From Cloacibacterium normanense (GTDB lineage: Bacteria; Bacteroidota; Bacteroidia; Flavobacteriales; Weeksellaceae): a DNA stretch of 64,000 nucleotides. The notes below the pieces were generated by a model. It was not told the origin of the DNA. It searched no databases and saw only the letters and a program-made list of their open reading frames with translations. The stretch is from positions 310,001-374,000 of the forward strand of contig NZ_CP034157.1 in the NCBI RefSeq assembly GCF_003860565.1. Reading direction: 5' to 3'. Positions within the stretch are counted from its first letter, which is position 1. Each line of letters opens with the position of its first letter. The position numbers were made by a program, and so were the translations under genes. Shown piece by piece: positions 1-64,000 of the stretch.

Positions 1-112
1 TAAGCTCTTCTTTTTTTACTTCTACAGTAAGAAATCCATAAGGTTCAGACGAAGAAATCACTGCTTCTGGAAATTCTCTATTGATGGCTTCTAAAACAAA
101 TTCGCTTGTCAT
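1..112 (-). CDS. nuoC: NADH-quinone oxidoreductase subunit C (N-terminal part)
   Basis: Only the first 37 codons are in the window; the gene runs off the left edge. The start codon is the ATG ending at 112, and the peptide begins MTSEFVLEAINREFPEA. The subunit C call rests mainly on position: it follows nuoA and nuoB in the usual complex I order on the same strand. Subunit C belongs to the peripheral arm of respiratory complex I. The gap to the nuoB stop is about 125 bases and holds no clear terminator, so co-transcription is likely. The sequence itself is too short to prove the family. Confidence 0.7.
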   Translation of the reverse strand, partial: MTSEFVLEAINREFPEAVISSSEPYGFLTVEVKKEEL

Positions 113-237
113 ATTATTAATTTGAAAATTTGAAATCGAGGTAAATTACATCGCCTTCAAAAATTTGTTTCTATTATTGTTTCAAATTTATTTTTGATAA
201 ACGCAAGACTTGAAATTCAAATCTTTACATTTTCAAA

Positions 238-795
238 TTACTTAATTCCGTAGCTTTCTAATAAAGCTTTGTATTCTGGTAAGTCTCTTCTTCTTAAGCT
301 TTCGTTTTCTGCCAAAGCTTGTACTTGCATGTAGCCTTCTAGAATTTGTTCTGGTCTTGGTGGGCATCCTGGAACATATACATCTACAGGAATAATTTTA
401 TCAATTCCTTGTAAAACAGAATAAGTATCAAAAATACCACCGCTACTTGCACAAGCACCTACAGCAACTACCCATCTTGGTTCTGCCATCTGTGTATAAA
501 CTTGTTTAAGAACTGGAGCTAATTTTTTAGAAATAGTACCACAAACCAGTAGGATATCTGCTTGTCTTGGCGAGAAACTCATTCTCTCTGCCCCGAATCT
601 AGATAAATCATAGTTAGGAGCCATAGTTGCCATAAATTCGATACCACAACAAGAAGTAGCAAATGGTAATGGCCAAAGCGAAAACTTACGCGCCATACCA
701 ATAATATCGCTTAATTTTCCTGCGAAAAAACCTTCACCTTCTATTCCTGGAGGCGCAGGTGCATTAGTATTGATTACAGGTTTATTATCTGACAT
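238..795 (-). CDS. nuoB: NADH-quinone oxidoreductase subunit B
   Basis: A 185-residue protein of normal NuoB length. NuoB carries the N2 [4Fe-4S] cluster that passes electrons to quinone in the peripheral arm of complex I. The cluster ligands are visible: the adjacent Cys49-Cys50 in ATSCCGIEFMAT, Cys115 in VGACASSGG and Cys144 in VPGCPPRPE. It lies between nuoA and nuoC on the minus strand and belongs to the nuo operon. The first 20 residues or so are a low-complexity leader common in this subunit. The assignment is firm. Confidence 0.97.
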   Translation of the reverse strand: MSDNKPVINTNAPAPPGIEGEGFFAGKLSDIIGMARKFSLWPLPFATSCCGIEFMATMAPNYDLSRFGAERMSFSPRQADILLVCGTISKKLAPVLKQVYTQMAEPRWVVAVGACASSGGIFDTYSVLQGIDKIIPVDVYVPGCPPRPEQILEGYMQVQALAENESLRRRDLPEYKALLESYGIK

Positions 796-864
796 TTTTA
801 ATTTTTTTAAAGTTTTTTTTGAAAAATCTTACTCTAATGTGTAAAACACTTTAGCGGTATAAAT

Positions 865-1236
865 TTACTTATTCCAATCTAAAGCTCCACGTTTTAGTAC
901 ATAGAAAAATCCTATGAAGAAGATTGCTATAAAAGTAGTTACCGCAAGGAATCCTTCAAATCCTAATTCTTTAAAATTTACAGCGTAAGGATAGAAAAAA
1001 ACAATTTCTATGTCGAATAAAACGAATAAAATAGCGGTAAGAAAATATTTTACAGAAAACGGAGTTCTTGCATTTCCTTCTACTTCAATTCCACACTCGA
1101 AAGTGTCATCTTTAGTAGCTCCAGAAGTGTGTCTTTTAGGACCCCAATTGTGTGATGCGTATAAAGTAAATAACACAAAACCTAAACCTACTGCCGCCTG
1201 AATAAGAACAGGGATATAATTATCAGGTAAATTCAT
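865..1236 (-). CDS. nuoA: NADH-quinone oxidoreductase subunit A
   Basis: A 123-residue membrane protein with three hydrophobic segments (about residues 9-27, 62-82 and 94-115) and the typical subunit A stretch KDDTFECGIE in the loop after the first helix. NuoA is a small membrane-arm subunit of complex I next to the quinone site. It is the first visible gene of the nuo operon; the next gene upstream is a separate small membrane protein about 120 bases away. It starts at the ATG ending at 1236. Confidence 0.96.
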   Translation of the reverse strand: MNLPDNYIPVLIQAAVGLGFVLFTLYASHNWGPKRHTSGATKDDTFECGIEVEGNARTPFSVKYFLTAILFVLFDIEIVFFYPYAVNFKELGFEGFLAVTTFIAIFFIGFFYVLKRGALDWNK

Positions 1237-1353
1237 CTCTATTAAGTATTTCTAACTGGCAAATTTACGAAATATAAATAGAAATGAGAAGTATTTTTAA
1301 ACACTTTTCTTTCTAAAAAAGGGTTTTCTCTAATTTAGAATCAATAAAAACAA

Positions 1354-1533
1354 CTACTTGTTCTTGAGGTTTTTTAAAACCTTAAACGCAATGAATGCAA
1401 TGTACCCAAAAAGAAAACTCGCAAACAAAATATTAATAATAGCATTAGTTTTCTCATCTTTTACTTGGAAAAACTGATTGTACATCACGTACATGATGAT
1501 AATGCCAATGTAATAATAAAGTTGAGTTTTCAT
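1354..1533 (-). CDS. small two-helix membrane protein, unknown function
   Basis: A 59-codon reading frame with an ATG ending at 1533 and a TAG stop at 1354. The peptide starts MKTQLYYYIGIIIMYVMYNQ, has one hydrophobic segment at residues 5-17 and a second at about 31-51, and ends in a Lys-rich tail KVLKNLKNK. This looks like a small inner-membrane protein with a short soluble loop between the helices. It sits between the acetyltransferase-like gene and nuoA on the same strand. I do not recognise the family. The regular hydrophobic pattern and the clean fit between neighbours support a real gene. Confidence 0.6.
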   Translation of the reverse strand: MKTQLYYYIGIIIMYVMYNQFFQVKDEKTNAIINILFASFLFGYIAFIAFKVLKNLKNK

Positions 1534-1543
1534 TTTTAAATTT

Positions 1544-2668
1544 TTAAAATTCTAAAGTGTAAGTTCTACGTCTCTTGTGGTTTACAGGATTATAATCTTG
1601 CCAAAGTAATTGGATGTTTTTGTTCTCTTCTAATTCTGGATTGGTCTCTAAAAATTTCACCCCTTTTTTCTTGAAAGTTTTCCAAATTTCTTTGAAAATA
1701 ATTGCAGTTACTCCTCTTCTTTGGTATTCTGGATGAATCCCGATTAAATAAAAGTTCGCTCTTTCGTTTTTTCTGCCTGCGTTTAGTAAATGATACCACC
1801 CGAATGGTAATAAACTTCCATTGGCTTTTTGCAAAGCTCTAGAATATGAAGGCATGGTAATCGCAAAAGAAATCAACTTGTCATCCTTATCCGTGATGCA
1901 GATAATGTAATCTTTGTCTATAAAACCGAAGTATTTTTCTTTGTAATGCAAGATTTGCTCATCGGTAATAGGGGTGTAAGTAGAAAGATTTTTGTATGTT
2001 TCGTCTAGTAACTTAAACATCGGTTCTACTAAAGGAAGAATTTCTTCTTTAGAATTGAATTTTATAGTTTTTAGTTGATATTTTTCTGCGATGAGTTGGC
2101 TAAATTTTTCAACTTTATCTGGTAAAACATCAGGAAACATAATTTCGAATTCTACCCATTCTTTTTCTTTCACCAATCCCAATTTTTCTAAATGTTTTGG
2201 ATAATAGTTGAAATTGTAAATGCCAATCATCGTTGCCAATCTGTCAAACCCGAAAGTGAGCATTCCTGCCTTGTCTAGATTGGTAAAACCCATCGGTCCT
2301 TCTATTTTTTTGATATTTTTTTCTTTAGCATAAGCTATAGCAGTATCAATGAGAGCTTTAGAAACGGCTTCATCATCTATAAAATCTAACCACCCGAATC
2401 TTACTTTTTCTATGCCAAGTTCTTGTGCTTCTTTGTGATTAATCATCACCGCAATTCTTCCTACGATTTCATCATCTCTGTAAGCCAAAAATTGCTTAGC
2501 TTCAGAATAAGCAAGAGCAGGGTTTTCTTCTTTGTTCCAAATGCTTTTCTCATCTTTGATTAAAGATGGTACATAATTTTGATTATTTTTGTACAGATTC
2601 ATCGGAAATTTGATAAAATCTGATAATTGTTTTTCGGTAGTAACTTGAATGATTTTTACTTCAGACAT
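1544..2668 (-). CDS. GNAT-fold acetyltransferase-like protein
   Basis: The frame is open further upstream, but those residues are a hydrophobic stretch unlike the family. The start preferred here is the ATG ending at 2668 (MSEVKIIQVTTEKQL), giving 374 residues. The C-terminal half has the GNAT pattern: GWYHLLNAGRK, then FYLIGIHPEYQRRGVTAII, where QRRGV fits the acetyl-CoA pyrophosphate loop. The N-terminal half (LAYRDDEIVGRIAVMIN) resembles a second degenerate GNAT domain. Relatives in Bacteroidota are often labelled hypothetical protein or GTP cyclohydrolase; nothing here supports the latter. The substrate is unknown. Confidence 0.75.
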   Translation of the reverse strand: MSEVKIIQVTTEKQLSDFIKFPMNLYKNNQNYVPSLIKDEKSIWNKEENPALAYSEAKQFLAYRDDEIVGRIAVMINHKEAQELGIEKVRFGWLDFIDDEAVSKALIDTAIAYAKEKNIKKIEGPMGFTNLDKAGMLTFGFDRLATMIGIYNFNYYPKHLEKLGLVKEKEWVEFEIMFPDVLPDKVEKFSQLIAEKYQLKTIKFNSKEEILPLVEPMFKLLDETYKNLSTYTPITDEQILHYKEKYFGFIDKDYIICITDKDDKLISFAITMPSYSRALQKANGSLLPFGWYHLLNAGRKNERANFYLIGIHPEYQRRGVTAIIFKEIWKTFKKKGVKFLETNPELEENKNIQLLWQDYNPVNHKRRRTYTLEF

Positions 2669-2776
2669 GTTGATAAAAATTAGAAAAACAAAGATAGCGT
2701 AAAAGATGACAATGCCCAAGTTTGGCACAGTTTTTACTTCAAAAAGGGTAAATAAAATAAAAAAGAAAATAAAAAT

Positions 2777-3487
2777 ATGACAGGTTATTATTTAATTTTA
2801 GGAGCGTTAATGCTCGTGAGTTGGTTGGTTTCGGCCAGATTGAAGTCGAAATTTCAACATTATTCCAAAGTCCATCTCAGAAATGGTATGTCTGGTAAAG
2901 AAATTGCCGAAAAAATGCTTCGCGATAATGGAATTCATGATGTGCAAGTGATTTCGGTTCCTGGTCAATTAACGGATCATTATAATCCAGTAAATAAAAC
3001 AGTAAATCTTTCTGAAGGAGTTTACATGCAGAGAAATGCAGCAGCAGCAGCAGTTGCCGCTCACGAATGTGGTCATGCTGTACAACATGCAGTTGGTTAC
3101 TCTATGTTGCAACTTCGGTCTAAATTGGTTCCGTTGGTAAATATTAGTTCTACGCTTTCTCAGTTTGTAATTTTTGCGGGGATTTCTGTGATGATTGCTT
3201 CTAGAAGTATTCAGAATCCGCAAGGGAATACTACAGTTTTGGCAATTGGTGTTTTACTTTTTGCGGTAACTACACTTTTTGCGTTCATCACTTTACCAGT
3301 AGAGTATGACGCGAGTAAAAGAGCGCTAGCTTGGTTAGAAAATTCAGGAACATTAGGTAGAGAAGAGCATGCTGCGGCTGAAGATTCACTAAAATGGGCG
3401 GCGAGAACTTATGTAGTAGCAGCACTTGGTTCATTAGCACAATTGCTTTATTGGGCATCAATGCTTTTCGGAGGAAGAAGAGATTAA
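2777..3487 (+). CDS. YugP-like membrane zinc metallopeptidase
   Basis: A 236-residue protein of the neutral zinc metallopeptidase family (Zn_peptidase_2, YugP-like). The HExxH zinc site is His96-Glu97-Cys98-Gly99-His100, in a long Ala-rich helix. The family pattern VPGQLTDHYNPVNKTVNLS precedes it and LPVEYDASKRAL follows, the latter including a likely third ligand. Hydrophobic segments at about 4-19, 125-143, 155-173 and near the C-terminus place it in the inner membrane. Its physiological substrate is unknown. It stands alone on the plus strand and converges with yigZ, whose stop lies 2 bases beyond. Confidence 0.92.
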   Translation: MTGYYLILGALMLVSWLVSARLKSKFQHYSKVHLRNGMSGKEIAEKMLRDNGIHDVQVISVPGQLTDHYNPVNKTVNLSEGVYMQRNAAAAAVAAHECGHAVQHAVGYSMLQLRSKLVPLVNISSTLSQFVIFAGISVMIASRSIQNPQGNTTVLAIGVLLFAVTTLFAFITLPVEYDASKRALAWLENSGTLGREEHAAAEDSLKWAARTYVVAALGSLAQLLYWASMLFGGRRD

Positions 3488-3488
3488 T

Positions 3489-4094
3489 TTAATCTAAAAA
3501 ATTAAATGTTACATATTGAATCTCGGACAAAAGTTCCGAGATTTTTTCTTTTTCGGACAAATTGAATCTTGCTGTTATCATACAATCTTCCTGTGCATCA
3601 AAATTCAAAACTTTTGCATCAAATTTATTGAGAAGAGAAAAAATGATGTTTTGTTGAGAAAATTTAAAATGGATTTCTAGTTCGGTTTCTAATTCTTTGG
3701 TGATAATTTCTGCGTGTTCCAAAGTATATTTGGTGCTTTCTTTATACGTTTTTACTAAACCAGAAACGCCTAATTTGGTTCCGCCATAATAACGAATGAT
3801 TACCACTAAAACATTGGTAAGATTGTGAGCGAGAAGTTGATTGTAAATAGGTAAACCAGCACTTCCTGAAGGTTCGCCGTCATCATTTGCGCGGTAATTT
3901 TCACCATTAATTCCTATTCTGAAAGCATAACAATGATGAGTAGCTTTTGGATGTTCTTCTTTTAAATTTTCTAGAGCAGTTTTGAGTTCCTTTTCGTTAT
4001 TGACAGGAAATGCAAAACCGATAAATTTGCTCCCTTTTTCTTTGAGCAAAATATCTCGAACTTCAGATTTTATGGTGGTGTAATTGTATTGCAT
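3489..4094 (-). CDS. yigZ: YigZ/IMPACT family protein
   Basis: A 201-residue protein if started at MQYNYTTIKSEV (ATG ending at 4094); the three earlier residues are poorly supported. It carries the UPF0029/IMPACT core: KGSKFIGFAFPV, then KATHHCYAFRIG, NDDGEPSGSAGLPI and VVIIRYYGGTKLGVSGLV, and ends in the ferredoxin-like second domain. The fold is related to domain IV of elongation factor G. The family is widely conserved and its role in bacteria is poorly defined. The gene converges with the zinc peptidase gene almost without spacing. Confidence 0.93.
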   Translation of the reverse strand: MQYNYTTIKSEVRDILLKEKGSKFIGFAFPVNNEKELKTALENLKEEHPKATHHCYAFRIGINGENYRANDDGEPSGSAGLPIYNQLLAHNLTNVLVVIIRYYGGTKLGVSGLVKTYKESTKYTLEHAEIITKELETELEIHFKFSQQNIIFSLLNKFDAKVLNFDAQEDCMITARFNLSEKEKISELLSEIQYVTFNFLD

Positions 4095-4131
4095 AAAAAA
4101 CACCTCAAAAGTATGAGATGTTTTTTGTTTT
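4095..4131 (-). terminator. rho-independent terminator of the T9SS cargo gene
   Basis: Read on the minus strand, a short stem (CTCA/TGAG extended by an A/T-rich arm) is followed by a run of T. It lies directly downstream of the gene ending at 4145 and upstream of yigZ, so the two are probably separate units. Confidence 0.6.
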
Positions 4132-4144
4132 ATAAAATTTAATT

Positions 4145-4813
4145 TTAGTTTTTAATCAATTTTAATGTTTCTGAGTTGGTTTTTAGTAAATAAATTCCAG
4201 TATTAAGGCTAGAAACATCAAAGTTGTTTTGTCCTTTTTTAAGGTTAAACTTTTTAACTAATTTTCCTTGAGAATCAAATAACTCAGCATCTTGATTAAG
4301 AGGAGAAAGAATATCAAGAGAATTTTTTACCGGATTAGAAGTCAGTAAAAGTTTATTTTTTGATAATTCTTCTATGCTCAGATTGGTGCTTTGTACTGCT
4401 CCGGTAAGTGTTCCGTTTCCTGAAGTGAGATTCCCTCCACAATTTCCTTCTGTAACAGCGATGTTTTCTGTCCAAACTCCTAATGTTAAATTTGGTGGAT
4501 TGGGTATAGAAGCAGAAGTATTATGATAAATGAGATATGGATTAATAAAATCTCCATTTCCAGTATCCGCTAAAAATTCCCATCTGTTATCATTGTTGTT
4601 CCAAGAAATTTGGAATTCGCAAGTTCCTAACCCGCCACATTCCTGTGCACCATCTATTGGAGTGGTTTGGTAAACGTTTCGCCCGTGAACATCAGTGCTT
4701 ATTTTATTGAAAACATAAGTTTGGGTTTCAAATAAGTTAGTACAACCCGAAAATGTTATCGTTTGTGAATAAGCTAATGATGTAAAAAAAAATAAAAATA
4801 ATAACTTTTTCAT
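4145..4813 (-). CDS. secreted protein with T9SS type A sorting domain
   Basis: A 222-residue secreted protein. The ATG ending at 4813 (MKKLLFLFFFTSLAYSQ) gives a clean signal peptide. The middle has Cys pairs and a Trp-rich beta domain (about 20-140) that I do not recognise. The last 75 residues or so match a T9SS type A sorting domain: LTSNPVKNSLDI, then ELFDSQGKLVKK and the ending LNTGIYLLKTNSETLKLIKN. The protein is therefore inferred to cross the outer membrane by the gliding-linked secretion system. It starts only 6 bases after the stop of the tail-collar gene, so the two are probably translated from one mRNA. Confidence 0.85.
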   Translation of the reverse strand: MKKLLFLFFFTSLAYSQTITFSGCTNLFETQTYVFNKISTDVHGRNVYQTTPIDGAQECGGLGTCEFQISWNNNDNRWEFLADTGNGDFINPYLIYHNTSASIPNPPNLTLGVWTENIAVTEGNCGGNLTSGNGTLTGAVQSTNLSIEELSKNKLLLTSNPVKNSLDILSPLNQDAELFDSQGKLVKKFNLKKGQNNFDVSSLNTGIYLLKTNSETLKLIKN

Positions 4814-4819
4814 ACTCAA

Positions 4820-5404
4820 TTAATTTCTTGATGGATAAATGCCTTCTAAAGCAATGTAATAGCCTATTGATAGATAAGGTTGCATATTATTTACAGGAGT
4901 TCCGTTTCCTGTATTACCTACCATTGTTGGGTTCATTGTAGTGTTTGCGGTAGCACTAGAATATTCTTTGTCTAATGTTTTAGTATCTGCAGGAAGATTG
5001 TTGGTTGGCGAATTTTGATTTCCTTCAGAAGTAACAGCTTTAATGGCATGATTGTGAGGAGGTAGATTAGTAACTAATAAAGTATTAGTTTCTGTACCAG
5101 ACATTTCTCCTAAAGTTTTAGGGGTTAAACCAGGTCCATTACCAATACCTACTACTATTCTTCCTCTTAAATCTGGTAAAGCAAAAGTAGTTCTTCCATC
5201 ACCACCATAGGTTGTGCCTAAAAGTGAAAATAATGCAGTGTTCTGAGCTATAGGTAATAGTCTTCCATCGCATAAAGCCCAACCTCTAGGTTCAAAGTTG
5301 TAAGGGAAAATAGTTATTTGCCCGATATAAGGCTCCACTTGTGCTTTCATTGTAGATGTACTGCTAAAAAATACAAATACAAAAAATAATAGAATTTTTT
5401 TCAT
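4820..5404 (-). CDS. secreted phage tail-collar domain protein (MdpB-like)
   Basis: A 194-residue protein with a signal peptide (about residues 1-21) followed by the phage tail collar fold also found in microcystin-dependent protein B: VEPYIGQITIFPYNF, GWALCDGRLLPI, SLLGTTYGGDG, FALPDLRGRIVVG and LPPHNH. Such domains form receptor-binding fibre tips in phages. Here there are no phage genes nearby and the protein has its own signal peptide, so it is a chromosomal secreted protein rather than a prophage remnant. It is coupled to the T9SS cargo gene that follows. Its function is unknown. Confidence 0.88.
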   Translation of the reverse strand: MKKILLFFVFVFFSSTSTMKAQVEPYIGQITIFPYNFEPRGWALCDGRLLPIAQNTALFSLLGTTYGGDGRTTFALPDLRGRIVVGIGNGPGLTPKTLGEMSGTETNTLLVTNLPPHNHAIKAVTSEGNQNSPTNNLPADTKTLDKEYSSATANTTMNPTMVGNTGNGTPVNNMQPYLSIGYYIALEGIYPSRN

Positions 5405-5589
5405 GAGTAAAAAAGTTTTTGGTTACTCAACAAAAATAACTCATTTTTATTAAAGTTTTTTAAAAATAATGTTAATTCTATTATTAATTTTGAAATATTA
5501 GTGTGGATTCCGTTTCTATTAGAGCTTGTAAAGAGATTAACAATACAGTTGTTGAAATAGGTAATTAATAGTTTTTTCTCAATATTAAA

Positions 5590-6606
5590 TTATGAAAAAA
5601 AAGAAACTACATTATCTCTCATTGTCTTTTTTTGAGTCAGTTTTCCATTAAATTTAGGAGCTTTTGTGCCATTTTCTAATAGGAGATTTTCGTTTTTAAT
5701 GATAATGATTTCATCCCAAAGATTTTGGTCAATAAAAGTTTGTAAAGTTCTGCTTCCTCCTTCTACTAAAACCGATTGAATCTGATTTTCGTAAAGTTTC
5801 TGCATGAGTTCTTCCATGAAATTTTCTTTAGAAATTTTGATGAATTTTACATTTCCTTCTTCTACTTCTTTTTCTTGATTGAAAACCAAAGTAGGCGCTT
5901 CATCATTATAAATTTTAAAATTTCTAGGAACTTTTAAATCAAAATCAATCAAAATTCTCACAGGGTTTCTACCTTCCACTAATCGAGTAGTTAAGCTAGG
6001 GTTGTCATTCAAAGCGGTTTGAGTTCCCACCAAAATAGCATGCTCCTCGCTTCTGATTTGATGTACAAATTGAGAAGCCAATTCGTTGGAAATTTTTGTA
6101 GGTTTAAAATCTTGGTCGATAAAACCGTCTTTGCTTTCTGCCCATTTTAGAATCAGATAAGGACGTTTTTTCTCATGGAAAGTGAAAAATCTTTTGTTTA
6201 AATCTCTGCATTCTTCTTCCAAAATTCCAGAAATGGTTTCTATTCCTGCATCCATAAGGATTTTTTTGCCTTTTCCGTTTACTTTATCATGGCTGTCCAT
6301 TGCACCAATTACCACTTTTTTAAAACCAATTTCTTTTAATTTCAATGAACACGGAGGTGTTTTCCCGAAATGTGCACAAGGTTCAAGTGAGACATAAATC
6401 GTAGACTCGGGTAAAAGTTCTGGATTTTGTACAGAATTAATCGCATTGATTTCTGCATGAGCTTCACCTGCTTTTTGGTGAAAACCTTCGCCGATGATGA
6501 CATCGTTATGAACAATTACTGCGCCAACTAAAGGATTTGGATAGGTTTTTCCAGTCGCTTTTTTGGCAAGTTCTATGCAGCGTTTTATGTAAGTTTCGTG
6601 ATTCAT
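5590..6606 (-). CDS. ribD: bifunctional riboflavin biosynthesis protein RibD
   Basis: A 338-residue two-domain enzyme of riboflavin synthesis. The N-terminal deaminase has the zinc site His50-Ala51-Glu52 (GEAHAEINA) and the paired cysteines of EPCAHFGKTPPC (77 and 86). The C-terminal reductase (from about residue 147) shows PYLILKWAESKDG, ILVGTQTALNDNPSLTTR and VLVEGGSRTLQTFI. Together they convert diaminohydroxyphosphoribosylaminopyrimidine to the aminouracil product using NADPH. Length and domain order are normal for the bifunctional form. It is the last gene of a minus-strand run with the two genes upstream. Confidence 0.96.
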   Translation of the reverse strand: MNHETYIKRCIELAKKATGKTYPNPLVGAVIVHNDVIIGEGFHQKAGEAHAEINAINSVQNPELLPESTIYVSLEPCAHFGKTPPCSLKLKEIGFKKVVIGAMDSHDKVNGKGKKILMDAGIETISGILEEECRDLNKRFFTFHEKKRPYLILKWAESKDGFIDQDFKPTKISNELASQFVHQIRSEEHAILVGTQTALNDNPSLTTRLVEGRNPVRILIDFDLKVPRNFKIYNDEAPTLVFNQEKEVEEGNVKFIKISKENFMEELMQKLYENQIQSVLVEGGSRTLQTFIDQNLWDEIIIIKNENLLLENGTKAPKFNGKLTQKKTMRDNVVSFFS

Positions 6607-6620
6607 TTTATTTGAAAAAA

Positions 6621-6644
6621 AATTCCGAAAAAAATTCCGGAATT
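6621..6644 (-). terminator. terminator after the secreted protein at 6.6-7.2 kb
   Basis: On the minus strand a 7-bp stem AATTCCG/CGGAATT is followed by a T run. It overlaps the stop codon of the upstream gene and lies just before ribD, so ribD may also use its own promoter. Confidence 0.55.
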
Positions 6645-7245
6645 AGTTAGTTTTTAGAGTTACAGAAGGAATGGTCATGGTAATAATTCCTTCTAAAAGT
6701 TTATTTCTTTTTTTGCCTATTGATTTTTGAAAACCTTTAGCATCTTCAGTAGATTTTTCTTTGTAGGCAATAATCATAAATGTACTTTCTTCGCCTAACA
6801 GTGTATTTCTGAATCTGTAGATGTTATAATCAGCAAATTCTTCTTCTGGTGCTTCCGCTTTTTTGTCTTTTGGAACATTGGTGGTAATAAAATCTACTAC
6901 GAATTCGGTTCCATTAGGATTTTCGGTAACATTGTAAGTGCAATACTTGTCAGTTTCGGCTCTTCGGTCGAGTTCTTCTGTTTTTTGATAAGTAGCTTCT
7001 TTAGCGTCTATATTTTTATTGAAAAAATAAATGGTAATGACCGCTGAAGCAACTTCTATTCTTTCGTCTTCTAAAATATATTCCTGTACAAATTGGACTT
7101 TAGATTTTTGTTGTGCAGAAACCAAAACATATTTACTTTCGTTAAAGGTAAGTTCTGGCACACCAATTAAGTCTTCGGTGTTTTGTGAATAAAAAATCCC
7201 CGAAAATAGTAAAAGTACAACGATCGAAAACAGTTTACGAATCAT
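6643..7245 (-). CDS. secreted protein of unknown function
   Basis: A 200-residue protein with a clear signal peptide (MIRKLFSIVVLLLFSGIFYS, cleavage near residue 20). The mature part is mixed alpha/beta without cysteine motifs apart from one Cys in DKYCTYNV. It has no sorting domain, so it is inferred to be periplasmic. It starts 2 bases before the DUF349 stop, so the two genes are translationally coupled or at least co-transcribed. I do not recognise the family. Confidence 0.7.
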   Translation of the reverse strand: MIRKLFSIVVLLLFSGIFYSQNTEDLIGVPELTFNESKYVLVSAQQKSKVQFVQEYILEDERIEVASAVITIYFFNKNIDAKEATYQKTEELDRRAETDKYCTYNVTENPNGTEFVVDFITTNVPKDKKAEAPEEEFADYNIYRFRNTLLGEESTFMIIAYKEKSTEDAKGFQKSIGKKRNKLLEGIITMTIPSVTLKTN

Positions 7246-7246
7246 C

Positions 7247-9031
7247 TTATTCTCCCGAAATAATATGGTGAAGGCTTTGTTTTAACATTTCTAACTGAGC
7301 TTTTTTGTCATCAATTTTATCAAAAGTATCTTTCAATAAAGGATTATCACGAGATACTTTGCCAAAGAAGCCTAAGTTGTTTTCTAATTTTACAATTTCT
7401 GCTTCTAAATCAGCCACTTGATTTTTGATTTTTCTAGCTTTATCAGTCAATTGAGATTCAGTAAGACCTTCTTCTTTCAAATCAAATTCATTGATTTTGT
7501 TCAGTCTTAATTTCTCTCTCATCGTTTTATTAAACTCAGTATTGATAGCCATTTTATCTCTTGGTACTTTTCCGATGTTGTTCCAAGCAGTTTTAATGTT
7601 TTCAATTTTTTCTACGCTTCCTTCTTCGTCGCCAATTTCTTTTAATTCATCTAAAAGCGCACGTTTTTGTCTGTAATTTTCTTTCCAGTCGTCTGTTACA
7701 GCATTGTTTTTAGTTCTGTAATTATTAAAAAACGTGTTGCAAGCTTCACGGAAATCATCCCAAACTTTATTGGTCATACTTCTAGGAACGTGACCTATTT
7801 TTTTCCAGTCTTCTTGTAATTTTTTGAACAATGGAACTGCAATTTCCCAATCTTCAGAATTCATATTATCTTGAGCGGTTTGTATAAGCTTCAGTTTTTC
7901 TTCTAAATTGGTATGCTGAGAGTTTTTAAGGCCTTTGTAGAATTCATTTTTCTTCGCGTTGAAAGCTCTAAGCGCTAATTTGAATTCGTTCCAGTTTTGG
8001 TTAGAAATTTTTCTAGGAACGCTTCCTAATTTTAAGAAATCTGCTCTTAGACTTTCTACGGTGTTGATGGCGTTTTGCCAATAATTATGATTCGGAGCTT
8101 TATCAGGGGAAGTCAGTTTTTTAATCGTATCGATGATTTGATTTTTCTTCTCAAGATTAGCTTGCTGTTCGCCATCGATTACGGCTAATAATTCTGATTT
8201 TCTTTCGTGAATTTTATTAGAAATTTCTTTGAATTCTTCCCAAGTTTTATCACGAAATTCTTCAGCAACTGGTTCTGCTTCTTCTTTCCAAAGCTTGTGC
8301 AAAAACTGTAATTCGTTTAATGCTTTTTGTACTACAGGTTCGTTTTGTAATTCTTTGGCTCTGGCAATAATATGCTGTCTTTTTTCTAGATTATGTGCAT
8401 ATTCTTGCTCTCTGTATTCTTTATTTAAGTCTAACATTTGATAGAAATTATTCAAATGGTAGAAATAATTATTGTTAAGATTTTTGAATTCTGATTTTGC
8501 TACTTGTCCAGCGTTGCTCCATTCTTCTTTAATTTCTCTGATGGCGCGGAAAAGATTGGTGTTCGGTTCAGAATGCGTGTAAAGATTTTTTAATTTTTCT
8601 ATAATTGAGATTCTCTTTTCGAGATTGTCTTTTTGCTCAGATTCTTGTTTTCTGTGGAAAACATCATATTTTTCTTTGAAAATATTGCTCAGTGCAGAAA
8701 TTTTTGATTGAAGAGGATGTTCATAATGTGCATCTGCTTCTTTTTGGTCTTCACTTTCTAGGTTTATTTTGTGAAGAAGCATTTCTTTTACTGCATTAAA
8801 TTTTTTATGATTAGCTCCTGAATCTTCTGCATTAATCAGTGCTTCTAACTTAGTCATTAATTCTCCCGAAGTCATTTTTTCATGTTCGTGGTGTTCTACC
8901 ATATCATGAGTTTCTTCTTCATGAACTTCTGAATCATGGCTTTCTTGAGGAGCAACAGATTGATTAGCAGTTTCTTCGTTTGGATTTACAATGTTCTCTT
9001 GAGCTTCAGAATTAGGGTTATCTGTAATCAT
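7247..9031 (-). CDS. DUF349 repeat protein
   Basis: A 594-residue, highly charged, largely alpha-helical protein. An acidic, His-rich N-terminal region (about 1-60) is followed by at least five DUF349-type repeats, each with a W..F or W..A core (for example VARSEFKNLN-like, GSVPRKISNQNWNEFK, GHVPRSMTNKVWDDFR, GKVPRDKMAINTEF), and a coiled-coil C-terminus (about 530-590). No catalytic motif is visible. DUF349 proteins of this size are common in Bacteroidota; their role is not settled. It is followed without a gap by a secreted protein gene and then ribD. Confidence 0.85.
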   Translation of the reverse strand: MITDNPNSEAQENIVNPNEETANQSVAPQESHDSEVHEEETHDMVEHHEHEKMTSGELMTKLEALINAEDSGANHKKFNAVKEMLLHKINLESEDQKEADAHYEHPLQSKISALSNIFKEKYDVFHRKQESEQKDNLEKRISIIEKLKNLYTHSEPNTNLFRAIREIKEEWSNAGQVAKSEFKNLNNNYFYHLNNFYQMLDLNKEYREQEYAHNLEKRQHIIARAKELQNEPVVQKALNELQFLHKLWKEEAEPVAEEFRDKTWEEFKEISNKIHERKSELLAVIDGEQQANLEKKNQIIDTIKKLTSPDKAPNHNYWQNAINTVESLRADFLKLGSVPRKISNQNWNEFKLALRAFNAKKNEFYKGLKNSQHTNLEEKLKLIQTAQDNMNSEDWEIAVPLFKKLQEDWKKIGHVPRSMTNKVWDDFREACNTFFNNYRTKNNAVTDDWKENYRQKRALLDELKEIGDEEGSVEKIENIKTAWNNIGKVPRDKMAINTEFNKTMREKLRLNKINEFDLKEEGLTESQLTDKARKIKNQVADLEAEIVKLENNLGFFGKVSRDNPLLKDTFDKIDDKKAQLEMLKQSLHHIISGE

Positions 9032-9205
9032 AGCAAATTAATTTTAAAAGTAATATGCTTTTTCAAACACTTTTTTTGAATGTTTGAACGCATTTCGGCA
9101 CTAAATTAAGGGTTTTTTATGAAATATGCAATTTTTTTGAAAGCGATAATTGTGCTCACTTTTAAAAAAATACATCAGTCTAAATCTTTGATGGCTCAGA
9201 AGTGT

Positions 9206-9940
9206 TTACTGTTCTTCATTCCAAATTTCCCAAGCTTTTTCGGCTTGTTGTTCTAGCATGAAATAACCGTTAATGGTTTTTGCACCTTTTTCGGCAGCAT
9301 TTTTTAAAAATTTAGAAAGAGTAGGGTTGTAAATTAAATCGATAACGAGATGATTTTCTGTAATATTTTCAAATGGGAAGTGAAGCGTTTCTTCTACATT
9401 AGGAAAAGTCCCTACTGGTGTACATTGTATGATGATGAGGTTTTCTAGGACTTGATTTTCAGTGAGATTCTGATAATTAATTTCTGTAGTTCTAGAAACG
9501 GTAATAAAAGGAATATTATTCTTTTTCAATACAAATTGAACGGCTTTTGCAGCACCGCCATTTCCTAAAACAATGGCAGATTTTTGGTGTGGTTTTTTGT
9601 GCAGAAGAAGTGTTTTTTCAAATCCAAATGCATCAGTATTGAAACCTTTTGTTTTTCCGTTTTTGATGGAAATACAGTTGATGGCGCCTATTTCTTGAGC
9701 CTCTTCGCTCAATTCATCTAAATAAGGAATAATTTGCTCTTTGTATGGAATGGTCACATTAAGTCCTACAAGATTTTCAGTTTGAAAAATAGCAGGAATA
9801 TTCTGAAGATTTTCGATGTCAAATACTTCATAGGAATGGTCTTTCAAGAAAAGTTTTTGAAATTTCTGTTCGAAATATTTTTTTGAAAACGAGTAGGAAA
9901 TATTTCTTCCTACCAAACCTAATTTTACTGATTTTTCCAT
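9206..9940 (-). CDS. aroE: shikimate dehydrogenase
   Basis: A 244-residue enzyme of the shikimate pathway that reduces 3-dehydroshikimate with NADPH. The N-terminal substrate domain shows GLVGRNISYSFSKKYF (shikimate-binding Ser residues) and GLNVTIPYKEQI with the catalytic Lys; the NADP domain has VLGNGGAAKAV at about 124-134. NTDAFGF and VIDLIYNP are further family motifs. It is short compared with the roughly 270 residues of Escherichia coli AroE but typical for Flavobacteriia. It is flanked by terminators and looks monocistronic. Confidence 0.95.
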   Translation of the reverse strand: MEKSVKLGLVGRNISYSFSKKYFEQKFQKLFLKDHSYEVFDIENLQNIPAIFQTENLVGLNVTIPYKEQIIPYLDELSEEAQEIGAINCISIKNGKTKGFNTDAFGFEKTLLLHKKPHQKSAIVLGNGGAAKAVQFVLKKNNIPFITVSRTTEINYQNLTENQVLENLIIIQCTPVGTFPNVEETLHFPFENITENHLVIDLIYNPTLSKFLKNAAEKGAKTINGYFMLEQQAEKAWEIWNEEQ

Positions 9941-9958
9941 AATTCAAAGGTAATAAAA

Positions 9959-9982
9959 AAGGCTGGAAATGTTTCCAGCCTT
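9959..9982 (-). terminator. terminator of the endonuclease I gene
   Basis: An 11-bp stem AAGGCTGGAAA/TTTCCAGCCTT with a 2-base loop; on the minus strand a run of six T follows directly. It lies between the nuclease stop at 10002 and the aroE start. Confidence 0.9.
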
Positions 9983-10001
9983 GCAATGATTTGTATCAAG
10001 T

Positions 10002-11795
10002 TTATTCTACTAAAAATTTGTACGAATTATTATCAAATTTTAATAGATACATTCCTTTAGTAGTATTTTTAAGTGAAATGAAATTTTTATTGCTAAAAGG
10101 CTTTTCAATTACTTGAACTAAAATTCCATTTACGTTATAAATTTCTACTCTTTTAATTTTTTCAATATTTTTTCCTGTTACATAAAGGGTATTATTTTTA
10201 ACAGGATTAGGGTAGATGCTGAACTTGTTAACTGTTGTTTCATCTGTTCCTAAGCCGTTATAGCAAGTCCAACTTAAATCATCAAAAGCCACTCTGTTAG
10301 AGGTTGTGCTATTATTTTGTATGCTAATCGTTACATTCCCAGAAACATTGATGTTTGAAATGGTAGTGGTAGTTACAGTGTCTGAGTATGGGATTGTTCC
10401 TTTTTCAACACCATTAATAAATAATTTAAAACTTCCATTTGTTCCTGAAAATTTTAATTGGGTTTTAATGGTTAAGCTACTAATTCCTCCTGATATAGTT
10501 GAAGAACTAAGCGTGCCATTTCTTACAGTAATTGCTTTATTATTAATTGTTTGGTCGGATCTAGAATCCGTTGCTGTCCATGTGATTTCATTGTTGTTCC
10601 ATGTTACAGTTTTATAGGTGTTAACAGCTCCGCTAACTCCTTCAAAGTCTTCTGTTCCACAGCTTGTAGTAGAGCCGCCATCATTGCCGCCAGTATTCTC
10701 TGTGGTGGTTCCTGTTGTGGTATTGCTTTGGCTAGATGTGTTTCCAGCTGCATCTTTAGCTTTTACATAAAAAGAATAAGTTGTAGATGGATTAAGACCC
10801 GTTACAGTAATACTGTTAGAAGAGGAAGAAGTTTTAAGCGTTCCGTCTAAATATATGTCATAAGTAGCTACCATAATGTTATCTGTAGAAGCGGTCCAAG
10901 ATAAAGATATTGTACTAGAGGTGCTTCCTGTAACTATTAGGTTAGTTGGTGTAGAAGGAGCTTCTGTATCTGGAGTAGTAGTTCCCCATATTAAAGCTAC
11001 ATATTCTGGATGGTCTATAAATGGGTTTCTATTGCCTTGAAACGAATAAGCGGCATTGTTTCTGTCAATTTCTTTTTCAGATACGGGGTCATTTGTGTGC
11101 CATTCTTTTAGAACTGCCAATTCCCAAGCTTCTACTCCAGGAAATGCAGAATTTGTTAAAATATCATTGTCTTTAAAAGAAGATAGTTTAGATTCATATC
11201 TTGTTGCAAAATATAAAATCATTCTTGCGACGTCTCCTTTAAATTCATCAATGGGTTCAAAAACAGTTCCACTATAGTTAGGTGATGCGCTAGTTCCTCT
11301 TTTAGAGCCGTTTTCTGAAATGAAATTTGCAGATCCTACTTTTCCGAATGGAAAATTACTTCTATATCCGTTGACTTTTCCATCAGTTGGGACAATATGG
11401 TGTATATCAGAAACCATAGGAGATGCAGAATTGAAGTATCCTTGTGGGAAAATGTGCTCTCTGTTATAGCAATCACCTTCTACTTTATAACTGCCACATT
11501 GTTTAGAGCCATGTTGATAGACATATGGGTCTGTTCCTTTAGGATTTTCTGAATATATGTCTAAAACAGAACCGTCTTTTTCGTAATAATTATCTGAATC
11601 CGTTGATGGATATCCGTTGTATAGGTTATCATAAGATTTGGTTTGGTGCCCACTTGTAATGATTTGGCTAAGTTTTGTTTTAAGTGCAGCGCCTGTTAAA
11701 CCAGTTGTTCCGTCATAGTAACCAGTAGGAATTTGAGCAAAGATATTTGCTACAGAAAATAGTAGTCCTACAATAAGTAAAGTTTTAATCTTCAT
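10002..11795 (-). CDS. secreted endonuclease I with fibronectin III and T9SS sorting domain
   Basis: A 597-residue secreted nuclease. After a signal peptide (1-20) comes an EndA/endonuclease I domain to about residue 275, with CYNREHIFPQGYF, VSDIHHIVPTDGKVNGYRSN and PFG, which fit the His-metal nuclease site. A fibronectin type III domain follows (about 280-365, SWTASTDNIMVATYDIYLDG), then a beta-rich domain (about 380-510) and a T9SS type A sorting domain ending in GMYLLKFDNNSYKFLVE. It probably degrades extracellular DNA or RNA for nutrition or biofilm remodelling. The gene has its own terminator. Confidence 0.93.
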   Translation of the reverse strand: MKIKTLLIVGLLFSVANIFAQIPTGYYDGTTGLTGAALKTKLSQIITSGHQTKSYDNLYNGYPSTDSDNYYEKDGSVLDIYSENPKGTDPYVYQHGSKQCGSYKVEGDCYNREHIFPQGYFNSASPMVSDIHHIVPTDGKVNGYRSNFPFGKVGSANFISENGSKRGTSASPNYSGTVFEPIDEFKGDVARMILYFATRYESKLSSFKDNDILTNSAFPGVEAWELAVLKEWHTNDPVSEKEIDRNNAAYSFQGNRNPFIDHPEYVALIWGTTTPDTEAPSTPTNLIVTGSTSSTISLSWTASTDNIMVATYDIYLDGTLKTSSSSNSITVTGLNPSTTYSFYVKAKDAAGNTSSQSNTTTGTTTENTGGNDGGSTTSCGTEDFEGVSGAVNTYKTVTWNNNEITWTATDSRSDQTINNKAITVRNGTLSSSTISGGISSLTIKTQLKFSGTNGSFKLFINGVEKGTIPYSDTVTTTTISNINVSGNVTISIQNNSTTSNRVAFDDLSWTCYNGLGTDETTVNKFSIYPNPVKNNTLYVTGKNIEKIKRVEIYNVNGILVQVIEKPFSNKNFISLKNTTKGMYLLKFDNNSYKFLVE

Positions 11796-11849
11796 AATGT
11801 TAAAGTAATAAAAAGGGACACAAAGTTAGCATAATTATCAATAGGATAA

Positions 11850-13064
11850 TTAATTATTTTCAATTATGTTCTCTTTATTAATTTTAGAAAAAATCCAAGA
11901 AACAGAAATTCCAAAGAAAAGTCCTATTAAAGCCACATAGAAATAATTAGGCCAGAAAATTTTAACAGGAAAAGGTAACGTTTCAGTAGCTTTGAAAATG
12001 CCAGTCTGTATTTGGATAACACAAATAATCGTCCCCAAAATCAATCCAGAGATTACCCCAAACAGTACAATAAGTAAACCAGTGTTGAAATAAGTCTTTC
12101 TTAAATCACTAATTGTAAAACCTAAAGAAATCAATGATTTAGCTTGATCTTTTTTATCCAATTGAAGAATAATAATAGCGCCTGCAAGGTTAAACGTAGT
12201 AATAAAAATCACCAAAGCAAAGATGAGGTAAATCATCAGTTTTTCGGTGTTAATCATTTTCCAGAAGGCAGCGTTTTCTTCTGCTTTTGTTTTTATGGTA
12301 ACTTGATTGCCGAGTTTATTTTGTAAATCTTCTTTTATAGCATTTGCTTTTTCAGGATTTTTTAGTTTTATGGCAATCTCGTAAGCTGAGTTTTTAGGCA
12401 AGTTCAGTAACTCCGAAGTCAGTTCAAGCGGAGCGATAATATAATTGTTCAGTTGGTCATTTCCAGGGAAAATTCCAGTAACGTAAATGTCTCTTTTATT
12501 GAAAATATCTTCTTCTTTATTGATGATTCCTTTACCAGGTTTTGGCATGAAAAGCGTAGCTACGTTTACATCATTAGCTACGGGAATTGCCAATCTGTTG
12601 TTCAGTTGAGCTTCCATAATCACTTCATTCATAAATTTAAATGAAGGATAACTTCCGTAGAAAATATTTTTGTCAATAGGATTCACTTTTACATAAGCAG
12701 AGTCTACGCCTCTTATGTAAGCAATTTCTCCTGTGTTTTTGTAATCGATATAGACTTTTTCTTCAATCAATTTAGAAAAATGACTGATTTCGTTTTCAGA
12801 TTTCAGGGTAGAAGTTACTTTTTGAATATTGGGAATAACTTTTCCTTGAGTGCTTTTTAGGGTAAGATCTGCATGAAGATTAGAAATAAAATCCTTGTTG
12901 AGGTCTTCTAATCCAGAAAAAACCGAAATAATAATAAACATGGCGGCTACCGCTACCATCATAGCAAAAGCAGCCAATCCTGTAATAAAACTTACAGCTT
13001 GGCTTCCTTTTTTAGCAATGAGATATCTTCTCGCGATATAAAAAGCGGTATTTCCTTTGGCCAT
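11850..13064 (-). CDS. ABC transporter permease, LolC/LolE-like
   Basis: A 404-residue permease with the FtsX/MacB architecture: a transmembrane helix at about 25-50, a large periplasmic domain (50-270), then three helices (about 275-300, 325-350 and 370-390). YIARRYLIAKKGSQAVSFITG at the N-terminus and SLGFTISDLRKTYFNTG before the second helix are typical of lipoprotein-releasing permeases. The partner ATPase is not in this window. The gene starts 3 bases from the rbfA stop, so the two are one transcript. Confidence 0.88.
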   Translation of the reverse strand: MAKGNTAFYIARRYLIAKKGSQAVSFITGLAAFAMMVAVAAMFIIISVFSGLEDLNKDFISNLHADLTLKSTQGKVIPNIQKVTSTLKSENEISHFSKLIEEKVYIDYKNTGEIAYIRGVDSAYVKVNPIDKNIFYGSYPSFKFMNEVIMEAQLNNRLAIPVANDVNVATLFMPKPGKGIINKEEDIFNKRDIYVTGIFPGNDQLNNYIIAPLELTSELLNLPKNSAYEIAIKLKNPEKANAIKEDLQNKLGNQVTIKTKAEENAAFWKMINTEKLMIYLIFALVIFITTFNLAGAIIILQLDKKDQAKSLISLGFTISDLRKTYFNTGLLIVLFGVISGLILGTIICVIQIQTGIFKATETLPFPVKIFWPNYFYVALIGLFFGISVSWIFSKINKENIIENN

Positions 13065-13067
13065 TTT

Positions 13068-13430
13068 TTATAAAATAGGATTATCTCCCAGACCTTTTAG
13101 TTCTTTTTCTATACGTTCTACATCATCTAATGTAGTGTCTAAATAGAAATTAAGTTCAGGAATAATTCGCACTTGTTTTGCCATTTTCTGGCCAATAAAA
13201 TTTCTGTAGAAAGACTTATTTTCGTCTATCTCCTTCATAATTGGCGTTCTAAATTCTTGCGGAAAGATGCTCAAATAAATTTTAGCAATGCTTAAATCAG
13301 CCGTTACCTTTACATCAGAAACGGTGATTAGAAAATTTTGTTTGCTCTCTGAAGCGAGTTTTCTAAAAAGTTCAGCAAAATCTTCTTGAATAATCTGTGC
13401 TACTTTTCTTTGTCTGTTACTTTCATTCAT
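13068..13430 (-). CDS. rbfA: ribosome-binding factor A
   Basis: A 120-residue protein with the RbfA KH-like fold: RQRKVAQIIQEDFAELFRK at the N-terminus, VTVSDVKV-like strand ITVSDVKVTADLSIAKIYLS, and RIIPELNFYLDTTLDDVERIEK at the end. RbfA helps mature the 30S subunit at low temperature. Length is normal. It is the first gene of a short transcript with the permease gene. Confidence 0.95.
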   Translation of the reverse strand: MNESNRQRKVAQIIQEDFAELFRKLASESKQNFLITVSDVKVTADLSIAKIYLSIFPQEFRTPIMKEIDENKSFYRNFIGQKMAKQVRIIPELNFYLDTTLDDVERIEKELKGLGDNPIL

Positions 13431-13463
13431 GTTGCAAATTTAGTATTTTTGTTTGAGATTTTG

Positions 13464-13612
13464 GGCGTGTCCTTTTCTTTTTGCCAATCGCAAGGTCTTG
13501 ACCATAAAAAGAAAAGGTCGGTATTCGGCTCCCACTTTTTTCTAAATTTTTTATCAAAACCTATGCCCTTGCATAAAAATTTAGAAAAAGAGTTCCGCCT
13601 ACTCCCTCACGC
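13464..13612. repeat. double-hairpin intergenic repeat (REP-A family, copy 1)
   Basis: Two hairpins in tandem. The first has a perfect 12-bp stem at 13471-13482 and 13506-13517. The second has a near-perfect 16-bp stem around 13534-13552 and 13575-13590. G/C-rich flanks (GGTCGGTATTCGGCTCCC and TTCCGCCTACTCCCTCACGC) contrast with the A/T-rich stems. The layout matches the elements near 20.35, 24.97 and 33.43 kb. It fills most of the gap between rbfA and the epimerase gene. Confidence 0.7.
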
Positions 13613-13658
13613 AAACTAAGATTTTAATAGAAATTAAGAAAACAATTACCACATCATC

Positions 13659-14057
13659 ATGAAAATAGAACACTTAGGAATCGCCATTAAAAGTCTAGAA
13701 ACATCAGACAATCTTTTTGCAAAACTTCTTGGGAAAAGCAGTTACAAACAAGAATCAGTAGAAAGAGAAGGCGTAACTACTTCTTTTTATCAATTAGGAG
13801 AAAGCAAAATAGAACTTTTGGAAGCCACAAATCCAGAAAGTCCTATCGCGAAGTTTATCGACAAAAAAGGAGAAGGAATTCACCATATTGCTTTCGGAGT
13901 AGAAGATATTAGAGCAGAAATAGAAAGATTAAAAGCAGAAGGATTTGTTTTTATTTCCGAAGAGCCCAAAGATGGTGCAGATAATAAGTTGGTGGTTTTC
14001 TTACATCCTAAGTCTACAAATGGAGTTTTGGTAGAATTGTGTCAAGAAAAACCTTAA
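13659..14057 (+). CDS. mce: methylmalonyl-CoA epimerase
   Basis: A 132-residue vicinal-oxygen-chelate protein. The metal ligands of the family are visible: His5 in KIEHLGIAIKS, a Glu near residue 53 in KIELLEA, His in GIHHIAFGVEDI (about residue 75) and Glu in VLVELCQEK at the end. It interconverts the methylmalonyl-CoA epimers between propionyl-CoA metabolism and succinyl-CoA. The mutase genes are not in the window. It is followed directly by the tRNA promoter. Confidence 0.93.
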   Translation: MKIEHLGIAIKSLETSDNLFAKLLGKSSYKQESVEREGVTTSFYQLGESKIELLEATNPESPIAKFIDKKGEGIHHIAFGVEDIRAEIERLKAEGFVFISEEPKDGADNKLVVFLHPKSTNGVLVELCQEKP

Positions 14058-14065
14058 TTTTTTTT

Positions 14066-14094
14066 TTGAATTTTCCGAAAAAATCTTACATTTG
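14066..14094 (+). promoter_or_regulatory. promoter of the CAT-anticodon tRNA
   Basis: A TTTG (-33) at about 14065-14068 and TACATTTG (-7, TAnnTTTG) at 14087-14094 with an 18-base spacer, as in the Bacteroidota consensus. The tRNA begins about 40 bases downstream. Confidence 0.7.
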
Positions 14095-14134
14095 CACACC
14101 CAATTGAAATAAAGATATTTTATCATAAATGTTT

Positions 14135-14208
14135 GGCCTTGTAACTCAGTTGGTTAGAGTAGCTGACTCATAATCAGCAAGTCCTTGGTTCGAGCCCAAG
14201 CTGGGCCA
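14135..14208 (+). tRNA. tRNA with CAT anticodon (Met elongator or Ile2)
   Basis: A 74-base cloverleaf: acceptor 5' strand GGCCTTG, D-arm ACTC/GAGT, anticodon stem GCTGA/TCAGC around loop CTCATAA (anticodon CAT), T-arm CTTGG/CCAAG with loop TTCGAGC, acceptor 3' strand CTGGGCC and discriminator A. CCA is not fully encoded (ACA follows). The acceptor contains a T5-G68 wobble and a T6-T67 mismatch. Its GGCC/GGCC ends recall Ile2, while the D-arm fits elongator Met, so the amino acid is left open. The 3' half from the anticodon onward is repeated after the next gene (14530-14614). Confidence 0.9.
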
Positions 14209-14209
14209 C

Positions 14210-14236
14210 AAAATCCTCAGAATTTCTGAGGATTTT
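14210..14236 (+). terminator. tRNA terminator, first copy
   Basis: A 13-bp stem beginning AAAATCCTCAG with a 1-base loop, followed by GTTATTTTTG. An identical hairpin recurs at 14585-14611 after the GIY-YIG gene. Confidence 0.85.
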
Positions 14237-14251
14237 GTTATTTTTGTATAA

Positions 14252-14533
14252 ATGAAACATTTTGTTTATATATTATTTTCTGAAACAGCCAATAAATATT
14301 ATATTGGCGAGACAAATAATTTAGAAAGAAGATTAGAAGAGCATTTAAGCCATTTTTTTGAAAATTCTTTTACAAAAATTGCGGAAGATTGGGAATTGTT
14401 TTTAAAAATAGAGTGTAAAGATATTTTTGAAGCAAGAAAAATAGAGCGCCACATAAAGAAAATGAAAAGCAAAAAATATTTAGAAAACCTCAAAAAATAT
14501 CCAGAAATTATTAAAAAATTAAAAGAAAAATAA
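14252..14533 (+). CDS. small GIY-YIG nuclease inserted next to a tRNA
   Basis: A 93-residue single-domain GIY-YIG endonuclease-like protein of the UvrC N-terminal/YhbQ type. It has VYIL at 5-8, YYIG at 16-19, Arg26-Arg27 in NLERRLEEH, and the probable catalytic Glu60 in FEARKIERHIKKMKSKKYLE. The tail is Lys-rich. There is no second DNA-binding domain. The gene begins 12 bases after the tRNA terminator. Its TAA stop is the first bases of a second copy of the tRNA 3' half. This layout suggests a mobile or homing-like unit that uses the tRNA gene as its target; that is inference. The nuclease family call itself is firm. Confidence 0.9.
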   Translation: MKHFVYILFSETANKYYIGETNNLERRLEEHLSHFFENSFTKIAEDWELFLKIECKDIFEARKIERHIKKMKSKKYLENLKKYPEIIKKLKEK

Positions 14534-14614
14534 TCAGCAAGTCCTTGTCCCGATAACTATCGGGACGAGCCCAAGCTGGGCCACAAAATCCTCAGAATTT
14601 CTGAGGATTTTGTT
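14530..14614 (+). pseudogene. displaced tRNA 3' half plus terminator copy
   Basis: Positions 14530-14547 repeat 14170-14187 exactly (18 bases, from inside the anticodon). Positions 14567-14614 repeat 14192-14239 exactly (48 bases, the end of the T-arm, the acceptor 3' strand and the terminator hairpin). Between them the four bases GTTC of the T-arm are replaced by a 19-base insert that is nearly all palindrome. No 5' half is present, so it cannot be a functional tRNA. The hairpin at 14585-14611 probably still terminates the GIY-YIG transcript. Confidence 0.9.
14547..14566. repeat. short perfect palindrome inside the tRNA fragment
   Basis: A 9-bp stem GTCCCGATA/TATCGGGAC around AC. It replaces the conserved GTTC of the T-loop in the displaced tRNA copy. 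From memory, palindromes of the type CCCGATAnnTATCGGG are frequent between genes in Flavobacteriia; I could not check this. Confidence 0.75.
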
Positions 14615-14639
14615 TTTTGAGAGAAATTTTTTTAACCCT

Positions 14640-14664
14640 AATTGTAATTAAATTTGTTACAATT
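14640..14664. promoter_or_regulatory. operator-like inverted repeat of the Rrf2 gene
   Basis: A perfect inverted repeat AATTGTAA-N9-TTACAATT. It covers the TTTG (-33) element at 14653-14656, which stands exactly 19 bases before the TATCTTTG box at 14676-14683. This is the expected place for autorepression. A near-identical site lies before the next gene (15117-15141). Confidence 0.7.
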
Positions 14665-14691
14665 GAAAATTTACATATCTTTGCATCAGAA

Positions 14692-15102
14692 ATGAACAAT
14701 ACTAGATTTTCCACAGCGCTTCATATTATGACTATTCTTGGTTCTAAACCAGAAGAATGGCATACTTCTGAGTGGCTAGCTGGAAGCATTAATGTGAATC
14801 CGGTAGTCGTAAGAAAAGAAATTTCTGTATTGAGGGAAGCTGGTTTGGTAGAGTGTAAAAAAGGTAAAGAAGGCGGCACTAGATTAGGGAAAAACCTCAA
14901 CCAAATTACAATTGCCGAAATTTACAATGCTGTAAAAAACTCAGAGATTTTAGGTAAAAAAAATCAACATCCTAATCCACAATGTGAAGTAGGAAAAGTG
15001 ATTAATCAGCATTTAGATCTTCTTTTTTCTGAAACAGATGAGGTAGTGGTGAATTTCTTAAAAGAAAAATCTTTGAAAAATTTTATAGAACAATTCAAAT
15101 AA
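14692..15102 (+). CDS. Rrf2-family transcriptional regulator (YwnA-like)
   Basis: A 136-residue winged-helix regulator started at MNNTRFSTALHIM; upstream codons are promoter DNA. The helix-turn-helix lies at about 27-52 (SEWLAGSINVNPVVVRKEIS) and the wing is CKKGKEGGTRLGK. Two cysteines (55 and 98) are too few for the three-Cys iron-sulfur site of IscR or NsrR, so a thiol or ligand switch is more likely. The next gene is an NAD(P)-binding reductase, the same pairing as Bacillus ywnA-ywnB. Matching inverted repeats precede both genes. The start lies 8 bases after the -7 box, so the mRNA leader is very short. Confidence 0.88.
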   Translation: MNNTRFSTALHIMTILGSKPEEWHTSEWLAGSINVNPVVVRKEISVLREAGLVECKKGKEGGTRLGKNLNQITIAEIYNAVKNSEILGKKNQHPNPQCEVGKVINQHLDLLFSETDEVVVNFLKEKSLKNFIEQFK

Positions 15103-15116
15103 AATTTTTTAAGTAT

Positions 15117-15141
15117 AAATGTAACATAAATTATTACAATT
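15117..15141. promoter_or_regulatory. operator-like inverted repeat before the reductase gene
   Basis: AAATGTAA-N9-TTACAATT, one base different from the site at 14640-14664 and with the same 9-base spacer. It ends 14 bases before the reductase ATG. It is inferred to be a second binding site of the adjacent Rrf2 regulator. Confidence 0.65.
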
Positions 15142-15155
15142 TAAATTATAGAAAA

Positions 15156-15809
15156 ATGAAAAAAGTCGCAGTCATTGGTGCAACAGGTTTTGTTGGCACT
15201 CAAGTAGTAATAGAATTAGCAAATAGAGGATATTTCGTAAATGCTTTGGCTAGAAATACTTCTAAAATAGAAGAATCAGAAAATGTAAAAGCAGTAACTG
15301 CAGATATTTACAATACAGCTGAATTATCAGAAATCCTAAAAGGAAATGACGCTGTGATTAGCGCATTTAATCCGGGTTGGACGAATCCTAATATTTTCGA
15401 AGATTTCTTAAAAGGAGCGACTAGCATAGAAAAAGCGGTAGAAGAATCTGGTGTAAAAAGATTTATTACAGTAGGTGGAGCAGGAAGTTTATACATTGCT
15501 GAAAACCTTCAATTAATAGATACTCCTGAATTTCCAGCGGAGATTAAACCAGGCGCAGAAGCAGCCAGACAATATTTAGAAATCATTAAAAAGAATGAGA
15601 ATCTAGAATGGACTTTCTTTTCTCCAGCCATAGAAATGCATCAAGGAACAGCAGGTGTAAGAAAGGGAACTTACAGAACGGCGCTAGAAAATCCTGTTTT
15701 TGATGAAAACGGAAGAAGTGTTCTTTCTGTAGAAGATGTAGCCGTAGCTTTGGTAGACGAATTAGAAAATAATCAGTTTGTAAAACAAAGATTTACTGCG
15801 GCTTATTAA
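15156..15809 (+). CDS. NAD(P)-binding reductase (atypical SDR, YwnB-like)
   Basis: A 217-residue single-domain Rossmann protein. The nucleotide-binding motif VIGATGFVGTQVV is at the N-terminus (about 5-17), followed by ALARNTSKIE (adenine-ribose and phosphate region) and ITVGGAGSLYI in the substrate half. It belongs to the atypical SDR/NmrA-like group of quinone or unknown-substrate reductases. It is controlled, by inference, by the Rrf2 protein encoded just upstream, suggesting a response to electrophiles or oxidants. Substrate unknown. Confidence 0.87.
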   Translation: MKKVAVIGATGFVGTQVVIELANRGYFVNALARNTSKIEESENVKAVTADIYNTAELSEILKGNDAVISAFNPGWTNPNIFEDFLKGATSIEKAVEESGVKRFITVGGAGSLYIAENLQLIDTPEFPAEIKPGAEAARQYLEIIKKNENLEWTFFSPAIEMHQGTAGVRKGTYRTALENPVFDENGRSVLSVEDVAVALVDELENNQFVKQRFTAAY

Positions 15810-15851
15810 TTCATTAAATATTTTGAAACTGATTCACTAGAGTCAGTTTTT

Positions 15852-15995
15852 TTATTGGTATTCGTCTCTTATTTCTTTACTTTTTGCAAAGCAAACTGGC
15901 GAAGAATTTTCATTGATAATGATTTCCTTCTTTTCCTTGGAATTCTTTTTTGTAGACTTCTGTTTGTCTTTTTTAGGAACTTTGTCTTTTTTCAT
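15852..15995 (-). CDS. small lysine-rich protein, unknown function
   Basis: A 47-codon frame, ATG ending at 15995. The first half is almost all Lys, Asp, Ser and Thr (MKKDKVPKKDKQKSTKKNSK); the second half is SPVCFAKSKEIRDEYQ with one Cys. The N-terminus looks disordered and nucleic-acid-binding; the C-terminus looks like a short folded or binding motif. It lies between convergent units. I do not recognise it; coding is supported by the codon pattern and the tidy C-terminal motif only. Confidence 0.5.
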   Translation of the reverse strand: MKKDKVPKKDKQKSTKKNSKEKKEIIINENSSPVCFAKSKEIRDEYQ

Positions 15996-16026
15996 GACCC
16001 AAAATTTTCACTAAAGTTAAATAAAA

Positions 16027-16052
16027 AAAGCATCCAATCAAGTGGATGCTTT
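16027..16052 (-). terminator. terminator of the M23 peptidase gene
   Basis: A 10-bp stem AAAGCATCCA/TGGATGCTTT with a 6-base loop; on the minus strand a T run follows. It lies between the M23 stop at 16075 and the small ORF start at 15995. Confidence 0.8.
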
Positions 16053-16074
16053 CTTCAAATTTTATATTTCGATT

Positions 16075-16965
16075 TTATAAATTCAGAAATAATTTAGGGT
16101 TTACAGGCGTATTGTTCTTATGAACTTCGTAATGCAAATGTGGACCAGTACTTCTTCCAGAATTACCAGATTGTGCAATTACTTCTCCTGCTTTTACATT
16201 TTGGTTGGCTTTTACGTTAATTTTAGAAAGGTGGGCGTAAAGCGTTGCTAAACCGTTGCCATGACTGATGATTACACAGCTTCCGTAGCCACTTTTTTGA
16301 CCAGCAAAAATCACTTTTCCCGTAGCGGTACACATTACATCGCTACCATAACTTACGCCATAATCTATTCCTTTGTGGAATTGCATTTGGTCTTTTTCAG
16401 CAGGAGCTGCGTTTTTTGATGCTACGTTTACGTTACTTTTGTTGATTACATTTCCAGCGCTGTCTTTTTCTATTTTTTCAGATGAAATAGCAAGAGGTCT
16501 TGCAGAAGCGAGTAGGATTTTCTTAGACGGAATAGGATTTTTTCTCATCCCGAAATTAGAAGATAGAAAGCCATTGTTTATAGGATGTCCAACTGGAACT
16601 TGTTGTAAACGTTTTTCTAATTCTACGAGATATTCAGAATATCTAGAACTCTGATTGGACAGATAAACCGAACTAGATAAGCTGTCTCTAGATAGAGCTT
16701 CTATGCTTAGATTAGAGGCGTTTTTTGCCTTTAAATAATTGTTGATTGTTCTTACTGTATTGTCTACAGCGGCTAAATCATTTTTTAATTTAAAGAAATC
16801 TAAGCTGTCTTTTTGGGTGTTGATTTTTACTAAATTGACTTGATAGTTTTTGTCATCTTTTTCTGAATATAATTTTGCAATAACAAAACTTTGCAGAAGG
16901 ATAACGAAAAGAAGAGCGCCCATAAATAGCTGAACATTCTTCTTTTTTATAAAAAATTTCTTCAT
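16075..16965 (-). CDS. M23 family metallopeptidase
   Basis: A 296-residue membrane-anchored peptidoglycan peptidase. A transmembrane helix lies at about 13-31, then a coiled or linker region to about 190, then the LytM domain with HKGIDYGVSYGSDV (zinc ligands His and Asp), VIISHGNGLATLYAHL and GRSTGPHLHYEVH (HxH zinc and catalytic motif). All zinc ligands are present, so it is probably an active endopeptidase rather than an EnvC-like activator. It acts in the periplasm. It has its own terminator. Confidence 0.92.
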   Translation of the reverse strand: MKKFFIKKKNVQLFMGALLFVILLQSFVIAKLYSEKDDKNYQVNLVKINTQKDSLDFFKLKNDLAAVDNTVRTINNYLKAKNASNLSIEALSRDSLSSSVYLSNQSSRYSEYLVELEKRLQQVPVGHPINNGFLSSNFGMRKNPIPSKKILLASARPLAISSEKIEKDSAGNVINKSNVNVASKNAAPAEKDQMQFHKGIDYGVSYGSDVMCTATGKVIFAGQKSGYGSCVIISHGNGLATLYAHLSKINVKANQNVKAGEVIAQSGNSGRSTGPHLHYEVHKNNTPVNPKLFLNL

Positions 16966-17223
16966 TACTTTTTTCTCAGTTTTTCAATTTTTAGCGACGC
17001 CAAAATTAATTAAAATATTTTAAATCAATGTTTTTGCTCATCCAAAAACGATGAATTATGATAAAAATTATGCCAAAGTATTGTTAATAAAAGTATAAAA
17101 TTGTTAAAAATAATGGATTATGATTGCTTTTATTATACTTGAAACTCAGTAGGTAAAGTCAATCTGTGAAATCTATTTTTGTTAATATGATTTTTTTAAG
17201 GTTTAGCTTCTCACTATAATTTG

Positions 17224-17231
17224 TATCTTTG
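17224..17231 (+). promoter_or_regulatory. -7 box of gpsA
   Basis: TATCTTTG, a perfect TAnnTTTG, 22 bases before the gpsA ATG. This supports the ATG at 17254 over the upstream TTG at 17221. Confidence 0.65.
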
Positions 17232-17253
17232 TTTTTCTACCAAATTTTTTAAA

Positions 17254-18264
17254 ATGGCTAAAAAGAAAGGCAAAACATTGCCAACTGTTGGGGTTGTAGG
17301 AAGCGGCAGTTTCGCTACGGCAATTGTAAAAATGCTATTAGAAAATGCAAAATTGGTGCATTGGTGCGTAAGAAATGAGTTTGTAAAAGGAGCTCTAGAA
17401 TTGCGCGGACATAATCCTAATTACCTTACTGCGGTTGCTTTTGATGTAAAAAAACTAAAAATCACTACAGATATTAATGAGTTGGTTTCTGCTTGTGATA
17501 TCGTAGTTTTAGCAACTCCTTCTATCTATCTTGCAGATGCAATAGAAAAAATGACTTGCGATTACGAAGGGAAATTATTCGTTTCCGCAATCAAAGGTAT
17601 TGTTCCTAAACATAATGATGTGGTAGCGCATTATTTAAGAGATGTTTTTAAAATTGGTTTCAGAAGTCAAGCGGTAATTGCAGGGCCTTGTCATGCAGAA
17701 GAAGTGGCGATGGAAAGATTGTCTTATCTTACGATTGCAGCAGCAGAAAAAGAACATATTGATGCGCTTAGAGAACTTTTTACTTCGGATTATATCAAGG
17801 TAAGCTGTTCCAAAGATATTTTAGGCAATGAATACAGTGCTATTCTTAAAAATATTTATGCTATTGCAGCAGGAATTGCAAGTGGATTAGGTTATGGTGA
17901 TAACTTTAATGCGGTTTTGGTTTCTAATGCGATTAGAGAAATGGAATTGTTTTTAGATGCAATCTATCCTGAGCACAGAGAAGTGAATGATAGTGCATAT
18001 TTAGGAGATTTATTGGTAACTGCTTATTCACTTTTTTCTAGAAATAGAAATTTAGGAAATCTTATCGGTAAAGGTTATACCGTGAAATCTGCGGTACAAT
18101 CTATGAGCATGGTTGCAGAAGGGTATTACGCCACTCGTGGAATTTACGAAATTGCTTACGAAAAGAAATTGAAAACGCCAATCATCAACACAGTTTTCAG
18201 TATTTTATACGAAGGAAAAGATGCCGAAAAACAATTTAAAAAATTAACGGAAAAATTAACGTAA
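17254..18264 (+). CDS. gpsA: NAD(P)H-dependent glycerol-3-phosphate dehydrogenase
   Basis: A 336-residue enzyme started at MAKKKGKTLPTV; the codons further upstream overlap the promoter (TATCTTTG at 17224-17231). The Rossmann motif is GVVGSGSFATAIV (about 13-25). VSAIKGIV, IAGPCHAEEV, and GNEYSAILKNIYAIAAGIASG with the catalytic Lys are family signatures. It makes sn-glycerol-3-phosphate from dihydroxyacetone phosphate for membrane lipid synthesis. Confidence 0.95.
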   Translation: MAKKKGKTLPTVGVVGSGSFATAIVKMLLENAKLVHWCVRNEFVKGALELRGHNPNYLTAVAFDVKKLKITTDINELVSACDIVVLATPSIYLADAIEKMTCDYEGKLFVSAIKGIVPKHNDVVAHYLRDVFKIGFRSQAVIAGPCHAEEVAMERLSYLTIAAAEKEHIDALRELFTSDYIKVSCSKDILGNEYSAILKNIYAIAAGIASGLGYGDNFNAVLVSNAIREMELFLDAIYPEHREVNDSAYLGDLLVTAYSLFSRNRNLGNLIGKGYTVKSAVQSMSMVAEGYYATRGIYEIAYEKKLKTPIINTVFSILYEGKDAEKQFKKLTEKLT

Positions 18265-18327
18265 AATAAAGCCTTATCGCTTTTTTCAAAATTCATTAAC
18301 TTTGCCACACTTTCTAATTTTCATACA

Positions 18328-19626
18328 ATGACAACTAAATACGAACAAATTTCTAGTTCACTTTTTATCAAAAATCGTAAAAAGTTTGTAGAAAAAATGC
18401 AGCCTAATTCTTTGGCTATTTTTAATTCTAATGACATCTATCCAATAAGTTCAGACTCTACAATGCCTTTTGCGCAGCACAGAGATATTTTTTATCTGAG
18501 CGGAGTAGATCAAGAAGAAAGCATTTTGTTGATTTTTCCTGATGCTTACAATGAAGAACACCGCGAAATTCTTTTTTTAAGAGAAACCAATGAACATATC
18601 GCTGTTTGGGAAGGCGAAAAATTAACCAAAGAAAAAGCAACTGAAGTTTCTGGAGTGAAAACAGTGCTTTGGTTATCAGATTTTGATAGAATTTTCTATA
18701 ATTTGATGAACGAAGCCGAGAATATTTATCTCAATAGAAATGAGCATTATAGAGCAGTTTTAGAAGTGCAAACTCGTGAAGACAGATTTATAGAAAGAGT
18801 AAAAAGAGAGTTTCCACTTCATGAAATATTGAGAAGTAATCCTATTCTTCAGCATTTGAGAAGCATCAAAGAGCCGGAAGAAATAGAATTATTACAAAAA
18901 GCATGTAACATTACCGAAAAAGGCGTGAGAAGATTGCTTTCTTTCGTGAAACCTGGAGTTTGGGAATATGAAATTGAAGCAGAACTCATGCACGAATTTT
19001 TGAGAAATAGAAGTAAAGGTTTTGCATATACACCCATTATTGCAAGTGGCGAAAACGCTAATGTATTGCATTATATTGCCAATAATATGCAATGTAAAGA
19101 TGGAGGTGTAATTTTACTAGATGTAGGTGCAGAATATGCCAATTATTCATCTGATTTGACCAGAATGATTCCTGTGAATGGTAAATTTACAGCGAGACAA
19201 AAAGAGATTTATAATGCAGTTCTAGACATGAAAAACTTTGCGACTTCTCTTTTAGTTCCTGGAAATAATTGGTATGATTATCATAAAGAATGTGGAGAAT
19301 TCTACACATCTAAATTCTTAGAATTAGGACTTCTTGACAAAGCTGATGTTCAGAACCAAGATAAAAATTGGCCAGCTTACAAAAAATACATGATGCACGG
19401 AACGTCTCACCATTTAGGTCTTGATACCCATGATTACGGAATTCTAAAAGATAAATTTGTAGAAAATATGGTGTTTACTGTAGAACCGGGAATTTATCTT
19501 CCTGCAGAAGGTTTCGGGGTGAGAATAGAAGATGATTTGGTCATTCAGAATTCTGGTCCTGCTTTTAATCTGATGAAAAACATTCCGATTGAAGTAGAAG
19601 AAATAGAAGAATTGATGAATTCTTAA
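18328..19626 (+). CDS. pepP: Xaa-Pro aminopeptidase (aminopeptidase P family)
   Basis: A 432-residue M24 metallopeptidase. The N-terminal creatinase-like domain (1-175) is followed by the pita-bread domain. The five metal ligands are visible: two Asp in LLDVGAEYANYSSDLTR, His in HGTSHHLGLDTHD, Glu in TVEPGIYLPAEG and Glu in VRIEDDLVIQ. It removes N-terminal residues before proline from peptides. A TAACTTTG box at 18297-18304 lies 23 bases upstream of the start. It converges with the esterase gene and shares a bidirectional terminator. Confidence 0.94.
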   Translation: MTTKYEQISSSLFIKNRKKFVEKMQPNSLAIFNSNDIYPISSDSTMPFAQHRDIFYLSGVDQEESILLIFPDAYNEEHREILFLRETNEHIAVWEGEKLTKEKATEVSGVKTVLWLSDFDRIFYNLMNEAENIYLNRNEHYRAVLEVQTREDRFIERVKREFPLHEILRSNPILQHLRSIKEPEEIELLQKACNITEKGVRRLLSFVKPGVWEYEIEAELMHEFLRNRSKGFAYTPIIASGENANVLHYIANNMQCKDGGVILLDVGAEYANYSSDLTRMIPVNGKFTARQKEIYNAVLDMKNFATSLLVPGNNWYDYHKECGEFYTSKFLELGLLDKADVQNQDKNWPAYKKYMMHGTSHHLGLDTHDYGILKDKFVENMVFTVEPGIYLPAEGFGVRIEDDLVIQNSGPAFNLMKNIPIEVEEIEELMNS

Positions 19627-19631
19627 AAAAT

Positions 19632-19664
19632 AAAAAGGTGTTTCTGATTTAGAAACACCTTTTT
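19632..19664. terminator. bidirectional terminator between pepP and the esterase
   Basis: A 14-bp stem (AAAAAGGTGTTTCT and its complement) with a 5-base loop and T runs on both strands. Confidence 0.9.
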
Positions 19665-20297
19665 TTATGATTTAAAGAAATTAATTAAATCCATGTAATT
19701 TTTTTGATTCACGCCATGTCCGTTCATGTATTCTCTAAAAGTGAAAAATGCACCCAGTTCATACAAGAAATCTGCTGCTTTTCTTCCCCAATCTAATGGG
19801 ATTACAGCGTCTTCGGTTCCATGAGAAATAAAAAATCTAAGATGCTGAATTTCTTTTTTGCCTTTAATATTTTTAAGGATTTTAGGTTCAGGATAAGCAC
19901 TTAAACAAGCGATTTTCTGAAAATATTCCGGGTAAGTAAGCGTCATGGCATACGTAAGAATTCCGCCTTGCGAAAATCCCATCATATTGGTTTTCCCTTC
20001 TAACTGATAATGATGTTTTAGATTGTCAATAGATTTCATAATCGCTTTCATAGAATCTACCGCCTGTTCTACATCTATAAATTTTTCAGCATCGTTAAAA
20101 TCAATATCATACCAAGAAAAACCATTGTAGTCGGTCATTTTTGGAGCTCTATAACTCACGATAATCCAATCTTCTGGTAAATCATGACGAAAAGAAAATA
20201 AATCTTCTTCATTACTTCCATAACCATGAATCATCACCAAAAGTTGAGTATTTGGCGTAATATTTTCGGGTTCTCTTACGATAAATTGTAAATCCAT
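19665..20297 (-). CDS. alpha/beta hydrolase, carboxylesterase-phospholipase type
   Basis: A 210-residue serine hydrolase started at MDLQFIVREPENI (ATG ending at 20297); the frame upstream is promoter and repeat DNA. It has LVMIHGYGSNEEDLF (oxyanion region), the nucleophile Ser in MMGFSQGGILTYA, Asp in HGTEDAVIPLDWG and His in NGHGVN. This is the PF02230 type acting on acyl esters or lysophospholipids. No signal peptide is seen, so it is cytoplasmic. The TATCTTTG box (20302-20309, minus strand) ends 4 bases from the ATG, so the transcript is probably leaderless. Confidence 0.88.
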   Translation of the reverse strand: MDLQFIVREPENITPNTQLLVMIHGYGSNEEDLFSFRHDLPEDWIIVSYRAPKMTDYNGFSWYDIDFNDAEKFIDVEQAVDSMKAIMKSIDNLKHHYQLEGKTNMMGFSQGGILTYAMTLTYPEYFQKIACLSAYPEPKILKNIKGKKEIQHLRFFISHGTEDAVIPLDWGRKAADFLYELGAFFTFREYMNGHGVNQKNYMDLINFFKS

Positions 20298-20301
20298 ATT
20301 G

Positions 20302-20309
20302 CAAAGATA
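20302..20309 (-). promoter_or_regulatory. -7 box, leaderless start of the esterase gene
   Basis: TATCTTTG on the minus strand, 4 bases before the ATG that ends at 20297. With the usual distance from box to start point, transcription would begin at the start codon. Confidence 0.6.
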
Positions 20310-20359
20310 ATTTTTTAAAATTTGATAAGGAGCAAGACGTTTTGTAAATTGTTTCAAAC

Positions 20360-20436
20360 GCAGTCCAGCTTTCCGCTGCAATCTTTTTTCAAGAAAAAAG
20401 GATTTTCGCTGCAATCTGGGCTATAAATTGGCTTCC
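20360..20436. repeat. REP-A family element, copy 2
   Basis: A 7-bp stem CTTTTTT/AAAAAAG (20383-20400) flanked by CCAGCTTTCCGCTGCAAT on one side and ATTTTCGCTGCAATCTGGGC on the other. The flanks repeat each other (CGCTGCAATC) in direct orientation. Related in layout to the copies near 13.5, 25.0 and 33.45 kb. Confidence 0.6.
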
Positions 20437-20531
20437 GTTTCTTTTCACTTTACCAATATTTTGCCAAATAAAAAAAACTGACACAAGGTTAGTTTTATAA
20501 ATTATCAAAATTAATTTTTTAAAGAGTAAAT

Positions 20532-20664
20532 GTTTTATAACATAGCGTTCCTACGGAACGCAACCAATATATGGCAAAAGTTTTTATACACATCACGTTT
20601 CTACGGAACGCCTTTGATATCGTTATTATTAATTTCTACACACATTGCGTTCCTACGGAACGAA
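20532..20664. repeat. three-unit array of a 17-bp palindrome
   Basis: GCGTTCCTACGGAACGC or a one- to two-base variant at 20545-20561, 20595-20611 and 20647-20662, spaced 50 and 52 bases. Each is preceded by a partly conserved TTTATAnnCAT stretch; the sequence between units is not conserved. No gene was found in 20298-20750, which is filled by this array, the repeat before it and the 8-bp repeat after it. Confidence 0.85.
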
Positions 20665-20757
20665 AAATCACCCAATTATCACATTATCAAATCATCACAT
20701 TATCAAATCACCAAATTATCACATCATCAAATTATCACATCATCTCATTATCACATC
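20665..20757. repeat. 8-bp tandem repeat at the 3' end of the gamma-lyase gene
   Basis: About eleven imperfect 8-base units of the type ATTATCAC or ATCATCAA. The stop codon of the minus-strand gamma-lyase gene (20751-20753) lies inside the last units. Confidence 0.85.
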
Positions 20758-21956
20758 AAAATCCCCACTTTTACCATACAAGTTTTCATTTTTTGGTAAG
20801 TTCTTTCAATGTCATGGTCTAAACCAATTGAAAATCTAATCAATCCATCAGAAAGTCCCATGGAAATTCTCTCTTCTTCAGGAATTTCAGATGAGGTAGA
20901 ACTTCCGCTGCAAGAGAATAATGTTTTATAAAAACCTAAACTTACGGCAAGGTAACCCAAGTTTTCCTGTTGCATCATTTCCATTAATTCATTGGCTTTG
21001 TCTACGGTTCCAGCATCTAAAGTTAATAAACCACCAAAACCATATTCCTGGTGCATCATAGATTTCATAAGTTCATGATTTCTGTGAGATTCTAAACCAG
21101 GATAATTTACTTTCAGACCATATTTTTCGAAATTTTCAGCGAGATACATTGCATTTTCGCTGTGTTTTTTCATTCTGATATGCAAAGTTCTTAAGTTTTT
21201 CAAAATACTTGCCGAACGAAAACTGTCCATAGTTGGACCGAGAAGCATACAACTTCCGTTATTTACATTTTTGGTGTCGTCTATAAATTGTTGAGAAGCG
21301 CAATAAACGCCGCCAACTGTATCGCTGCTTCCGTTGATGAATTTCGTTAAACTGTGAATCACAATATCTGCACCTAATTGTATAGGCGAAATCTGAAGTG
21401 GAGAAAACGTATTGTCTACAATCAACTTTAAATTATGTTTTTTACAAATTTCAGATAGTTTTCTCAAGTCTGCTACTTCTAATAAAGGATTGCTCACGCT
21501 TTCGCAATAAATTACCTTTGTATTAGGTTTGATGGCGTTTTCTATCGCTTCAAAATTATTGATGTCTACAAAACTTGTTTCAATGTTAAAAGGAGGTAGG
21601 AAGTTTTTCAAAAACGCGTAAGTTCCGCCATAAATCGTTCTTGCTGAAACAATGTGGTCACCACTTTTACAGATTTGAAGTAGAGTACAAGTAATTGCGC
21701 CCATTCCAGATGCGGTAACATTCGCTGCTTCTGTTCCTTCCATTTTTGCTAAAGCTTGAGCTAAATACAAATTCATCGGAGATGAATGTCTGGAGTACAA
21801 ATAGCAACCTTCGGCATTGCCTTCGAAAGTATCGAACATGGTTTTTGCAGATAAAAAAGTGTAGGTAGAACTATCTGAAATAGAAGGGTTTATTCCACCG
21901 AATTCTCCGAAATATTGTAAGTCTTGAATAGCATTTGCTGCATCGAAATTTTCCAT
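20751..21956 (-). CDS. PLP-dependent Cys/Met metabolism enzyme (methionine gamma-lyase type)
   Basis: A 401-residue fold-type I PLP enzyme. It shows YLYSRHSSPMNLYLAQAL (substrate and phosphate region), TASGMGAITCTL, IYGGTYAFLKN, VDNTFSPLQISP and the PLP-binding Lys in HSLTKFINGSSD, then GSSTSSEIP and GLIRFSIGLDHD. This is the cystathionine gamma-synthase/gamma-lyase family; the length and sequence suggest methionine gamma-lyase, but the exact reaction cannot be fixed by eye. It is divergent from an Lrp/AsnC regulator, the usual arrangement for amino-acid-responsive control. Confidence 0.88.
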   Translation of the reverse strand: MENFDAANAIQDLQYFGEFGGINPSISDSSTYTFLSAKTMFDTFEGNAEGCYLYSRHSSPMNLYLAQALAKMEGTEAANVTASGMGAITCTLLQICKSGDHIVSARTIYGGTYAFLKNFLPPFNIETSFVDINNFEAIENAIKPNTKVIYCESVSNPLLEVADLRKLSEICKKHNLKLIVDNTFSPLQISPIQLGADIVIHSLTKFINGSSDTVGGVYCASQQFIDDTKNVNNGSCMLLGPTMDSFRSASILKNLRTLHIRMKKHSENAMYLAENFEKYGLKVNYPGLESHRNHELMKSMMHQEYGFGGLLTLDAGTVDKANELMEMMQQENLGYLAVSLGFYKTLFSCSGSSTSSEIPEEERISMGLSDGLIRFSIGLDHDIERTYQKMKTCMVKVGILM

Positions 21957-21975
21957 AATATTGAATTTTAATGTA

Positions 21976-22017
21976 AGAAATTTTCCGTCCTTTAGGATTG
22001 AGGAAAAGAAAATTTCT
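21976..22017 (-). promoter_or_regulatory. inverted repeat in the leader of the gamma-lyase gene
   Basis: AGAAATTTTC (21976-21985) and GAAAATTTCT (22008-22017) are perfect complements, with a short inner TCCT/AGGA pair. It lies 19 bases before the ATG ending at 21956. It could be an Lrp site or an mRNA hairpin that masks the start. Confidence 0.45.
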
Positions 22018-22155
22018 GGTAATAAAATTCTAAAAATTCCAACTTTTTTACAATGATTATTTTTAATTATAGAAAATAAATCTGTTAATTTTAAAATTAA
22101 TAGAAAAATTTATGATTATATTTGGTTTTTGTAAACTTTTGCCAAAAAATAATCT

Positions 22156-22614
22156 ATGGAACTCGACTCAATTGATAAAAAATTGCTCTATTTTCTTCAG
22201 GAAGATAGCAAACAAACGACTAAAGAATTGTCTCACAAGTTAGATTTGTCTGTGACGGCGGTTTATGAACGCATTAAAAAATTAGAAAAGCAAGGTGTTA
22301 TTTCTAAATATGTGGCGCTGATTGATAAACATAAAGTGGAGAAAAACTTCATTGTGCTCTGTCATGTGAAATTAACGCAACATAAAAAAGAATACGTTTT
22401 ACAGTTTGAAAAAGAAATTATGACTTTGCCAGAAGTAACGGAATGTTTCCACGTGAGTGGCGATTACGATTATATCTTAAAAATCTGTGTAAAAAACATG
22501 GAAGAATACAGAAATTTCATGGTTACTAAACTCACTACTTTACAACATATTGGTTCCACACACAGTTCTTTTATGATTGCCGAAGTGAAAAATACTACAA
22601 CGATTGAGGTGTAG
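22156..22614 (+). CDS. Lrp/AsnC family regulator
   Basis: A 152-residue regulator: helix-turn-helix at about 5-45 (DKKLLYFLQEDSKQTTKELS and LDLSVTAVYERIKKLEKQG), then the RAM ligand-binding domain (VLCHVKL, VTECFHVSGDYDYILKICVK). Lrp-type proteins form octamers that sense amino acids. It is transcribed away from the gamma-lyase gene and probably controls it. Confidence 0.92.
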   Translation: MELDSIDKKLLYFLQEDSKQTTKELSHKLDLSVTAVYERIKKLEKQGVISKYVALIDKHKVEKNFIVLCHVKLTQHKKEYVLQFEKEIMTLPEVTECFHVSGDYDYILKICVKNMEEYRNFMVTKLTTLQHIGSTHSSFMIAEVKNTTTIEV

Positions 22615-22616
22615 AA

Positions 22617-22649
22617 AAACCTTCAAGGATTCAAAATCCTTGAAGGTTT
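22617..22649 (+). terminator. terminator-like hairpin after lrp (same 15-bp stem as at 25.1 kb)
   Basis: A perfect 15-bp stem AAACCTTCAAGGATT and its complement around CAA, starting 2 bases after the lrp stop. The same stem with loop TAA stands at 25117-25149, far from any gene end. Confidence 0.75.
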
Positions 22650-22661
22650 GGTTAGATAAAA

Positions 22662-22685
22662 AAAACACGCAAATTTGCGTGTTTT
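22662..22685. terminator. bidirectional terminator between lrp and the desaturase
   Basis: A perfect 24-base palindrome AAAACACGCAAA/TTTGCGTGTTTT, placed between convergent genes. Confidence 0.85.
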
Positions 22686-22699
22686 CTATTTTGTAAATT

Positions 22700-23455
22700 T
22701 TAGATTTCTCTTTTTGGAGTGGCCATCACTCGGTTCATTTTAATCCAACCTAATTTTTCTAAGAGCAACATAATCATGTACGTAACATCTATTTCGTGCC
22801 ATCTCACGCCACCGAAATTAGCTCTTCCTCCGAATTTATGATGATTGTTGTGGTAGCCTTCACCAAGCATTAACCAATCAAAACGGAATAAATTTTTAGA
22901 AGTGTCATTCACTTTGAAATTGACATATCCGTAAATATGACCAAACCAATTGATGATCATTCCGTGGATTGGAGCCATTAAAATAGCTACAGGTAATAAT
23001 AGCCAATGCCACCAATATTCTGCAAAAATAATAAAGAAGACGGTGTAGAAAGCTCCCCAACCAATTCTTGAGTACCATGAACTGGCAAACTTATCAAATG
23101 ATTTCCATTGAGGTACATTTTTCGTGAATTTTTCTTCGATGGCAATTTTTTGCTTATTGATTTGTTGATAAATATTTTTGGTTCTCCACATCATTGCAAG
23201 TGGATTTGGGTCGTATTTTGGTGAATGAGGGTCTTTTTCTGTATCGGCAAAAGCGTGATGCATTCTGTGCATTACACCATATCCATAAGCTGAAAGATAA
23301 TTAGAACCTTGGGTAATCCAAGTAAGAATAAAACACAGTTTTTCACCAAATTTAGACATGGTGTAAGTTTGATGCGCTGCGTAACGATGTAGGAAAAAAG
23401 TTTGAAAAAATAGTCCTGAATACCATAGAACTATGATGAAAATAATAATAACCAT
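22700..23455 (-). CDS. acyl-CoA desaturase
   Basis: A 251-residue membrane di-iron desaturase, started at MVIIIFIIVLWYS (ATG ending at 23455). The three histidine boxes are HRYAAH, HRMHHAFADTEKDPHSP and GEGYHNNHHKFGG. Hydrophobic helices at about 3-22, 40-55, 130-150 and 155-175 place it in the inner membrane. It introduces a double bond (probably delta-9) into fatty acyl chains to adjust fluidity. The upstream frame to 23500 is open but lacks a better start. Confidence 0.93.
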   Translation of the reverse strand: MVIIIFIIVLWYSGLFFQTFFLHRYAAHQTYTMSKFGEKLCFILTWITQGSNYLSAYGYGVMHRMHHAFADTEKDPHSPKYDPNPLAMMWRTKNIYQQINKQKIAIEEKFTKNVPQWKSFDKFASSWYSRIGWGAFYTVFFIIFAEYWWHWLLLPVAILMAPIHGMIINWFGHIYGYVNFKVNDTSKNLFRFDWLMLGEGYHNNHHKFGGRANFGGVRWHEIDVTYMIMLLLEKLGWIKMNRVMATPKREI

Positions 23456-23510
23456 TAATAAGAATTTATAAAGGCACAAATGTAGACATTTGAAAACCAA
23501 ATGATAAGAA

Positions 23511-23534
23511 AAAACACGCTCTAGAGCGTGTTTT
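23511..23534 (-). terminator. tyrS terminator
   Basis: A perfect 24-base palindrome AAAACACGCTCT/AGAGCGTGTTTT downstream of the tyrS stop at 23574 and upstream of the desaturase. The outer 9 bases match those of the terminator at 22662-22685. Confidence 0.85.
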
Positions 23535-23573
23535 ATAATTTATTTAACTATGCAAAGCGTTGTAAATTTTATT

Positions 23574-24869
23574 TTAGACTGCTTTCACAATAAAATATTG
23601 TTTTTTACCTTTTTGAAGGAGTAAAAATTTGCCGTCGATTAGATTTTTTTCATCAGCTACGAAATCGTCTTTTACTTTTTCTTTGTTAACAGAAATAGCA
23701 TTTCCTTGTAATTCGCGTTTTGCTTCGCCTTTAGACTTTAGGAAACCAGATTTTTCTGATAATAAATCAATAATGTTGCTTCCTAAAACGTCTGATTTAG
23801 CTACTTCAGCTTGTGGAACTCCATCAAAAATCTGTAAAAATAATTCTTCATCTAAGCTTACCAAATCTTCCGCTGTACTTCTGCCGAAAAGGATTTCAGA
23901 AGCTTTTAATGCTTTTTCGTATTCTGCTTTTCCATGAACCCAAATCGTAACTTCTTCAGCTAATTTTTTCTGCAATTTTCTTTCGTGTGGAGCAGTTTGA
24001 TGCTCTTCAACCAAAGCTTCTATTTCTTCTTTTGGTAAAAATGTGTAGAATTTAATAAATCTTTCAGCGTCTTCATCCGTTGCATTTACCCAAAATTGAT
24101 AAAATTTATATGGAGAAGTTTTCTTTGCATCGAGCCAATAATTTTCCCCAGCTTCAGATTTCCCGAATTTAGAACCATCAGCTTTCGTAATTAATGGAAC
24201 AGTTAAAGCAAAGGCTTCACCTTGCGCTTTTCTACGGATTAATTCTGTACCTGTGGTGATGTTTCCCCATTGGTCAGAACCTCCCATTTGTAGTTTTACA
24301 CCATTATTTTGGTAAAGATGTAAAAAGTCGTAACCTTGTAATAATTGGTAAGTAAATTCTGTAAAACTCATTCCGTCAATTCCAGCTTCGCCAGAGAAAC
24401 GTTTTTTCACAGAATCTTTTGCCATCATATAATTTACGGTAAGGTGTTTCCCAATATCACGCACGAAATCTAAAAACGTAAACGTCTTCATCCAATCGTA
24501 ATTGTTCACCAATTCTGCTTTATTGGGTTCGTTTCCTTCAAAATTTAGAAATCTGGAAAGTTGTCCTTTTATGCAATCTACATAATGATTAAGTGTAGCT
24601 TCATCTAGCAAATTTCTCTCTGAAGATTTACCAGAAGGATCACCAATCATACCAGTTGCACCACCAACTAGAGCAATTGGTTTATGACCGTGCTGCTGAA
24701 AATGCGCCAAAATTTTTATCTGAATCAAACTTCCGATATGAAGCGAATCTGCGGTAGGATCAAAACCAATATAAGCAGTCGTCATTTCCTTATTCAGTTG
24801 TTCATCAGTTCCTGGCATCATATCAGCGTACAAACCGCGCCATTTTAGTTCTTCAATAAAAGCGTTCAT
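23574..24869 (-). CDS. tyrS: tyrosyl-tRNA synthetase
   Basis: A 431-residue class I synthetase started at [12 protein letters not shown] (ATG ending at 24869). HIGS is at 44-47 ([11 protein letters not shown]), the KMSKS equivalent is KFGKS in [16 protein letters not shown], and the tyrosine pocket shows [12 protein letters not shown] and [13 protein letters not shown]. The C-terminal S4 RNA-binding domain (about 370-431) is complete. Length is normal. It has its own terminator. Confidence 0.97.
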
Positions 24870-24974
24870 TTTCTTAAAAATTTTGAATGGCAAAGATAGG
24901 AAATTTGCACGAAGTAGGAAGCTGGAAGCTGGAAGTTTTTCAGAAGCACACGTTTCTGTATTTTTTCACTTTCA

Positions 24975-25055
24975 GACACGCTTTCCGCACTCGCTTTTTA
25001 ATTTTTTTGCCAACGCTCAATCCTCAAAAAAATTAAAAGAGCTCAAACAATGCTC
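24975..25055. repeat. REP-A family element, copy 3
   Basis: A 14-bp A/T stem at 24994-25039 (CTTTTTAATTTTTTT and its near-complement). Its flanks are CGCTTTCCGCACTCG before and AGCTCAAACAATGCTCC after. The element at 33.43 kb has the same flanks with a completely different, G/C-rich stem. Confidence 0.65.
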
Positions 25056-25116
25056 CAATCGTGGCTAATTTTCACGGGCAGTTTTTCTTTTCAATTTTCT
25101 TAAAGTTTGTTTATTC

Positions 25117-25149
25117 AAACCTTCAAGGATTTAAAATCCTTGAAGGTTT
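25117..25149. repeat. orphan copy of the 15-bp hairpin found after lrp
   Basis: The same AAACCTTCAAGGATT stem as at 22617-22649, loop TAA instead of CAA. It is not placed after any gene. The 426 bases between tyrS and the sigma factor contain this, the REP-A copy and the sigma promoter, and no gene that I can see. Confidence 0.8.
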
Positions 25150-25280
25150 AATTACTTTGAAAACAATCGCCGCTCGTGAAGTTTATATTGAGCTTGTCGA
25201 AATGCTCGCGCCATAAATCTTATAGACAAAATCTAATCATTTTTTACTTGGCTCTTTTTATTTGGCTCTTACAAAATCCT

Positions 25281-25288
25281 TATCTTTG
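25281..25288 (+). promoter_or_regulatory. -7 box of the sigma factor gene
   Basis: TATCTTTG, 7 bases before the ATG at 25296, so the mRNA leader should be only a few bases long. It fixes the start against the longer frame. Confidence 0.6.
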
Positions 25289-25295
25289 CACAGCA

Positions 25296-25844
25296 ATGGA
25301 AAAACCAGAACTTCTACAACTCATCTTCTTGGCCAAAGAAAAAAATCAGAAAGCGCAGACCAAACTGATTAACCAATTTTGGACAGACGTTTTTTCTTTC
25401 GTGATGAAAAAAGTTCATGATGAAAACGCCGCAGATGAATTGACGGTTTCGGTGTTTTCTAAAGTATTGGCAAAATTAGATTTGTATGATGAGAATTTCC
25501 AGTTTAAAACGTGGGTTCTTACCATCGCTCAAAATACAGTAATAGATTATTGGCGCAAAAAAAATCGTGAAACAGAAGAAACAATGGACGGTTTTCAGGA
25601 TTTTAAAAATCAATTCGAAAAATCTCCTGAAGAAATTATGATTTCTGTGCAGGAAGAGAAAAAAATCATCGATGCGGTTGCCAAAATGGACCACAATTAT
25701 CAAAAAATTATCCATTTGAGATTTTTTGAAGAAAAAAGCATCAAAGAAATTGCAGAAGAACTCAATCTTTCTGTTGCCAATACCAAAGTGAGAATTATGA
25801 GAGCCAAAAAAGTTTTGGCAGAATTGTTAAACGAAAATGAGTAG
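25296..25844 (+). CDS. RNA polymerase sigma factor, ECF type
   Basis: A 182-residue sigma-70 family protein started at MEKPELLQLIFLAKEK. Region 2 (about 30-95) contains VFSFVMKKVHDENAADELTV and FKTWVLTIAQNTVIDYWRKK; region 4 (about 130-180) contains YQKIIHLRFFEEKSIKEIAEELNLS followed by VRIMRAKKVL. Regions 1 and 3 are missing, which defines the ECF class. No anti-sigma gene follows; lipA is next. The regulon is unknown. Confidence 0.92.
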   Translation: MEKPELLQLIFLAKEKNQKAQTKLINQFWTDVFSFVMKKVHDENAADELTVSVFSKVLAKLDLYDENFQFKTWVLTIAQNTVIDYWRKKNRETEETMDGFQDFKNQFEKSPEEIMISVQEEKKIIDAVAKMDHNYQKIIHLRFFEEKSIKEIAEELNLSVANTKVRIMRAKKVLAELLNENE

Positions 25845-25924
25845 AATCTCTCGCTGATTATGTAGATTGAGCAGATGAAAATCGGCCAAATCAGTTACAT
25901 CTACGAGAAAAATTTTAGATATTT

Positions 25925-26791
25925 ATGGAAAATCAAATTCAAGATACCACTACCAATAAACCAAAATGGATTCGTGTAAAACTTCCTACAGGAAAAAATT
26001 ACAGAGAATTAAGAACTTTGGTTGATAAATATAAACTGAACACCATTTGTCAAAGTGGTTCTTGTCCTAATATGGGCGAATGTTGGGGAGAAGGAACCGC
26101 AACTTTTATGATTTTAGGAAATATCTGTACCAGAAGTTGTGGATTCTGTGGAGTGAAAACAGGTAAACCACTTGATGTAAACTGGGACGAACCCGAAAAA
26201 GTAGCACGTTCTATTAAATTAATGAAAATTAAACATGCGGTTTTAACTTCTGTTGACCGAGATGATTTGAAAGATATGGGTTCTATAATTTGGGCAGAAA
26301 CTGTAAATGCAGTTCGTAGAATTTCTCCGGGAACGACTATGGAAACGCTGATTCCAGATTTTCAAGGAATTCACAAACATATCGATAGATTGGTAGAAGT
26401 AGCGCCAGAAGTGATTTCTCACAACATGGAAACCGTAAAAAGATTAACCAGAGAAGTGAGAATTCAGGCGAAGTACGAGCGTTCTTTAGAAGTATTAAGA
26501 TATTTAAAAGAAGCTGGACAAAACCGTACCAAAACAGGAATTATGCTCGGTTTGGGTGAAACCAAAGAAGAAGTTTTTGAAACCATTCAAGATGTGAGAA
26601 ATGCGAATGTAGATGTAATTACGATTGGGCAATATCTTCAGCCAACCAAAAAACATTTGCCAGTAAAACGTTTTGTAGAGCTAGAAGAATTCGAAGAATA
26701 CAGAATTTTTGCAGAACAGTTAGGTTTCCGTCATGTGGAAAGTTCGCCTTTGGTGAGAAGTTCTTATCATGCAGAAAAACATATTCATTAA
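25925..26791 (+). CDS. lipA: lipoyl synthase
   Basis: A 288-residue radical SAM enzyme that inserts two sulfur atoms into octanoyl groups on lipoyl domains. The auxiliary cluster ligands are Cys42, Cys47 and Cys53 (CQSGSCPNMGEC), the radical SAM cluster is Cys68, Cys72 and Cys75 (CTRSCGFC), and the C-terminal RSSYHAE signature supplies the Ser ligand. Length is normal. Confidence 0.97.
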   Translation: MENQIQDTTTNKPKWIRVKLPTGKNYRELRTLVDKYKLNTICQSGSCPNMGECWGEGTATFMILGNICTRSCGFCGVKTGKPLDVNWDEPEKVARSIKLMKIKHAVLTSVDRDDLKDMGSIIWAETVNAVRRISPGTTMETLIPDFQGIHKHIDRLVEVAPEVISHNMETVKRLTREVRIQAKYERSLEVLRYLKEAGQNRTKTGIMLGLGETKEEVFETIQDVRNANVDVITIGQYLQPTKKHLPVKRFVELEEFEEYRIFAEQLGFRHVESSPLVRSSYHAEKHIH

Positions 26792-26862
26792 TTGAGTTAC
26801 GGGATTCGAGTTATGAGATTCGCATTTGGTAACTCGGAACTCGGAACTCGAAACTCGAAATT
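26792..26862. repeat. short tandem repeat between lipA and cinA
   Basis: Imperfect units of 7-8 bases of the type AACTCGG or AACTCGAA in one half, and GAGTTACGGGATTCGAGTTATG in the other, which are partly complementary. It lies just before the cinA start and may fold in the mRNA. Confidence 0.6.
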
Positions 26863-26865
26863 TTT

Positions 26866-28122
26866 ATGAAAAACGCGGTCCTTATTACGATAGGAAACGA
26901 GGTTCTGTCTGGAACTACAGTAGATACTAACTCTAATTTTATTGCAAAAGAATTATCAAAAATTGGGATTTCTGTTTCGCAGATTTTTACCATTTCAGAT
27001 GAAATAGAAATTATTAAAAATACATTACAATCTGCCTTTCAATTGACTGATTTGGTGATGACAACAGGCGGACTTGGCCCGACTAAAGATGATAAAACCA
27101 AGAAAGCTTTTTGTGAATTTTTCAATGATGAAATCGTTTATGACGAAGAAACTTTTCAGCATCTGAAAACCAGATTAGAACGCATCGGAAGGTTAGAAAT
27201 TATCGAAAGAAACAGAGAACAAGCCATGATTCTTTCAAAAGCTAAAGTTTTCCAAAATCATAACGGAACTGCGCCGAGTTTGATGGTAGAAGAGAAAGGT
27301 AAAATTGCGATTTGTCTTCCTGGTGTTCCTTATGAAGTGAAGCCTCTAGTGAAAGACCAAATTATTCCTTATCTACAAAAAGAATTTGAATCTAATTTTT
27401 TGAAAATTAAAACCGTTTCTGTGGTGAATTATCCAGAAAGTTTATTGTCTGACGCTTTAGAAGACTGGGAACTGAATTTGCCTAAAAATTTTTCACTTTC
27501 GTATTTGCCAATCGCCAATAGAGTGAAGTTGAAATTAACGGCTTCAGGAAAGGATTTAGATGCTTTGGAAATTCAATTAGAAGAAGAAATTTCTAAAATA
27601 AGACCGTTACTGAAAGCGCACATTATTTCTGAAAATGGCGACAAAATAGAAGAAATTCTGCACGATTTTTTAATTTCTAGAAGCTTGACGATTTCTACTG
27701 CCGAAAGTTGTACTGGTGGAGAGTTATCACACTTAATTACAAGTGTTTCTGGAAGTTCTAATTATTTTTTAGGGGGAATTTGCACCTATCAAACGGAGAA
27801 AAAAACGAAGATTTTAGGTGTTTCTGAAGATTTAATCAAAGAGAAAACAGTGGTTTCTGCAGAAGTTGCGGAAGCGATGAGTTTGGGTTGCCAGAAATTA
27901 TTTAAAACAGATATTGCACTTTCTACCACTGGAGTTGCAGGACCAAATTCAGATGAGTTCAATTCAGAAATTGGCACTGTTTTTTATTCGATTAGAGTAA
28001 AAGATTTCGAAAAAACTTTCAGATTGTATCTTCCTCATTTAGAGCGCAAAGATTTTATGAATTTTGTTTCGCAGAAAGTTTTGCAGGATTTAATTCAGAT
28101 TTTAATTCAAGAAAATCTTTAA
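26866..28122 (+). CDS. cinA: CinA family protein (competence/damage-inducible, NMN amidohydrolase type)
   Basis: A 418-residue two-domain protein. The N-terminal MoCF-like domain (1-170) has ITIGNEVLSGTTVDTNSNF and MTTGGLGPTKDDKTKKA; the C-terminal CinA domain (about 255-415) has STAESCTGGELSHLIT with the active-site Ser and VSAEVAEAM, STTGVAGPN. Known activities in the family are NMN deamidation and ADP-ribose pyrophosphatase. Both domains look complete. Confidence 0.94.
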   Translation: MKNAVLITIGNEVLSGTTVDTNSNFIAKELSKIGISVSQIFTISDEIEIIKNTLQSAFQLTDLVMTTGGLGPTKDDKTKKAFCEFFNDEIVYDEETFQHLKTRLERIGRLEIIERNREQAMILSKAKVFQNHNGTAPSLMVEEKGKIAICLPGVPYEVKPLVKDQIIPYLQKEFESNFLKIKTVSVVNYPESLLSDALEDWELNLPKNFSLSYLPIANRVKLKLTASGKDLDALEIQLEEEISKIRPLLKAHIISENGDKIEEILHDFLISRSLTISTAESCTGGELSHLITSVSGSSNYFLGGICTYQTEKKTKILGVSEDLIKEKTVVSAEVAEAMSLGCQKLFKTDIALSTTGVAGPNSDEFNSEIGTVFYSIRVKDFEKTFRLYLPHLERKDFMNFVSQKVLQDLIQILIQENL

Positions 28123-28185
28123 AAATCGCATTTCTCATGTAATAAAATGGCGCAAACAGTTGTTATATCTTTAAAATAATGTAGA

Positions 28186-28258
28186 ATGAAATCGCCCTGA
28201 TGAAAAAGTTCAAACATCAATGAATGTTCAGCGATTGCATAAGACCTTAAAAAAATAA
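28186..28258 (+). promoter_or_regulatory. conserved leader element, copy 1 (before DUF2807 gene)
   Basis: A 73-base element nearly identical to 31281-31352. It can fold into an outer stem AATCG/CGATT (28190-28194 with 28232-28236), with an inner hairpin AACAT/ATGTT around the loop CAATGA. The tail GCATAAGACCTT and an A run end 10 bases before the ATG at 28269. Because both copies stand right before start codons, a cis-acting RNA or regulator site is likely; the function is unknown. Confidence 0.65.
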
Positions 28259-28268
28259 ATATCTATTT

Positions 28269-28931
28269 ATGAAAAAAATAATTTTTAGTTTCCTACTTCT
28301 TTTGGTTCAGGTTGCATACTCTCAAACTTCCAAAAATTTTGGAGATTTCAGCGCAGTAAAGGTTTATGATAGAATTAATGTAACCCTTGTAAAATCCAGT
28401 GAAAATAAAATTCAGGTAAAAGGTGATGATCCAGATGTGGAAATTGTCAATAAAAATGGAGAACTCAAAATCAGAATGATTCCTACTAAGATTATGCAAG
28501 GCGACAAATCTGAAGTGACTGTTTTCTATGAAGATATAAACGAAATTCAAGCGAGTCAAGGTTCTAAAATCACTTCTGATGGAACTATTGATAGCAAAAT
28601 GCTCAGCATTACTTCCAACGAAGGTTCTACGCTAAATTTACAAGTAGATGTGAATTTATTAAACTCTAAAGCCAATTCTGGAGGTGTCATTAATGTGTCT
28701 GGAACTGCCGAAATTCAAGATATTTTGGTGAATTCTGGCGCACAATTTTACGGAAGAGATTTAGACTCAGAAACCGTTACCATCACTGCAAATGCAGGTG
28801 GATTTGCAGAAGTAAATGCTTCTAAAATTCTTAATGCCACAACTAGAGCAGGCGGAAATATAGACGTCTATGGTTCTCCCAAAGACAGAAATACCAAAAA
28901 TGTTTTAGGCGGAAAGATCACTTTCAAATAA
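28269..28931 (+). CDS. secreted DUF2807 (head GIN domain) protein
   Basis: A 220-residue protein with a signal peptide (1-18, MKKIIFSFLLLLVQVAYS) and a beta-helical DUF2807 domain: FGDFSAVKVYDRINVTLV, IQVKGDDPDVEIV, then repeating short strands (GSKITSDGTIDSKMLSITSN, AEVNASKILNATTRAGG) and a closing GSPKDRNTKNVLGGKITF. The family is thought to act in adhesion or envelope structure. It shares its leader element with the second M13 peptidase gene 3 kb downstream. Confidence 0.9.
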   Translation: MKKIIFSFLLLLVQVAYSQTSKNFGDFSAVKVYDRINVTLVKSSENKIQVKGDDPDVEIVNKNGELKIRMIPTKIMQGDKSEVTVFYEDINEIQASQGSKITSDGTIDSKMLSITSNEGSTLNLQVDVNLLNSKANSGGVINVSGTAEIQDILVNSGAQFYGRDLDSETVTITANAGGFAEVNASKILNATTRAGGNIDVYGSPKDRNTKNVLGGKITFK

Positions 28932-28939
28932 AAAAATCG

Positions 28940-28964
28940 AAGCCAGAGTTTTAAACTTTGGCTT
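28940..28964 (+). terminator. terminator of the DUF2807 gene
   Basis: A 10-bp stem AAGCCAGAGT/ACTTTGGCTT with one G-T pair, followed by a T run. Confidence 0.8.
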
Positions 28965-29032
28965 TTTTGATTTTAAAACGTAACAATTTCTTATAAATTT
29001 GTACTTATTCATCATTAATTAATCATATGTAC

Positions 29033-31120
29033 ATGAAAAAAATATCAATCGCTGTGTTGGCTTTTTCAGGAATGCTCATTTTAGATTCTTGTGGCGCTCA
29101 GAAACAAGCAACTACAGAACCTACACCTGCTCCAATTGAAGAATTAAAACCAGCAGAACTTCCAGAAAACGGAATTGCCATTGAACTGATGGACAAATCT
29201 GTTCGTCCGCAAGACGATTTTTACAACTACGTAAACGGAACTTGGATGAAAACTGCTCAGATTCCTGCGGATAAAGCAAGTTGGGGAAGTTTCAATGAAT
29301 TAAGAGAAAAAACAGACCTTAATTCTCTTAAAATTTTAGACAATTTATTGAAAGAAACTTACGCTAAAGGAACTGAAGGTCAAAAAATTCAGGATATTTA
29401 CGCTACTTACATGGATATGAATAAGCGTAATGCAGACGGAATTGCTCCTATTAAAGGTGATTTAGCGAAAATTGATGCCATTAAAACGATGGCAGATTTA
29501 CAAAAATATTTAGTAGAAGCTACCAAAACTGGAGATAATCCATTTTATGGATGGGGAGTTTACGCAGACCTTAAAAATTCTACGGATAATGCAGTTTACA
29601 TGGGAGATGTAAACCTTGGTTTAGGAAGAGATTATTATCAGAAAACCAATGATGAAAACACTAAAACCATCGGTCAATACAAAGATTATTTAACCAAATT
29701 ATATACAGTTTTAGGATATAAAAATCCTGAAGTTGCTGCTCAGAAAGTAGTTGACTTTGAAAAAACTGCCGCTCAAACTTTAATCCCTAATGAAAAAATT
29801 AGAGATTCTAATCTTCAATACAATCCGAAGACTTTACCAGAGTTAAAATCTTTAGTGAAAAATGTAGATTTACCATCTTATCTTAAAAACGCTGGTGTAA
29901 ATACAGACAGAGTAATCATCGGTGAATTAGAGTATTATAAAAATTTAGATAAATTTTTGAACGCTAAGAACTTACCATTCATCAAAGATTTCTTAAAAGT
30001 GAAATTATTGAACGGAAGCGCTTCTGTTTTAGACCAAAAATTAGACGATTTACAGTTTGATTTCTACGGAAGAACTTTGAGTGGACAAAAAGAACAACGC
30101 GCGATGAACAAACGTGCACTTTCTACCATTAATGGTGTTCTTGGTGAAGCTTTCGGGAAATTATATGTAGATAAATATTTCTCTGCCGAAGCTAAAGCAG
30201 AAATGGTTACCTTAATCGATTATCTTAAAAGATCTTACGTTCAGCATATTTCTAATCTTTCTTGGATGAGTGATGAAACCAAAACGAAAGCTTTAGATAA
30301 ATTATCAAAATTCACGGTAAAAGTAGGTTATCCAGATGAGTGGAAAGACTATTCTAAATTACAAGTACTTTCTAAAAATGAAGGTGGAACATTATACGGA
30401 AACCTGAAAAATGTAGCAGATTGGGCTTACCAAAGAGAATTAGATAAAGTAGGCAAGAAAGTTGACAAAAAAGAATGGGGAATGACTCCTCAAACGGTAA
30501 ATGCTTACTACAACCCAGTAAATAATGAAATCGTTTTCCCAGCTGCTATTTTACAAGCGCCTTTCTTTGATTTCAAAGCTGATCCTGCAGTGAATTTTGG
30601 AGGAATCGGAGCGGTAATTGGTCACGAAATTTCTCACGGATTTGATGATTCAGGAGCAATGTTCGATGGAGACGGAAACCTTAAAAATTGGTGGACTGAT
30701 GCTGATAAAAAGAACTTCGAAGAAGCGACTAAAAAATTAGCAGAACAATACAGCAAATATGAACCAGTAAAAGGAACTTTCGTAAACGGTTTATTTACCA
30801 ATGGCGAAAATATTGCAGATTTAGGTGGAGTTGCCATTGCTTATGACGCATTACAAATGTATCTTAAAGACAAAGGAAATCCAGGATTAATCAGTGGTTA
30901 CAACCAAGACCAAAGATTTTTCTTAAGTTGGGGAACCATCTGGAGAACTAAATCTACAGAAAAATACATGATTAATCAGGTGAAAACAGATCCGCATTCA
31001 CCAGGTTTATACAGAGCTTTTGGTCCGTTGGTAAATGTAGAAGCATTCTACAACGCATTCGAAGTGAAAGAAGGTGACCAACATTATAAAAAACCAGAAG
31101 AAAGAATCAAAATCTGGTAA
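29033..31120 (+). CDS. M13 family metallopeptidase lipoprotein, copy 1
   Basis: A 695-residue neprilysin-like zinc peptidase, started at MKKISIAVLAFSG (a second ATG lies 6 bases upstream). The lipobox LDSC places it as a membrane-anchored lipoprotein. The PEDDFYNYVNG-like start VRPQDDFYNYVNGTWM, the zinc site VIGHEISHGFDD, the third ligand ENIADLGG and NAYYNPVNNEIVFPAAIL are all present. It cleaves small peptides outside the inner membrane. A TAAATTTG box stands at 28994-29001. A paralogue of the same length class follows directly. Confidence 0.95.
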   Translation: MKKISIAVLAFSGMLILDSCGAQKQATTEPTPAPIEELKPAELPENGIAIELMDKSVRPQDDFYNYVNGTWMKTAQIPADKASWGSFNELREKTDLNSLKILDNLLKETYAKGTEGQKIQDIYATYMDMNKRNADGIAPIKGDLAKIDAIKTMADLQKYLVEATKTGDNPFYGWGVYADLKNSTDNAVYMGDVNLGLGRDYYQKTNDENTKTIGQYKDYLTKLYTVLGYKNPEVAAQKVVDFEKTAAQTLIPNEKIRDSNLQYNPKTLPELKSLVKNVDLPSYLKNAGVNTDRVIIGELEYYKNLDKFLNAKNLPFIKDFLKVKLLNGSASVLDQKLDDLQFDFYGRTLSGQKEQRAMNKRALSTINGVLGEAFGKLYVDKYFSAEAKAEMVTLIDYLKRSYVQHISNLSWMSDETKTKALDKLSKFTVKVGYPDEWKDYSKLQVLSKNEGGTLYGNLKNVADWAYQRELDKVGKKVDKKEWGMTPQTVNAYYNPVNNEIVFPAAILQAPFFDFKADPAVNFGGIGAVIGHEISHGFDDSGAMFDGDGNLKNWWTDADKKNFEEATKKLAEQYSKYEPVKGTFVNGLFTNGENIADLGGVAIAYDALQMYLKDKGNPGLISGYNQDQRFFLSWGTIWRTKSTEKYMINQVKTDPHSPGLYRAFGPLVNVEAFYNAFEVKEGDQHYKKPEERIKIW

Positions 31121-31151
31121 GAAACCAAATTTTTCTCAACATAAAAACCTC

Positions 31152-31177
31152 AAAACCACAGAATTTTCTGTGGTTTT
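31152..31177 (+). terminator. terminator after the first M13 gene
   Basis: A 12-bp stem AAAACCACAGAA and complement, 2-base loop, T run. It separates the two paralogues into different transcripts. Confidence 0.9.
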
Positions 31178-31280
31178 TTATTATTTATGAAGTCTATTGA
31201 AACAAATTCAAATTTTTATCAACTAATCATAATAAAACTGATGATTTTATTAAATTTGAACAATTAATAATGAACTATAT

Positions 31281-31352
31281 ATGAAATCGCCGTGCTGAAA
31301 AATACAAACATCAACGAATGTTCAGCGATTGCATATGACCTTTAAAAAAATA
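31281..31352 (+). promoter_or_regulatory. conserved leader element, copy 2 (before second M13 gene)
   Basis: Nearly identical to 28186-28258. The outer stem AATCG/CGATT is kept and extended by CTGAA/TTCAG, and the inner AACAT/ATGTT hairpin is kept with loop CAACGA. It ends 14 bases before the ATG at 31367. The first M13 gene has no such element. Confidence 0.65.
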
Positions 31353-31366
31353 ATAAATAACTTCAT

Positions 31367-33391
31367 ATGAAAAAGGTACCTTTTCTAGTGATGGCTGCAG
31401 CTGCTGTGCTTACAGTAAGTTCATGTGCATCACAAAAACAATTACCAGAAAACGGAATTGCTCTTCAATTTATGGATACTTCAGTTCGTCCACAAGATGA
31501 TTTCTTCACTTATGTAAACGGAAACTGGGTAAAAACAGTAGAAATTCCTTCGGACAAAGCAAGTTGGGGAAGTTTTAATGAACTTCGTGAGAAAACAGAC
31601 GAAAACTCTTTAGCCATTTTGAATAATATTTTGACGGAGAAATATGCAGAAGGAACTGAAGGCAAAAAAATTCAAGATTTGTATTCTTCTTTTATGAATT
31701 GGGACAAGAGAAATGCAGACGGAATTAACCCTATTAAAGCAGATTTAGCGAAAATTGACGCGATAAAAACGGTAGCAGATTTACAAAAATATTTGGTAGA
31801 AGCTACTCCAAATGGTGATAATATTTTCTACATGTGGAGAGTAGGAGCAGACCTTAAAGCGTCTAATGATAATGCGATCTATCTTGGGGGTCCAGCTTTA
31901 GGTTTAGGAAAAGATTACTATCAAAAAGAAAACGAAGCCAATACCAAAACCCTTGCAGAATATACCAAATATGTTTCGAGCATGTTGACAGTTTTGGGGT
32001 ATCAAAATGCAAATGAAACTGCAGCTAAAATTGTAGACTTAGAAAAAAGATTGGCTAAAACTTTATTAACCAACGAAGAAGGAAGAGATGCTAATAAGCG
32101 TTACAATCCTAAAACTGTTTCAGAACTTTCTGGTTTGGTTAAAAATGTAGATTTAGCAGGATATTTAAATCAAGTTGGCGTAAAAACCGATAGAGTAATT
32201 CTAGGAGAACTAGGATATTTTAAAAACTTTGATGCTTTCGTAAACGAAGCGAATCTTCAATTGTTAAAAGATTACATGAAATACCACATGCTTTCTGGAA
32301 ACGCAGGAGTTTTAGACAAAAAATTAGACGATATGCGTTTTGATTTTTACGGAAAATTCCTTCAAGGTCAAAAAGAACAACGTGCCATGAACAAGCGTGG
32401 ACTAGAAGTAGTCAATGGTATTTTGGGTGAAGCTTTCGGTAAATTATATGTAGAAAAATATTTCCCTGCAGAAGCCAAAGAAGAAATGGTAACTATGGTA
32501 GATTATCTTAAAAAAGCTTACCATGACCATATCTCAAACCTTGATTGGATGAGTGACGAAACTAAAGTAAAAGCATTGGATAAATTATCAAAATTCAAAG
32601 TGAAAATCGCTTATCCAGATAAGTGGGAAGACTATTCTAAATTAACGGTAAGTCCAGATTCTTATTTCCAAAACAGACAAAACATCACGACTTGGAATTA
32701 TGAGAAAAATTTAGAAAAAATTGGTAAAAAAGTAGATAAAACAAAATGGGGAATGACTCCTCAAACCGTAAACGCATATTACAGTGCTTCTAATAACGAA
32801 ATCGTTTTCCCTGCTGGAATTTTACAAGCGCCTTTCTTTAATTTCAAAGCAGATCCTGCAGTAAATTTCGGAGGAATCGGTGCGGTAATCGGTCACGAAA
32901 TTTCTCACGGATTTGATGATGGTGGTTCTAGATTTGATGGAGATGGAAACCTTAACAATTGGTGGACAGACGAAGACAGAAAGAAATTTGAAGCCGCTAC
33001 TGCTAAGTTAGATGCTCAATATTCTGCTTACGAACCGGTAAAAGGAAGTTTCGTAAACGGTAAATTTACTATGGGCGAAAATATTGCAGATTTAGGTGGT
33101 GTAAATATCGCTTTTGATGCACTTCAAATGTACCTTAAAGACAAAGGAAATCCAGGTAAAATCAGTGGATTTGACCAAAATCAAAGATTTTTCTTAAGTT
33201 GGGCAACCGTTTGGAGAACCAAAGGAACTGAGAAATTCTACATCAACCAAGTGAAAACAGATTCGCATTCTCCAGGAATGTACAGAGCATTTGGTCCGCT
33301 GGTAAACACCGAAGCTTGGTATAAAGCATTTGGCGTAAAAGAGGGCGACAAACATTACAAAAAACCAGAAGACAGAATTAAAATCTGGTAA
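31367..33391 (+). CDS. M13 family metallopeptidase lipoprotein, copy 2
   Basis: A 674-residue paralogue of the preceding gene, with lipobox SSC after MKKVPFLVMAAAAVLTV. It keeps VRPQDDFFTYVNG, NAYYSASNNEIVFPAGIL, VIGHEISHGFDDGG and ENIADLGGV, so it should be active. It lacks the Pro/Glu-rich linker (about 20 residues) found after the lipobox in copy 1. Long stretches of identity point to a tandem duplication. Different leaders suggest different regulation. Confidence 0.95.
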   Translation: MKKVPFLVMAAAAVLTVSSCASQKQLPENGIALQFMDTSVRPQDDFFTYVNGNWVKTVEIPSDKASWGSFNELREKTDENSLAILNNILTEKYAEGTEGKKIQDLYSSFMNWDKRNADGINPIKADLAKIDAIKTVADLQKYLVEATPNGDNIFYMWRVGADLKASNDNAIYLGGPALGLGKDYYQKENEANTKTLAEYTKYVSSMLTVLGYQNANETAAKIVDLEKRLAKTLLTNEEGRDANKRYNPKTVSELSGLVKNVDLAGYLNQVGVKTDRVILGELGYFKNFDAFVNEANLQLLKDYMKYHMLSGNAGVLDKKLDDMRFDFYGKFLQGQKEQRAMNKRGLEVVNGILGEAFGKLYVEKYFPAEAKEEMVTMVDYLKKAYHDHISNLDWMSDETKVKALDKLSKFKVKIAYPDKWEDYSKLTVSPDSYFQNRQNITTWNYEKNLEKIGKKVDKTKWGMTPQTVNAYYSASNNEIVFPAGILQAPFFNFKADPAVNFGGIGAVIGHEISHGFDDGGSRFDGDGNLNNWWTDEDRKKFEAATAKLDAQYSAYEPVKGSFVNGKFTMGENIADLGGVNIAFDALQMYLKDKGNPGKISGFDQNQRFFLSWATVWRTKGTEKFYINQVKTDSHSPGMYRAFGPLVNTEAWYKAFGVKEGDKHYKKPEDRIKIW

Positions 33392-33424
33392 AAGTATAAA
33401 GTAGGGATTGAGAAGCTTCATCCT

Positions 33425-33490
33425 GCTTTCGCTACTCGCTTTTTTCTGCGGCGGCGAAGCCGCCGCAGAAAAAGAGCTCAAACATACCGC
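33425..33490. repeat. REP-A family element, copy 4, with a G/C-rich stem
   Basis: A perfect 15-bp stem TTTTTCTGCGGCGGC and complement (33441-33473) around GAA, flanked by GCTTTCGCTACTCGC and AGCTCAAACA, the same flanks as copy 3 at 25.0 kb. The G/C content is far above the surroundings. A GGGCTATAAA stretch 50 bases on matches the end of copy 2. Confidence 0.75.
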
Positions 33491-33540
33491 TCAAACCTAA
33501 CAAAGTGGTTCAACGACTTAAAGGAGTTAATCAGGGCTAT

Positions 33541-33566
33541 AAAACCACCGAAATTTCGGTGGTTTT
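33541..33566 (+). terminator. terminator downstream of the second M13 gene
   Basis: A perfect palindrome AAAACCACCGAAA and complement with a T run, 150 bases after the stop; a REP-A copy lies between. Confidence 0.8.
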
Positions 33567-33572
33567 TTTATT

Positions 33573-33621
33573 CCCCTCTTTTAGAGGGGTGGCAAAATTT
33601 GACAAAATTTTGACGGGGTGT
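33573..33621. repeat. REP-B element, copy 1
   Basis: CCCCTCTTTTAGAGGGG, then a second hairpin CAAAATTT/AAAATTTTG, then ACGGGGTGTT. The same outline with a different second stem lies in opposite orientation at 47567-47613. Confidence 0.75.
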
Positions 33622-33649
33622 TGCTTCTTATTTTTATAAATTTACAACT

Positions 33650-34480
33650 ATGAAATTTACAGTAGAAAAAAATATCGTTTTAGAAAATCCTGCAACCAAA
33701 TCTTTTTTGGTTGATGCTCTTGTTCCAGAAAAAGAAGGGAAATTACCACTCGTGATTTTTGCTCATGGTTACAAAGGGTATAAAGATTGGGGCGCTTGGA
33801 ATTTGATGGCGGAAAAGTTTGTTAAAAACGGATTTTATTTCGTGAAATTTAATTTCTCGCACAATGGAGCTTCATTGGAGCATCCAAGTGATTTTGCAGA
33901 TTTAGAAAGTTTCGCACAGAATAATTATTCTAAGGAATTGAGCGATTTAAATTTCGTAATAGAGCATTTTAGCAAAGATAATCGAGTAGATGCAGAACAT
34001 ATAACCTTAATCGGACATTCTAGAGGTGGCGGAATTTCCATTGTTTCTGCCTCGGCAAATTCTAAAATCAAAAACCTCATCACATTAGCAAGTGTAGACA
34101 CATTGAATAGATTTCCTGTTGGCGAAAAATTAGAAGAATGGAAAAATCAAGGTGTTTACTACAATTACAACAGCCGAACCAAGCAACAAATGCCTCATCA
34201 TATTCAGTTTCTGGAAGATTATTTAGCAAATGAAGATAGATTTTCCGTAGAAAAAGCTGTTAAAAATTTTAAAGGAAATTTCTTAATTATTCACGGTTCA
34301 GAAGATGAAGCAGTTCCGTATTCTTCTGCCGAAAATTTACATTCTTGGGCAAGAAACTCAGAATTAATTCTGGTGGAAAAAGGCAATCATACTTTCGGTG
34401 CCAAAGAACCTTGGTTAGATTTTAAATTGCCCACTTTGCTGAATGCTGTAGTGAATGATTGTATCAAATTTTTGAAATAA
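33650..34480 (+). CDS. alpha/beta hydrolase, dienelactone hydrolase-like
   Basis: A 276-residue serine hydrolase without signal peptide. LVIFAHGYKGYKDWGAW carries the oxyanion region, LIGHSRGGGISIV the nucleophile Ser, HGSEDEAVPYSSA the Asp and KGNHTFGAKEP the His. Substrate unknown. It converges with a lipoprotein gene and shares a terminator with it. Confidence 0.88.
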   Translation: MKFTVEKNIVLENPATKSFLVDALVPEKEGKLPLVIFAHGYKGYKDWGAWNLMAEKFVKNGFYFVKFNFSHNGASLEHPSDFADLESFAQNNYSKELSDLNFVIEHFSKDNRVDAEHITLIGHSRGGGISIVSASANSKIKNLITLASVDTLNRFPVGEKLEEWKNQGVYYNYNSRTKQQMPHHIQFLEDYLANEDRFSVEKAVKNFKGNFLIIHGSEDEAVPYSSAENLHSWARNSELILVEKGNHTFGAKEPWLDFKLPTLLNAVVNDCIKFLK

Positions 34481-34482
34481 AA

Positions 34483-34515
34483 AACTTCGCCAAAGTTTTA
34501 AACTTTGGCGAAGTT
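34483..34515. terminator. bidirectional terminator between hydrolase and lipoprotein genes
   Basis: A 15-16-bp stem AACTTCGCCAAAGTTT and its complement, almost without loop, placed 3 bases after the hydrolase stop and 9 before the facing stop. Confidence 0.75.
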
Positions 34516-34523
34516 AGAGTCAA

Positions 34524-35123
34524 TTAATTTTTTAAAATGGCATTTTTTTCAATGTCTTTAATTATTTTCTTCAAATTCTTTTTAGATAAAGTCTCTGAAG
34601 TATAATGAAAACTTGGCCCTTTTGTTTTTTCTTCGCGAGTTTGTAAAGAACTTGCTTTTTGCAAATAAATCTTTTTCATTTTTTTGATGTCATAAACTTC
34701 TATAATTGCAAAAGCTTCATTACTTGCATATCTTGTTTGTTCAGTAGGCTCTATTAATGAAAGATTATTCCTCACTTTTTTAGTATAAATGTTTACTAAA
34801 TAATCAAAATCTGTAGCGTTTTTGAGTTGTTCAATTTCTTCTATTTCAGGGGAAAAAGATATTTTACCAGCTATTAAATTTTCGCTTCTTGCCTTTTCTA
34901 AAGTGTATGCGTTTCCTTTTGATAATTCATTGAATTTTTCAAAAATTTTCTTATTCAGTTCATCTCTATCATAAGAATTTAAATCTGTATATATATTATT
35001 GATGAGCCATTTTTTATTTTGTTCAAAAACTAAATTTCTGCTATATCCATTATAATCTTGTTTAATATTTACAATACAACTTTGTAAAAATAAAATCGTA
35101 AGTAATGCTATTATTTTTTTCAT
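34524..35123 (-). CDS. lipoprotein of unknown function
   Basis: A 199-residue protein started at MKKIIALLTILFLQSC (ATG ending at 35123), with lipobox LQSC. The first ten residues of the longer frame overlap the flavin reductase stop and are rejected. The mature part is mixed alpha/beta and Lys-rich. It starts 5 bases inside the last codons of the flavin reductase gene region, so the two are co-transcribed. Not recognised. Confidence 0.75.
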   Translation of the reverse strand: MKKIIALLTILFLQSCIVNIKQDYNGYSRNLVFEQNKKWLINNIYTDLNSYDRDELNKKIFEKFNELSKGNAYTLEKARSENLIAGKISFSPEIEEIEQLKNATDFDYLVNIYTKKVRNNLSLIEPTEQTRYASNEAFAIIEVYDIKKMKKIYLQKASSLQTREEKTKGPSFHYTSETLSKKNLKKIIKDIEKNAILKN

Positions 35124-35128
35124 AATTT

Positions 35129-35953
35129 TTATTGAGTTAAAAGAACTTTCCAAGCTTCTTCTATTTTGCCTTCTAAAAGCAGTTTTTGCGCTTCTAGATG
35201 CACTTTTTCATCTGCTGAAAAATTTCCTTCTGGGAGTTGTTCTACGTTTGCTAGCATTCCTAAATCATTTCCTGTGAAAATTTTAGAATTTTTAATTTCT
35301 GAAGGCAATTGATCAAAGCCAATTCCTTTGGTAACCAATGGTTTTGGAACTTCGAATAAAGTTTCTGCAGTTGTTCTTCCGTACCAGTTTCCGCCTAGTC
35401 TAGAAACCAAATCCAGTTTCTTTTGGTCTAAATTTCCTTCTTCATTTAAAAACTCTTCTCTGATATGAATTTTTAAAACTTCACAGATGACTAAATTTCC
35501 AGCGCCACCTTCGTTTCCAAGTGGTTTTACTTCGATGACTTTACATTCAAAATTCACAGGTGATTCTGCAATGAGTGGCGGTTTTACCAACTCTGCTGGT
35601 TTTTTAGTTAATCCAGATTTAATAAATTCATCTGTACCCGTTTCATATTCTGTAGACGAAAGTGAAACTTGTTGAACCATATTAAAATTCACGTTTCCAA
35701 TCACCACTTCTGGAACTTCTAGCACATTATGAAGCGTGTCTTTTGTAGAATTATCTAGAAATCTTCTGGCTGGAGAAAAAATCAGAATCGGTGGATTAGA
35801 ACTGAATAAATTAAAAAAACTAAACGGCGAAAGATTCACATTTCCGTTTTTGTCTATGGTAGAAGCCAGTGCAATAGGTCTCGGAGCAACAGCCGTTTGC
35901 AAAATCATTTGCACTTGCATTGGTGACAATTCTGATGGATTAATTGTTTTCAT
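35129..35953 (-). CDS. flavin reductase family protein (DIM6/NTAB type)
   Basis: A 274-residue FMN-binding split-barrel protein. VAPRPIALASTIDKNGNVNLSPFSFFN is the FMN-binding pattern, followed by NPPILIFSPARR and the Thr/Asn-rich phosphate region TKDTLHNVLE; NFECKVIEVKPLG and LVICEVLKIHI follow. The usual family core is about 200 residues; the extra C-terminal part is helical. It may reduce flavin for an oxygenase. It lies about 0.75 kb from the tyrosine catabolism genes, but a link is not shown. Confidence 0.87.
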   Translation of the reverse strand: MKTINPSELSPMQVQMILQTAVAPRPIALASTIDKNGNVNLSPFSFFNLFSSNPPILIFSPARRFLDNSTKDTLHNVLEVPEVVIGNVNFNMVQQVSLSSTEYETGTDEFIKSGLTKKPAELVKPPLIAESPVNFECKVIEVKPLGNEGGAGNLVICEVLKIHIREEFLNEEGNLDQKKLDLVSRLGGNWYGRTTAETLFEVPKPLVTKGIGFDQLPSEIKNSKIFTGNDLGMLANVEQLPEGNFSADEKVHLEAQKLLLEGKIEEAWKVLLTQ

Positions 35954-36004
35954 TTCTATTAATTTCTATTTTAACACATTAGTCATATTAGAGTTTAGTT
36001 TTTT

Positions 36005-36027
36005 TGAAAATATTTAGAGCACATGAG
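36005..36027 (-). repeat. left inverted repeat of the GxxExxY cassette
   Basis: Read on the minus strand, these 23 bases (CTCATGTGCTCTAAATATT and on) match 21 of 23 bases of 36640-36662 and 20 of 23 of 36508-36530, which lie on the plus strand beyond the gene start. Confidence 0.7.
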
Positions 36028-36044
36028 ATGAAAATCAAAGATTT

Positions 36045-36458
36045 TCATCTAGGTAAATTTTCAAAATTTCTACTAACAAAAGTTTCCGTTCCTTCGTTAT
36101 ATAAATTGTAAACATTAAAATTAACTAATATTGCTTTAGGAACTTGTAATAAGTTCATATAATTCATGGTTTGTGCCTTATGAATATTATGAATGTCATT
36201 CACGGATTTTAATTCTAATACGATTAAATTTTCAATTAAAAAATCACATTTTACTTTGCAATCTATTTGTTCTCCTTTATAATTAAAAGGAATTTCTAAC
36301 TCTGATTTGAAACTGATATTTCTTAAAATAAATTCTTTTTCAAGGCATTTATGATATACTGCTTCATACAAACCGGGGCCTACTAATTTGTGAACTTCTA
36401 TACAAGCACCAATAATGTTATAGGTGAGTTCGTTTATTATTTTTTGGGTTATTAGCAT
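36045..36458 (-). CDS. GxxExxY family protein (PD-(D/E)XK nuclease-like)
   Basis: A 137-residue protein of the GxxExxY family: GPGLYEAVYHKCLEKEF carries Gly29, Glu32 and Tyr35, and the putative nuclease core is Asp72 in KCDFLIEN and Glu82-Leu-Lys84 in VLELKSVND. The catalytic pattern is complete. Function of the family is unknown; nuclease activity is inferred from the fold. It is bracketed by inverted repeats and an upstream 100-bp direct duplication, like a small mobile unit. The C-terminal codons overlap an 11-bp hairpin (36026-36050). Confidence 0.88.
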   Translation of the reverse strand: MLITQKIINELTYNIIGACIEVHKLVGPGLYEAVYHKCLEKEFILRNISFKSELEIPFNYKGEQIDCKVKCDFLIENLIVLELKSVNDIHNIHKAQTMNYMNLLQVPKAILVNFNVYNLYNEGTETFVSRNFENLPR

Positions 36459-36479
36459 TTTAGTTTTTTTTAGTTTTTT

Positions 36480-36711
36480 TTCACTTTGAAAATATCGTTT
36501 TCAAAGCCTCATGTGTTCTACATATTCTCAATTATTTATGTATATCTGATGTGAATTATGTGATAAATTTTTCACTTTGTTAATGACACTTAAATGTAAA
36601 TCATTTATTTTTTCATTTTGAAAATGAAGCTTCTAAAGCCTCATGTGTTCTAATTATTTTCAATCATTTTTCTTAATCTGATGTGACTTATGTGTTAAAT
36701 TTTTTATTTTG
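36480..36711. repeat. two direct 100-bp repeats upstream of the GxxExxY gene
   Basis: Copy A at 36480-36579 and copy B at 36611-36711 share TTTCA(C/T)TTTGAAAAT, AAAGCCTCATGTGTTCTA, ATCTGATGTGA and TTATGTG, with an offset of 131 bases. Copy B runs into the stop codon of fahA at 36704. Confidence 0.8.
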
Positions 36712-37951
36712 CTGGCAAAACTTTTCCTCTTACTTCTCCGAAACCTACTCTTATTCCGTTTTTTTCAGAGAAACCTCTCATAATGATGGTGTCGTGGTCA
36801 TTTATAAATTTTCTTTCGGTTCCATCTGAAAGTTTTAGAGGGTTTTGTCCGCGCCAAGTCAATTCTAGCATCGAACCAAAACTATTTTGTTCATTTCCAG
36901 AAATAGTTCCTGAAGCATATAAATCTCCAACTTCCACATTACAACCATTGATAGTGTGATGCGCCAACTGTTGCGCCATATTCCAGTACATGTATTTGTA
37001 ATTGCTTTGGCAAATCAGGTTTTCTTCGCCGTTTTCTGGTTGCAAATACACTTCTAGGTTAATGTCGAAATTTTTATCTCCTTCAAATTTCAGATAATTT
37101 AAAACTTCAGGTTCTTGCTTAGGTGATGCAGTTCTAAAGGGTTCTAAAGCTTCTAAAGTCACCACCCAAGGTGAAATAGACGAACAGAAATTTTTCCCTA
37201 AAAACGGGCCAAGAGGAACATATTCCCAGCTCTGAATGTCTCTAGCGCTCCAATCGTTGAAAATCACCATTCCGAAAATCGCATCTTCGGCTTCTTGAGT
37301 AGAAATACTTTCGCCAATTTCTGTGTTTTTATTCAATACAAAAGCCATTTCTAGCTCAAAATCCAATTGTTTTGAAGCTCCAAAAATCGGTTTTTCTGCA
37401 TCTGCAGGTTTCATTTGACCTTTTGGTCTGTGAAAATTAATTCCCGAAACCACGATAGACGAAGCGCGACCGTGATAACCTACTGGTAAATGTTTCCAGT
37501 TCGGGAGCAATGCATTTGCAGGGTCACGAAACATTTTTCCCACATTGGTAGCGTGTTCTATACTGCTGTAAAAATCAGTATAATTCTGTACGTGAAGTGG
37601 CATCATCATTTGTACTTTATCTAAATCATAGAAACATTCTTCTATGGTTTTTTCGTCATGAGAAAGCGATGAACCTTCTAATAAAAGTTCTTGAATTTTT
37701 AAACGAACAGCATTGGTTACTGGTTTTCCGAGTTCTATAAATTCATTGAGCGTGTAAGCTTCGAAAACGTTTTCATTTAAGCCTTCTATTTCGTCAAAAA
37801 ATCCGTAATCGTATAAAGTAGCGAGGTCTATCACCATATCGCCAATTCTGGTACAACAAGCGATGTATTCTCTGTTAAAAACCGCTACGCCAAAAGGAAT
37901 ATTATGAATAGAAAAATCTGAATTTTGTGGATAATTTATAAAAGATTTCAT
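36704..37951 (-). CDS. fahA: fumarylacetoacetase
   Basis: A 415-residue enzyme that splits fumarylacetoacetate to fumarate and acetoacetate, the last step of tyrosine breakdown. The N-terminal SH3-like domain is followed by the catalytic domain with MPLHVQNYTDFYSSIEHA (metal Asp and catalytic His), LDFELEMAFVLNK, GMVIFNDWSARDIQSWE and LLELTWRGQNPL. It is separated from the next gene upstream by a terminator, so it has its own promoter. Confidence 0.96.
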   Translation of the reverse strand: MKSFINYPQNSDFSIHNIPFGVAVFNREYIACCTRIGDMVIDLATLYDYGFFDEIEGLNENVFEAYTLNEFIELGKPVTNAVRLKIQELLLEGSSLSHDEKTIEECFYDLDKVQMMMPLHVQNYTDFYSSIEHATNVGKMFRDPANALLPNWKHLPVGYHGRASSIVVSGINFHRPKGQMKPADAEKPIFGASKQLDFELEMAFVLNKNTEIGESISTQEAEDAIFGMVIFNDWSARDIQSWEYVPLGPFLGKNFCSSISPWVVTLEALEPFRTASPKQEPEVLNYLKFEGDKNFDINLEVYLQPENGEENLICQSNYKYMYWNMAQQLAHHTINGCNVEVGDLYASGTISGNEQNSFGSMLELTWRGQNPLKLSDGTERKFINDHDTIIMRGFSEKNGIRVGFGEVRGKVLPAK

Positions 37952-37982
37952 GTCTTAAAATTTGTTTTAAAGATATAAAAAA

Positions 37983-38007
37983 GCCCGAAAACAAAAGAAT
38001 TTCGGGC
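37983..38007 (-). terminator. terminator of the secreted protein gene
   Basis: A stem GCCCGAAA/TTTCGGGC followed on the minus strand by a T run. It splits the tyrosine cluster between fahA and the genes upstream. Confidence 0.85.
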
Positions 38008-38025
38008 AATATTTCATTGTTTTTT

Positions 38026-38496
38026 TTATTTTACCAAAGCAGTGTCAATCCACTTTTCATTATTATTCATGTTGATTAAGAAAAGGATACCGTCTCTTTC
38101 TTGAATCATGAAATTGTACGTAAGCGGAATGCCAATTTTTTGACCTTCTAAAACGTCTGCTCTTACAGAAATGTAATTGTTATTTCTAATGAAATCACCA
38201 GAATACAGTTTGGTCGTTTTGCTCTGAGCAGAAGTATCGTTGATGAGCTCTACAATGTTTATATTTTTATCTGCTAAAAAACTTACAACGTATTTGTATA
38301 CCAAAGTTCCTTTATTCTGAATGAGGACAAAGGTTTTGCCTTCTAAATTTACATTCAGTACTCTTTTTTCAACTTCTCTTTCACGTAAAAGTCGGTCAAG
38401 TCGAGCATTAATGTCTTCGTAGTCTCTAGTATTCGTTTTTTGAGCGAATGAAAAAGCGAATAAAAAGATGGTGAAAAATAAAATTATTTTTTTCAT
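38026..38496 (-). CDS. secreted protein of unknown function in the tyrosine cluster
   Basis: A 156-residue protein with a signal peptide (MKKIILFFTIFLFAFSFAQ). The mature part is small, mainly beta (EGKTFVLIQNKGTLVYKYVV and YNFMIQERDGILFLINMN). It begins 3 bases after the hppD stop, so it is co-transcribed with hppD. A periplasmic role in tyrosine use is not suggested by anything in the sequence. Not recognised. Confidence 0.7.
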   Translation of the reverse strand: MKKIILFFTIFLFAFSFAQKTNTRDYEDINARLDRLLREREVEKRVLNVNLEGKTFVLIQNKGTLVYKYVVSFLADKNINIVELINDTSAQSKTTKLYSGDFIRNNNYISVRADVLEGQKIGIPLTYNFMIQERDGILFLINMNNNEKWIDTALVK

Positions 38497-38499
38497 AAT

Positions 38500-39630
38500 T
38501 TATAGGTTGCCTCTTCTGGCTTGTTCTCTTTCTAATGCTTCAAATAATGCTTTGAAATTACCAGCTCCGAAGCTTTGCGCGCCATGTCTTTCTATAATTT
38601 CGTAGAAAAGAGTAGGGCGGTCTTCTACAGGTTTTGTAAAAATTTGTAGAAGATAACCTTCTTCGTCACAGTCGATTAGGATTTCTAAGTCTTGAAGTTT
38701 TTTAATGTCTTCATCAATTGTTCCCACTCTTTCTGGAACCATTTCGTAGTAGGCTTCTGGTGGTGCTGAAAGGAATTCTACTCCTCTTGCTTTCAATTCT
38801 TTTACTGTTTTTATGATGTCTTTGGTCGCTACTGCAATGTGCTGAACTCCTTCTCCTTCGTAGAAATCTAGATATTCTTCTACCTGAGATTTTTTCTTCC
38901 CTTCTGCTGGTTCATTAATAGGAAATTTAGCAAATCCGTTTCCGTTGCTCATTACTTTTGACATGAGTGCAGAATATTCGGTGTTAATTTGCTTGTCGTC
39001 AAAACTTAAAATATTTACAAATCCCATTACTTCTTCATACCATTTTACTACAGGAATCATTCTGTCCCAACCTACATTTCCTACGCAATGGTCTACATAA
39101 AGCAATCCACAATCCGAAGGGTTATAATCAGATTCCCATTTTTCGTATCCTGGCATAAATGGCCCGTCGTAATTTTTTCTTTCGATGAACATGTGAACGG
39201 TTTCGCCGTAGGTATAAATTCCAGACATTTTTACTTCACCGAATTCATCTTTTAGCGTTTTGGGCTCCATGTAAGGTTTTGCACCACGATTTGTGGTTTC
39301 TTCAAATGCTTTGTACGCATCATCAACCCAAAGTGCAAGAATTTTTACTCCATCACCATGTTTTCTTTGGTGTTCACAAATCGGTGAGTCTGAAGATAAA
39401 CCTGAGGTAAGAACCAATCTTATTTTTCCTTGTTGCACTACATAAGAAGCTCTATCTCTTATGCCAGTTTCTGGTCCTGCATAAGCTACGCTCTGAAAAC
39501 CGAAAGCAGTTTTGTAATAATGGGCTGCTTGCTTAGCATTTCCTACATAAAATTCTATATAATCTGTTCCATTTATTGGAAGAAAATTCTCTGCCTGCGC
39601 TATTTTTTCTGCAAAAGTAAGTGTGCTCAT
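38500..39630 (-). CDS. hppD: 4-hydroxyphenylpyruvate dioxygenase
   Basis: A 376-residue Fe(II) dioxygenase that makes homogentisate. The iron ligands fit His181 in YVDHCVGNVGWDRM, His in EGVQHIAVATKD (about 265) and Glu in LFYEIIERHGA (about 348). QIFTKP is the usual C-terminal motif. Length is normal. It is followed by a secreted protein gene and preceded by a CoA-transferase gene with its own terminator. Confidence 0.97.
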   Translation of the reverse strand: MSTLTFAEKIAQAENFLPINGTDYIEFYVGNAKQAAHYYKTAFGFQSVAYAGPETGIRDRASYVVQQGKIRLVLTSGLSSDSPICEHQRKHGDGVKILALWVDDAYKAFEETTNRGAKPYMEPKTLKDEFGEVKMSGIYTYGETVHMFIERKNYDGPFMPGYEKWESDYNPSDCGLLYVDHCVGNVGWDRMIPVVKWYEEVMGFVNILSFDDKQINTEYSALMSKVMSNGNGFAKFPINEPAEGKKKSQVEEYLDFYEGEGVQHIAVATKDIIKTVKELKARGVEFLSAPPEAYYEMVPERVGTIDEDIKKLQDLEILIDCDEEGYLLQIFTKPVEDRPTLFYEIIERHGAQSFGAGNFKALFEALEREQARRGNL

Positions 39631-39703
39631 TTTTCTCTTTTTATTTGGAGTTTGTTATGTGCCAAATTACAAATATTGTGTGATGCGCACAAAAAAAATC
39701 AAC

Positions 39704-39728
39704 AAAACCTATCTTTTTGATAGGTTTT
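39704..39728 (-). terminator. terminator of the CoA-transferase gene
   Basis: A 10-bp stem AAAACCTATC/GATAGGTTTT with loop TTTTT, just after the stop at 39735. Confidence 0.8.
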
Positions 39729-39734
39729 ATTATG

Positions 39735-41018
39735 TTATAATGCGTGTGATTTAAATCGTTCGAAGCAGAATTTATCGAGCATTTCTCTGTCATCAGGATG
39801 AGCAATGTCAATGAGTAGTTTTGCGCGCTGTCTCATGTTTTTTCCATACAGATAAGCTACTCCATATTCTGTTACCACATAGTGAATATGACCTCTGGTT
39901 GTTACTACACCAGCTCCTTCTTTTAAGTAAGGAACAATTCTAGGAATTCCTTTTTTCGTTCTAGAAGTAAGGGCAATGATAGGTTTTCCACCTTCAGAAA
40001 GTGCAGCTCCACGAATAAAATCCATTTGTCCGCCAATTCCTGAATATTGATAAGTGCCAATAGAATCTGCACAAACTTGACCTGTTAAATCTACTTCTAT
40101 AGCAGAATTGATGGCTACTAATTTTTTGTTTCTTCTAATGATGGATGGATTGTTTACATGAGTTACATCCATAAACTGGAAGGAAGGATTGTTGTCGATA
40201 AAATCGTATAATTTCTTTGTCCCAAAGCAAAACGCAGTAATGGTTTTGTTGAGATGTGTTCCTTTATATTTATTGTTTACTACGTCATTCGCAACTAAAT
40301 CTATGATTCCGTCACTAATCATTTCCGTGTGTACACCTAAATCTTTGTGATTGTTAAGTGAACTTAGAACCGCATCTGGAATGGTACCAATTCCCATTTG
40401 AAGCGTAGATTTATCTTCTACCATTTCGGCAATGTATTTTCCGATGGTTCTTTCGTCATCAGAAACTTTCGCAGCGTAATCTACCGTTAATAAATCGGTT
40501 TCATGCCACACCATTTTATCAATTCTTTTCACATGAAGCATAGAATCTCCTAGCGTTCTTGGCATTTTAGGATTTACTTGTGCAATCACATATTTTGCAG
40601 AATCTACGGCACTTCTCGCTACATCTACAGAAGTTCCAAGGGAACAATAACCATGCTGATCTGGTGGTGAAACCTGAATAATAGCTACATCTAATGGAAG
40701 AATATTATTTTTAAATAAAATAGGAATTTCACTCAAAAAAACGGGAACAAAATCTCCTCTGTCACTGTTTACCGCTTCTCTTACTGGTGCCGAAACAAAA
40801 AGTGAGTTGATGTAAAAACTGTCTCTATATTCTGGTTTTGCAATTTCTACTTCACCTTGAACAGTGATAGAAACCACTTCTACATCTCTTAATCTATGGG
40901 CTTGTTTTGCTAATTCCGAAATCAAATAATTAGGAGTACAAGCACTCCCGTGAAAAAATATTCTTTGGTTGCTCTGGACTAGTGATAAGGCTTCTTCTGC
41001 CGTGACGTAATTATACAT
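39735..41018 (-). CDS. acetyl-CoA hydrolase/transferase family protein
   Basis: A 427-residue protein of the acetyl-CoA hydrolase/4-hydroxybutyrate CoA-transferase family. It shows RIFFHGSACTPNYLISEL, VSPPDQHGYCSLGTSVD, LQMGIGTIPDAVLSSL, HTEMISDGIIDL (with the likely catalytic Glu) and GIGGQMDFIRGAALSEGGK. Such enzymes move CoA between acetate, succinate, butyrate or acetoacetate. Between hppD and hmgA, it could activate the acetoacetate released by FahA; that is inference. Confidence 0.88.
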   Translation of the reverse strand: MYNYVTAEEALSLVQSNQRIFFHGSACTPNYLISELAKQAHRLRDVEVVSITVQGEVEIAKPEYRDSFYINSLFVSAPVREAVNSDRGDFVPVFLSEIPILFKNNILPLDVAIIQVSPPDQHGYCSLGTSVDVARSAVDSAKYVIAQVNPKMPRTLGDSMLHVKRIDKMVWHETDLLTVDYAAKVSDDERTIGKYIAEMVEDKSTLQMGIGTIPDAVLSSLNNHKDLGVHTEMISDGIIDLVANDVVNNKYKGTHLNKTITAFCFGTKKLYDFIDNNPSFQFMDVTHVNNPSIIRRNKKLVAINSAIEVDLTGQVCADSIGTYQYSGIGGQMDFIRGAALSEGGKPIIALTSRTKKGIPRIVPYLKEGAGVVTTRGHIHYVVTEYGVAYLYGKNMRQRAKLLIDIAHPDDREMLDKFCFERFKSHAL

Positions 41019-41214
41019 AATATAATCGTTTTTATGTTTCTAAACTTTTCAATTTTCTCTGTTTCCCAAAGTTACATTTTTATGAAGAATGTACAAGATG
41101 AGATTTATCAAATAAAGTTCTGATTTTTTGATAATATTGACCTGTTTTTGTGCTAAAGTGCATAAAAATAGGAATTTTTAACCCATAAAATTTTTAAATG
41201 TTTATTCGGGTTTT

Positions 41215-42402
41215 TTACTCTTGACTTCTGTCGTGTAAATAATTTTCTTCGGTGTCTAACCAACTGGTAGCGTAGGATTTATCTTCCACTTTCATCGCTT
41301 CTTCTGTAATTTTCAGTGGTCTGAAAGGATCTACCATTACCGCATATTCTTCGGTGAATTTTTTGCCAATGCTTCTTTCCATTGCGCCAGGATGAGGTCC
41401 GTGAACAATTCCGCCAGGATGAAGCGTGAAATCCATTAAGTCAATATGATTTCTGCTCATAAAATCTCCTTCAGTGTAGAAAAGAACCTCGTCTGAATCT
41501 ATATTAGAATGATTATAAGGTGCAGGAATCGCTTGAGGATGATAATCGTACATTCTCGCCACAAAAGAACAAATCACAAAATTATGCGCTTCAAAATTCT
41601 GATGAATCGGTGGTGGTAAATGCACTCTTCCAGTAATCGGTTCAAAATTTTTGATATTAAATTTATAAGGATAGAAATAACCGTCCCAACCTACCACATC
41701 AAATGGATGCGTAGCGTAAATAAAATCCCAAATCAGGTTTTCCTTTTTTACTTTGATGAGAAATTCTCCTTTTTCGTCTTTGGGTTCTACAAAAGTGGGA
41801 GCGATAATATCTCTTTCGCAAAAAGGGGAATGTTCCAGCAATTGCCCGAACTCATTTCTGTATCTTTTTGGCGTATAAATCGGGGAATGTGCTTCTAAAA
41901 AGAAGAAGACATTTTCTGTAGTTTCTAACTCCACTTGATAAATCGTTCCTCTTGGAATGATAAGATAATCTCCTTTTTCGAAGTCTAAATTCCCTACAAA
42001 GGTTTTCAGTGTGCCTTTTCCTTCATGTACGAAAAGCAGTTCATCACATTCTGCATTTTTATAAAAATAATCAGTAGATTTTCTAGGCTTTGCCAATCCC
42101 ATTTTTAAATCGTTGTTTAACAACAAAACTTTTCTACTTTCTAAATAATCATTTTCGGGAGTCACTTGTACACCTTTAAACATTCTCGGCGTGATGTTTC
42201 GGTCTACTGCAATTTTTGGAGTAACATCTTTTGGCGTTCCAATAGATTTAATCTGTGTAGGTCTGTGAATATGATACAGTAACGAAGAGATTCCGTGAAA
42301 ACCTTCAGTCCCAAAAAGCTGTTCGTAATAGAAATTCCCTTCCTCGGATTTAAAAATGGTATGCCTTTTTTGCGGAATTTTTCCTAATGTGGTGTATCTC
42401 AT
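41215..42402 (-). CDS. hmgA: homogentisate 1,2-dioxygenase
   Basis: A 395-residue cupin-type Fe(II) dioxygenase, started at MRYTTLGKIPQKRHT (ATG ending at 42402); a TATATTTG box (42426-42433, minus) supports this start. Metal-binding region near GGIVHGPHPGAME; substrate region VGWDGYFYPYKFNI. It opens the homogentisate ring to maleylacetoacetate. No separate maleylacetoacetate isomerase is seen in the window. Confidence 0.95.
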   Translation of the reverse strand: MRYTTLGKIPQKRHTIFKSEEGNFYYEQLFGTEGFHGISSLLYHIHRPTQIKSIGTPKDVTPKIAVDRNITPRMFKGVQVTPENDYLESRKVLLLNNDLKMGLAKPRKSTDYFYKNAECDELLFVHEGKGTLKTFVGNLDFEKGDYLIIPRGTIYQVELETTENVFFFLEAHSPIYTPKRYRNEFGQLLEHSPFCERDIIAPTFVEPKDEKGEFLIKVKKENLIWDFIYATHPFDVVGWDGYFYPYKFNIKNFEPITGRVHLPPPIHQNFEAHNFVICSFVARMYDYHPQAIPAPYNHSNIDSDEVLFYTEGDFMSRNHIDLMDFTLHPGGIVHGPHPGAMERSIGKKFTEEYAVMVDPFRPLKITEEAMKVEDKSYATSWLDTEENYLHDRSQE

Positions 42403-42464
42403 TTCTACTGGTGTTCTGATTTTCCCAAATATAATAAAATTTAGAAATCTCACTCTATAAAAAA

Positions 42465-42484
42465 CTCCCGATGGATTTCGGGAG
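42465..42484 (-). terminator. terminator of the CBS protein gene
   Basis: A stem CTCCCGA/TCGGGAG followed on the minus strand by TTTTTT. It lies between the CBS stop at 42514 and hmgA. Confidence 0.85.
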
Positions 42485-42513
42485 GAGAAATGGTATTAGT
42501 TCAGTCGAAAAAT

Positions 42514-42942
42514 TTAAGTGTTGATATAGTGGGTAAGATTTTCGATGACGTCTTTTTGGTGCAGTAAAACTTCGTCTAGAAGATCTTTTACAGAAATTAG
42601 ACCGATGAGTGTTTCATTTTCTACCACAGGCAAATATCTCACATTGAGTTGAGCCATGATTTCCATGCATTTTTCGATGGGGTCATTCTTAGAAAGTTTT
42701 GGGAGGTCTGTTCTCATAATTTCTCTTACCGCAAGTTCCTTAGAACTTTTGTTGAGGAGCACAACTTGTCTTGCGTAATTTCTCTCCGAAAGAATGCCGA
42801 GATATCTAGTTCCATCCATTACAATAACAGAGCCTATGTTTTTGTCTGCCATTAATTTTAAAGCTTCGAAAACGGTTTTTTCAGGTTCGATGATGGCGAG
42901 TTCTCTTGATTTTCTATCAAGAATGTGTTTTATAGTTCTCAT
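42514..42942 (-). CDS. CBS-domain pair protein
   Basis: A 142-residue protein made of two CBS domains (about 10-70 and 75-135): VFEALKLMADKNIGSVIVMDG followed by LGILSERNYARQVVL, then DPIEKCMEIMAQLNVRYLPVV followed by LIGLISVKDLLDEVL. Such stand-alone pairs bind adenine nucleotides and sense energy state or act on partner enzymes. No partner is evident here. Confidence 0.92.
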   Translation of the reverse strand: MRTIKHILDRKSRELAIIEPEKTVFEALKLMADKNIGSVIVMDGTRYLGILSERNYARQVVLLNKSSKELAVREIMRTDLPKLSKNDPIEKCMEIMAQLNVRYLPVVENETLIGLISVKDLLDEVLLHQKDVIENLTHYINT

Positions 42943-43109
42943 ATTCATGTGGTTTTAGTGTGCTTCTAAAATTAATAAAATATTTTGAATATGAAATAGT
43001 TAGCGAAAAAAAATCTAAAATTTTTGAGAAAATATGAACCTGTGCGTACTTAAAATGATGGAAACTTATCTGCTATTGCGATGTACATAGCTTATTTTAA
43101 CTTTTTGTA

Positions 43110-43265
43110 AAACGCAAAGAATTTTTAATGATTTTTTGGCAAGTTTAAGTGAGCAAGGTTGACGAATCAATTCGTTTTTTAAACGTAGGTTTAATCCAAT
43201 TCGCTAGCGAATTTTACCTTTGTTTGCTTATTTTTTTACTTTAAAGTTTTAAAACCTTTGCGTTT
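43110..43265. repeat. MITE-like element E1
   Basis: Terminal inverted repeats AAACGCAAAG (43110-43119) and CTTTGCGTTT (43256-43265). Inside are GAGCAAGG and TTTGTTTGCTT in inverted order and the perfect 16-base palindrome at 43198-43213 (AATTCGCTAGCGAATT). The same element in opposite orientation lies at 52582-52728. The rest of 42943-43291 shows nothing recognisable. Confidence 0.75.
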
Positions 43266-43291
43266 CAAAAGGAAGAAATATTGATTTTTAT

Positions 43292-44626
43292 TTAAGTCAA
43301 GGAAATTCCGCCCAGATTTCCGCTACTCATCATTAGGAAAGCAGCATTTGATTTTTCCAGATTTTGCCAAAAGTTTTTCAAATCATCCGCATTGGTAAAA
43401 ACCTGTAAATTTTCCTTCCCGAAAGAATCTTTAATCAATTCAGGAGAAATGGGAGTCATATTTTTAATTTTCAAAGCTTCCAAATCATAGAAAACCACCG
43501 CTTCATCAAGTTGGGCTAAAGTATTTTTGTATTTTGGCAAAAACGCTGGATTGAGAGAAGAATAGGTGTGAAGTTCTAGAACTCCAACTTTCTTCATCGC
43601 GGGAAATTGTTCTGTAAAAGCGTCAACAGATGCTTTTACTTTGCTCGGAGCGTGTGCAAAATCTCTGTACAAAATCACATCATCATTTCTTTTTACCTTT
43701 TCTAAACGTTTCGATGCGCCAGAGAAACTCATCATAGCTTCGTAGAAATCTTCGTCTAGAATGCCCAATTGATTGCAAATAAGCCTTGCTCCTTCTAAAT
43801 TCAGTAAATTGTGCTTTCCGAAAATTTTAAGCGGAATTTGCCCCATTTCTGTCTCTACGGAAGTTTTACCGTTTTTGGTTTCGTAGTTGGGTGTTTTGTA
43901 AGGCATTTTTCTGAAATAATTCTCCGCTTCGTCTACTAGTTTTACTACGGTTTCATCTTCTTCATTGTACACTAAAATTCCACCAGAAGTAATATTTTTA
44001 ATGAAATTTCTGAAAGCGTCTACATATTCTTCCTCTGTTTTGAAAACATTGATATGATCCCAAGAAATCCCAGAAACCAAAGCGATATTCGGATGATAAT
44101 GCAAGAATTTCGGACGAGAATCTATCGGCGAAGAAAGATATTCATCTCCTTCTAAGATGATGAAATCATTTTCCGAAGAAAGTTTAACCATGCAGTCAAA
44201 ACCTTCTAACGGTGCTCCTACCATAAAATCTGTGTCAAAATGATGATATTGCAACGCATGAAGAACCATCGAAGTAATGGTAGTTTTCCCATGAGAACCT
44301 GCAATCACCACTCTGGTTTTTTCTTTGCTCTGCTCGTACAGAAATTCTGGATAAGAATAGATTTTAATGCCTAATTCTTGAGCTTTCAAGAGTTCAGGAT
44401 TCTCTTTTTTGGCGTGCATTCCTAGAATGACTGCGTCTAGATTTTCAGAAATTTTCTCAGGAAACCAACCTAAATTTTCAGGAAGAAGTCCGTTTTTTTG
44501 CAATTGAGAAAGAGAAGGTTCAAAAATAGCATCATCTGAACCTGTGATTTGGTAACCTTTATTTTTGAGAGCTATGGCAAGATTGTGCATCGCAGCACCG
44601 CCAATTGCAATGAAATGAATGTTCAT
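43292..44626 (-). CDS. mpl: UDP-N-acetylmuramate:L-alanyl-gamma-D-glutamyl-meso-DAP ligase
   Basis: A 444-residue Mur-ligase family protein used to recycle cell-wall tripeptide. The N-terminal nucleotide-binding motif is IAIGGAAMHNLAIALK (related to MurC but with AMHN, typical of Mpl). The ATP loop is AGSHGKTTITSMVL; EGDEYLSSPID, SGISWDHINVF and FAHAPSKVKA follow. It attaches recovered peptide to UDP-MurNAc in the cytoplasm. Length is normal. Confidence 0.92.
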   Translation of the reverse strand: MNIHFIAIGGAAMHNLAIALKNKGYQITGSDDAIFEPSLSQLQKNGLLPENLGWFPEKISENLDAVILGMHAKKENPELLKAQELGIKIYSYPEFLYEQSKEKTRVVIAGSHGKTTITSMVLHALQYHHFDTDFMVGAPLEGFDCMVKLSSENDFIILEGDEYLSSPIDSRPKFLHYHPNIALVSGISWDHINVFKTEEEYVDAFRNFIKNITSGGILVYNEEDETVVKLVDEAENYFRKMPYKTPNYETKNGKTSVETEMGQIPLKIFGKHNLLNLEGARLICNQLGILDEDFYEAMMSFSGASKRLEKVKRNDDVILYRDFAHAPSKVKASVDAFTEQFPAMKKVGVLELHTYSSLNPAFLPKYKNTLAQLDEAVVFYDLEALKIKNMTPISPELIKDSFGKENLQVFTNADDLKNFWQNLEKSNAAFLMMSSGNLGGISLT

Positions 44627-44688
44627 ATTTCAATTAAAATTAAAAAGAGCCAAGTAAAAAGAGCCAAGTAAAATTTAATAAAATAAGT

Positions 44689-45492
44689 TTACTCGTCTTT
44701 TTTCTCTTGTTTTTTGCGCTCCTGATATTCTTTGTCATAATCGTGTAACACGTTATGTTCAGGTGTTTGCTCGATGGCGTGCATAATTTTGTTAAGAATA
44801 TCTTCCGCCTTTTCGTTGTCGTAATCTATATCTAGTGGAGCTTTGAACTGCAGGGTAGGTTCTACACCTGTCACTTTTACTCTCAATCCTTTTTTGTCAA
44901 AAGCTCTACGGAAACCATTGATTTTGATAGGAATAACGATAGAACGTTGTTGCTGAACGAGTTTAGCCGTTCCTTTTCTACCTTGTGCAAAAGCAGAAGT
45001 AGTTCCTTGCGGAAAAGAAATTACCCAACCATTATCTAGCGCTTTCAGAATATTTTCTACTTCTTTTAAATCTACCATTCTGTTCACATTTTTTCCTTCG
45101 GCGCGCCAAGTTCTTTTTACGGTAACAGCTCCTGCCAATTTAAAAATTCTTGCCAAAATTCCTTTATTCATGGTTTCTTCTGCAGCTACGTAGTAGAAAT
45201 CTACTTTTGGATTGAGCAGGTAAACAGGATTTTTGATGGTGTTCATATATCCGTTATTCACGGCACAGAAAACGTGGTACATTGCTGCTACATCAGCAAA
45301 ATACGTTTGGTGATTGGATACGAATAACACATTGTTTTTCGGGAGGTTTACCAAATGCTCGGTTCCTGTGATTTTCAGTTTGTTGAACCCATTAAATCTT
45401 CTGTAGGAAATCATTCCCAAGATGAAGATGATAAATCTCTTTAAAAAGTAAATATTCCCGAAAGAATCTGTAAAAATGCTTTTCTTCGCCAT
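44689..45492 (-). CDS. PlsC-like 1-acyl-glycerol-3-phosphate acyltransferase (divergent motifs)
   Basis: A 267-residue protein started at MAKKSIFTDSFG (ATG ending at 45492). The acyltransferase core is recognisable: LFVSNHQTYFADVAAMYH and WVISFPQGTTSAFAQGRKG. Both catalytic motifs differ from the usual form: five residues instead of four stand between His and Asp, and FPEGT reads FPQGT. A hydrophobic segment near residue 20-35 suggests membrane association. It may add the second acyl chain in phospholipid synthesis or acylate another lipid such as an aminolipid. Confidence 0.82.
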   Translation of the reverse strand: MAKKSIFTDSFGNIYFLKRFIIFILGMISYRRFNGFNKLKITGTEHLVNLPKNNVLFVSNHQTYFADVAAMYHVFCAVNNGYMNTIKNPVYLLNPKVDFYYVAAEETMNKGILARIFKLAGAVTVKRTWRAEGKNVNRMVDLKEVENILKALDNGWVISFPQGTTSAFAQGRKGTAKLVQQQRSIVIPIKINGFRRAFDKKGLRVKVTGVEPTLQFKAPLDIDYDNEKAEDILNKIMHAIEQTPEHNVLHDYDKEYQERKKQEKKDE

Positions 45493-45728
45493 TTTCAAGC
45501 AGCTATTAAGCTCGATTTTTATTAAACACAAATGATTTTTCTGCGCTATTAATTTTTAACCGAAAAAGTGACAAAAGCTATATTTGTTTTAAAGTTTCCT
45601 AAAATGAAAAAGATTAAACAATACTTTTTCTTCTTTTGAAAGACTTATTTTCAAGCTTTTCTTTTGTGGCTTTTGTGGTTTAAAAATTTTTTGATAATGA
45701 ATTAAACATCAAAATGCAGATTGCAAAT

Positions 45729-46358
45729 TTAAACATTTTTTAGCAACTCGTTCAATTCACTCAAAATCATAGAAGTGGCGCCCCAAATTTTGTGGTTTTG
45801 GAAATCAAAATAAGGAACTTTATATCCATTGGTTCGTGGCAATTCCATGGTTAAAGGTGGTTTTGGCAAATCTCGTATCACAGAAAGTGGAACTTCTAAA
45901 ATTTCTTGAACTTCGGTTTGTTGGTGATTAAAATCTGGCCAAGTTTCGGTGTAAGACAGAAAAGCATACACGAAAAAATTACTTGGCGGGATATAAATAG
46001 GAGAGAGTTCTCTCACGATTTTGATTTGAGAAGTGGTAACGCCTATTTCTTCCCAAGTTTCACGGATGGCGGTTTCTGCAAAATCTGCATCGGTGTCATC
46101 TTTTTTACCACCAGGAAGCGAAATCTGACCAGAATGTCTGTCGTTCTCATTGTGCGTTCTGTGGATGAGCGGAAAGTGCCATTCTCCATTTTTGGGATAG
46201 AGTAAAATATTTACGGCGGCGTATTTAGGATTTTTGGCCAAAATTTCTTCTTGCGTGAGCAGAGAACGATAAGGTGGCGCATAATCTTTTTGCGCATCAA
46301 AACCGCCCAACTCTGCATCTTGCAACTGCTGTAATAGTATTTCTAAAGAATTTTGCAT
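45729..46358 (-). CDS. Nudix hydrolase, CoA pyrophosphatase-like
   Basis: A 209-residue Nudix protein. The Nudix box is GGKKDDTDADFAETAIRETW followed by EEIG, with Asp in place of the first conserved Glu. SGQISLPGGKK before it is the UPF0035 motif of CoA pyrophosphatases, and YKVPYFDFQNHKIWGATSMI resembles the family's C-terminus. It probably hydrolyses CoA or acyl-CoA to 3',5'-ADP and phosphopantetheine. Confidence 0.88.
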   Translation of the reverse strand: MQNSLEILLQQLQDAELGGFDAQKDYAPPYRSLLTQEEILAKNPKYAAVNILLYPKNGEWHFPLIHRTHNENDRHSGQISLPGGKKDDTDADFAETAIRETWEEIGVTTSQIKIVRELSPIYIPPSNFFVYAFLSYTETWPDFNHQQTEVQEILEVPLSVIRDLPKPPLTMELPRTNGYKVPYFDFQNHKIWGATSMILSELNELLKNV

Positions 46359-46464
46359 TGCTCAAAAATAGGGAATTTTTAGCAGAGCTTGTTTTAAAGG
46401 ATTGTTAAATATTGATAAGATTTTCCCGAATCAAGTTAGGGTCTGAGTCGAGTTTCCTTTTACA

Positions 46465-46542
46465 TTTGTTCGTGGTTTGTTCGTGATTTAGGGTACTTTT
46501 CCGTGGCTGATTCGAAGGAAACACGAACAAACCACGAACAAA
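46465..46542. repeat. 21-bp perfect inverted repeat with internal 11-bp tandem units
   Basis: TTTGTTCGTGGTTTGTTCGT(G) at 46465-46485 and its exact complement at 46522-46542, with a 36-base loop. Each arm is itself a doubled TTTGTTCGTG unit. It lies in the 361-base gap between the Nudix gene and the orphan pair; no gene is seen there. Confidence 0.85.
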
Positions 46543-46580
46543 CCCAAAAGAAGAGTAGAAGAATTGACCGTTTTAGATGC

Positions 46581-46609
46581 AAAAAAATCCGCTGGTTGCG
46601 GATTTTTTT
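46581..46609. terminator. terminator-like hairpin
   Basis: A 12-bp stem AAAAAAATCCGC/GCGGATTTTTTT with loop TGGTT and T runs on both strands, 110 bases downstream of the orphan pair. Confidence 0.8.
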
Positions 46610-46673
46610 GAGTATTTGTTTTTTTTGTTATGGATTGTAAATTTTTATTTTCTGCTCATGCTTTATTGTTATG

Positions 46674-46696
46674 GGCACGAGCGTAGCGCTCGCGCC
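46674..46696. repeat. G/C-rich hairpin at the edge of the orphan gene pair
   Basis: GGC-A-CGAGCG, loop TAG, CGCTCG-C-GCC: nine paired bases with one mismatch. Its composition differs sharply from the A/T-rich surroundings. Confidence 0.7.
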
Positions 46697-46719
46697 AGCG
46701 ATGGGGCTTTCGTTGCTTA

Positions 46720-47109
46720 TTATTCTTCTTCTTTTTCGTGGTAGTCGTCAAAATTTGCTTCTTCGTCATAATCCAAACTTGGATATTTGTCGTCAAAACG
46801 TGAATGCAGAACTAAATGAAGTCTCTTAAACAGAAAGCTCAAAAACTCTTTATCATCTTTGATGTCTACAGACAAACTTGTAATATGTTCTTTTTCATCT
46901 GTTGTTTTCTTTTTGTCTATACAGAGTAATGAAATATAATGATTTTCAGTTCCGTAAATTGAAAGTCCAATAACTTCAAACCTATTTAAGTCAAGTTTGA
47001 AATATTTTCCAAAACTTTCAAGACTATTTCCATATTTTGTACCTAGAAAATCCGAAATGTCTGCTGCTGCAGTTCCAACAAAGTCATTGTATTGTACGTC
47101 TGCTTTCAT
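46720..47109 (-). CDS. orphan protein, acidic C-terminus, unknown function
   Basis: A 129-residue soluble protein. It has an alpha/beta core (LNRFEVIGLSIYGTENHYIS and SLLCIDKKKTTDEKEH) and a very acidic end (YDEEANFDDYHEKEEE). No known motif. It starts 1 base after the stop of the preceding 64-residue gene, so the two form a tightly linked pair. The unusual G/C-rich hairpin and inverted repeats downstream suggest acquired DNA. A toxin-antitoxin or immunity role is only a possibility. Confidence 0.65.
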   Translation of the reverse strand: MKADVQYNDFVGTAAADISDFLGTKYGNSLESFGKYFKLDLNRFEVIGLSIYGTENHYISLLCIDKKKTTDEKEHITSLSVDIKDDKEFLSFLFKRLHLVLHSRFDDKYPSLDYDEEANFDDYHEKEEE

Positions 47110-47110
47110 A

Positions 47111-47305
47111 TTATTTTAATTGTCTTGTTATGTTTAAGAGTTTGTGGTAAAGTTTATCTTCCATTTCTTTTACTTCTTTGTATGCAGGAATTTTGTCCGT
47201 ACTTACGTTCTCTTTCTTAGCTGCTTTTTCTAATTCTTTCAGGTCTTCTTTTACAAAGTCCCACGCTGCTTTTAAGTCAGCAATTGATAATTTTTCTATT
47301 TCCAT
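47111..47305 (-). CDS. small helical orphan protein
   Basis: A 64-residue, highly charged, coiled-coil protein (IADLKAAWDFVKEDLKELEK, then KENVSTDKIPAYKEVKEMED). It is the first gene of a two-gene unit with the orphan above. No relative recognised. Tight spacing and opposite charge pattern to its partner are compatible with a complex of the two. Confidence 0.6.
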   Translation of the reverse strand: MEIEKLSIADLKAAWDFVKEDLKELEKAAKKENVSTDKIPAYKEVKEMEDKLYHKLLNITRQLK

Positions 47306-47566
47306 TTTATTAAAATTTTCAAATTCTACGGTGTCTTGTTACAATGACGCACAACTCATAAATATGCACAATAATATTTCATAAATAACTGATTGTAAAT
47401 ATTTTATTAAGTAAAATCAAGTATAAAAATATTTAATTTGTGCAATGATGTTTCATGCTATTAATTTTCTACTAATTTAGAAAATAACTTTCAAAGAAAA
47501 ATACGGAAAACCGTAAAATGTTAAAAATCATAAAATTATTTTCATCTTTTTTAAGAAAAGGTTTTT

Positions 47567-47613
47567 AACACCCCGTCTTTAACAAGTTAAAGACACCTCT
47601 CTAAAAGAGGGGA
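47567..47613. repeat. REP-B element, copy 2 (opposite orientation)
   Basis: Read on the minus strand: CCCCTCTTTTAGAGAGG, a hairpin CTTTAAC/GTTAAAG, then ACGGGGTGTT. It matches 33573-33621 except that the inner stem sequence differs while the pairing is kept. It lies in the 445-base gap between the orphan pair and RNase G, in which no gene is seen. Confidence 0.75.
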
Positions 47614-47652
47614 ACCTGCGTATGTTTTAATGGTGAGCAGTTTATAAACAAA

Positions 47653-47680
47653 AAAATCGCTGCATTACTGCAACGATTTT
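47653..47680. terminator. terminator-like hairpin downstream of RNase G
   Basis: AAAATCG and TGCA pair with TGCA and CGATTTT around TTAC, followed by A/T-rich sequence on both sides. Confidence 0.6.
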
Positions 47681-47750
47681 ATAATTTTTTAGAAATTTTC
47701 TTCCTCTCTAACTCTCCTCAAGGAGAGCACCGAAAATTTCATATTACTCA

Positions 47751-49307
47751 TTAATTAGAGTAGCTTATGAGTTCTTTTTTGTCTGCATCGTAGAGTCTGT
47801 ACTCCAGATATTTAAAAGAATCTCTTGGGATAATGGTAACCCATTTTTTGTACTTGATAAACCATTTCATTTGTTGGCTCATCAATCCTTTTGTAAGATA
47901 TGCTTCTACAAACGGATGCGTGTGTAGGTATAATTTGCCCTTGTTTTTGGTAAAGAAATCTTTGATGGTTTCTTCCATGCGTTCTACCACAAAAATAGGA
48001 GCCAAGATTTCGCCGTCTTTGTTCGGGTTTTCTTCTTTGGTGTCTATTTGTTTTTCTGGTCTTACACGCTGTCTGGTGATTTGTATCAAACCAAATTTAC
48101 TCGGCGGTAGGATTTTGTGCTTTGCTTTGTCGCGTTTCATTTCTTCGCGCAAGTGTTCGTAGAGCTCTTTTCTGTGGTCAGGATTTGGCATATCTATAAA
48201 ATCTACCACAATAATTCCTCCCATGTCTCGCAGTCTGAGTTGTCTTGCAATTTCTGTAGCAGCCATTTTGTTCACGTTTAGGGCGTGTTCTTTATTGGCA
48301 GTGCCAGAAGAAATGTTGTTCCCCGAGTTCACGTCTACTACGTGCAGTGCTTCTGTGTGTTCTATCACGAGGTAAGCACCTTTAGAACTTGGGATGTTTA
48401 CATGTTTTCCAAAAGATTGTTTCAGCTGTTTTTCTACATTGTAATATTCCAGAAGTGGAATGTGAGAATCATAAAATTGTACAATGTTTTTTCGTTCTGG
48501 AGCAATGACTTCAAGGTAATTTTTCATATCGTTTACCATCTGTTCATCGTCACAAATGATAGAAACGAAATCCTGATTGAAATTGTCTCTCAAAATAGCC
48601 GAAGCTTTGTCTTCTTCACTAAGAACTTTGGCAGGTGTTTTATTTTTTTGGATATTTTTGAAGCAAACGTTCCATTTATCAACCAATTGGTTCATGTCAT
48701 TATGGAGTTCTGCAACTTTTTTTCCTTCTGCTACTGTTCTGATGATTACACCGAAACCTTCTGGCTTTATGCTTTCGATAAGCGTTTTGAGCCTTGCTTT
48801 TTCTTCGGTGCTTTTAACTTTTTTAGAGATAGAAACCTTATTATCAAAAGGGATGAGTACTAGAAATCTACCTGTTAAAGAAATCTGGGTAGAAATTCTG
48901 GGCCCTTTTGTAGAAATAGGTTCCTTGGTAATTTGCAATAAAACTTCGTCTTGAGCAGCCATCACTTTGTCTATAGTGCCGTGCTTGTCTATTTCTGGCT
49001 GAATTTGGAAGTTTTTAAGCGAAGAAGTTTGTTGTCTTTTGGATACCGTATCCTGTAAAAACTTGCGATAGGTAAGATACTGCGGACCGAGATCCTGATA
49101 ATGCAAAAAAGCATCTTTCTCGTAACCTATATTTACGAAAGCAGCATTGAGATTAGGAGCTAATTTTTTAATTTTTCCCACAAAAATATCGCCTACTACA
49201 AAATCTGTATTCTGCTGTATCTCGTGGAGCTCGAATAATCTACCGTCTTCAATAAGGGCAATTTTAGAAGCATCATCTTCATAAGAGATTATTAATTCTT
49301 TCTTCAT
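47751..49307 (-). CDS. rng: ribonuclease E/G family protein
   Basis: A 518-residue endoribonuclease. The S1 domain (about 35-130) starts with VGDIFVGKIKKLAPNLNAAFVNIG; the catalytic DNase I-like region has LHVVDVNSGNNIS and GGIIVVDFIDMPNPDHR, both with the metal-binding Asp. KFGLIQITRQRVRP follows. There is no long C-terminal scaffold, so it is RNase G-like. It processes rRNA and mRNA. Long branches of Asn/Lys give no sign of truncation. Confidence 0.95.
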   Translation of the reverse strand: MKKELIISYEDDASKIALIEDGRLFELHEIQQNTDFVVGDIFVGKIKKLAPNLNAAFVNIGYEKDAFLHYQDLGPQYLTYRKFLQDTVSKRQQTSSLKNFQIQPEIDKHGTIDKVMAAQDEVLLQITKEPISTKGPRISTQISLTGRFLVLIPFDNKVSISKKVKSTEEKARLKTLIESIKPEGFGVIIRTVAEGKKVAELHNDMNQLVDKWNVCFKNIQKNKTPAKVLSEEDKASAILRDNFNQDFVSIICDDEQMVNDMKNYLEVIAPERKNIVQFYDSHIPLLEYYNVEKQLKQSFGKHVNIPSSKGAYLVIEHTEALHVVDVNSGNNISSGTANKEHALNVNKMAATEIARQLRLRDMGGIIVVDFIDMPNPDHRKELYEHLREEMKRDKAKHKILPPSKFGLIQITRQRVRPEKQIDTKEENPNKDGEILAPIFVVERMEETIKDFFTKNKGKLYLHTHPFVEAYLTKGLMSQQMKWFIKYKKWVTIIPRDSFKYLEYRLYDADKKELISYSN

Positions 49308-49414
49308 TTTCTAAAATTTCTTTTTAAAGTTTTTAATTAAAACAAAAATATAGTTAGTGCTCATTATAAAGATAAAAACACCAACTATATTATATTGTAT
49401 CTAAACAGAAAAGA

Positions 49415-49504
49415 TTATTTTTTCTTATGTCTGTTTGCTCTTCTTCTTTTCTTTCTTTTGTGGGTAGCCACCTTGTGTCTTTTTCTTTTCTTTCCGCTTG
49501 GCAT
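49415..49504 (-). CDS. AURKAIP1/COX24-domain ribosomal protein (bL38-like)
   Basis: A 29-residue, extremely basic protein: MPSGKKRKRHKVATHKRK then KRRRANRHKKK. It matches the short Bacteroidota AURKAIP1/COX24 family, related to mitochondrial mS38. I recall that a Flavobacterium ribosome structure named such a protein bL38, but I could not check this. It is encoded between RNase G and HU, in a transcript-sized gap. It is too short for usual gene finders. Confidence 0.8.
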   Translation of the reverse strand: MPSGKKRKRHKVATHKRKKRRRANRHKKK

Positions 49505-49559
49505 AGTTAGAAATTTTTAAAAGTTAATATTTGAATTTTTTTTGAACCTAATTTATAAA

Positions 49560-49850
49560 TTATTTTACAGCAACCTTAGTTTTAACTTTTTCTACGAAAG
49601 TTTTAGAAGGTTTGAAAGCTGGGATGTTGTGAGCAGGAATGTTGATAGCTGTATTTTTAGAAATATTTCTACCTGTTTTTGCTGCTCTGGTTTTGATTAC
49701 GAAAGAACCGAAACCTCTTAAATATACGTTATCTCCATTATACATAGAAGTTCTGATTTCTTGCATAAAAGCTTCGATAACTTTTTGTGTATCATTTTTT
49801 TCTATTCCTAATTTGCTTGAGATGGTGTTTACCAATTCTGCCTTTGTCAT
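49560..49850 (-). CDS. HU family DNA-binding protein
   Basis: A 96-residue HU/IHF protein: MTKAELVNTISSKLGIEK, the arm region VYLRGFGSFVIKTRAAKTGR NISKN (written with a break) and IPAHNIPAFKPSKTFVEKV. It forms dimers that bend DNA. It is divergent from mutY, the starts lying 47 bases apart. Confidence 0.96.
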   Translation of the reverse strand: MTKAELVNTISSKLGIEKNDTQKVIEAFMQEIRTSMYNGDNVYLRGFGSFVIKTRAAKTGRNISKNTAINIPAHNIPAFKPSKTFVEKVKTKVAVK

Positions 49851-49897
49851 TTCCTTTTTTGTTTTTATTTTTGGTGTGCAAATATAAAAAATATTTT

Positions 49898-50935
49898 TTG
49901 AAAAAGAAGAACAAATATACTGATTTTCTAAACATTGGTTTAAAACTCTTGAAATGGTATGATTTGAATGCGAGAGATTTACCTTGGCGAAAAACGAAGA
50001 ATCCTTATCACATTTGGGTCTGCGAAATCGTTTTACAGCAGACTAGAGTAGAGCAAGGCAAGAATCATTACCTGAATTTTGTAGAAAGATTTCCTACGGT
50101 AGAATCATTATCCAGTGCAGAAATAGACGAAGTTTTACTCTATTGGAAAGGTTTAGGCTACTATTCCCGAGCGATTAATCTGCACAAAGCAGCACAACAA
50201 GTGATGGAAGATTTCGGAGGAACTTTTCCAGACTCCTTTTCTGAAATTTTAAAACTAAAAGGCGTAGGAAAATATACAGCAGCTGCGGTTTCTAGCATTT
50301 GTTTTGAGGAAAAAGTTCCTGCCATTGATGGAAATTTCTACCGAGTGTTGAGTAGAGTTTTTGCCGATGATTTTGATGTTTCCTCGCCAAAAGCGTATGC
50401 TTATTTCTATGAATTGGCTTTACTCATTATGCCTGAAGAAAATCCGGGGAACTTTAACCAAGCGATTATGGATTTGGGTTCAGAAATTTGTAAGCCTAAA
50501 AATCCACAATGTGAAATCTGTCCGATTCAGGAAAATTGTCTGGCCTACGAAACGGGAAAAGTGCTGGAATTTCCTGTGAAATCTAAAAAAGTAAAAGCGG
50601 TAGATTTAAAACTACACTATTATTATATAATGTATGAAGATAAATTCCTCATCAAACAACGAGATGATTCCTTTATTTGGAAGAAATTATATGATTTTCC
50701 AGAAAGTATTTCTCAGGAATTGGAAAATTTTGTCGTAGAGGAAAAAACAGTGTATCATAAACTTACGCACAAGAATCTTGAAATCAGTATTTCTAAAGTG
50801 ATTTTACAGGATAAAACGAGTTTTGAAAAGTATGCTCAGAAGCATCAATTGCAGATTACAGATTACGAAAATTCTCATCAAAAGTCTTTTCCGAAACCTT
50901 TAGAAAATTATTTGAAGAAAACGTTTGAAAATTAA
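49898..50935 (+). CDS. mutY: A/G-specific adenine glycosylase
   Basis: A 345-residue DNA repair enzyme that removes adenine paired with 8-oxoguanine. No ATG exists in the proper region; the TTG at 49898 (LKKKNKYTDFLNIGLKLL) gives the normal family start, while the longer frame overlaps the HU gene. Catalytic residues fit Glu in VCEIVLQQTRVEQG and Asp in VPAIDGNFYRVLSR. The HhH motif is LKGVGKYTAAAV, and the iron-sulfur cysteines are CKPKNPQCEICPIQENC. The C-terminal Nudix-like domain recognises 8-oxoG. Confidence 0.94.
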   Translation: MKKKNKYTDFLNIGLKLLKWYDLNARDLPWRKTKNPYHIWVCEIVLQQTRVEQGKNHYLNFVERFPTVESLSSAEIDEVLLYWKGLGYYSRAINLHKAAQQVMEDFGGTFPDSFSEILKLKGVGKYTAAAVSSICFEEKVPAIDGNFYRVLSRVFADDFDVSSPKAYAYFYELALLIMPEENPGNFNQAIMDLGSEICKPKNPQCEICPIQENCLAYETGKVLEFPVKSKKVKAVDLKLHYYYIMYEDKFLIKQRDDSFIWKKLYDFPESISQELENFVVEEKTVYHKLTHKNLEISISKVILQDKTSFEKYAQKHQLQITDYENSHQKSFPKPLENYLKKTFEN

Positions 50936-50980
50936 ATCTTTAAACCTGGTTTTCGAGAGAATTCTTCCATAAAAAATTCT

Positions 50981-50988
50981 TACTTTTG
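50981..50988 (+). promoter_or_regulatory. -7 box, leaderless start of gldD
   Basis: TACTTTTG ends 4 bases before the gldD ATG at 50993, so transcription would start at or next to the initiation codon. Confidence 0.55.
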
Positions 50989-50992
50989 CAGA

Positions 50993-51547
50993 ATGTTTAA
51001 AAAATTAGCAGTCATTTTGTTAGCGTTTTCTGCATTGGCTTGTAGTGAAGAAGCAAAACCTAAACCCAAAGGTGAATTGCGTCTAGAATATCCACAGCCT
51101 CATTATCAAGCATTTACAAATCCATGTGCTTATACTTTTGAATATTCAGATTTTGCAGCAATAGCAGATGCTAAACAAGCATGTTGGTATAATTTGCGTT
51201 ATCCCAAAATGAAAGCCAATGTTTTCATTACGTATTTTCAGGTGAAAAATGATTTTGATGCGCACGTAAAAGAAGTGGAAAAAATGGTTTACGGACATAC
51301 CATTAAAGCTTCAGCTATCGAAACCAAGTCTTTTTCTTATCCTGAGAAAAAAGTTTATGGAAATGTGTATGAATTAAAGGGAGAAAGTGCTTCTAATATT
51401 CAGATTTTTATCACAGACAGTACCAGACATTTTGTAACAGCGAATTTATATTTTAATACAAGACCAAAACCAGATTCACTCGCACCTGCAGTAGATTATA
51501 TTAAAAAAGACTTGCTGCACATGATTGATACTTTTCAGTGGAAGTAG
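50993..51547 (+). CDS. gldD: gliding motility lipoprotein GldD
   Basis: A 184-residue lipoprotein (MFKKLAVILLAFSALAC, lipobox ALAC). The mature part has the GldD pattern LRLEYPQPHYQAF and CAYTFEYSDFAAI, then CWYNLRYPKMKANVFITYF. GldD is required for gliding motility and T9SS function in Flavobacteriia. The presence of T9SS cargo elsewhere in the window (4.1 and 10 kb) agrees with this. Confidence 0.93.
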   Translation: MFKKLAVILLAFSALACSEEAKPKPKGELRLEYPQPHYQAFTNPCAYTFEYSDFAAIADAKQACWYNLRYPKMKANVFITYFQVKNDFDAHVKEVEKMVYGHTIKASAIETKSFSYPEKKVYGNVYELKGESASNIQIFITDSTRHFVTANLYFNTRPKPDSLAPAVDYIKKDLLHMIDTFQWK

Positions 51548-51615
51548 TTTGAGTGGGAGAGTTGGAGAGTTGGAGAGAAAAAATAATATATAAAAACAAT
51601 AAATAATATCTACAT

Positions 51616-52536
51616 ATGAAATTATTAGCAGTAGGAACTGTAGCATTTGATGCCATAGAAACGCCTTTTGGTAAAACTGATAAAATTTTAGGAGGAGCAG
51701 CTACTTATATAGGTTTAGCCGCTTCTGTAATGAAAACAGACGTGAGTTTGGTTTCGGTGATTGGTGGAGATTTTCCACAGCACTATTTAGATATGATGAC
51801 TTCTAAAGGAATCAATATCGATGGAGTAGAAATGATTAAGGACGGGAAAACATTTTTCTGGAGTGGGAAATATCATAACGACCTTAATTCTAGAGATACT
51901 TTGGCTACAGAACTGAATGTTCTAGAAAATTTCGACCCAAAAATTCCAGAATCTGCAAAAGATGCCGAAGTTTTACTTTTAGGAAATCTGCATCCTGCTG
52001 TACAATTAGCCGTGTTAGATAGAATGGAAAAACGTCCACAATTGGTGATTTTAGATACCATGAACTTCTGGATGGATCTTACTTGGGATTTATTATTGGA
52101 GGTAATTGCTAAAACAGACGTTATTACCATTAATGATGAAGAAGCGCGTCAACTTTCTGGAGAATATTCTCTGGTAAAAGCAGCGCAAAAAATCCACGAA
52201 ATGGGACCAGAATTCGTGATTATCAAAAAAGGAGAACACGGAGCATTGTTATTTAATGATGGAAAAATCTTTGCAATTCCAGCATTGCCATTAGAAGAAG
52301 TTTTTGATCCAACTGGAGCTGGAGATACTTTCGCAGGTGGTTTTGCAGCGTATTTGACTAAAAACCAAGAATTTACTTTCGAAGAAATGAAATCTGCATT
52401 AATTGTCGGTTCTGCAATGGCAAGTTTCACGGTAGAAAAATTCGGAACTCAACGTTTAGAAGAAGTTACCGAAGCCGAAATGATTGGCAGAATAAAACAA
52501 TTTAAAGAACTCACCACTTTCGAAGTGAAACTTTAA
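51616..52536 (+). CDS. PfkB family carbohydrate kinase
   Basis: A 306-residue ribokinase-like sugar or nucleoside kinase. The N-terminal GGAATYIGLAASVMKTDVSL and the C-terminal EEVFDPTGAGDTFAGGFAAY (anion hole and catalytic Asp) are the two PfkB signatures. LDTMNFWMDLTWDLL is typical of the group often placed with adenosine or sugar kinases. Substrate unknown. Confidence 0.9.
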   Translation: MKLLAVGTVAFDAIETPFGKTDKILGGAATYIGLAASVMKTDVSLVSVIGGDFPQHYLDMMTSKGINIDGVEMIKDGKTFFWSGKYHNDLNSRDTLATELNVLENFDPKIPESAKDAEVLLLGNLHPAVQLAVLDRMEKRPQLVILDTMNFWMDLTWDLLLEVIAKTDVITINDEEARQLSGEYSLVKAAQKIHEMGPEFVIIKKGEHGALLFNDGKIFAIPALPLEEVFDPTGAGDTFAGGFAAYLTKNQEFTFEEMKSALIVGSAMASFTVEKFGTQRLEEVTEAEMIGRIKQFKELTTFEVKL

Positions 52537-52581
52537 AAACGTTTTGAAAACGCAGATTACCATGAATTTTCAACTTTTATT

Positions 52582-52728
52582 AAACGCAAAGTTTATAAAA
52601 TTGAAATAAAATATCAAGAGAGCAAAGTTAGATTCGCTAGCGAATTGATAAAGCGAACGCTTAAAACGAATTTATTTGTATTCTTTGCTCCCTAAAATTG
52701 TTCATAGGATTAATAAAATCTTTGCGTT
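52582..52728. repeat. MITE-like element E2
   Basis: Terminal inverted repeats AAACGCAAAG (52582-52591) and CTTTGCGTT (52720-52728), inner inverted repeats GAGCAAAG/CTTTGCTC, and the palindrome ATTCGCTAGCGAAT at 52632-52645. It is E1 (43110-43265) in the other orientation. Apart from it, the gap 52537-52878 shows no gene. Confidence 0.75.
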
Positions 52729-52878
52729 GTATAAAATTTAGATTGCAAAATAATTTTAAGAAATAATTAACTCCCTTTTAAATTTTATTTGAAAGGGATT
52801 TTTTTTAGCTTTGAGGCTGTAAATTTTTGGAAAGATGAACGTTAGGATTTCCAATTGCAATTGAAAATTGAAGAAAAC

Positions 52879-54705
52879 ATGAAAAAAACGTTAAGTTTAG
52901 TCCTCTTTTTAGCTTTTGTAAGCTATCAATCACAGTATCTTATTATAGGAAAAGACAGTATTTCTGTAGATAAATTCAAAACAGAAAATAAATATGGTTT
53001 AGAAAATTCTGGCATAGAAAATACCGTGAAAACGTATGTAGATTTTAAGTTGCTCCAGAATTTTGCTCTAGAAAAAAGAGCAGACACTTTAGGCTATTTC
53101 AAAAAAACAATGGCCGAAAAAGAGCAAGAACTTAGAGAAGAGAGCTTTTATCCTAAAGAAATCATGCAGTCTTCGCTTCAACAGTATTTTTCATCCAACT
53201 TGATTGAAAAGAAAATTCAGGTTTTCTATGTAGAAAAAACAGCTGACGATAAAAATGATTACAATCAAATCTATAATGACGTAAAATCGGGTAAAATTAC
53301 CTTAGAAAAAGCGATTATAGATTACACTAAACAGAAACCAGAACCATTTTTTGTAAAATCTGGCAATGTAGATGTAGAACTGAATAGGCAACTAGAACTT
53401 TTGCAGCCTGGTCAGTTTACACAATTGGTCAATAGTGCTACAGTTGCGGCTTTTGCGAAGTTGGTAGACAGAAGACCTTCATTAGGTTACATTATTTTTG
53501 GAATGATTTCTTATCCTAAAAATGAGGAATCAGAAAAAATGAAATCTCAAATTTTTGAAGCGCTGAAATCTGGAAAAAAATTCGAAGAAGTAGCACAATT
53601 ATACGGTTCTACAGAAGCTGAGAAGAAAAATGCAGGCGTAGTAATGGGTTCTCCAGTATTGCCAGACGCAGTTTATGAAGCTTTCAAAAATAAAAAGCAA
53701 GGAGAATACACCGAACCTATTTTAATAGGGGAAAAATATTTTGTGTTCAATTTGTATTCGGTGGTTCCTTATCAAAGTTCAGAAAAATACAATCCTATGT
53801 TCATTAGAGACATGATGGATTCGCCTTTTGCAGATGTGGCGTACAATAAATTGATAGAATCGTTGGTTAAATCTATAGATTACAAAGAATTCCCAGATTT
53901 CAAAAAAATTAAGAAATCATATCAGGATTATTTGGCTTTTAAAAATGATAAAGCAGTTTTGTATCAATTCAATAAAGATGTTTTCACTTTTGGTGATTTG
54001 AAAACGCTGTTGTCTGAAAATTTTAAAAATGCAGATAAATTAACGAAAGAACAATGGTCTGCTTTCCTTGATTCTAAAAGAGGAAATGATGTTTTTGCCG
54101 TTTATTCTAGAGATTTTGTCAAAAAACCAGAAATTAAAGAGCAATTGTTAAAAACTCAACAAAACTTATTGGCAGATTTTCTTTTCAGTGAGTGGATTGA
54201 AAAGGAACTCACCAACAAGCCAGAATTATTGGATGATTATTTCAAAAAAAATCAACAAAAGTATATTTGGGAAAAAAGAGCTGATGCAAGAGTGGCGATT
54301 TTAACCGATTTAAGCATAGAAAAAGACATCACCAAAGAAATTAAAGATGCTAAAAATTGGGATGCTCTCAATAAAAAATATTACGGGAAACTGAATGATA
54401 AGCAGCAACTCATGGTACATTTCGAAAAAGGTGAAATGTCTGAAAATGCAGAAGTTTTCCAAGTGAATAAAGTTCCTTTCGAAAAAGGGATTCAAAAAGT
54501 GAAACTGGGAGAGAGATTACTCATCATCGCTATTGATGGAATTTTACCGAGTTCACCCATGACCAAAGAAGAAGCCATGGAGGAATTAAGAGTAGATGTG
54601 AGAGAAGACATTTTAGCAAAAACGATTGCAGAACAACGTCAGAAAACAAAAATTGTAATAGAACCAAGTTTTAATGCTGAACTTGAGAAGAATTTTAAGA
54701 AATAA
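52879..54705 (+). CDS. periplasmic parvulin-type peptidyl-prolyl isomerase
   Basis: A 608-residue protein, started at MKKTLSLVLFLAFVSYQSQ (ATG at 52879) to give a signal peptide. A PpiC/parvulin domain lies at about 200-300 (LGYIIFGMISYPKNEESEKM, GKKFEEVAQLYG, VVMGSPVLPDAVYEAF). The rest is SurA-like helical. It is followed by the shorter SurA-like gene; the pair probably folds outer-membrane proteins. Confidence 0.88.
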   Translation: MKKTLSLVLFLAFVSYQSQYLIIGKDSISVDKFKTENKYGLENSGIENTVKTYVDFKLLQNFALEKRADTLGYFKKTMAEKEQELREESFYPKEIMQSSLQQYFSSNLIEKKIQVFYVEKTADDKNDYNQIYNDVKSGKITLEKAIIDYTKQKPEPFFVKSGNVDVELNRQLELLQPGQFTQLVNSATVAAFAKLVDRRPSLGYIIFGMISYPKNEESEKMKSQIFEALKSGKKFEEVAQLYGSTEAEKKNAGVVMGSPVLPDAVYEAFKNKKQGEYTEPILIGEKYFVFNLYSVVPYQSSEKYNPMFIRDMMDSPFADVAYNKLIESLVKSIDYKEFPDFKKIKKSYQDYLAFKNDKAVLYQFNKDVFTFGDLKTLLSENFKNADKLTKEQWSAFLDSKRGNDVFAVYSRDFVKKPEIKEQLLKTQQNLLADFLFSEWIEKELTNKPELLDDYFKKNQQKYIWEKRADARVAILTDLSIEKDITKEIKDAKNWDALNKKYYGKLNDKQQLMVHFEKGEMSENAEVFQVNKVPFEKGIQKVKLGERLLIIAIDGILPSSPMTKEEAMEELRVDVREDILAKTIAEQRQKTKIVIEPSFNAELEKNFKK

Positions 54706-54784
54706 TTATAATAAAAATTATAGGAAATCTCGCAGAGAATCATAATTTTGCAAATCAGTTAAAAATTTAACAATGATTAAAAAC

Positions 54785-56137
54785 ATGAAATATTTATTTG
54801 CATTGAGTTTTTTGGTAACCCTCATTTCTTTTAATGCAAATGCACAAGTGAAAAAAGGAGATTTAGTAGATGGAATTTCTGCAGTGGTAGGAGACGAAAT
54901 CGTATTAGAGTCAGATATTTTAGAACAACAAAACTACGCTATTCAACAAGGTGCTGCACAAACCAATAAATGCGAATTTATGGAGCAGATTTTGAGCAAT
55001 AAACTTTTGATTTATAAAGCGAAAAAAGATACTCTTATTCAAGACAGAACTGCTGCAATTAGAGCACAAGCTGGTGATAAATACAATCAGATTTTATCTC
55101 AGTTTCCATCAGAAAGAGCGATGCTAGATTCTTATAAATTCCGTTCTTCTTACGAAATGAAAAACGTGATTGAAAAAATGGATGTTGATAACTATTATGG
55201 TCAAGCTAAATATGCGCTAATCACCGATAAAGTAAACATCACACCAAATGAAGTAACCGATTTTTATAACGCTTTCAAATACCAATTGCCACAAGTAAAA
55301 GATGAGGTAGTGCTTTCTAAAATTGTAATGTTTCCTAAACTTACAGATGCGCACAAACAAGAAATCATTGATAAACTTAAAAAAATCAAACAAGATATTT
55401 TAAACGGAGAAACTTTCGAAAATAAAGCAAGAATCTATTCTGATGACCCAGGTTCAGCTGCAAATGGTGGTTTGTATACCAACATCGGAAGAGGAAAAAT
55501 GGTGAAGATTTTCGAAGCTACTGCGCTTAATCTTCAAGAAGGAGAAATTTCTGATCCTGTAGAATCTGAATTTGGTTTCCATATCATTCAATTGGTGAAA
55601 AAATCTGGTAAATTGTACGATGCAAGACATATTCTTTTAAAAGCAGAACCAAATGCTGAAGAAATTGCCACTGCAAAAGCAGAAATGGAACAAATTAGAA
55701 AAGATATCCTTGAAGGAAAAACTACTTTCAAAGATGCTGCTTACAAGCATTCTGATGATAAAAATACCAAGTTTAATGCAGGGGTAATTCCAGCGGAAGA
55801 TGGTTCAGACAGACAAGAAAAAATTAATCTTCCAGCAACTGTTGCTTATCAAATTGCAGGGGTAAATAAAGGAGATTTAACAGAAGTTTTCATGGATGAA
55901 CTCAATCAGAAAAAAGCGGTAGTTTTAATGAAAGTGAATGACATTATTCCTGAACATTCTCTAGATATTGCTACAGATTTTGAAAGAATTAAAAGTTTTG
56001 CTCTAAACAAAAAGAAAAATGAAGTCTTAGAAAAATGGGTAAAAGAAAATCTAGCAGATACTTTTATCTCGTTAGACAACCGTTACAAAGATTGCCAGTT
56101 TAAAACCGATTGGAACAAAGCAGCAATCGTTAAATAA
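54785..56137 (+). CDS. SurA-like peptidyl-prolyl isomerase
   Basis: A 450-residue periplasmic chaperone with signal peptide (MKYLFALSFLVTLISFNANAQ). The N-terminal SurA domain (VDGISAVVGDEIVLESDILE) is followed by two parvulin domains (about 170-275 and 280-385): VLSKIVMFPK and SEFGFHIIQLVKKSG, then YDARHILLKAEPN. TAATTTTG at 54743-54750 is a good -7 box. A terminator follows. Confidence 0.92.
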   Translation: MKYLFALSFLVTLISFNANAQVKKGDLVDGISAVVGDEIVLESDILEQQNYAIQQGAAQTNKCEFMEQILSNKLLIYKAKKDTLIQDRTAAIRAQAGDKYNQILSQFPSERAMLDSYKFRSSYEMKNVIEKMDVDNYYGQAKYALITDKVNITPNEVTDFYNAFKYQLPQVKDEVVLSKIVMFPKLTDAHKQEIIDKLKKIKQDILNGETFENKARIYSDDPGSAANGGLYTNIGRGKMVKIFEATALNLQEGEISDPVESEFGFHIIQLVKKSGKLYDARHILLKAEPNAEEIATAKAEMEQIRKDILEGKTTFKDAAYKHSDDKNTKFNAGVIPAEDGSDRQEKINLPATVAYQIAGVNKGDLTEVFMDELNQKKAVVLMKVNDIIPEHSLDIATDFERIKSFALNKKKNEVLEKWVKENLADTFISLDNRYKDCQFKTDWNKAAIVK

Positions 56138-56160
56138 TTTTAAAAATTTCCCACTATATC

Positions 56161-56182
56161 AATCCCGAAACTTTTCGGGATT
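56161..56182 (+). terminator. terminator of the SurA-like gene
   Basis: A 10-bp stem AATCCCGAAA/TTTCGGGATT with a T run. The rest of the gap 56183-56451 shows no gene; a TATCTTTA box lies at 56431-56438. Confidence 0.9.
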
Positions 56183-56451
56183 TTTTATTTTAAATGGATT
56201 TAGATTTTAACAATAAAAATCGAAGATTTTTTTAAATGACCTCAGTTTCGAAGGCGTATAGAAATTCAAAATAAAATCCGTTAAAAATTCCTGCTGTTTG
56301 AACTCGTCAGTATGACGAGAGAGTTTCAGGGATTTTAGGATTTTATTTTTAATTTTAGCCGAAGAAAGTGAAGTCTTGATTTTGGGTTCTTTTCATCAAG
56401 GAAAAGAACATAATTAATTTTTAAAAATCTTATCTTTAAACAAAAAATTTC

Positions 56452-57384
56452 ATGAACAGAATTACTCAACTTTTTAATATTAAATATCCCATTATTCAAG
56501 GAGGTATGATTTGGCATTCTGGCTATAAATTGGCTGCTGCGGTTTCTAATGCTGGTGGATTGGGTTTAATTGGTGCAGGAAGTATGTATCCAGATGTTTT
56601 AAGAGAGCATATTCAGAAATGTAAACTCGCTACGGATAAACCTTTTGGCGTAAATGTTCCGATGTTGTACCCTAATATTGAAGAGATTATTCAGATAATT
56701 TTAGAAGAAAAAGTCCCTATCGTTTTTACTTCTGCTGGAAATCCGAAAACGTATACTGAAATTTTAAAAAAAGAAGGAAGAAAAGTTGCACATGTAGTAT
56801 CTTCTGTAAAATTTGCAAAAAAATGCCAAGAAGCAGGAGTAGACGCAGTTGTAGCAGAAGGATTTGAAGCGGGTGGACATAACGGAAGAGAAGAAACTAC
56901 TACACTTTCTCTCATTCCGAATGTTCGTAGAAATATAGAAATTCCGCTCATTGCAGCTGGTGGAATTGCGGTAGGAAGCCAAATGAAAGCAGCGATGATT
57001 CTGGGAGCTGATGGTGTTCAAATTGGTTCTAGATTTGCCGCAACCGTAGAAGCAAGCGCTCATGAAAATTGGAAACAAAAAATTGTAGAAACTCAGGAAG
57101 GAGATACGCAATTGACTCTAAAAGAATTGGCGCCAGTTCGTCTCGTAAAGAATAAATTTTTCTATGAACTGGAAGAAATTTACAAAGAAGGAAAAGATAT
57201 TGAAGCTTTGCAGGACAAACTCGGGAAGCGAAGAGCAAAACGTGGAATGTTCGAAGGAGATTTAGAAGAAGGCGAATTGGAAATTGGACAATCTTCTGCT
57301 TTAATCGATGAGATTTTAACGGTGGAACAAGTTTTTCAAAAATTATTGAAAGAGTTTGAGGAGGCGGATTTTTCTAAATTTTAA
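56452..57384 (+). CDS. nitronate monooxygenase / FabK-like flavin enzyme
   Basis: A 310-residue TIM-barrel flavoprotein: IKYPIIQGGMIWHSGYKLA, AVSNAGGLGLIGAGSM, VDAVVAEGFEAGGHNGREE (with the catalytic His), IPLIAAGGIAVGSQMKAAMI and GADGVQIGSRFAATVEAS. This is the NMO/FabK family; which reaction (nitronate oxidation or enoyl reduction) cannot be told from the sequence alone. It is monocistronic. Confidence 0.88.
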   Translation: MNRITQLFNIKYPIIQGGMIWHSGYKLAAAVSNAGGLGLIGAGSMYPDVLREHIQKCKLATDKPFGVNVPMLYPNIEEIIQIILEEKVPIVFTSAGNPKTYTEILKKEGRKVAHVVSSVKFAKKCQEAGVDAVVAEGFEAGGHNGREETTTLSLIPNVRRNIEIPLIAAGGIAVGSQMKAAMILGADGVQIGSRFAATVEASAHENWKQKIVETQEGDTQLTLKELAPVRLVKNKFFYELEEIYKEGKDIEALQDKLGKRRAKRGMFEGDLEEGELEIGQSSALIDEILTVEQVFQKLLKEFEEADFSKF

Positions 57385-57404
57385 AAATTTTGATAGAAAT
57401 AAAA

Positions 57405-57437
57405 AACGCTTTCAGGGTTTTAAACCCTAAAAGCGTT
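57405..57437 (+). terminator. terminator-like hairpin after the flavin enzyme gene
   Basis: AACGCTTT and AGGGTTT pair with AAACCCT and AAAGCGTT, each pair of arms separated by one mismatch. There is no long T run. Confidence 0.65.
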
Positions 57438-57450
57438 CGTCAAAACAAAG

Positions 57451-57477
57451 CCAGCGCTCCCAATTTGGGAGCGCTGG
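57451..57477. repeat. G/C-rich perfect palindrome
   Basis: A 13-bp stem CCAGCGCTCCCAA and complement around one T. It follows the previous hairpin directly and lacks a T run, so it looks like an inserted palindrome rather than a second terminator. Confidence 0.75.
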
Positions 57478-57508
57478 TTGTACAAAAAAATATGAAAACT
57501 CTGATTTA

Positions 57509-57802
57509 TTATTTTTTATAATGCTCTAATGCTGCATGTAATTGCATAAAACCACCACCGTTAAAAAGGCCTTCTAAGCCGTTTTGAGCTAGAAATTGGC
57601 AAGCTTGTCCGCTTCTTCCTCCACTTCTACAGAAAATGATTTTTGGGCCTTTCATTTCCTTGATTTCGTCTAATCTTAAAGGAACAGTTGCTAAAGGTAT
57701 ATTTACAGCGCCTTCTATTGCGCCGTCCATTTGTAATTCTTCTGGTTGTCTTACGTCGATTAAGTGATATTCACCTGAATTTAAAATTTCTTCAAAAGTC
57801 AT
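57509..57802 (-). CDS. single-domain rhodanese
   Basis: A 97-residue rhodanese: YHLIDVRQPEELQMDGAIEG, then AVNIPLATVPLRL and the active-site loop IFCRSGGRSGQ with the catalytic Cys. It transfers sulfur or senses thiosulfate/cyanide. It ends in LHAALEHYKK. No partner in the window. Confidence 0.93.
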   Translation of the reverse strand: MTFEEILNSGEYHLIDVRQPEELQMDGAIEGAVNIPLATVPLRLDEIKEMKGPKIIFCRSGGRSGQACQFLAQNGLEGLFNGGGFMQLHAALEHYKK

Positions 57803-57918
57803 TTTTTATTTTTTTAATTATTATTCATTCATTTTTACAGGGCAAAAATAGAAAAAAACTTAACTTCGCACTGTAATTTATGTTACAGACTATAAATTAT
57901 ACCAAAATCATTGAATAA

Positions 57919-58025
57919 AAACGCAAAGTCGCTAGAAGAATTTATAAAAATAAAATCTTTTTAAGTCACTAGAAAATCATTGATTTTCCAAAATAAAACA
58001 AACGAAGTTTGTTAAAACTTTGCGT
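57919..58025. repeat. MITE-like element E3 (shorter variant)
   Basis: Ends AAACGCAAAG (57919-57928) and CTTTGCGT (58018-58025) match E1 and E2. The core differs: it contains the palindrome AAAATCATTGATTTT and AACAAAC/GTTTGTT. A further CTTTGCGTT at 58062-58070 overlaps the queG leader. Confidence 0.6.
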
Positions 58026-58078
58026 CTTAAAAACGTAAAAATAAAAAAAATATATTTGCGCCTTTGCGTTAAAAATTA

Positions 58079-59002
58079 ATGAATTATTCTCAACTGATTA
58101 AGCAAAAAGCCGAAAAATTCGGGTTTCAATCTTGTGGAATTTCTAAAGCAGAATTTCTAGAAGAAGAAGCGCCACGTCTTGAAGCTTGGCTTAATAAAGG
58201 CTATCACGGCGAAATGAAATACATGGAAAATCATTTCGACAAAAGGTTGAACCCAATACTTTTGGTAGATGGTGCAAAATCAGTCATTTCGCTTTCTTAT
58301 AATTATTTTCCTAAAGTAAAAATAGATGAAATCAATAATTTCAAAATTTCAAAATATGCTTACGGAGAAGATTACCATGAAGTCATCAAAGATATTTTAA
58401 AAGAAATGGTGACTGAACTGCAGGAAGAAATTGGTGAGTTTGGTTTCAGGGTTTTTGTAGATTCTGCTCCTGTTTTAGAAAAAGCTTGGGCTAGAAAATC
58501 TGGTTTAGGTTGGGTAGGGAAAAATGCGAATCTGATTACCAAAAAGCATGGTTCTTTCTATTTTTTAGCAGAAATTATTTGTGATTTAGAGCTAGACTAT
58601 GATTTGGCGGTTACAGATCATTGTGGAAGTTGCAGAGCGTGTATAGATGCTTGTCCTACTCAAGCCATCGTTTCAGATAGAATAGTAGATGGCAGCAAGT
58701 GTATTTCTTATGCTACGATTGAGTTGAAAAACGAAATTCCAGATTATTTTAACGGAAAAATGGATGATTGGATGTTTGGCTGTGATGTTTGCCAAGATGT
58801 TTGTCCGTGGAACCGATTTTCTGCACCTACTTTACAAGAGAAATTTGCGCCTAATTTCCAAAAACTAAATTTTAGAAAAAACGAATGGAAGGAACTTACT
58901 CAAGAACTCTTTTCTGAAATTTTTAAAAAATCTGCGGTCAAAAGAACCAAGTTTTCTGGATTGATGCGTAATATTAACTTATTGAAGGATCATTCTTTGT
59001 AA
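58079..59002 (+). CDS. queG: epoxyqueuosine reductase
   Basis: A 307-residue cobalamin and iron-sulfur enzyme for the last step of queuosine synthesis in tRNA. The catalytic Asp region [20 protein letters not shown] is followed by [19 protein letters not shown]; the two [4Fe-4S] sites are [12 protein letters not shown] and [10 protein letters not shown], with one more Cys in [18 protein letters not shown] box at 58051-58058 precedes it. Confidence 0.96.
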
Positions 59003-59098
59003 GTTTTATAAAAATAAGAAATAAATTTTTACAAAGCTTTTTCGGAGCATTTACAATTTTAATTTTTCGTTTACCTTTATCTTCGAGAAAAAAATATC

Positions 59099-59779
59099 AT
59101 GAAGAAATTCTTTAAAATTTTATTGAAAACCATTGTTTCTATTGTTGGATTGGTGGCTTTATATTTACTGTGTGCTTATTTATTGCCTTTTATAGAAATT
59201 CCAGCGGAAAAAACCAATGAGCCCAAAAATGTAGAAGCATATATTTTGACCAATGGAGTTCATACGGATTTGGTTTTCCCAGTGAAGTCAAAAGAAATAG
59301 ACTGGAGTCAGAAATTTCCTTATGAAGATACGGTTGCCAAAGATTCTACTTTGAGATACATCGCTATTGGTTGGGGAGATAAAGGATTCTATCTGGATAC
59401 GCCAGCTTGGGCAGATTTAAAATTTTCTACGGCTTTCAAAGCAGCTTTTTGGCTGGGAAATAGTGCGATTCATACTACTTTTTATAAAGAAATGAAACTA
59501 GGAGAGGATTGTAAGAAATTAGAGATGACTTCAGCGCAATATCAAAGGTTGATTAAGTTCATTGATGATGCTATGGATAAAAATGCTGAAGGAAATTACA
59601 TCAACATCAAAACGAAAGCGGTTTACGGTAAAAATGATTCTTTTTACGAAGCAAAAGGCAGTTATAGTTTCTTATTTACCTGCAATACTTGGACGAATGA
59701 AGCTCTGAAAGTTTCTGGGCAAAAAGCTGCATTTTGGACGGCTTCTGATAAAGGAATATTTCAGCATTATCAGTATTAA
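59099..59779 (+). CDS. TIGR02117/DUF2459 family protein
   Basis: A 226-residue protein with a membrane helix at about 10-30 (LKTIVSIVGLVALYLLCAY). The DUF2459 pattern is ILTNGVHTDLVFPVKS, YIAIGWGDKGFYLDTP, LGNSAIHTTFY and FLFTCNTWTNEALKVSG. The family is linked in some bacteria to urate or chloramphenicol-like phenotypes by name only; the real function is unknown. Conserved His and Cys could form a hydrolase site. Confidence 0.85.
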   Translation: MKKFFKILLKTIVSIVGLVALYLLCAYLLPFIEIPAEKTNEPKNVEAYILTNGVHTDLVFPVKSKEIDWSQKFPYEDTVAKDSTLRYIAIGWGDKGFYLDTPAWADLKFSTAFKAAFWLGNSAIHTTFYKEMKLGEDCKKLEMTSAQYQRLIKFIDDAMDKNAEGNYINIKTKAVYGKNDSFYEAKGSYSFLFTCNTWTNEALKVSGQKAAFWTASDKGIFQHYQY

Positions 59780-59810
59780 ATCCAATATTTTAGAATTGTC
59801 TATAAAAGAA

Positions 59811-59854
59811 AATTGATTTTTTGAAGAGAGCGTATCTCAATCAAAAAATCAATT
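59811..59854 (+). terminator. long hairpin after the DUF2459 gene
   Basis: A perfect 14-bp stem AATTGATTTTTTGA and complement (59811-59824 with 59841-59854), with an inner GAGA/TCTC pair. The T run after it is weak. Confidence 0.5.
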
Positions 59855-60010
59855 CTTATAATTTTTCTGAATTCTTTTTGGTGGAAATTTAATTCTTACT
59901 TTAAATTTTTTCTGTGGTGTTTGTTTTTTGTGCATGGGATAAGTGATTTGTGTATTCTAAAATTAAGAAATAAATCATTTTCATGCACTTATATTAATAA
60001 AAATTAATAT

Positions 60011-60544
60011 TTAGGGTTTCACTTTAAGGCTTACTGCTAAGTTTAAGTCGTCTTTTACACTTACCATTCCGCCAAATTTCTTAGGAGGAACAATGTCAAA
60101 CTCGCTAAAACGAAGGGTTTTGTTTCCTACCAAAACCGAATCTTTAAGCGTGAGGTCTACAAAATATTTTTTGACTTTGTTCATCATTTTTACTTGTACA
60201 TAAGCTTTGTAAGTGTTATGGTCTTTTTTGTCTAAAGATAAAAAAGTGATGTTAAGAAAAGGATATTTTTCTGCGTGAATAATATCTCTAAAATCATTGG
60301 TCATGATTCTGTTTTTACAATCGAAATCTTTTACGATAAGATTGATAGAAGTTTCTGCAAATTTGTTATTACTAGAATGGTTGAGTGATAGTGGAACAAG
60401 CTGATGGAAACTGTTATTTACACATTTAAAAGTATTGACATTGGTAGTGCCATTAATGCTTACGTAAGAAGTTTTTTCTTGTGCTGATACGTTGAGAGAT
60501 AATAACAAAACCGCTGTTTTAAGCACTGTAGATAGCGTTTTCAT
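60011..60544 (-). CDS. secreted YceI-like protein
   Basis: A 177-residue protein with a signal peptide (about 1-21). It resembles YceI: SINLIVKDFDCKNRIMTNDF then IIHAEKYPFLNITFLSL and LTLKDSVLVGNKTLRFSEFDI. The YceI fold is a lipocalin-like barrel that binds isoprenoids in the periplasm. The cysteines (41 and 76) are not usual. It is the last of three genes with the porin and the other YceI gene. Confidence 0.75.
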   Translation of the reverse strand: MKTLSTVLKTAVLLLSLNVSAQEKTSYVSINGTTNVNTFKCVNNSFHQLVPLSLNHSSNNKFAETSINLIVKDFDCKNRIMTNDFRDIIHAEKYPFLNITFLSLDKKDHNTYKAYVQVKMMNKVKKYFVDLTLKDSVLVGNKTLRFSEFDIVPPKKFGGMVSVKDDLNLAVSLKVKP

Positions 60545-60623
60545 TTTTATAATTTTTGAGTTGTTTTTATACTATAAAATTACGAAAAATTATAGTGGGA
60601 AATTTTTGATTTTTATCATTAAA

Positions 60624-60646
60624 AAAGGGGCAATAGATGCCCCTTT
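60624..60646 (-). terminator. terminator of the porin gene
   Basis: A 9-bp stem AAAGGGGCA/TGCCCCTTT followed on the minus strand by a T run. Confidence 0.9.
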
Positions 60647-60674
60647 CTTTCATTTCTTCTATTTCGATTAGCGA

Positions 60675-61976
60675 TTAGAATCCAATTGTAGCTTCGAAAA
60701 CTAAACCATTGAATTTACCTCCGTAAAGAGCTGAAGTTGTACCCCAAGCTGCACTTTCGTTATATTTTTGGTTTACGTATTCTAATTTAGCTAAGATATT
60801 TTTAGTCATGAACCAACCACCTGCTAAGTTGAAACGGTCTATTTTTCTTTCAGCAGCACCGTCATAATCTTTACCACTTACAGTGTTATATTTAGTACCT
60901 ACATAGAATTGTTCTTTTCCACCGAATCTGTAAAGTAATTCAGCTGCGATTTGGTTGTAAGAACCATCAGAATCTCTCTTAGTAGTTGCGTTTAAAGGTT
61001 TGTTACCAGAAACGTGTTCGTAAGTACCGAAGAATTCTAAACCTTGATATTTAACGAATGGGTTAATTTGGATAGCAGTCATTTCTTTGAAACCTGGGTC
61101 AAATCTACCAGTCAGGAAGTTAGAAGTTCCCATAGCATCAGCTGTAGTTAATAATACATAGTAGTATCTAGAACCAGCTCTGTCATCACCGAATAATTTA
61201 CCGTTAGTATTTAAACCGTTAGTTTTGATCACTGAACCAGAAAGTCTGAATCTTAAATCTTCGCTAAGTTGTTTGTCATAAGCAAGTTTTCCGTAGATAG
61301 AAGGAGCGTTATCGTTAGTTCCTTTTACTGCAGTTTGGTTTAATTTACCGTTAGATGCACCAACCATACCCATGAATCCATTAGAGTAGTAGTAAACTTC
61401 CCCAAAAGCTTGAGTAGTGAAAGAATCCATAATGTTATTTTCTACGAAAGCATTGTTAATTGCTTTAGCATTGTCAGTTCTTCTGAAGTGAGAGTCACCG
61501 TAGTTAATGTCATCCATACCTATTTTGATTCTTGCATTTTTCATAAGACCACCTAGGAATCCTTGAGAAATGAAATCTAAGTTATCAATTTGAATGTAAC
61601 CACCTTTTACCCAAGCTTCGTTGTGGTGTCTTGCAGAAAGATAAGTTCTTAAGTGCATTTTAATACCTTTAGCTAAATAAGCATTAAGGTCTAAGTTAGC
61701 AGTTGGTAAGTTGAAGTCAGCACCCATGTTTACAAGTGGAGCAGCAGTAGTTCCTTTTGTACTATGGTCTAGAGATTGGAATTGTAAAGCGAAATCACCA
61801 CCTACAGATACTTTTACTCCATTGTATTCAGGAGCTTCTACTTTAGGGTCTTCGAATACGTTTCTAGTTGATTTTTCAGGTGCAAGATAATCTCTCATAT
61901 CTGCTTCTTGTGCATAGAAAGCTGTGCTTGTTAATACAGTTGAAAGAACAGCGGCTTTAATCCATAAAGTTTTCAT
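60675..61976 (-). CDS. outer-membrane porin-like beta-barrel protein
   Basis: A 433-residue protein with a signal peptide (1-22). The mature protein shows alternating hydrophobic patterns and a terminal strand GLVFEATIGF ending in Phe, as in outer-membrane barrels. It is rich in Tyr, Gly and Asn. Patterns such as LDLNAYLAKGIKMHLRTYLS resemble phosphate-selective or general porins, but the substrate is not visible. It lies between two YceI-type genes and may take part in uptake of what they bind. Confidence 0.8.
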   Translation of the reverse strand: MKTLWIKAAVLSTVLTSTAFYAQEADMRDYLAPEKSTRNVFEDPKVEAPEYNGVKVSVGGDFALQFQSLDHSTKGTTAAPLVNMGADFNLPTANLDLNAYLAKGIKMHLRTYLSARHHNEAWVKGGYIQIDNLDFISQGFLGGLMKNARIKIGMDDINYGDSHFRRTDNAKAINNAFVENNIMDSFTTQAFGEVYYYSNGFMGMVGASNGKLNQTAVKGTNDNAPSIYGKLAYDKQLSEDLRFRLSGSVIKTNGLNTNGKLFGDDRAGSRYYYVLLTTADAMGTSNFLTGRFDPGFKEMTAIQINPFVKYQGLEFFGTYEHVSGNKPLNATTKRDSDGSYNQIAAELLYRFGGKEQFYVGTKYNTVSGKDYDGAAERKIDRFNLAGGWFMTKNILAKLEYVNQKYNESAAWGTTSALYGGKFNGLVFEATIGF

Positions 61977-62010
61977 ACTTTTTTTATTTAATTGTTATTC
62001 ATATTTATTA

Positions 62011-62547
62011 TTAGTTCGCTACGATATTTACGTTTACTGTAACAGCATCACCTGTAGTTACACCTAAGAAACCTGGAGTTTCCATACCGTATTCAGACAT
62101 TTTTAAGCTTTCAGACCCAGTAATTTTATAAGAATTACCATTTTTTTCTACGTTTACAGTAATGTTAACGTTTTTAGTAACACCTGCGATTGTTAATTTA
62201 CCAGCTACGTTGCTTTTTCCTACAGGTAAAGAAGCAGCAGTGAAAGTAATGTTAGGATTTGCATCTGCTTTTAAAGCTTTATAAGCTTTGTTGTCCATCA
62301 TTTTACCTTTTTCACTTTTTAGGTTTTTACTAGCCATTACAAATTTTACATTAGTAATAGCATTACCATTTACAGTACCAGTGAATACTGCAGATGTAGA
62401 AGTCATTGTCCAATCGTGCATTGGAGATGTTCCGTTTACTGCCACTTTAAAAGATTTTCCAGTAACGCTTTGTGCATAAAATACAGCTACTGCTAAAAGG
62501 GAAAGTAAGATAAAAACGCGATTAATTGTTTTGGCTAAATTTTTCAT
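62011..62547 (-). CDS. YceI family periplasmic protein
   Basis: A 178-residue protein with signal peptide (about 1-26) and a typical YceI barrel: GKSFKVAVNGTSPMHDWTM, VMASKNLKSEKGKMMDNKAY, ANPNITFTAASLPV and SYKITGSESLKMSEYGMETP. It begins the YceI-porin-YceI-like run. The porin start lies 35 bases downstream, so the two are likely one transcript. Confidence 0.9.
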   Translation of the reverse strand: MKNLAKTINRVFILLSLLAVAVFYAQSVTGKSFKVAVNGTSPMHDWTMTSTSAVFTGTVNGNAITNVKFVMASKNLKSEKGKMMDNKAYKALKADANPNITFTAASLPVGKSNVAGKLTIAGVTKNVNITVNVEKNGNSYKITGSESLKMSEYGMETPGFLGVTTGDAVTVNVNIVAN

Positions 62548-62820
62548 ATTTTTATTTTTTTTAAAATTTTATTATGAATTATTGAATTTTAACAATACAA
62601 AGATATGCTTATATTTTAAATAATTCCTAAAATTTTCTAAAATATTTACATGATATTTGTCAATTAGCTTATATTGTTATGAAATTCATAATAAAAAGAA
62701 CTTTATATCTGATTATTATCATAAAATATGACATTGATATATATTAAATTAATAAAGAAACTAAAGGACCCTTAAGGATTATTTGAAAATTACCAATAAA
62801 TAATGAATTATTACCAAAAA

Positions 62821-62851
62821 AAAAGAGAACTCTGTTAAAGAGTTCTCTTTT
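62821..62851 (-). terminator. tRNA-Leu terminator
   Basis: A 13-bp stem AAAAGAGAACTCT and complement with loop GTTAA, directly after the tRNA end, and a T run on the minus strand. Confidence 0.9.
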
Positions 62852-62853
62852 TG

Positions 62854-62935
62854 TACCCAGTGCCGGAATCGAACCGGCACATCTTTCGATACTAGAGTTT
62901 GAGTCTAGCGCGTCTACCAATTCCGCCAACTGGGC
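62854..62935 (-). tRNA. tRNA-Leu (CAA anticodon)
   Basis: An 82-base class II tRNA: acceptor GCCCAGT/ACTGGGT, anticodon stem CTAGA/TCTAG with loop CTCAAAC (anticodon CAA), long variable arm around ATCGAAAGAT, T-arm GCCGG/CCGGC and discriminator A. The first acceptor pair is G-T. CCA is not encoded. It reads UUG codons. Confidence 0.95.
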
Positions 62936-63005
62936 ATTAAAAATTGGTGGTGCAAATATAGAATATTTTTATTTTAAAAAAAGAAAATTTCTAGAAAATA
63001 TTTTC

Positions 63006-63773
63006 TTAAAACGCTATTTCTAGTCCATCATATGCAGGATGAACATTCTCTGGCGTCATCGCTTCTATCTCGTCATGGAAGCCAAATCTATTGCTAATAT
63101 GAGTAAGATATGTAGTTTTGGGTTGTAGTTTTTCTACCAATTCTAGAATTTCAGGTAATATATAATGTGCAACATGTGGTTCATCTTTTCTTAAGCAGTT
63201 AATAATAAGAACATCTAAATTTTTCAATTTTTCTTGTTCTTCTTCCGAAATGAAACTGGCATCAGTAATATAAGCGAGGTTTTTGAACTTATAACCTAGA
63301 ATTGGTAACTTATAATGTATTACTTGAATAGGAGTAATTTCTGTGTTTTCTATAATAAATGGTTTATTTCCTATTTCTGTGATTTCAAAACTCGGAGCGC
63401 CAGGATATTTGTCTTCTGTAAAAGCATACGGAAACCTATTTTGAATCTCTTTTCCTACTCTTGGCAAACAATAAATAGAAATATCTTTTCTTTTTTGGAA
63501 AATAATAGGGCGTAAATCATCTAAACCAATAACATGGTCATTATGTTCATGCGTAATTAATAAGGCGTCTAAATTGCTTTCTTGGTTGGTGAGCATTTGT
63601 TGACGAAAATCTGGACCACAATCAATAAGAATCTTTTTTCCATCATCATCCGTAATCATGACAGATGACCTTAGTCTTTTGTCTTTAGGATTAGTAGATA
63701 AGCAAACAGGATGAGTAGATCCAATCACGGGAATGCCTTGTGAAGTGCCAGTTCCTAGAAATTTCAACTTCAT
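63006..63773 (-). CDS. MBL-fold metallo-hydrolase (PhnP-like)
   Basis: A 255-residue protein: MKLKFLGTGTSQGIPVIGST, then the metal-binding motif LITHEHNDHVIGLDDLRP (HxHxDH). FKNLAYITDASFISEEE supplies the Asp ligand, and YLTHISNRFGFHDE a late His. The KFLGTGTSQGIP start is typical of the PhnP/lipoyl-like branch that cleaves cyclic phosphodiesters. There are no phosphonate genes here, so the substrate is uncertain. Confidence 0.9.
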   Translation of the reverse strand: MKLKFLGTGTSQGIPVIGSTHPVCLSTNPKDKRLRSSVMITDDDGKKILIDCGPDFRQQMLTNQESNLDALLITHEHNDHVIGLDDLRPIIFQKRKDISIYCLPRVGKEIQNRFPYAFTEDKYPGAPSFEITEIGNKPFIIENTEITPIQVIHYKLPILGYKFKNLAYITDASFISEEEQEKLKNLDVLIINCLRKDEPHVAHYILPEILELVEKLQPKTTYLTHISNRFGFHDEIEAMTPENVHPAYDGLEIAF

Positions 63774-63820
63774 TTTTGGGTTTTTGTGAGATTTTGGTAA
63801 ATTTACGCAAAATTTTATTC

Positions 63821-64000
63821 ATGTCTGTAATTAAGCAATATCTTACTCCCAAGCAAAAGGCTTTAGCCATCAATTTAGACCCTAATATATATGGTACTTT
63901 TGCAGAAATTGGTGCGGGACAAGAGACGGTTCGTCATTTCTTTAGAGCGGGAGCTGCTTCTCAAACGATTGCAAAAGCAATGTCTGCTTATGATAAGGAT
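63821..64000 (+). CDS. conserved protein of Bacteroidota, N-terminal part
   Basis: The first 60 codons of a gene that leaves the window: MSVIKQYLTPKQKALAINLD, then IYGTFAEIGAGQETVRHFFR and AASQTIAKAMSAYDKD. The stretch is strongly conserved in Bacteroidota as I remember it, and is labelled variously (including nicotinate-nucleotide adenylyltransferase) without clear proof. It is divergent from the MBL-fold gene, the starts being 47 bases apart. Confidence 0.7.
   Translation, partial: MSVIKQYLTPKQKALAINLDPNIYGTFAEIGAGQETVRHFFRAGAASQTIAKAMSAYDKD

Follow-up and report, generated by a model that had tools for sequence, protein, structure and literature searches.

According to the sections consulted of a study of fungal mitochondria, mORFs occur at atp6 in Allomyces and at atp6, atp9, cox2, and nad3 in Glomus (PMC3630166). 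In these cases an endonuclease ORF arrives with a replacement 3' end for the host gene, the native end is displaced downstream, and the mORF at atp9 encodes a GIY-YIG enzyme (PMC3630166). In phage T4, as described in the parts of the report consulted, the free-standing GIY-YIG gene SegB lies between tRNA-Arg and tRNA-Ile and has the tRNA intergenic region as its target (PMC2988022). A 2006 survey, also consulted in part, identifies stand-alone prokaryotic Slx1-like proteins as the minimal GIY-YIG form (PMC1564403). Judging by titles and abstract openings, we recognized no description of GIY-YIG genes rebuilding bacterial tRNA genes among the open-licence PMC papers listed.

Here we analyzed a window of 64,000 nucleotides from Cloacibacterium normanense (contig NZ_CP034157.1; genome of 2.76 Mb in one contig), in which a GIY-YIG gene lies between an intact tRNA gene with anticodon CAT and a second, partial copy of that tRNA (Table 1). 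In our assessment, an element of about 360 bp, a member of a Bacteroidota-wide family of minimal mobile elements, probably inserted into this tRNA(CAT), rebuilt it, and displaced the native 3' part.

Table 1. Features of the tRNA(CAT) locus in window coordinates.
Feature	Position	Strand	Basis
Intact tRNA(CAT), probably rebuilt	14135-14209	+	ARAGORN; Rfam; 37-nt genome search
Inserted 360-bp block: tRNA 3' part, terminator, and GIY-YIG gene	14170-14529	+	Single gap against four congeners
tRNA 3' part, probably brought by the insert and restoring the tRNA	14170-14209	+	Direct repeat; alignment to congeners
Terminator-like hairpin 3' of the rebuilt tRNA	14208-14238	+	Perfect 15-bp inverted repeat, then T-rich sequence
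GIY-YIG nuclease gene (predicted), 93 aa	14252-14533	+	ORF; Pfam match; conserved residues
Displaced, probably native tRNA 3' half, piece one (18 nt)	14530-14547	+	Identical to 14170-14187 (18/18)
Perfect palindrome (hairpin) replacing the T-loop GTT	14548-14565	+	TCCCGATAACTATCGGGA
Displaced, probably native tRNA 3' half, piece two, to the tRNA 3' end	14566-14584	+	Direct repeat of 14191-14209
Terminator-like hairpin 3' of the displaced half, probably native position	14583-14613	+	Repeat; congener alignment

ARAGORN labels the intact gene as tRNA-Met from its anticodon; by its anticodon arm, set against that of E. coli tRNA-Ile2, we take it to be probably tRNA-Ile2. With up to 3 mismatches allowed, a 37-nt stretch of this tRNA has a single occurrence in the genome, which has at least 39 Rfam tRNA matches (150 of 240 candidates scored). 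ARAGORN, the inverted repeat, and the Pfam match agree with the initial annotation that an intact CAT tRNA, a terminator, and a 93-codon GIY-YIG gene follow in this order, and the TAA stop of the gene (14531-14533) indeed falls inside the tRNA-derived stretch. That annotation also described an exact second tRNA half with perfectly matching arms. The repeat downstream of the gene does run from inside the anticodon through the terminator and its first 18 nt match throughout, but it is not exact: the second direct repeat (14191-14243 and 14566-14618) is 98% identical over 53 nt, and the spacing between the copies jumps from 360 to 375 where the 18-bp palindrome TCCCGATAACTATCGGGA replaces GTT. 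The hairpin in the displaced half had been overlooked. The stretch that bears it folds as DNA far above shuffled sequences (z -4.65), compared with z -1.11 for its intact counterpart. At up to 2 mismatches the exact 18-mer is found in a single place of the genome, which rules it out as an abundant dispersed repeat there. Two imperfect relatives with 3 mismatches each lie in the window at 42466-42483 and 56163-56180, and perfect inverted repeats of 12 and 15 bp stand between divergent rbfA-like and epimerase-like genes (13471-13589).

The GIY-YIG gene is the sole gene of the insert. Its product matches Pfam GIY-YIG (PF01541) with E = 5.4e-14 and 52.7 bits (cut-off 22.6), and Y17, G19, R27, and E65, which we take to be the catalytic residues, are invariant in a 73-row alignment; by profile and conserved residues, the predicted protein belongs to the GIY-YIG nuclease superfamily. 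Among solved proteins, those nearest to it by profile are nucleases of the UPF0213 and SLX1 kinds (7 of 7 among the matches listed; PDB 1zg2 and 1ywl). Family proteins have about 80–100 aa and therefore little room for a separate DNA-binding domain, so that recognition of DNA structure is suspected. A search of 50,697 phage records with the window protein gave no match at E 1e-4, and one of a plasmid collection with the protein of another locus, L117, gave none at E 1e-6; these searches lend no support to a phage or plasmid vehicle.

Genes for tRNAs are usual sites of integrase-type genomic islands and of group I introns, and the locus might be the remnant of such an island or of an intron with its own endonuclease. 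Besides the nature of the site, this reading can draw on a match of the protein to a group I intron endonuclease that stays below the cut-off (28 bits vs 56). Against it, integrase and transposase families gave no match in the ten neighboring proteins scanned (window 7250-18261), in line with the initial annotation that no integrase is nearby, and no Rfam intron family matched over 13600-15200 at E up to 1. ARAGORN reads the tRNA as uninterrupted, with no group I intron core there. Breakpoints vary between tRNAs, moreover, and the compact unit recurs. We reject an integrase element on the ten neighbors scanned and a group I intron on the missing Rfam match and the uninterrupted tRNA; a remnant of either kind seems to us scarcely credible.

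Comparison with relatives reveals empty sites. Exactly one 360-bp block, together with the palindrome, is absent from four congeners in base-by-base alignments, 14170-14529 being one of several equivalent placements of the block. Because these four congeners hold base-level empty sites, the window arrangement is not due to chance. The same locus is present in 6 of 6 other genomes of the genus searched, including these four, with no GIY-YIG gene found. The initial annotation had proposed that the tRNA 3' half, terminator, and GIY-YIG gene were inserted as one unit, and the empty locus in six congeners supports this. More widely, a CAT tRNA is present at 24 of 30 epimerase loci fetched from relatives. 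Two of these 24 are occupied, i.e. the window and L020 in another genus, 21 have no GIY-YIG match (the six genus genomes among them), and one ends just past the tRNA.

Occupied and empty alleles of one site are thus found in close relatives, and the tRNA-fMet locus provides a second example. This locus, adjoined by a sua5-like gene, is occupied in three congeners; G006 and the genome of the window have it empty. The tRNA is inverted in G004, and none was found there in G005. Both at fMet and in the window the rebuilt tRNA is unchanged, and only flanking sequence or the displaced half differs. At the tRNA-Arg(TCT) locus, no GIY-YIG gene precedes the next gene in G002, G006, G010, and G017, while the window genome carries three tandem GIY-YIG genes, each followed by a pseudo-tRNA-Arg. 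All 4 stand-alone GIY-YIG genes found by domain search in the window genome are tRNA-linked; a fifth match lies within a 616-aa frame, presumably UvrC by its length. In three congeners (L001, ~1170-1228; L082; L081), a pseudo-tRNA-Arg whose anticodon arm is replaced by a hairpin also lies 5' of the intact tRNA-Arg; two of these congeners have no GIY-YIG gene there.

A second tRNA half in genomes without the GIY-YIG gene, which the initial annotation held to speak against insertion, was not seen at the window locus. It does occur elsewhere: the tRNA-fMet locus of G010 (L060, 3.6 kb) has hairpin-bearing displaced parts and no GIY-YIG match, and we read these parts as decayed copies. They stand in tandem at 1000-1510 of that locus, two near-complete and one diverged.

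At two independent loci, the terminators reveal which way the insertion went. The two empty genomes define the native terminator at fMet; in the three occupied congeners it stands beyond the displaced half, and the rebuilt tRNA carries a different, foreign one. At L020, the window-orthologous locus, three tandem copies have one terminator type between them and another after the last copy, the latter resembling that of empty G010. From this order it follows that the element carries a new tRNA 3' part with its own terminator; at both loci the substitute end is carried and the native end displaced. In the window the direction is not readable because both terminators are alike, and it is from the polarity at fMet and L020 that 14170-14209 would be the carried half.

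An explanation without mobility would be that the tRNA 3' end was duplicated locally in tandem next to a GIY-YIG gene already resident there, and that drift preserved the arrangement. Terminators that are alike, as in the window and in 35 of the 67 loci compared, would fit a duplication, as would the tracking of the nuclease tree by host family. However, the nuclease gene and the repeat are jointly absent from the four aligned congeners, the terminators differ in 20 of the 67 loci (12 are intermediate), the native one lies beyond the displaced half at fMet and L020, and the arrangement recurs at many kinds of tRNA. We regard a duplication of this sort as improbable. The insertion model is strongly supported.

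As the initial annotation had anticipated, many further cases were found in which a tRNA gene precedes a similar gene and a partial tRNA. Each of the 100 genomes of the family contains a GIY-YIG match of one kind or another. Among loci that are the best-scoring of the matches listed and no random sample, and with a profile built from 32 seed proteins that included tRNA-linked ones, tRNA-like sequence lies within 260 nt of 46 of 128 GIY-YIG ORFs (105 loci), compared with 7 of 128 at control offsets; 35 of these 46 have it on both sides. Across the phylum, an alignment built from 23 tRNA-linked proteins finds matches (E 1e-8) in 158 of 247 genomes, which represent 86 of 122 genera, and the 30 loci read have an intact tRNA upstream (22), downstream (1), or neither (7). 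We also read a named collection, consisting of the best 80 of 238 relatives, in which Arg and Val dominate because the query was of the Arg/Val type. An intact tRNA lies 15–241 nt upstream in 66 of these 80 loci, and at least 12 nt of it are repeated downstream in 58 of the 66; at the other 14, some of them cut by contig ends, no upstream tRNA was found. Host order could be assigned for 75 of the 80, all to orders of Bacteroidota.

With the window protein itself as query, 38 of 395 genomes of the order have a match, and its relatives are tRNA-linked at 27 of 29 loci read (three of the 29 duplicate earlier loci), with 4 Ile2-like, 8 Asn, 5 Phe, 5 Ala, 3 Val, and 2 Pro. Overall, target genes include Val, Arg, fMet, Asn, Asp, Ala, Phe, and Ile2-like tRNAs. 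Among 213 arrays, the tRNA is upstream in 111 and only downstream in 5; after removal of repeats, 205 distinct stretches remain, of which 105 have it upstream and 5 only downstream. One of the latter (L250) is doubtful, as ARAGORN reports a stop anticodon. Many copies are tandem, with copy-to-copy distances of 323–412 nt in 58 of 71. A family with this arrangement at tRNA genes is common in Bacteroidota, often as tandem arrays. A mirror form, i.e. a displaced 5' half with hairpins, then the nuclease gene and an intact tRNA, was read by eye at L106 and L185 and judged from blast hits alone at L123.

The pseudo-tRNA with altered arms that adjoins the nuclease in many loci would also be expected of a tRNA-directed toxin, defence, or decoy system, in which the nuclease acts on tRNA or other RNA and the pseudo-tRNA serves as RNA decoy or antitoxin. 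In many loci, however, the displaced part lacks a 5' half and so cannot adopt a tRNA fold, and whole units including the nuclease are tandemly duplicated, some copies carrying stops (L135, L155). Such a system is, in our estimate, very improbable.

The sites at which these tRNAs are broken vary. In many Val and Arg cases the displaced fragment starts close to the acceptor arm or the D arm; at fMet the start lies in the anticodon stem (5' strand), and in the window it lies inside the anticodon. The anticodon-loop specificity put forward in the initial annotation is not supported, given these differing starts, and the 5' halves displaced at L106 and L185 speak against it as well. In a tree of 213 nucleases, tRNA linkage changes 24 times (63–78 when shuffled), tRNA isotype 28 times among 116 labelled rows (58–71), and host family 13 times (31–39, n = 71). 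Nuclease clades go with kinds of tRNA, but a large share of the pattern comes from descent within families. As host family also tracks the tree, much of the element distribution may be vertical, and we dropped the tree as proof of long-range transfer.

Hairpins are found in most displaced halves. A perfect palindrome absent from the intact tRNA occurs in 79 of 104 displaced halves (arms of at least 6, at least 3 GC, loop up to 5), compared with 5.4 expected from mononucleotide shuffles and 5 of 99 control stretches taken 600 nt on. With repeats removed, the 104 become 99 distinct halves, 74 of them with a hairpin; seven of the 111 arrays were left out as too short or without a 9-nt block. Among 104 hairpin instances, 97 have T as the first base and A as the last, and the pattern TCC..GGA is found in 73. 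Where the displaced tRNA shows a gap, it affects the anticodon arm (62), the T arm (14), or another part (2), and 7 halves have none. Such a hairpin, standing in for an arm of the displaced tRNA, belongs to the regular parts of the element. The idea that it guards against loss of the insert was weakened by the many Arg loci that keep 33 nt of unbroken tRNA repeat beyond the hairpin.

Short palindromes that accompany an enzyme or land inside genes are known from REP palindromes with their RAYT enzymes, which are tyrosine (HUH) enzymes, and from Rickettsia palindromic elements. By analogy, the hairpin could be the mobile signal, with nuclease and cognate palindrome forming a pair and tRNA arms serving as mere docking sites, hit because they are natural hairpins. 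The frequency and shared ends of the hairpins favor this reading, as does the structure-specific nature of the UPF0213 and SLX1 nucleases nearest to the protein. In addition, the nuclease tree requires 3 changes between the two types of hairpin (9–12 when shuffled, n = 74), though hairpin type is confounded with tRNA kind, and inverted flank matches of at least 12 nt occur at 26 of 74 non-tRNA GIY-YIG genes, compared with 42 of 740 shuffled pairs. By contrast, direct flank matches are as common as inverted ones (27 of 74), 25 of the 104 displaced halves have no such hairpin, and the exact window palindrome occupies one place in its genome. The looser pattern TCCCGAN{2,8}TCGGGA is modest in number, 0–24 per genome and 11 in the window genome, against mostly 0–1 for the reversed control (up to 7 in one genome). 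On balance we find it rather unlikely that the hairpin is the mobile signal and the tRNA arms mere docking sites. The tracking of nuclease by hairpin type within one tRNA was dropped as an argument, given that the CAT class mixes elongator Met and Ile2-like genes, which we told apart by sequence features. Palindromic repeats often flank those GIY-YIG genes that are not at tRNAs (L039, L044, L097, L110, L175, L179, and others), for example GTCATTGCGAGGAGC..GACGAAGCAATC and CTGAGCGGAGTCGAAG.

As we picture the insertion, the element would comprise a tRNA 3' part that serves as replacement, a terminator, and a small gene for a GIY-YIG nuclease. The nuclease would cut within the tRNA gene or close to it, and the element would come in when the break is repaired from a copy that bears it, as in homing. 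The replacement part would complete the tRNA and the native 3' part would be pushed downstream with its terminator. Arrays may then grow, and copies be lost, by recombination between the repeated tRNA ends. We guess that this minimal nuclease, similar to SLX1 and UPF0213, recognizes DNA structure and that the hairpin would be its cognate site. It is conceivable, and we put it forward tentatively, that a structure-reading minimal GIY-YIG nuclease and its cognate DNA hairpin constitute a new class of mobile element, a GIY-YIG counterpart of REP/RAYT. The tRNA genes would offer it a safe harbour, since the element restores the gene that it interrupts, and those GIY-YIG genes of the same genomes that lie away from tRNAs and are flanked by palindromes would be the same system without a tRNA.

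If the insertion model is true, some of the smallest DNA units able to spread by themselves are present in many genomes of Bacteroidota. They would target tRNA genes and be tolerated there since every element supplies the part of the tRNA that is otherwise lost. Tandem pseudo-tRNA arrays would be explained, and target finding by a GIY-YIG domain without a DNA-binding arm would become testable. The annotation of tRNAs would be affected as well.

Compared with described systems, the element differs from REP/RAYT in having a GIY-YIG enzyme, with hairpins at tRNA arms and no RAYT (tyrosine) enzyme in the window insert. Like the UPF0213 and SLX1-like proteins, the window protein is a minimal GIY-YIG domain without an added DNA-binding domain; the parts of the survey consulted describe no link of those proteins to tRNA genes or to an element (PMC1564403). 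With SegB it shares a free-standing GIY-YIG gene in a tRNA region, but SegB belongs to a phage, and the parts of its report consulted describe no rebuilt tRNA or displaced half (PMC2988022). The likeness to mORFs is that the tRNA element supplies a substitute gene end and displaces the native one. The hosts of mORFs, however, are mitochondrial protein genes, and their ORFs are larger, whereas here the host is a tRNA gene on a bacterial chromosome; no tRNA target, displaced-end hairpin, or tandem array is described in the sections consulted (PMC3630166). The element thus works like a mORF, and we do not file it as one, given its new host, new kind of gene, and extra hairpin part. If true, a strategy of fungal mitochondria extends to bacteria and to RNA genes.
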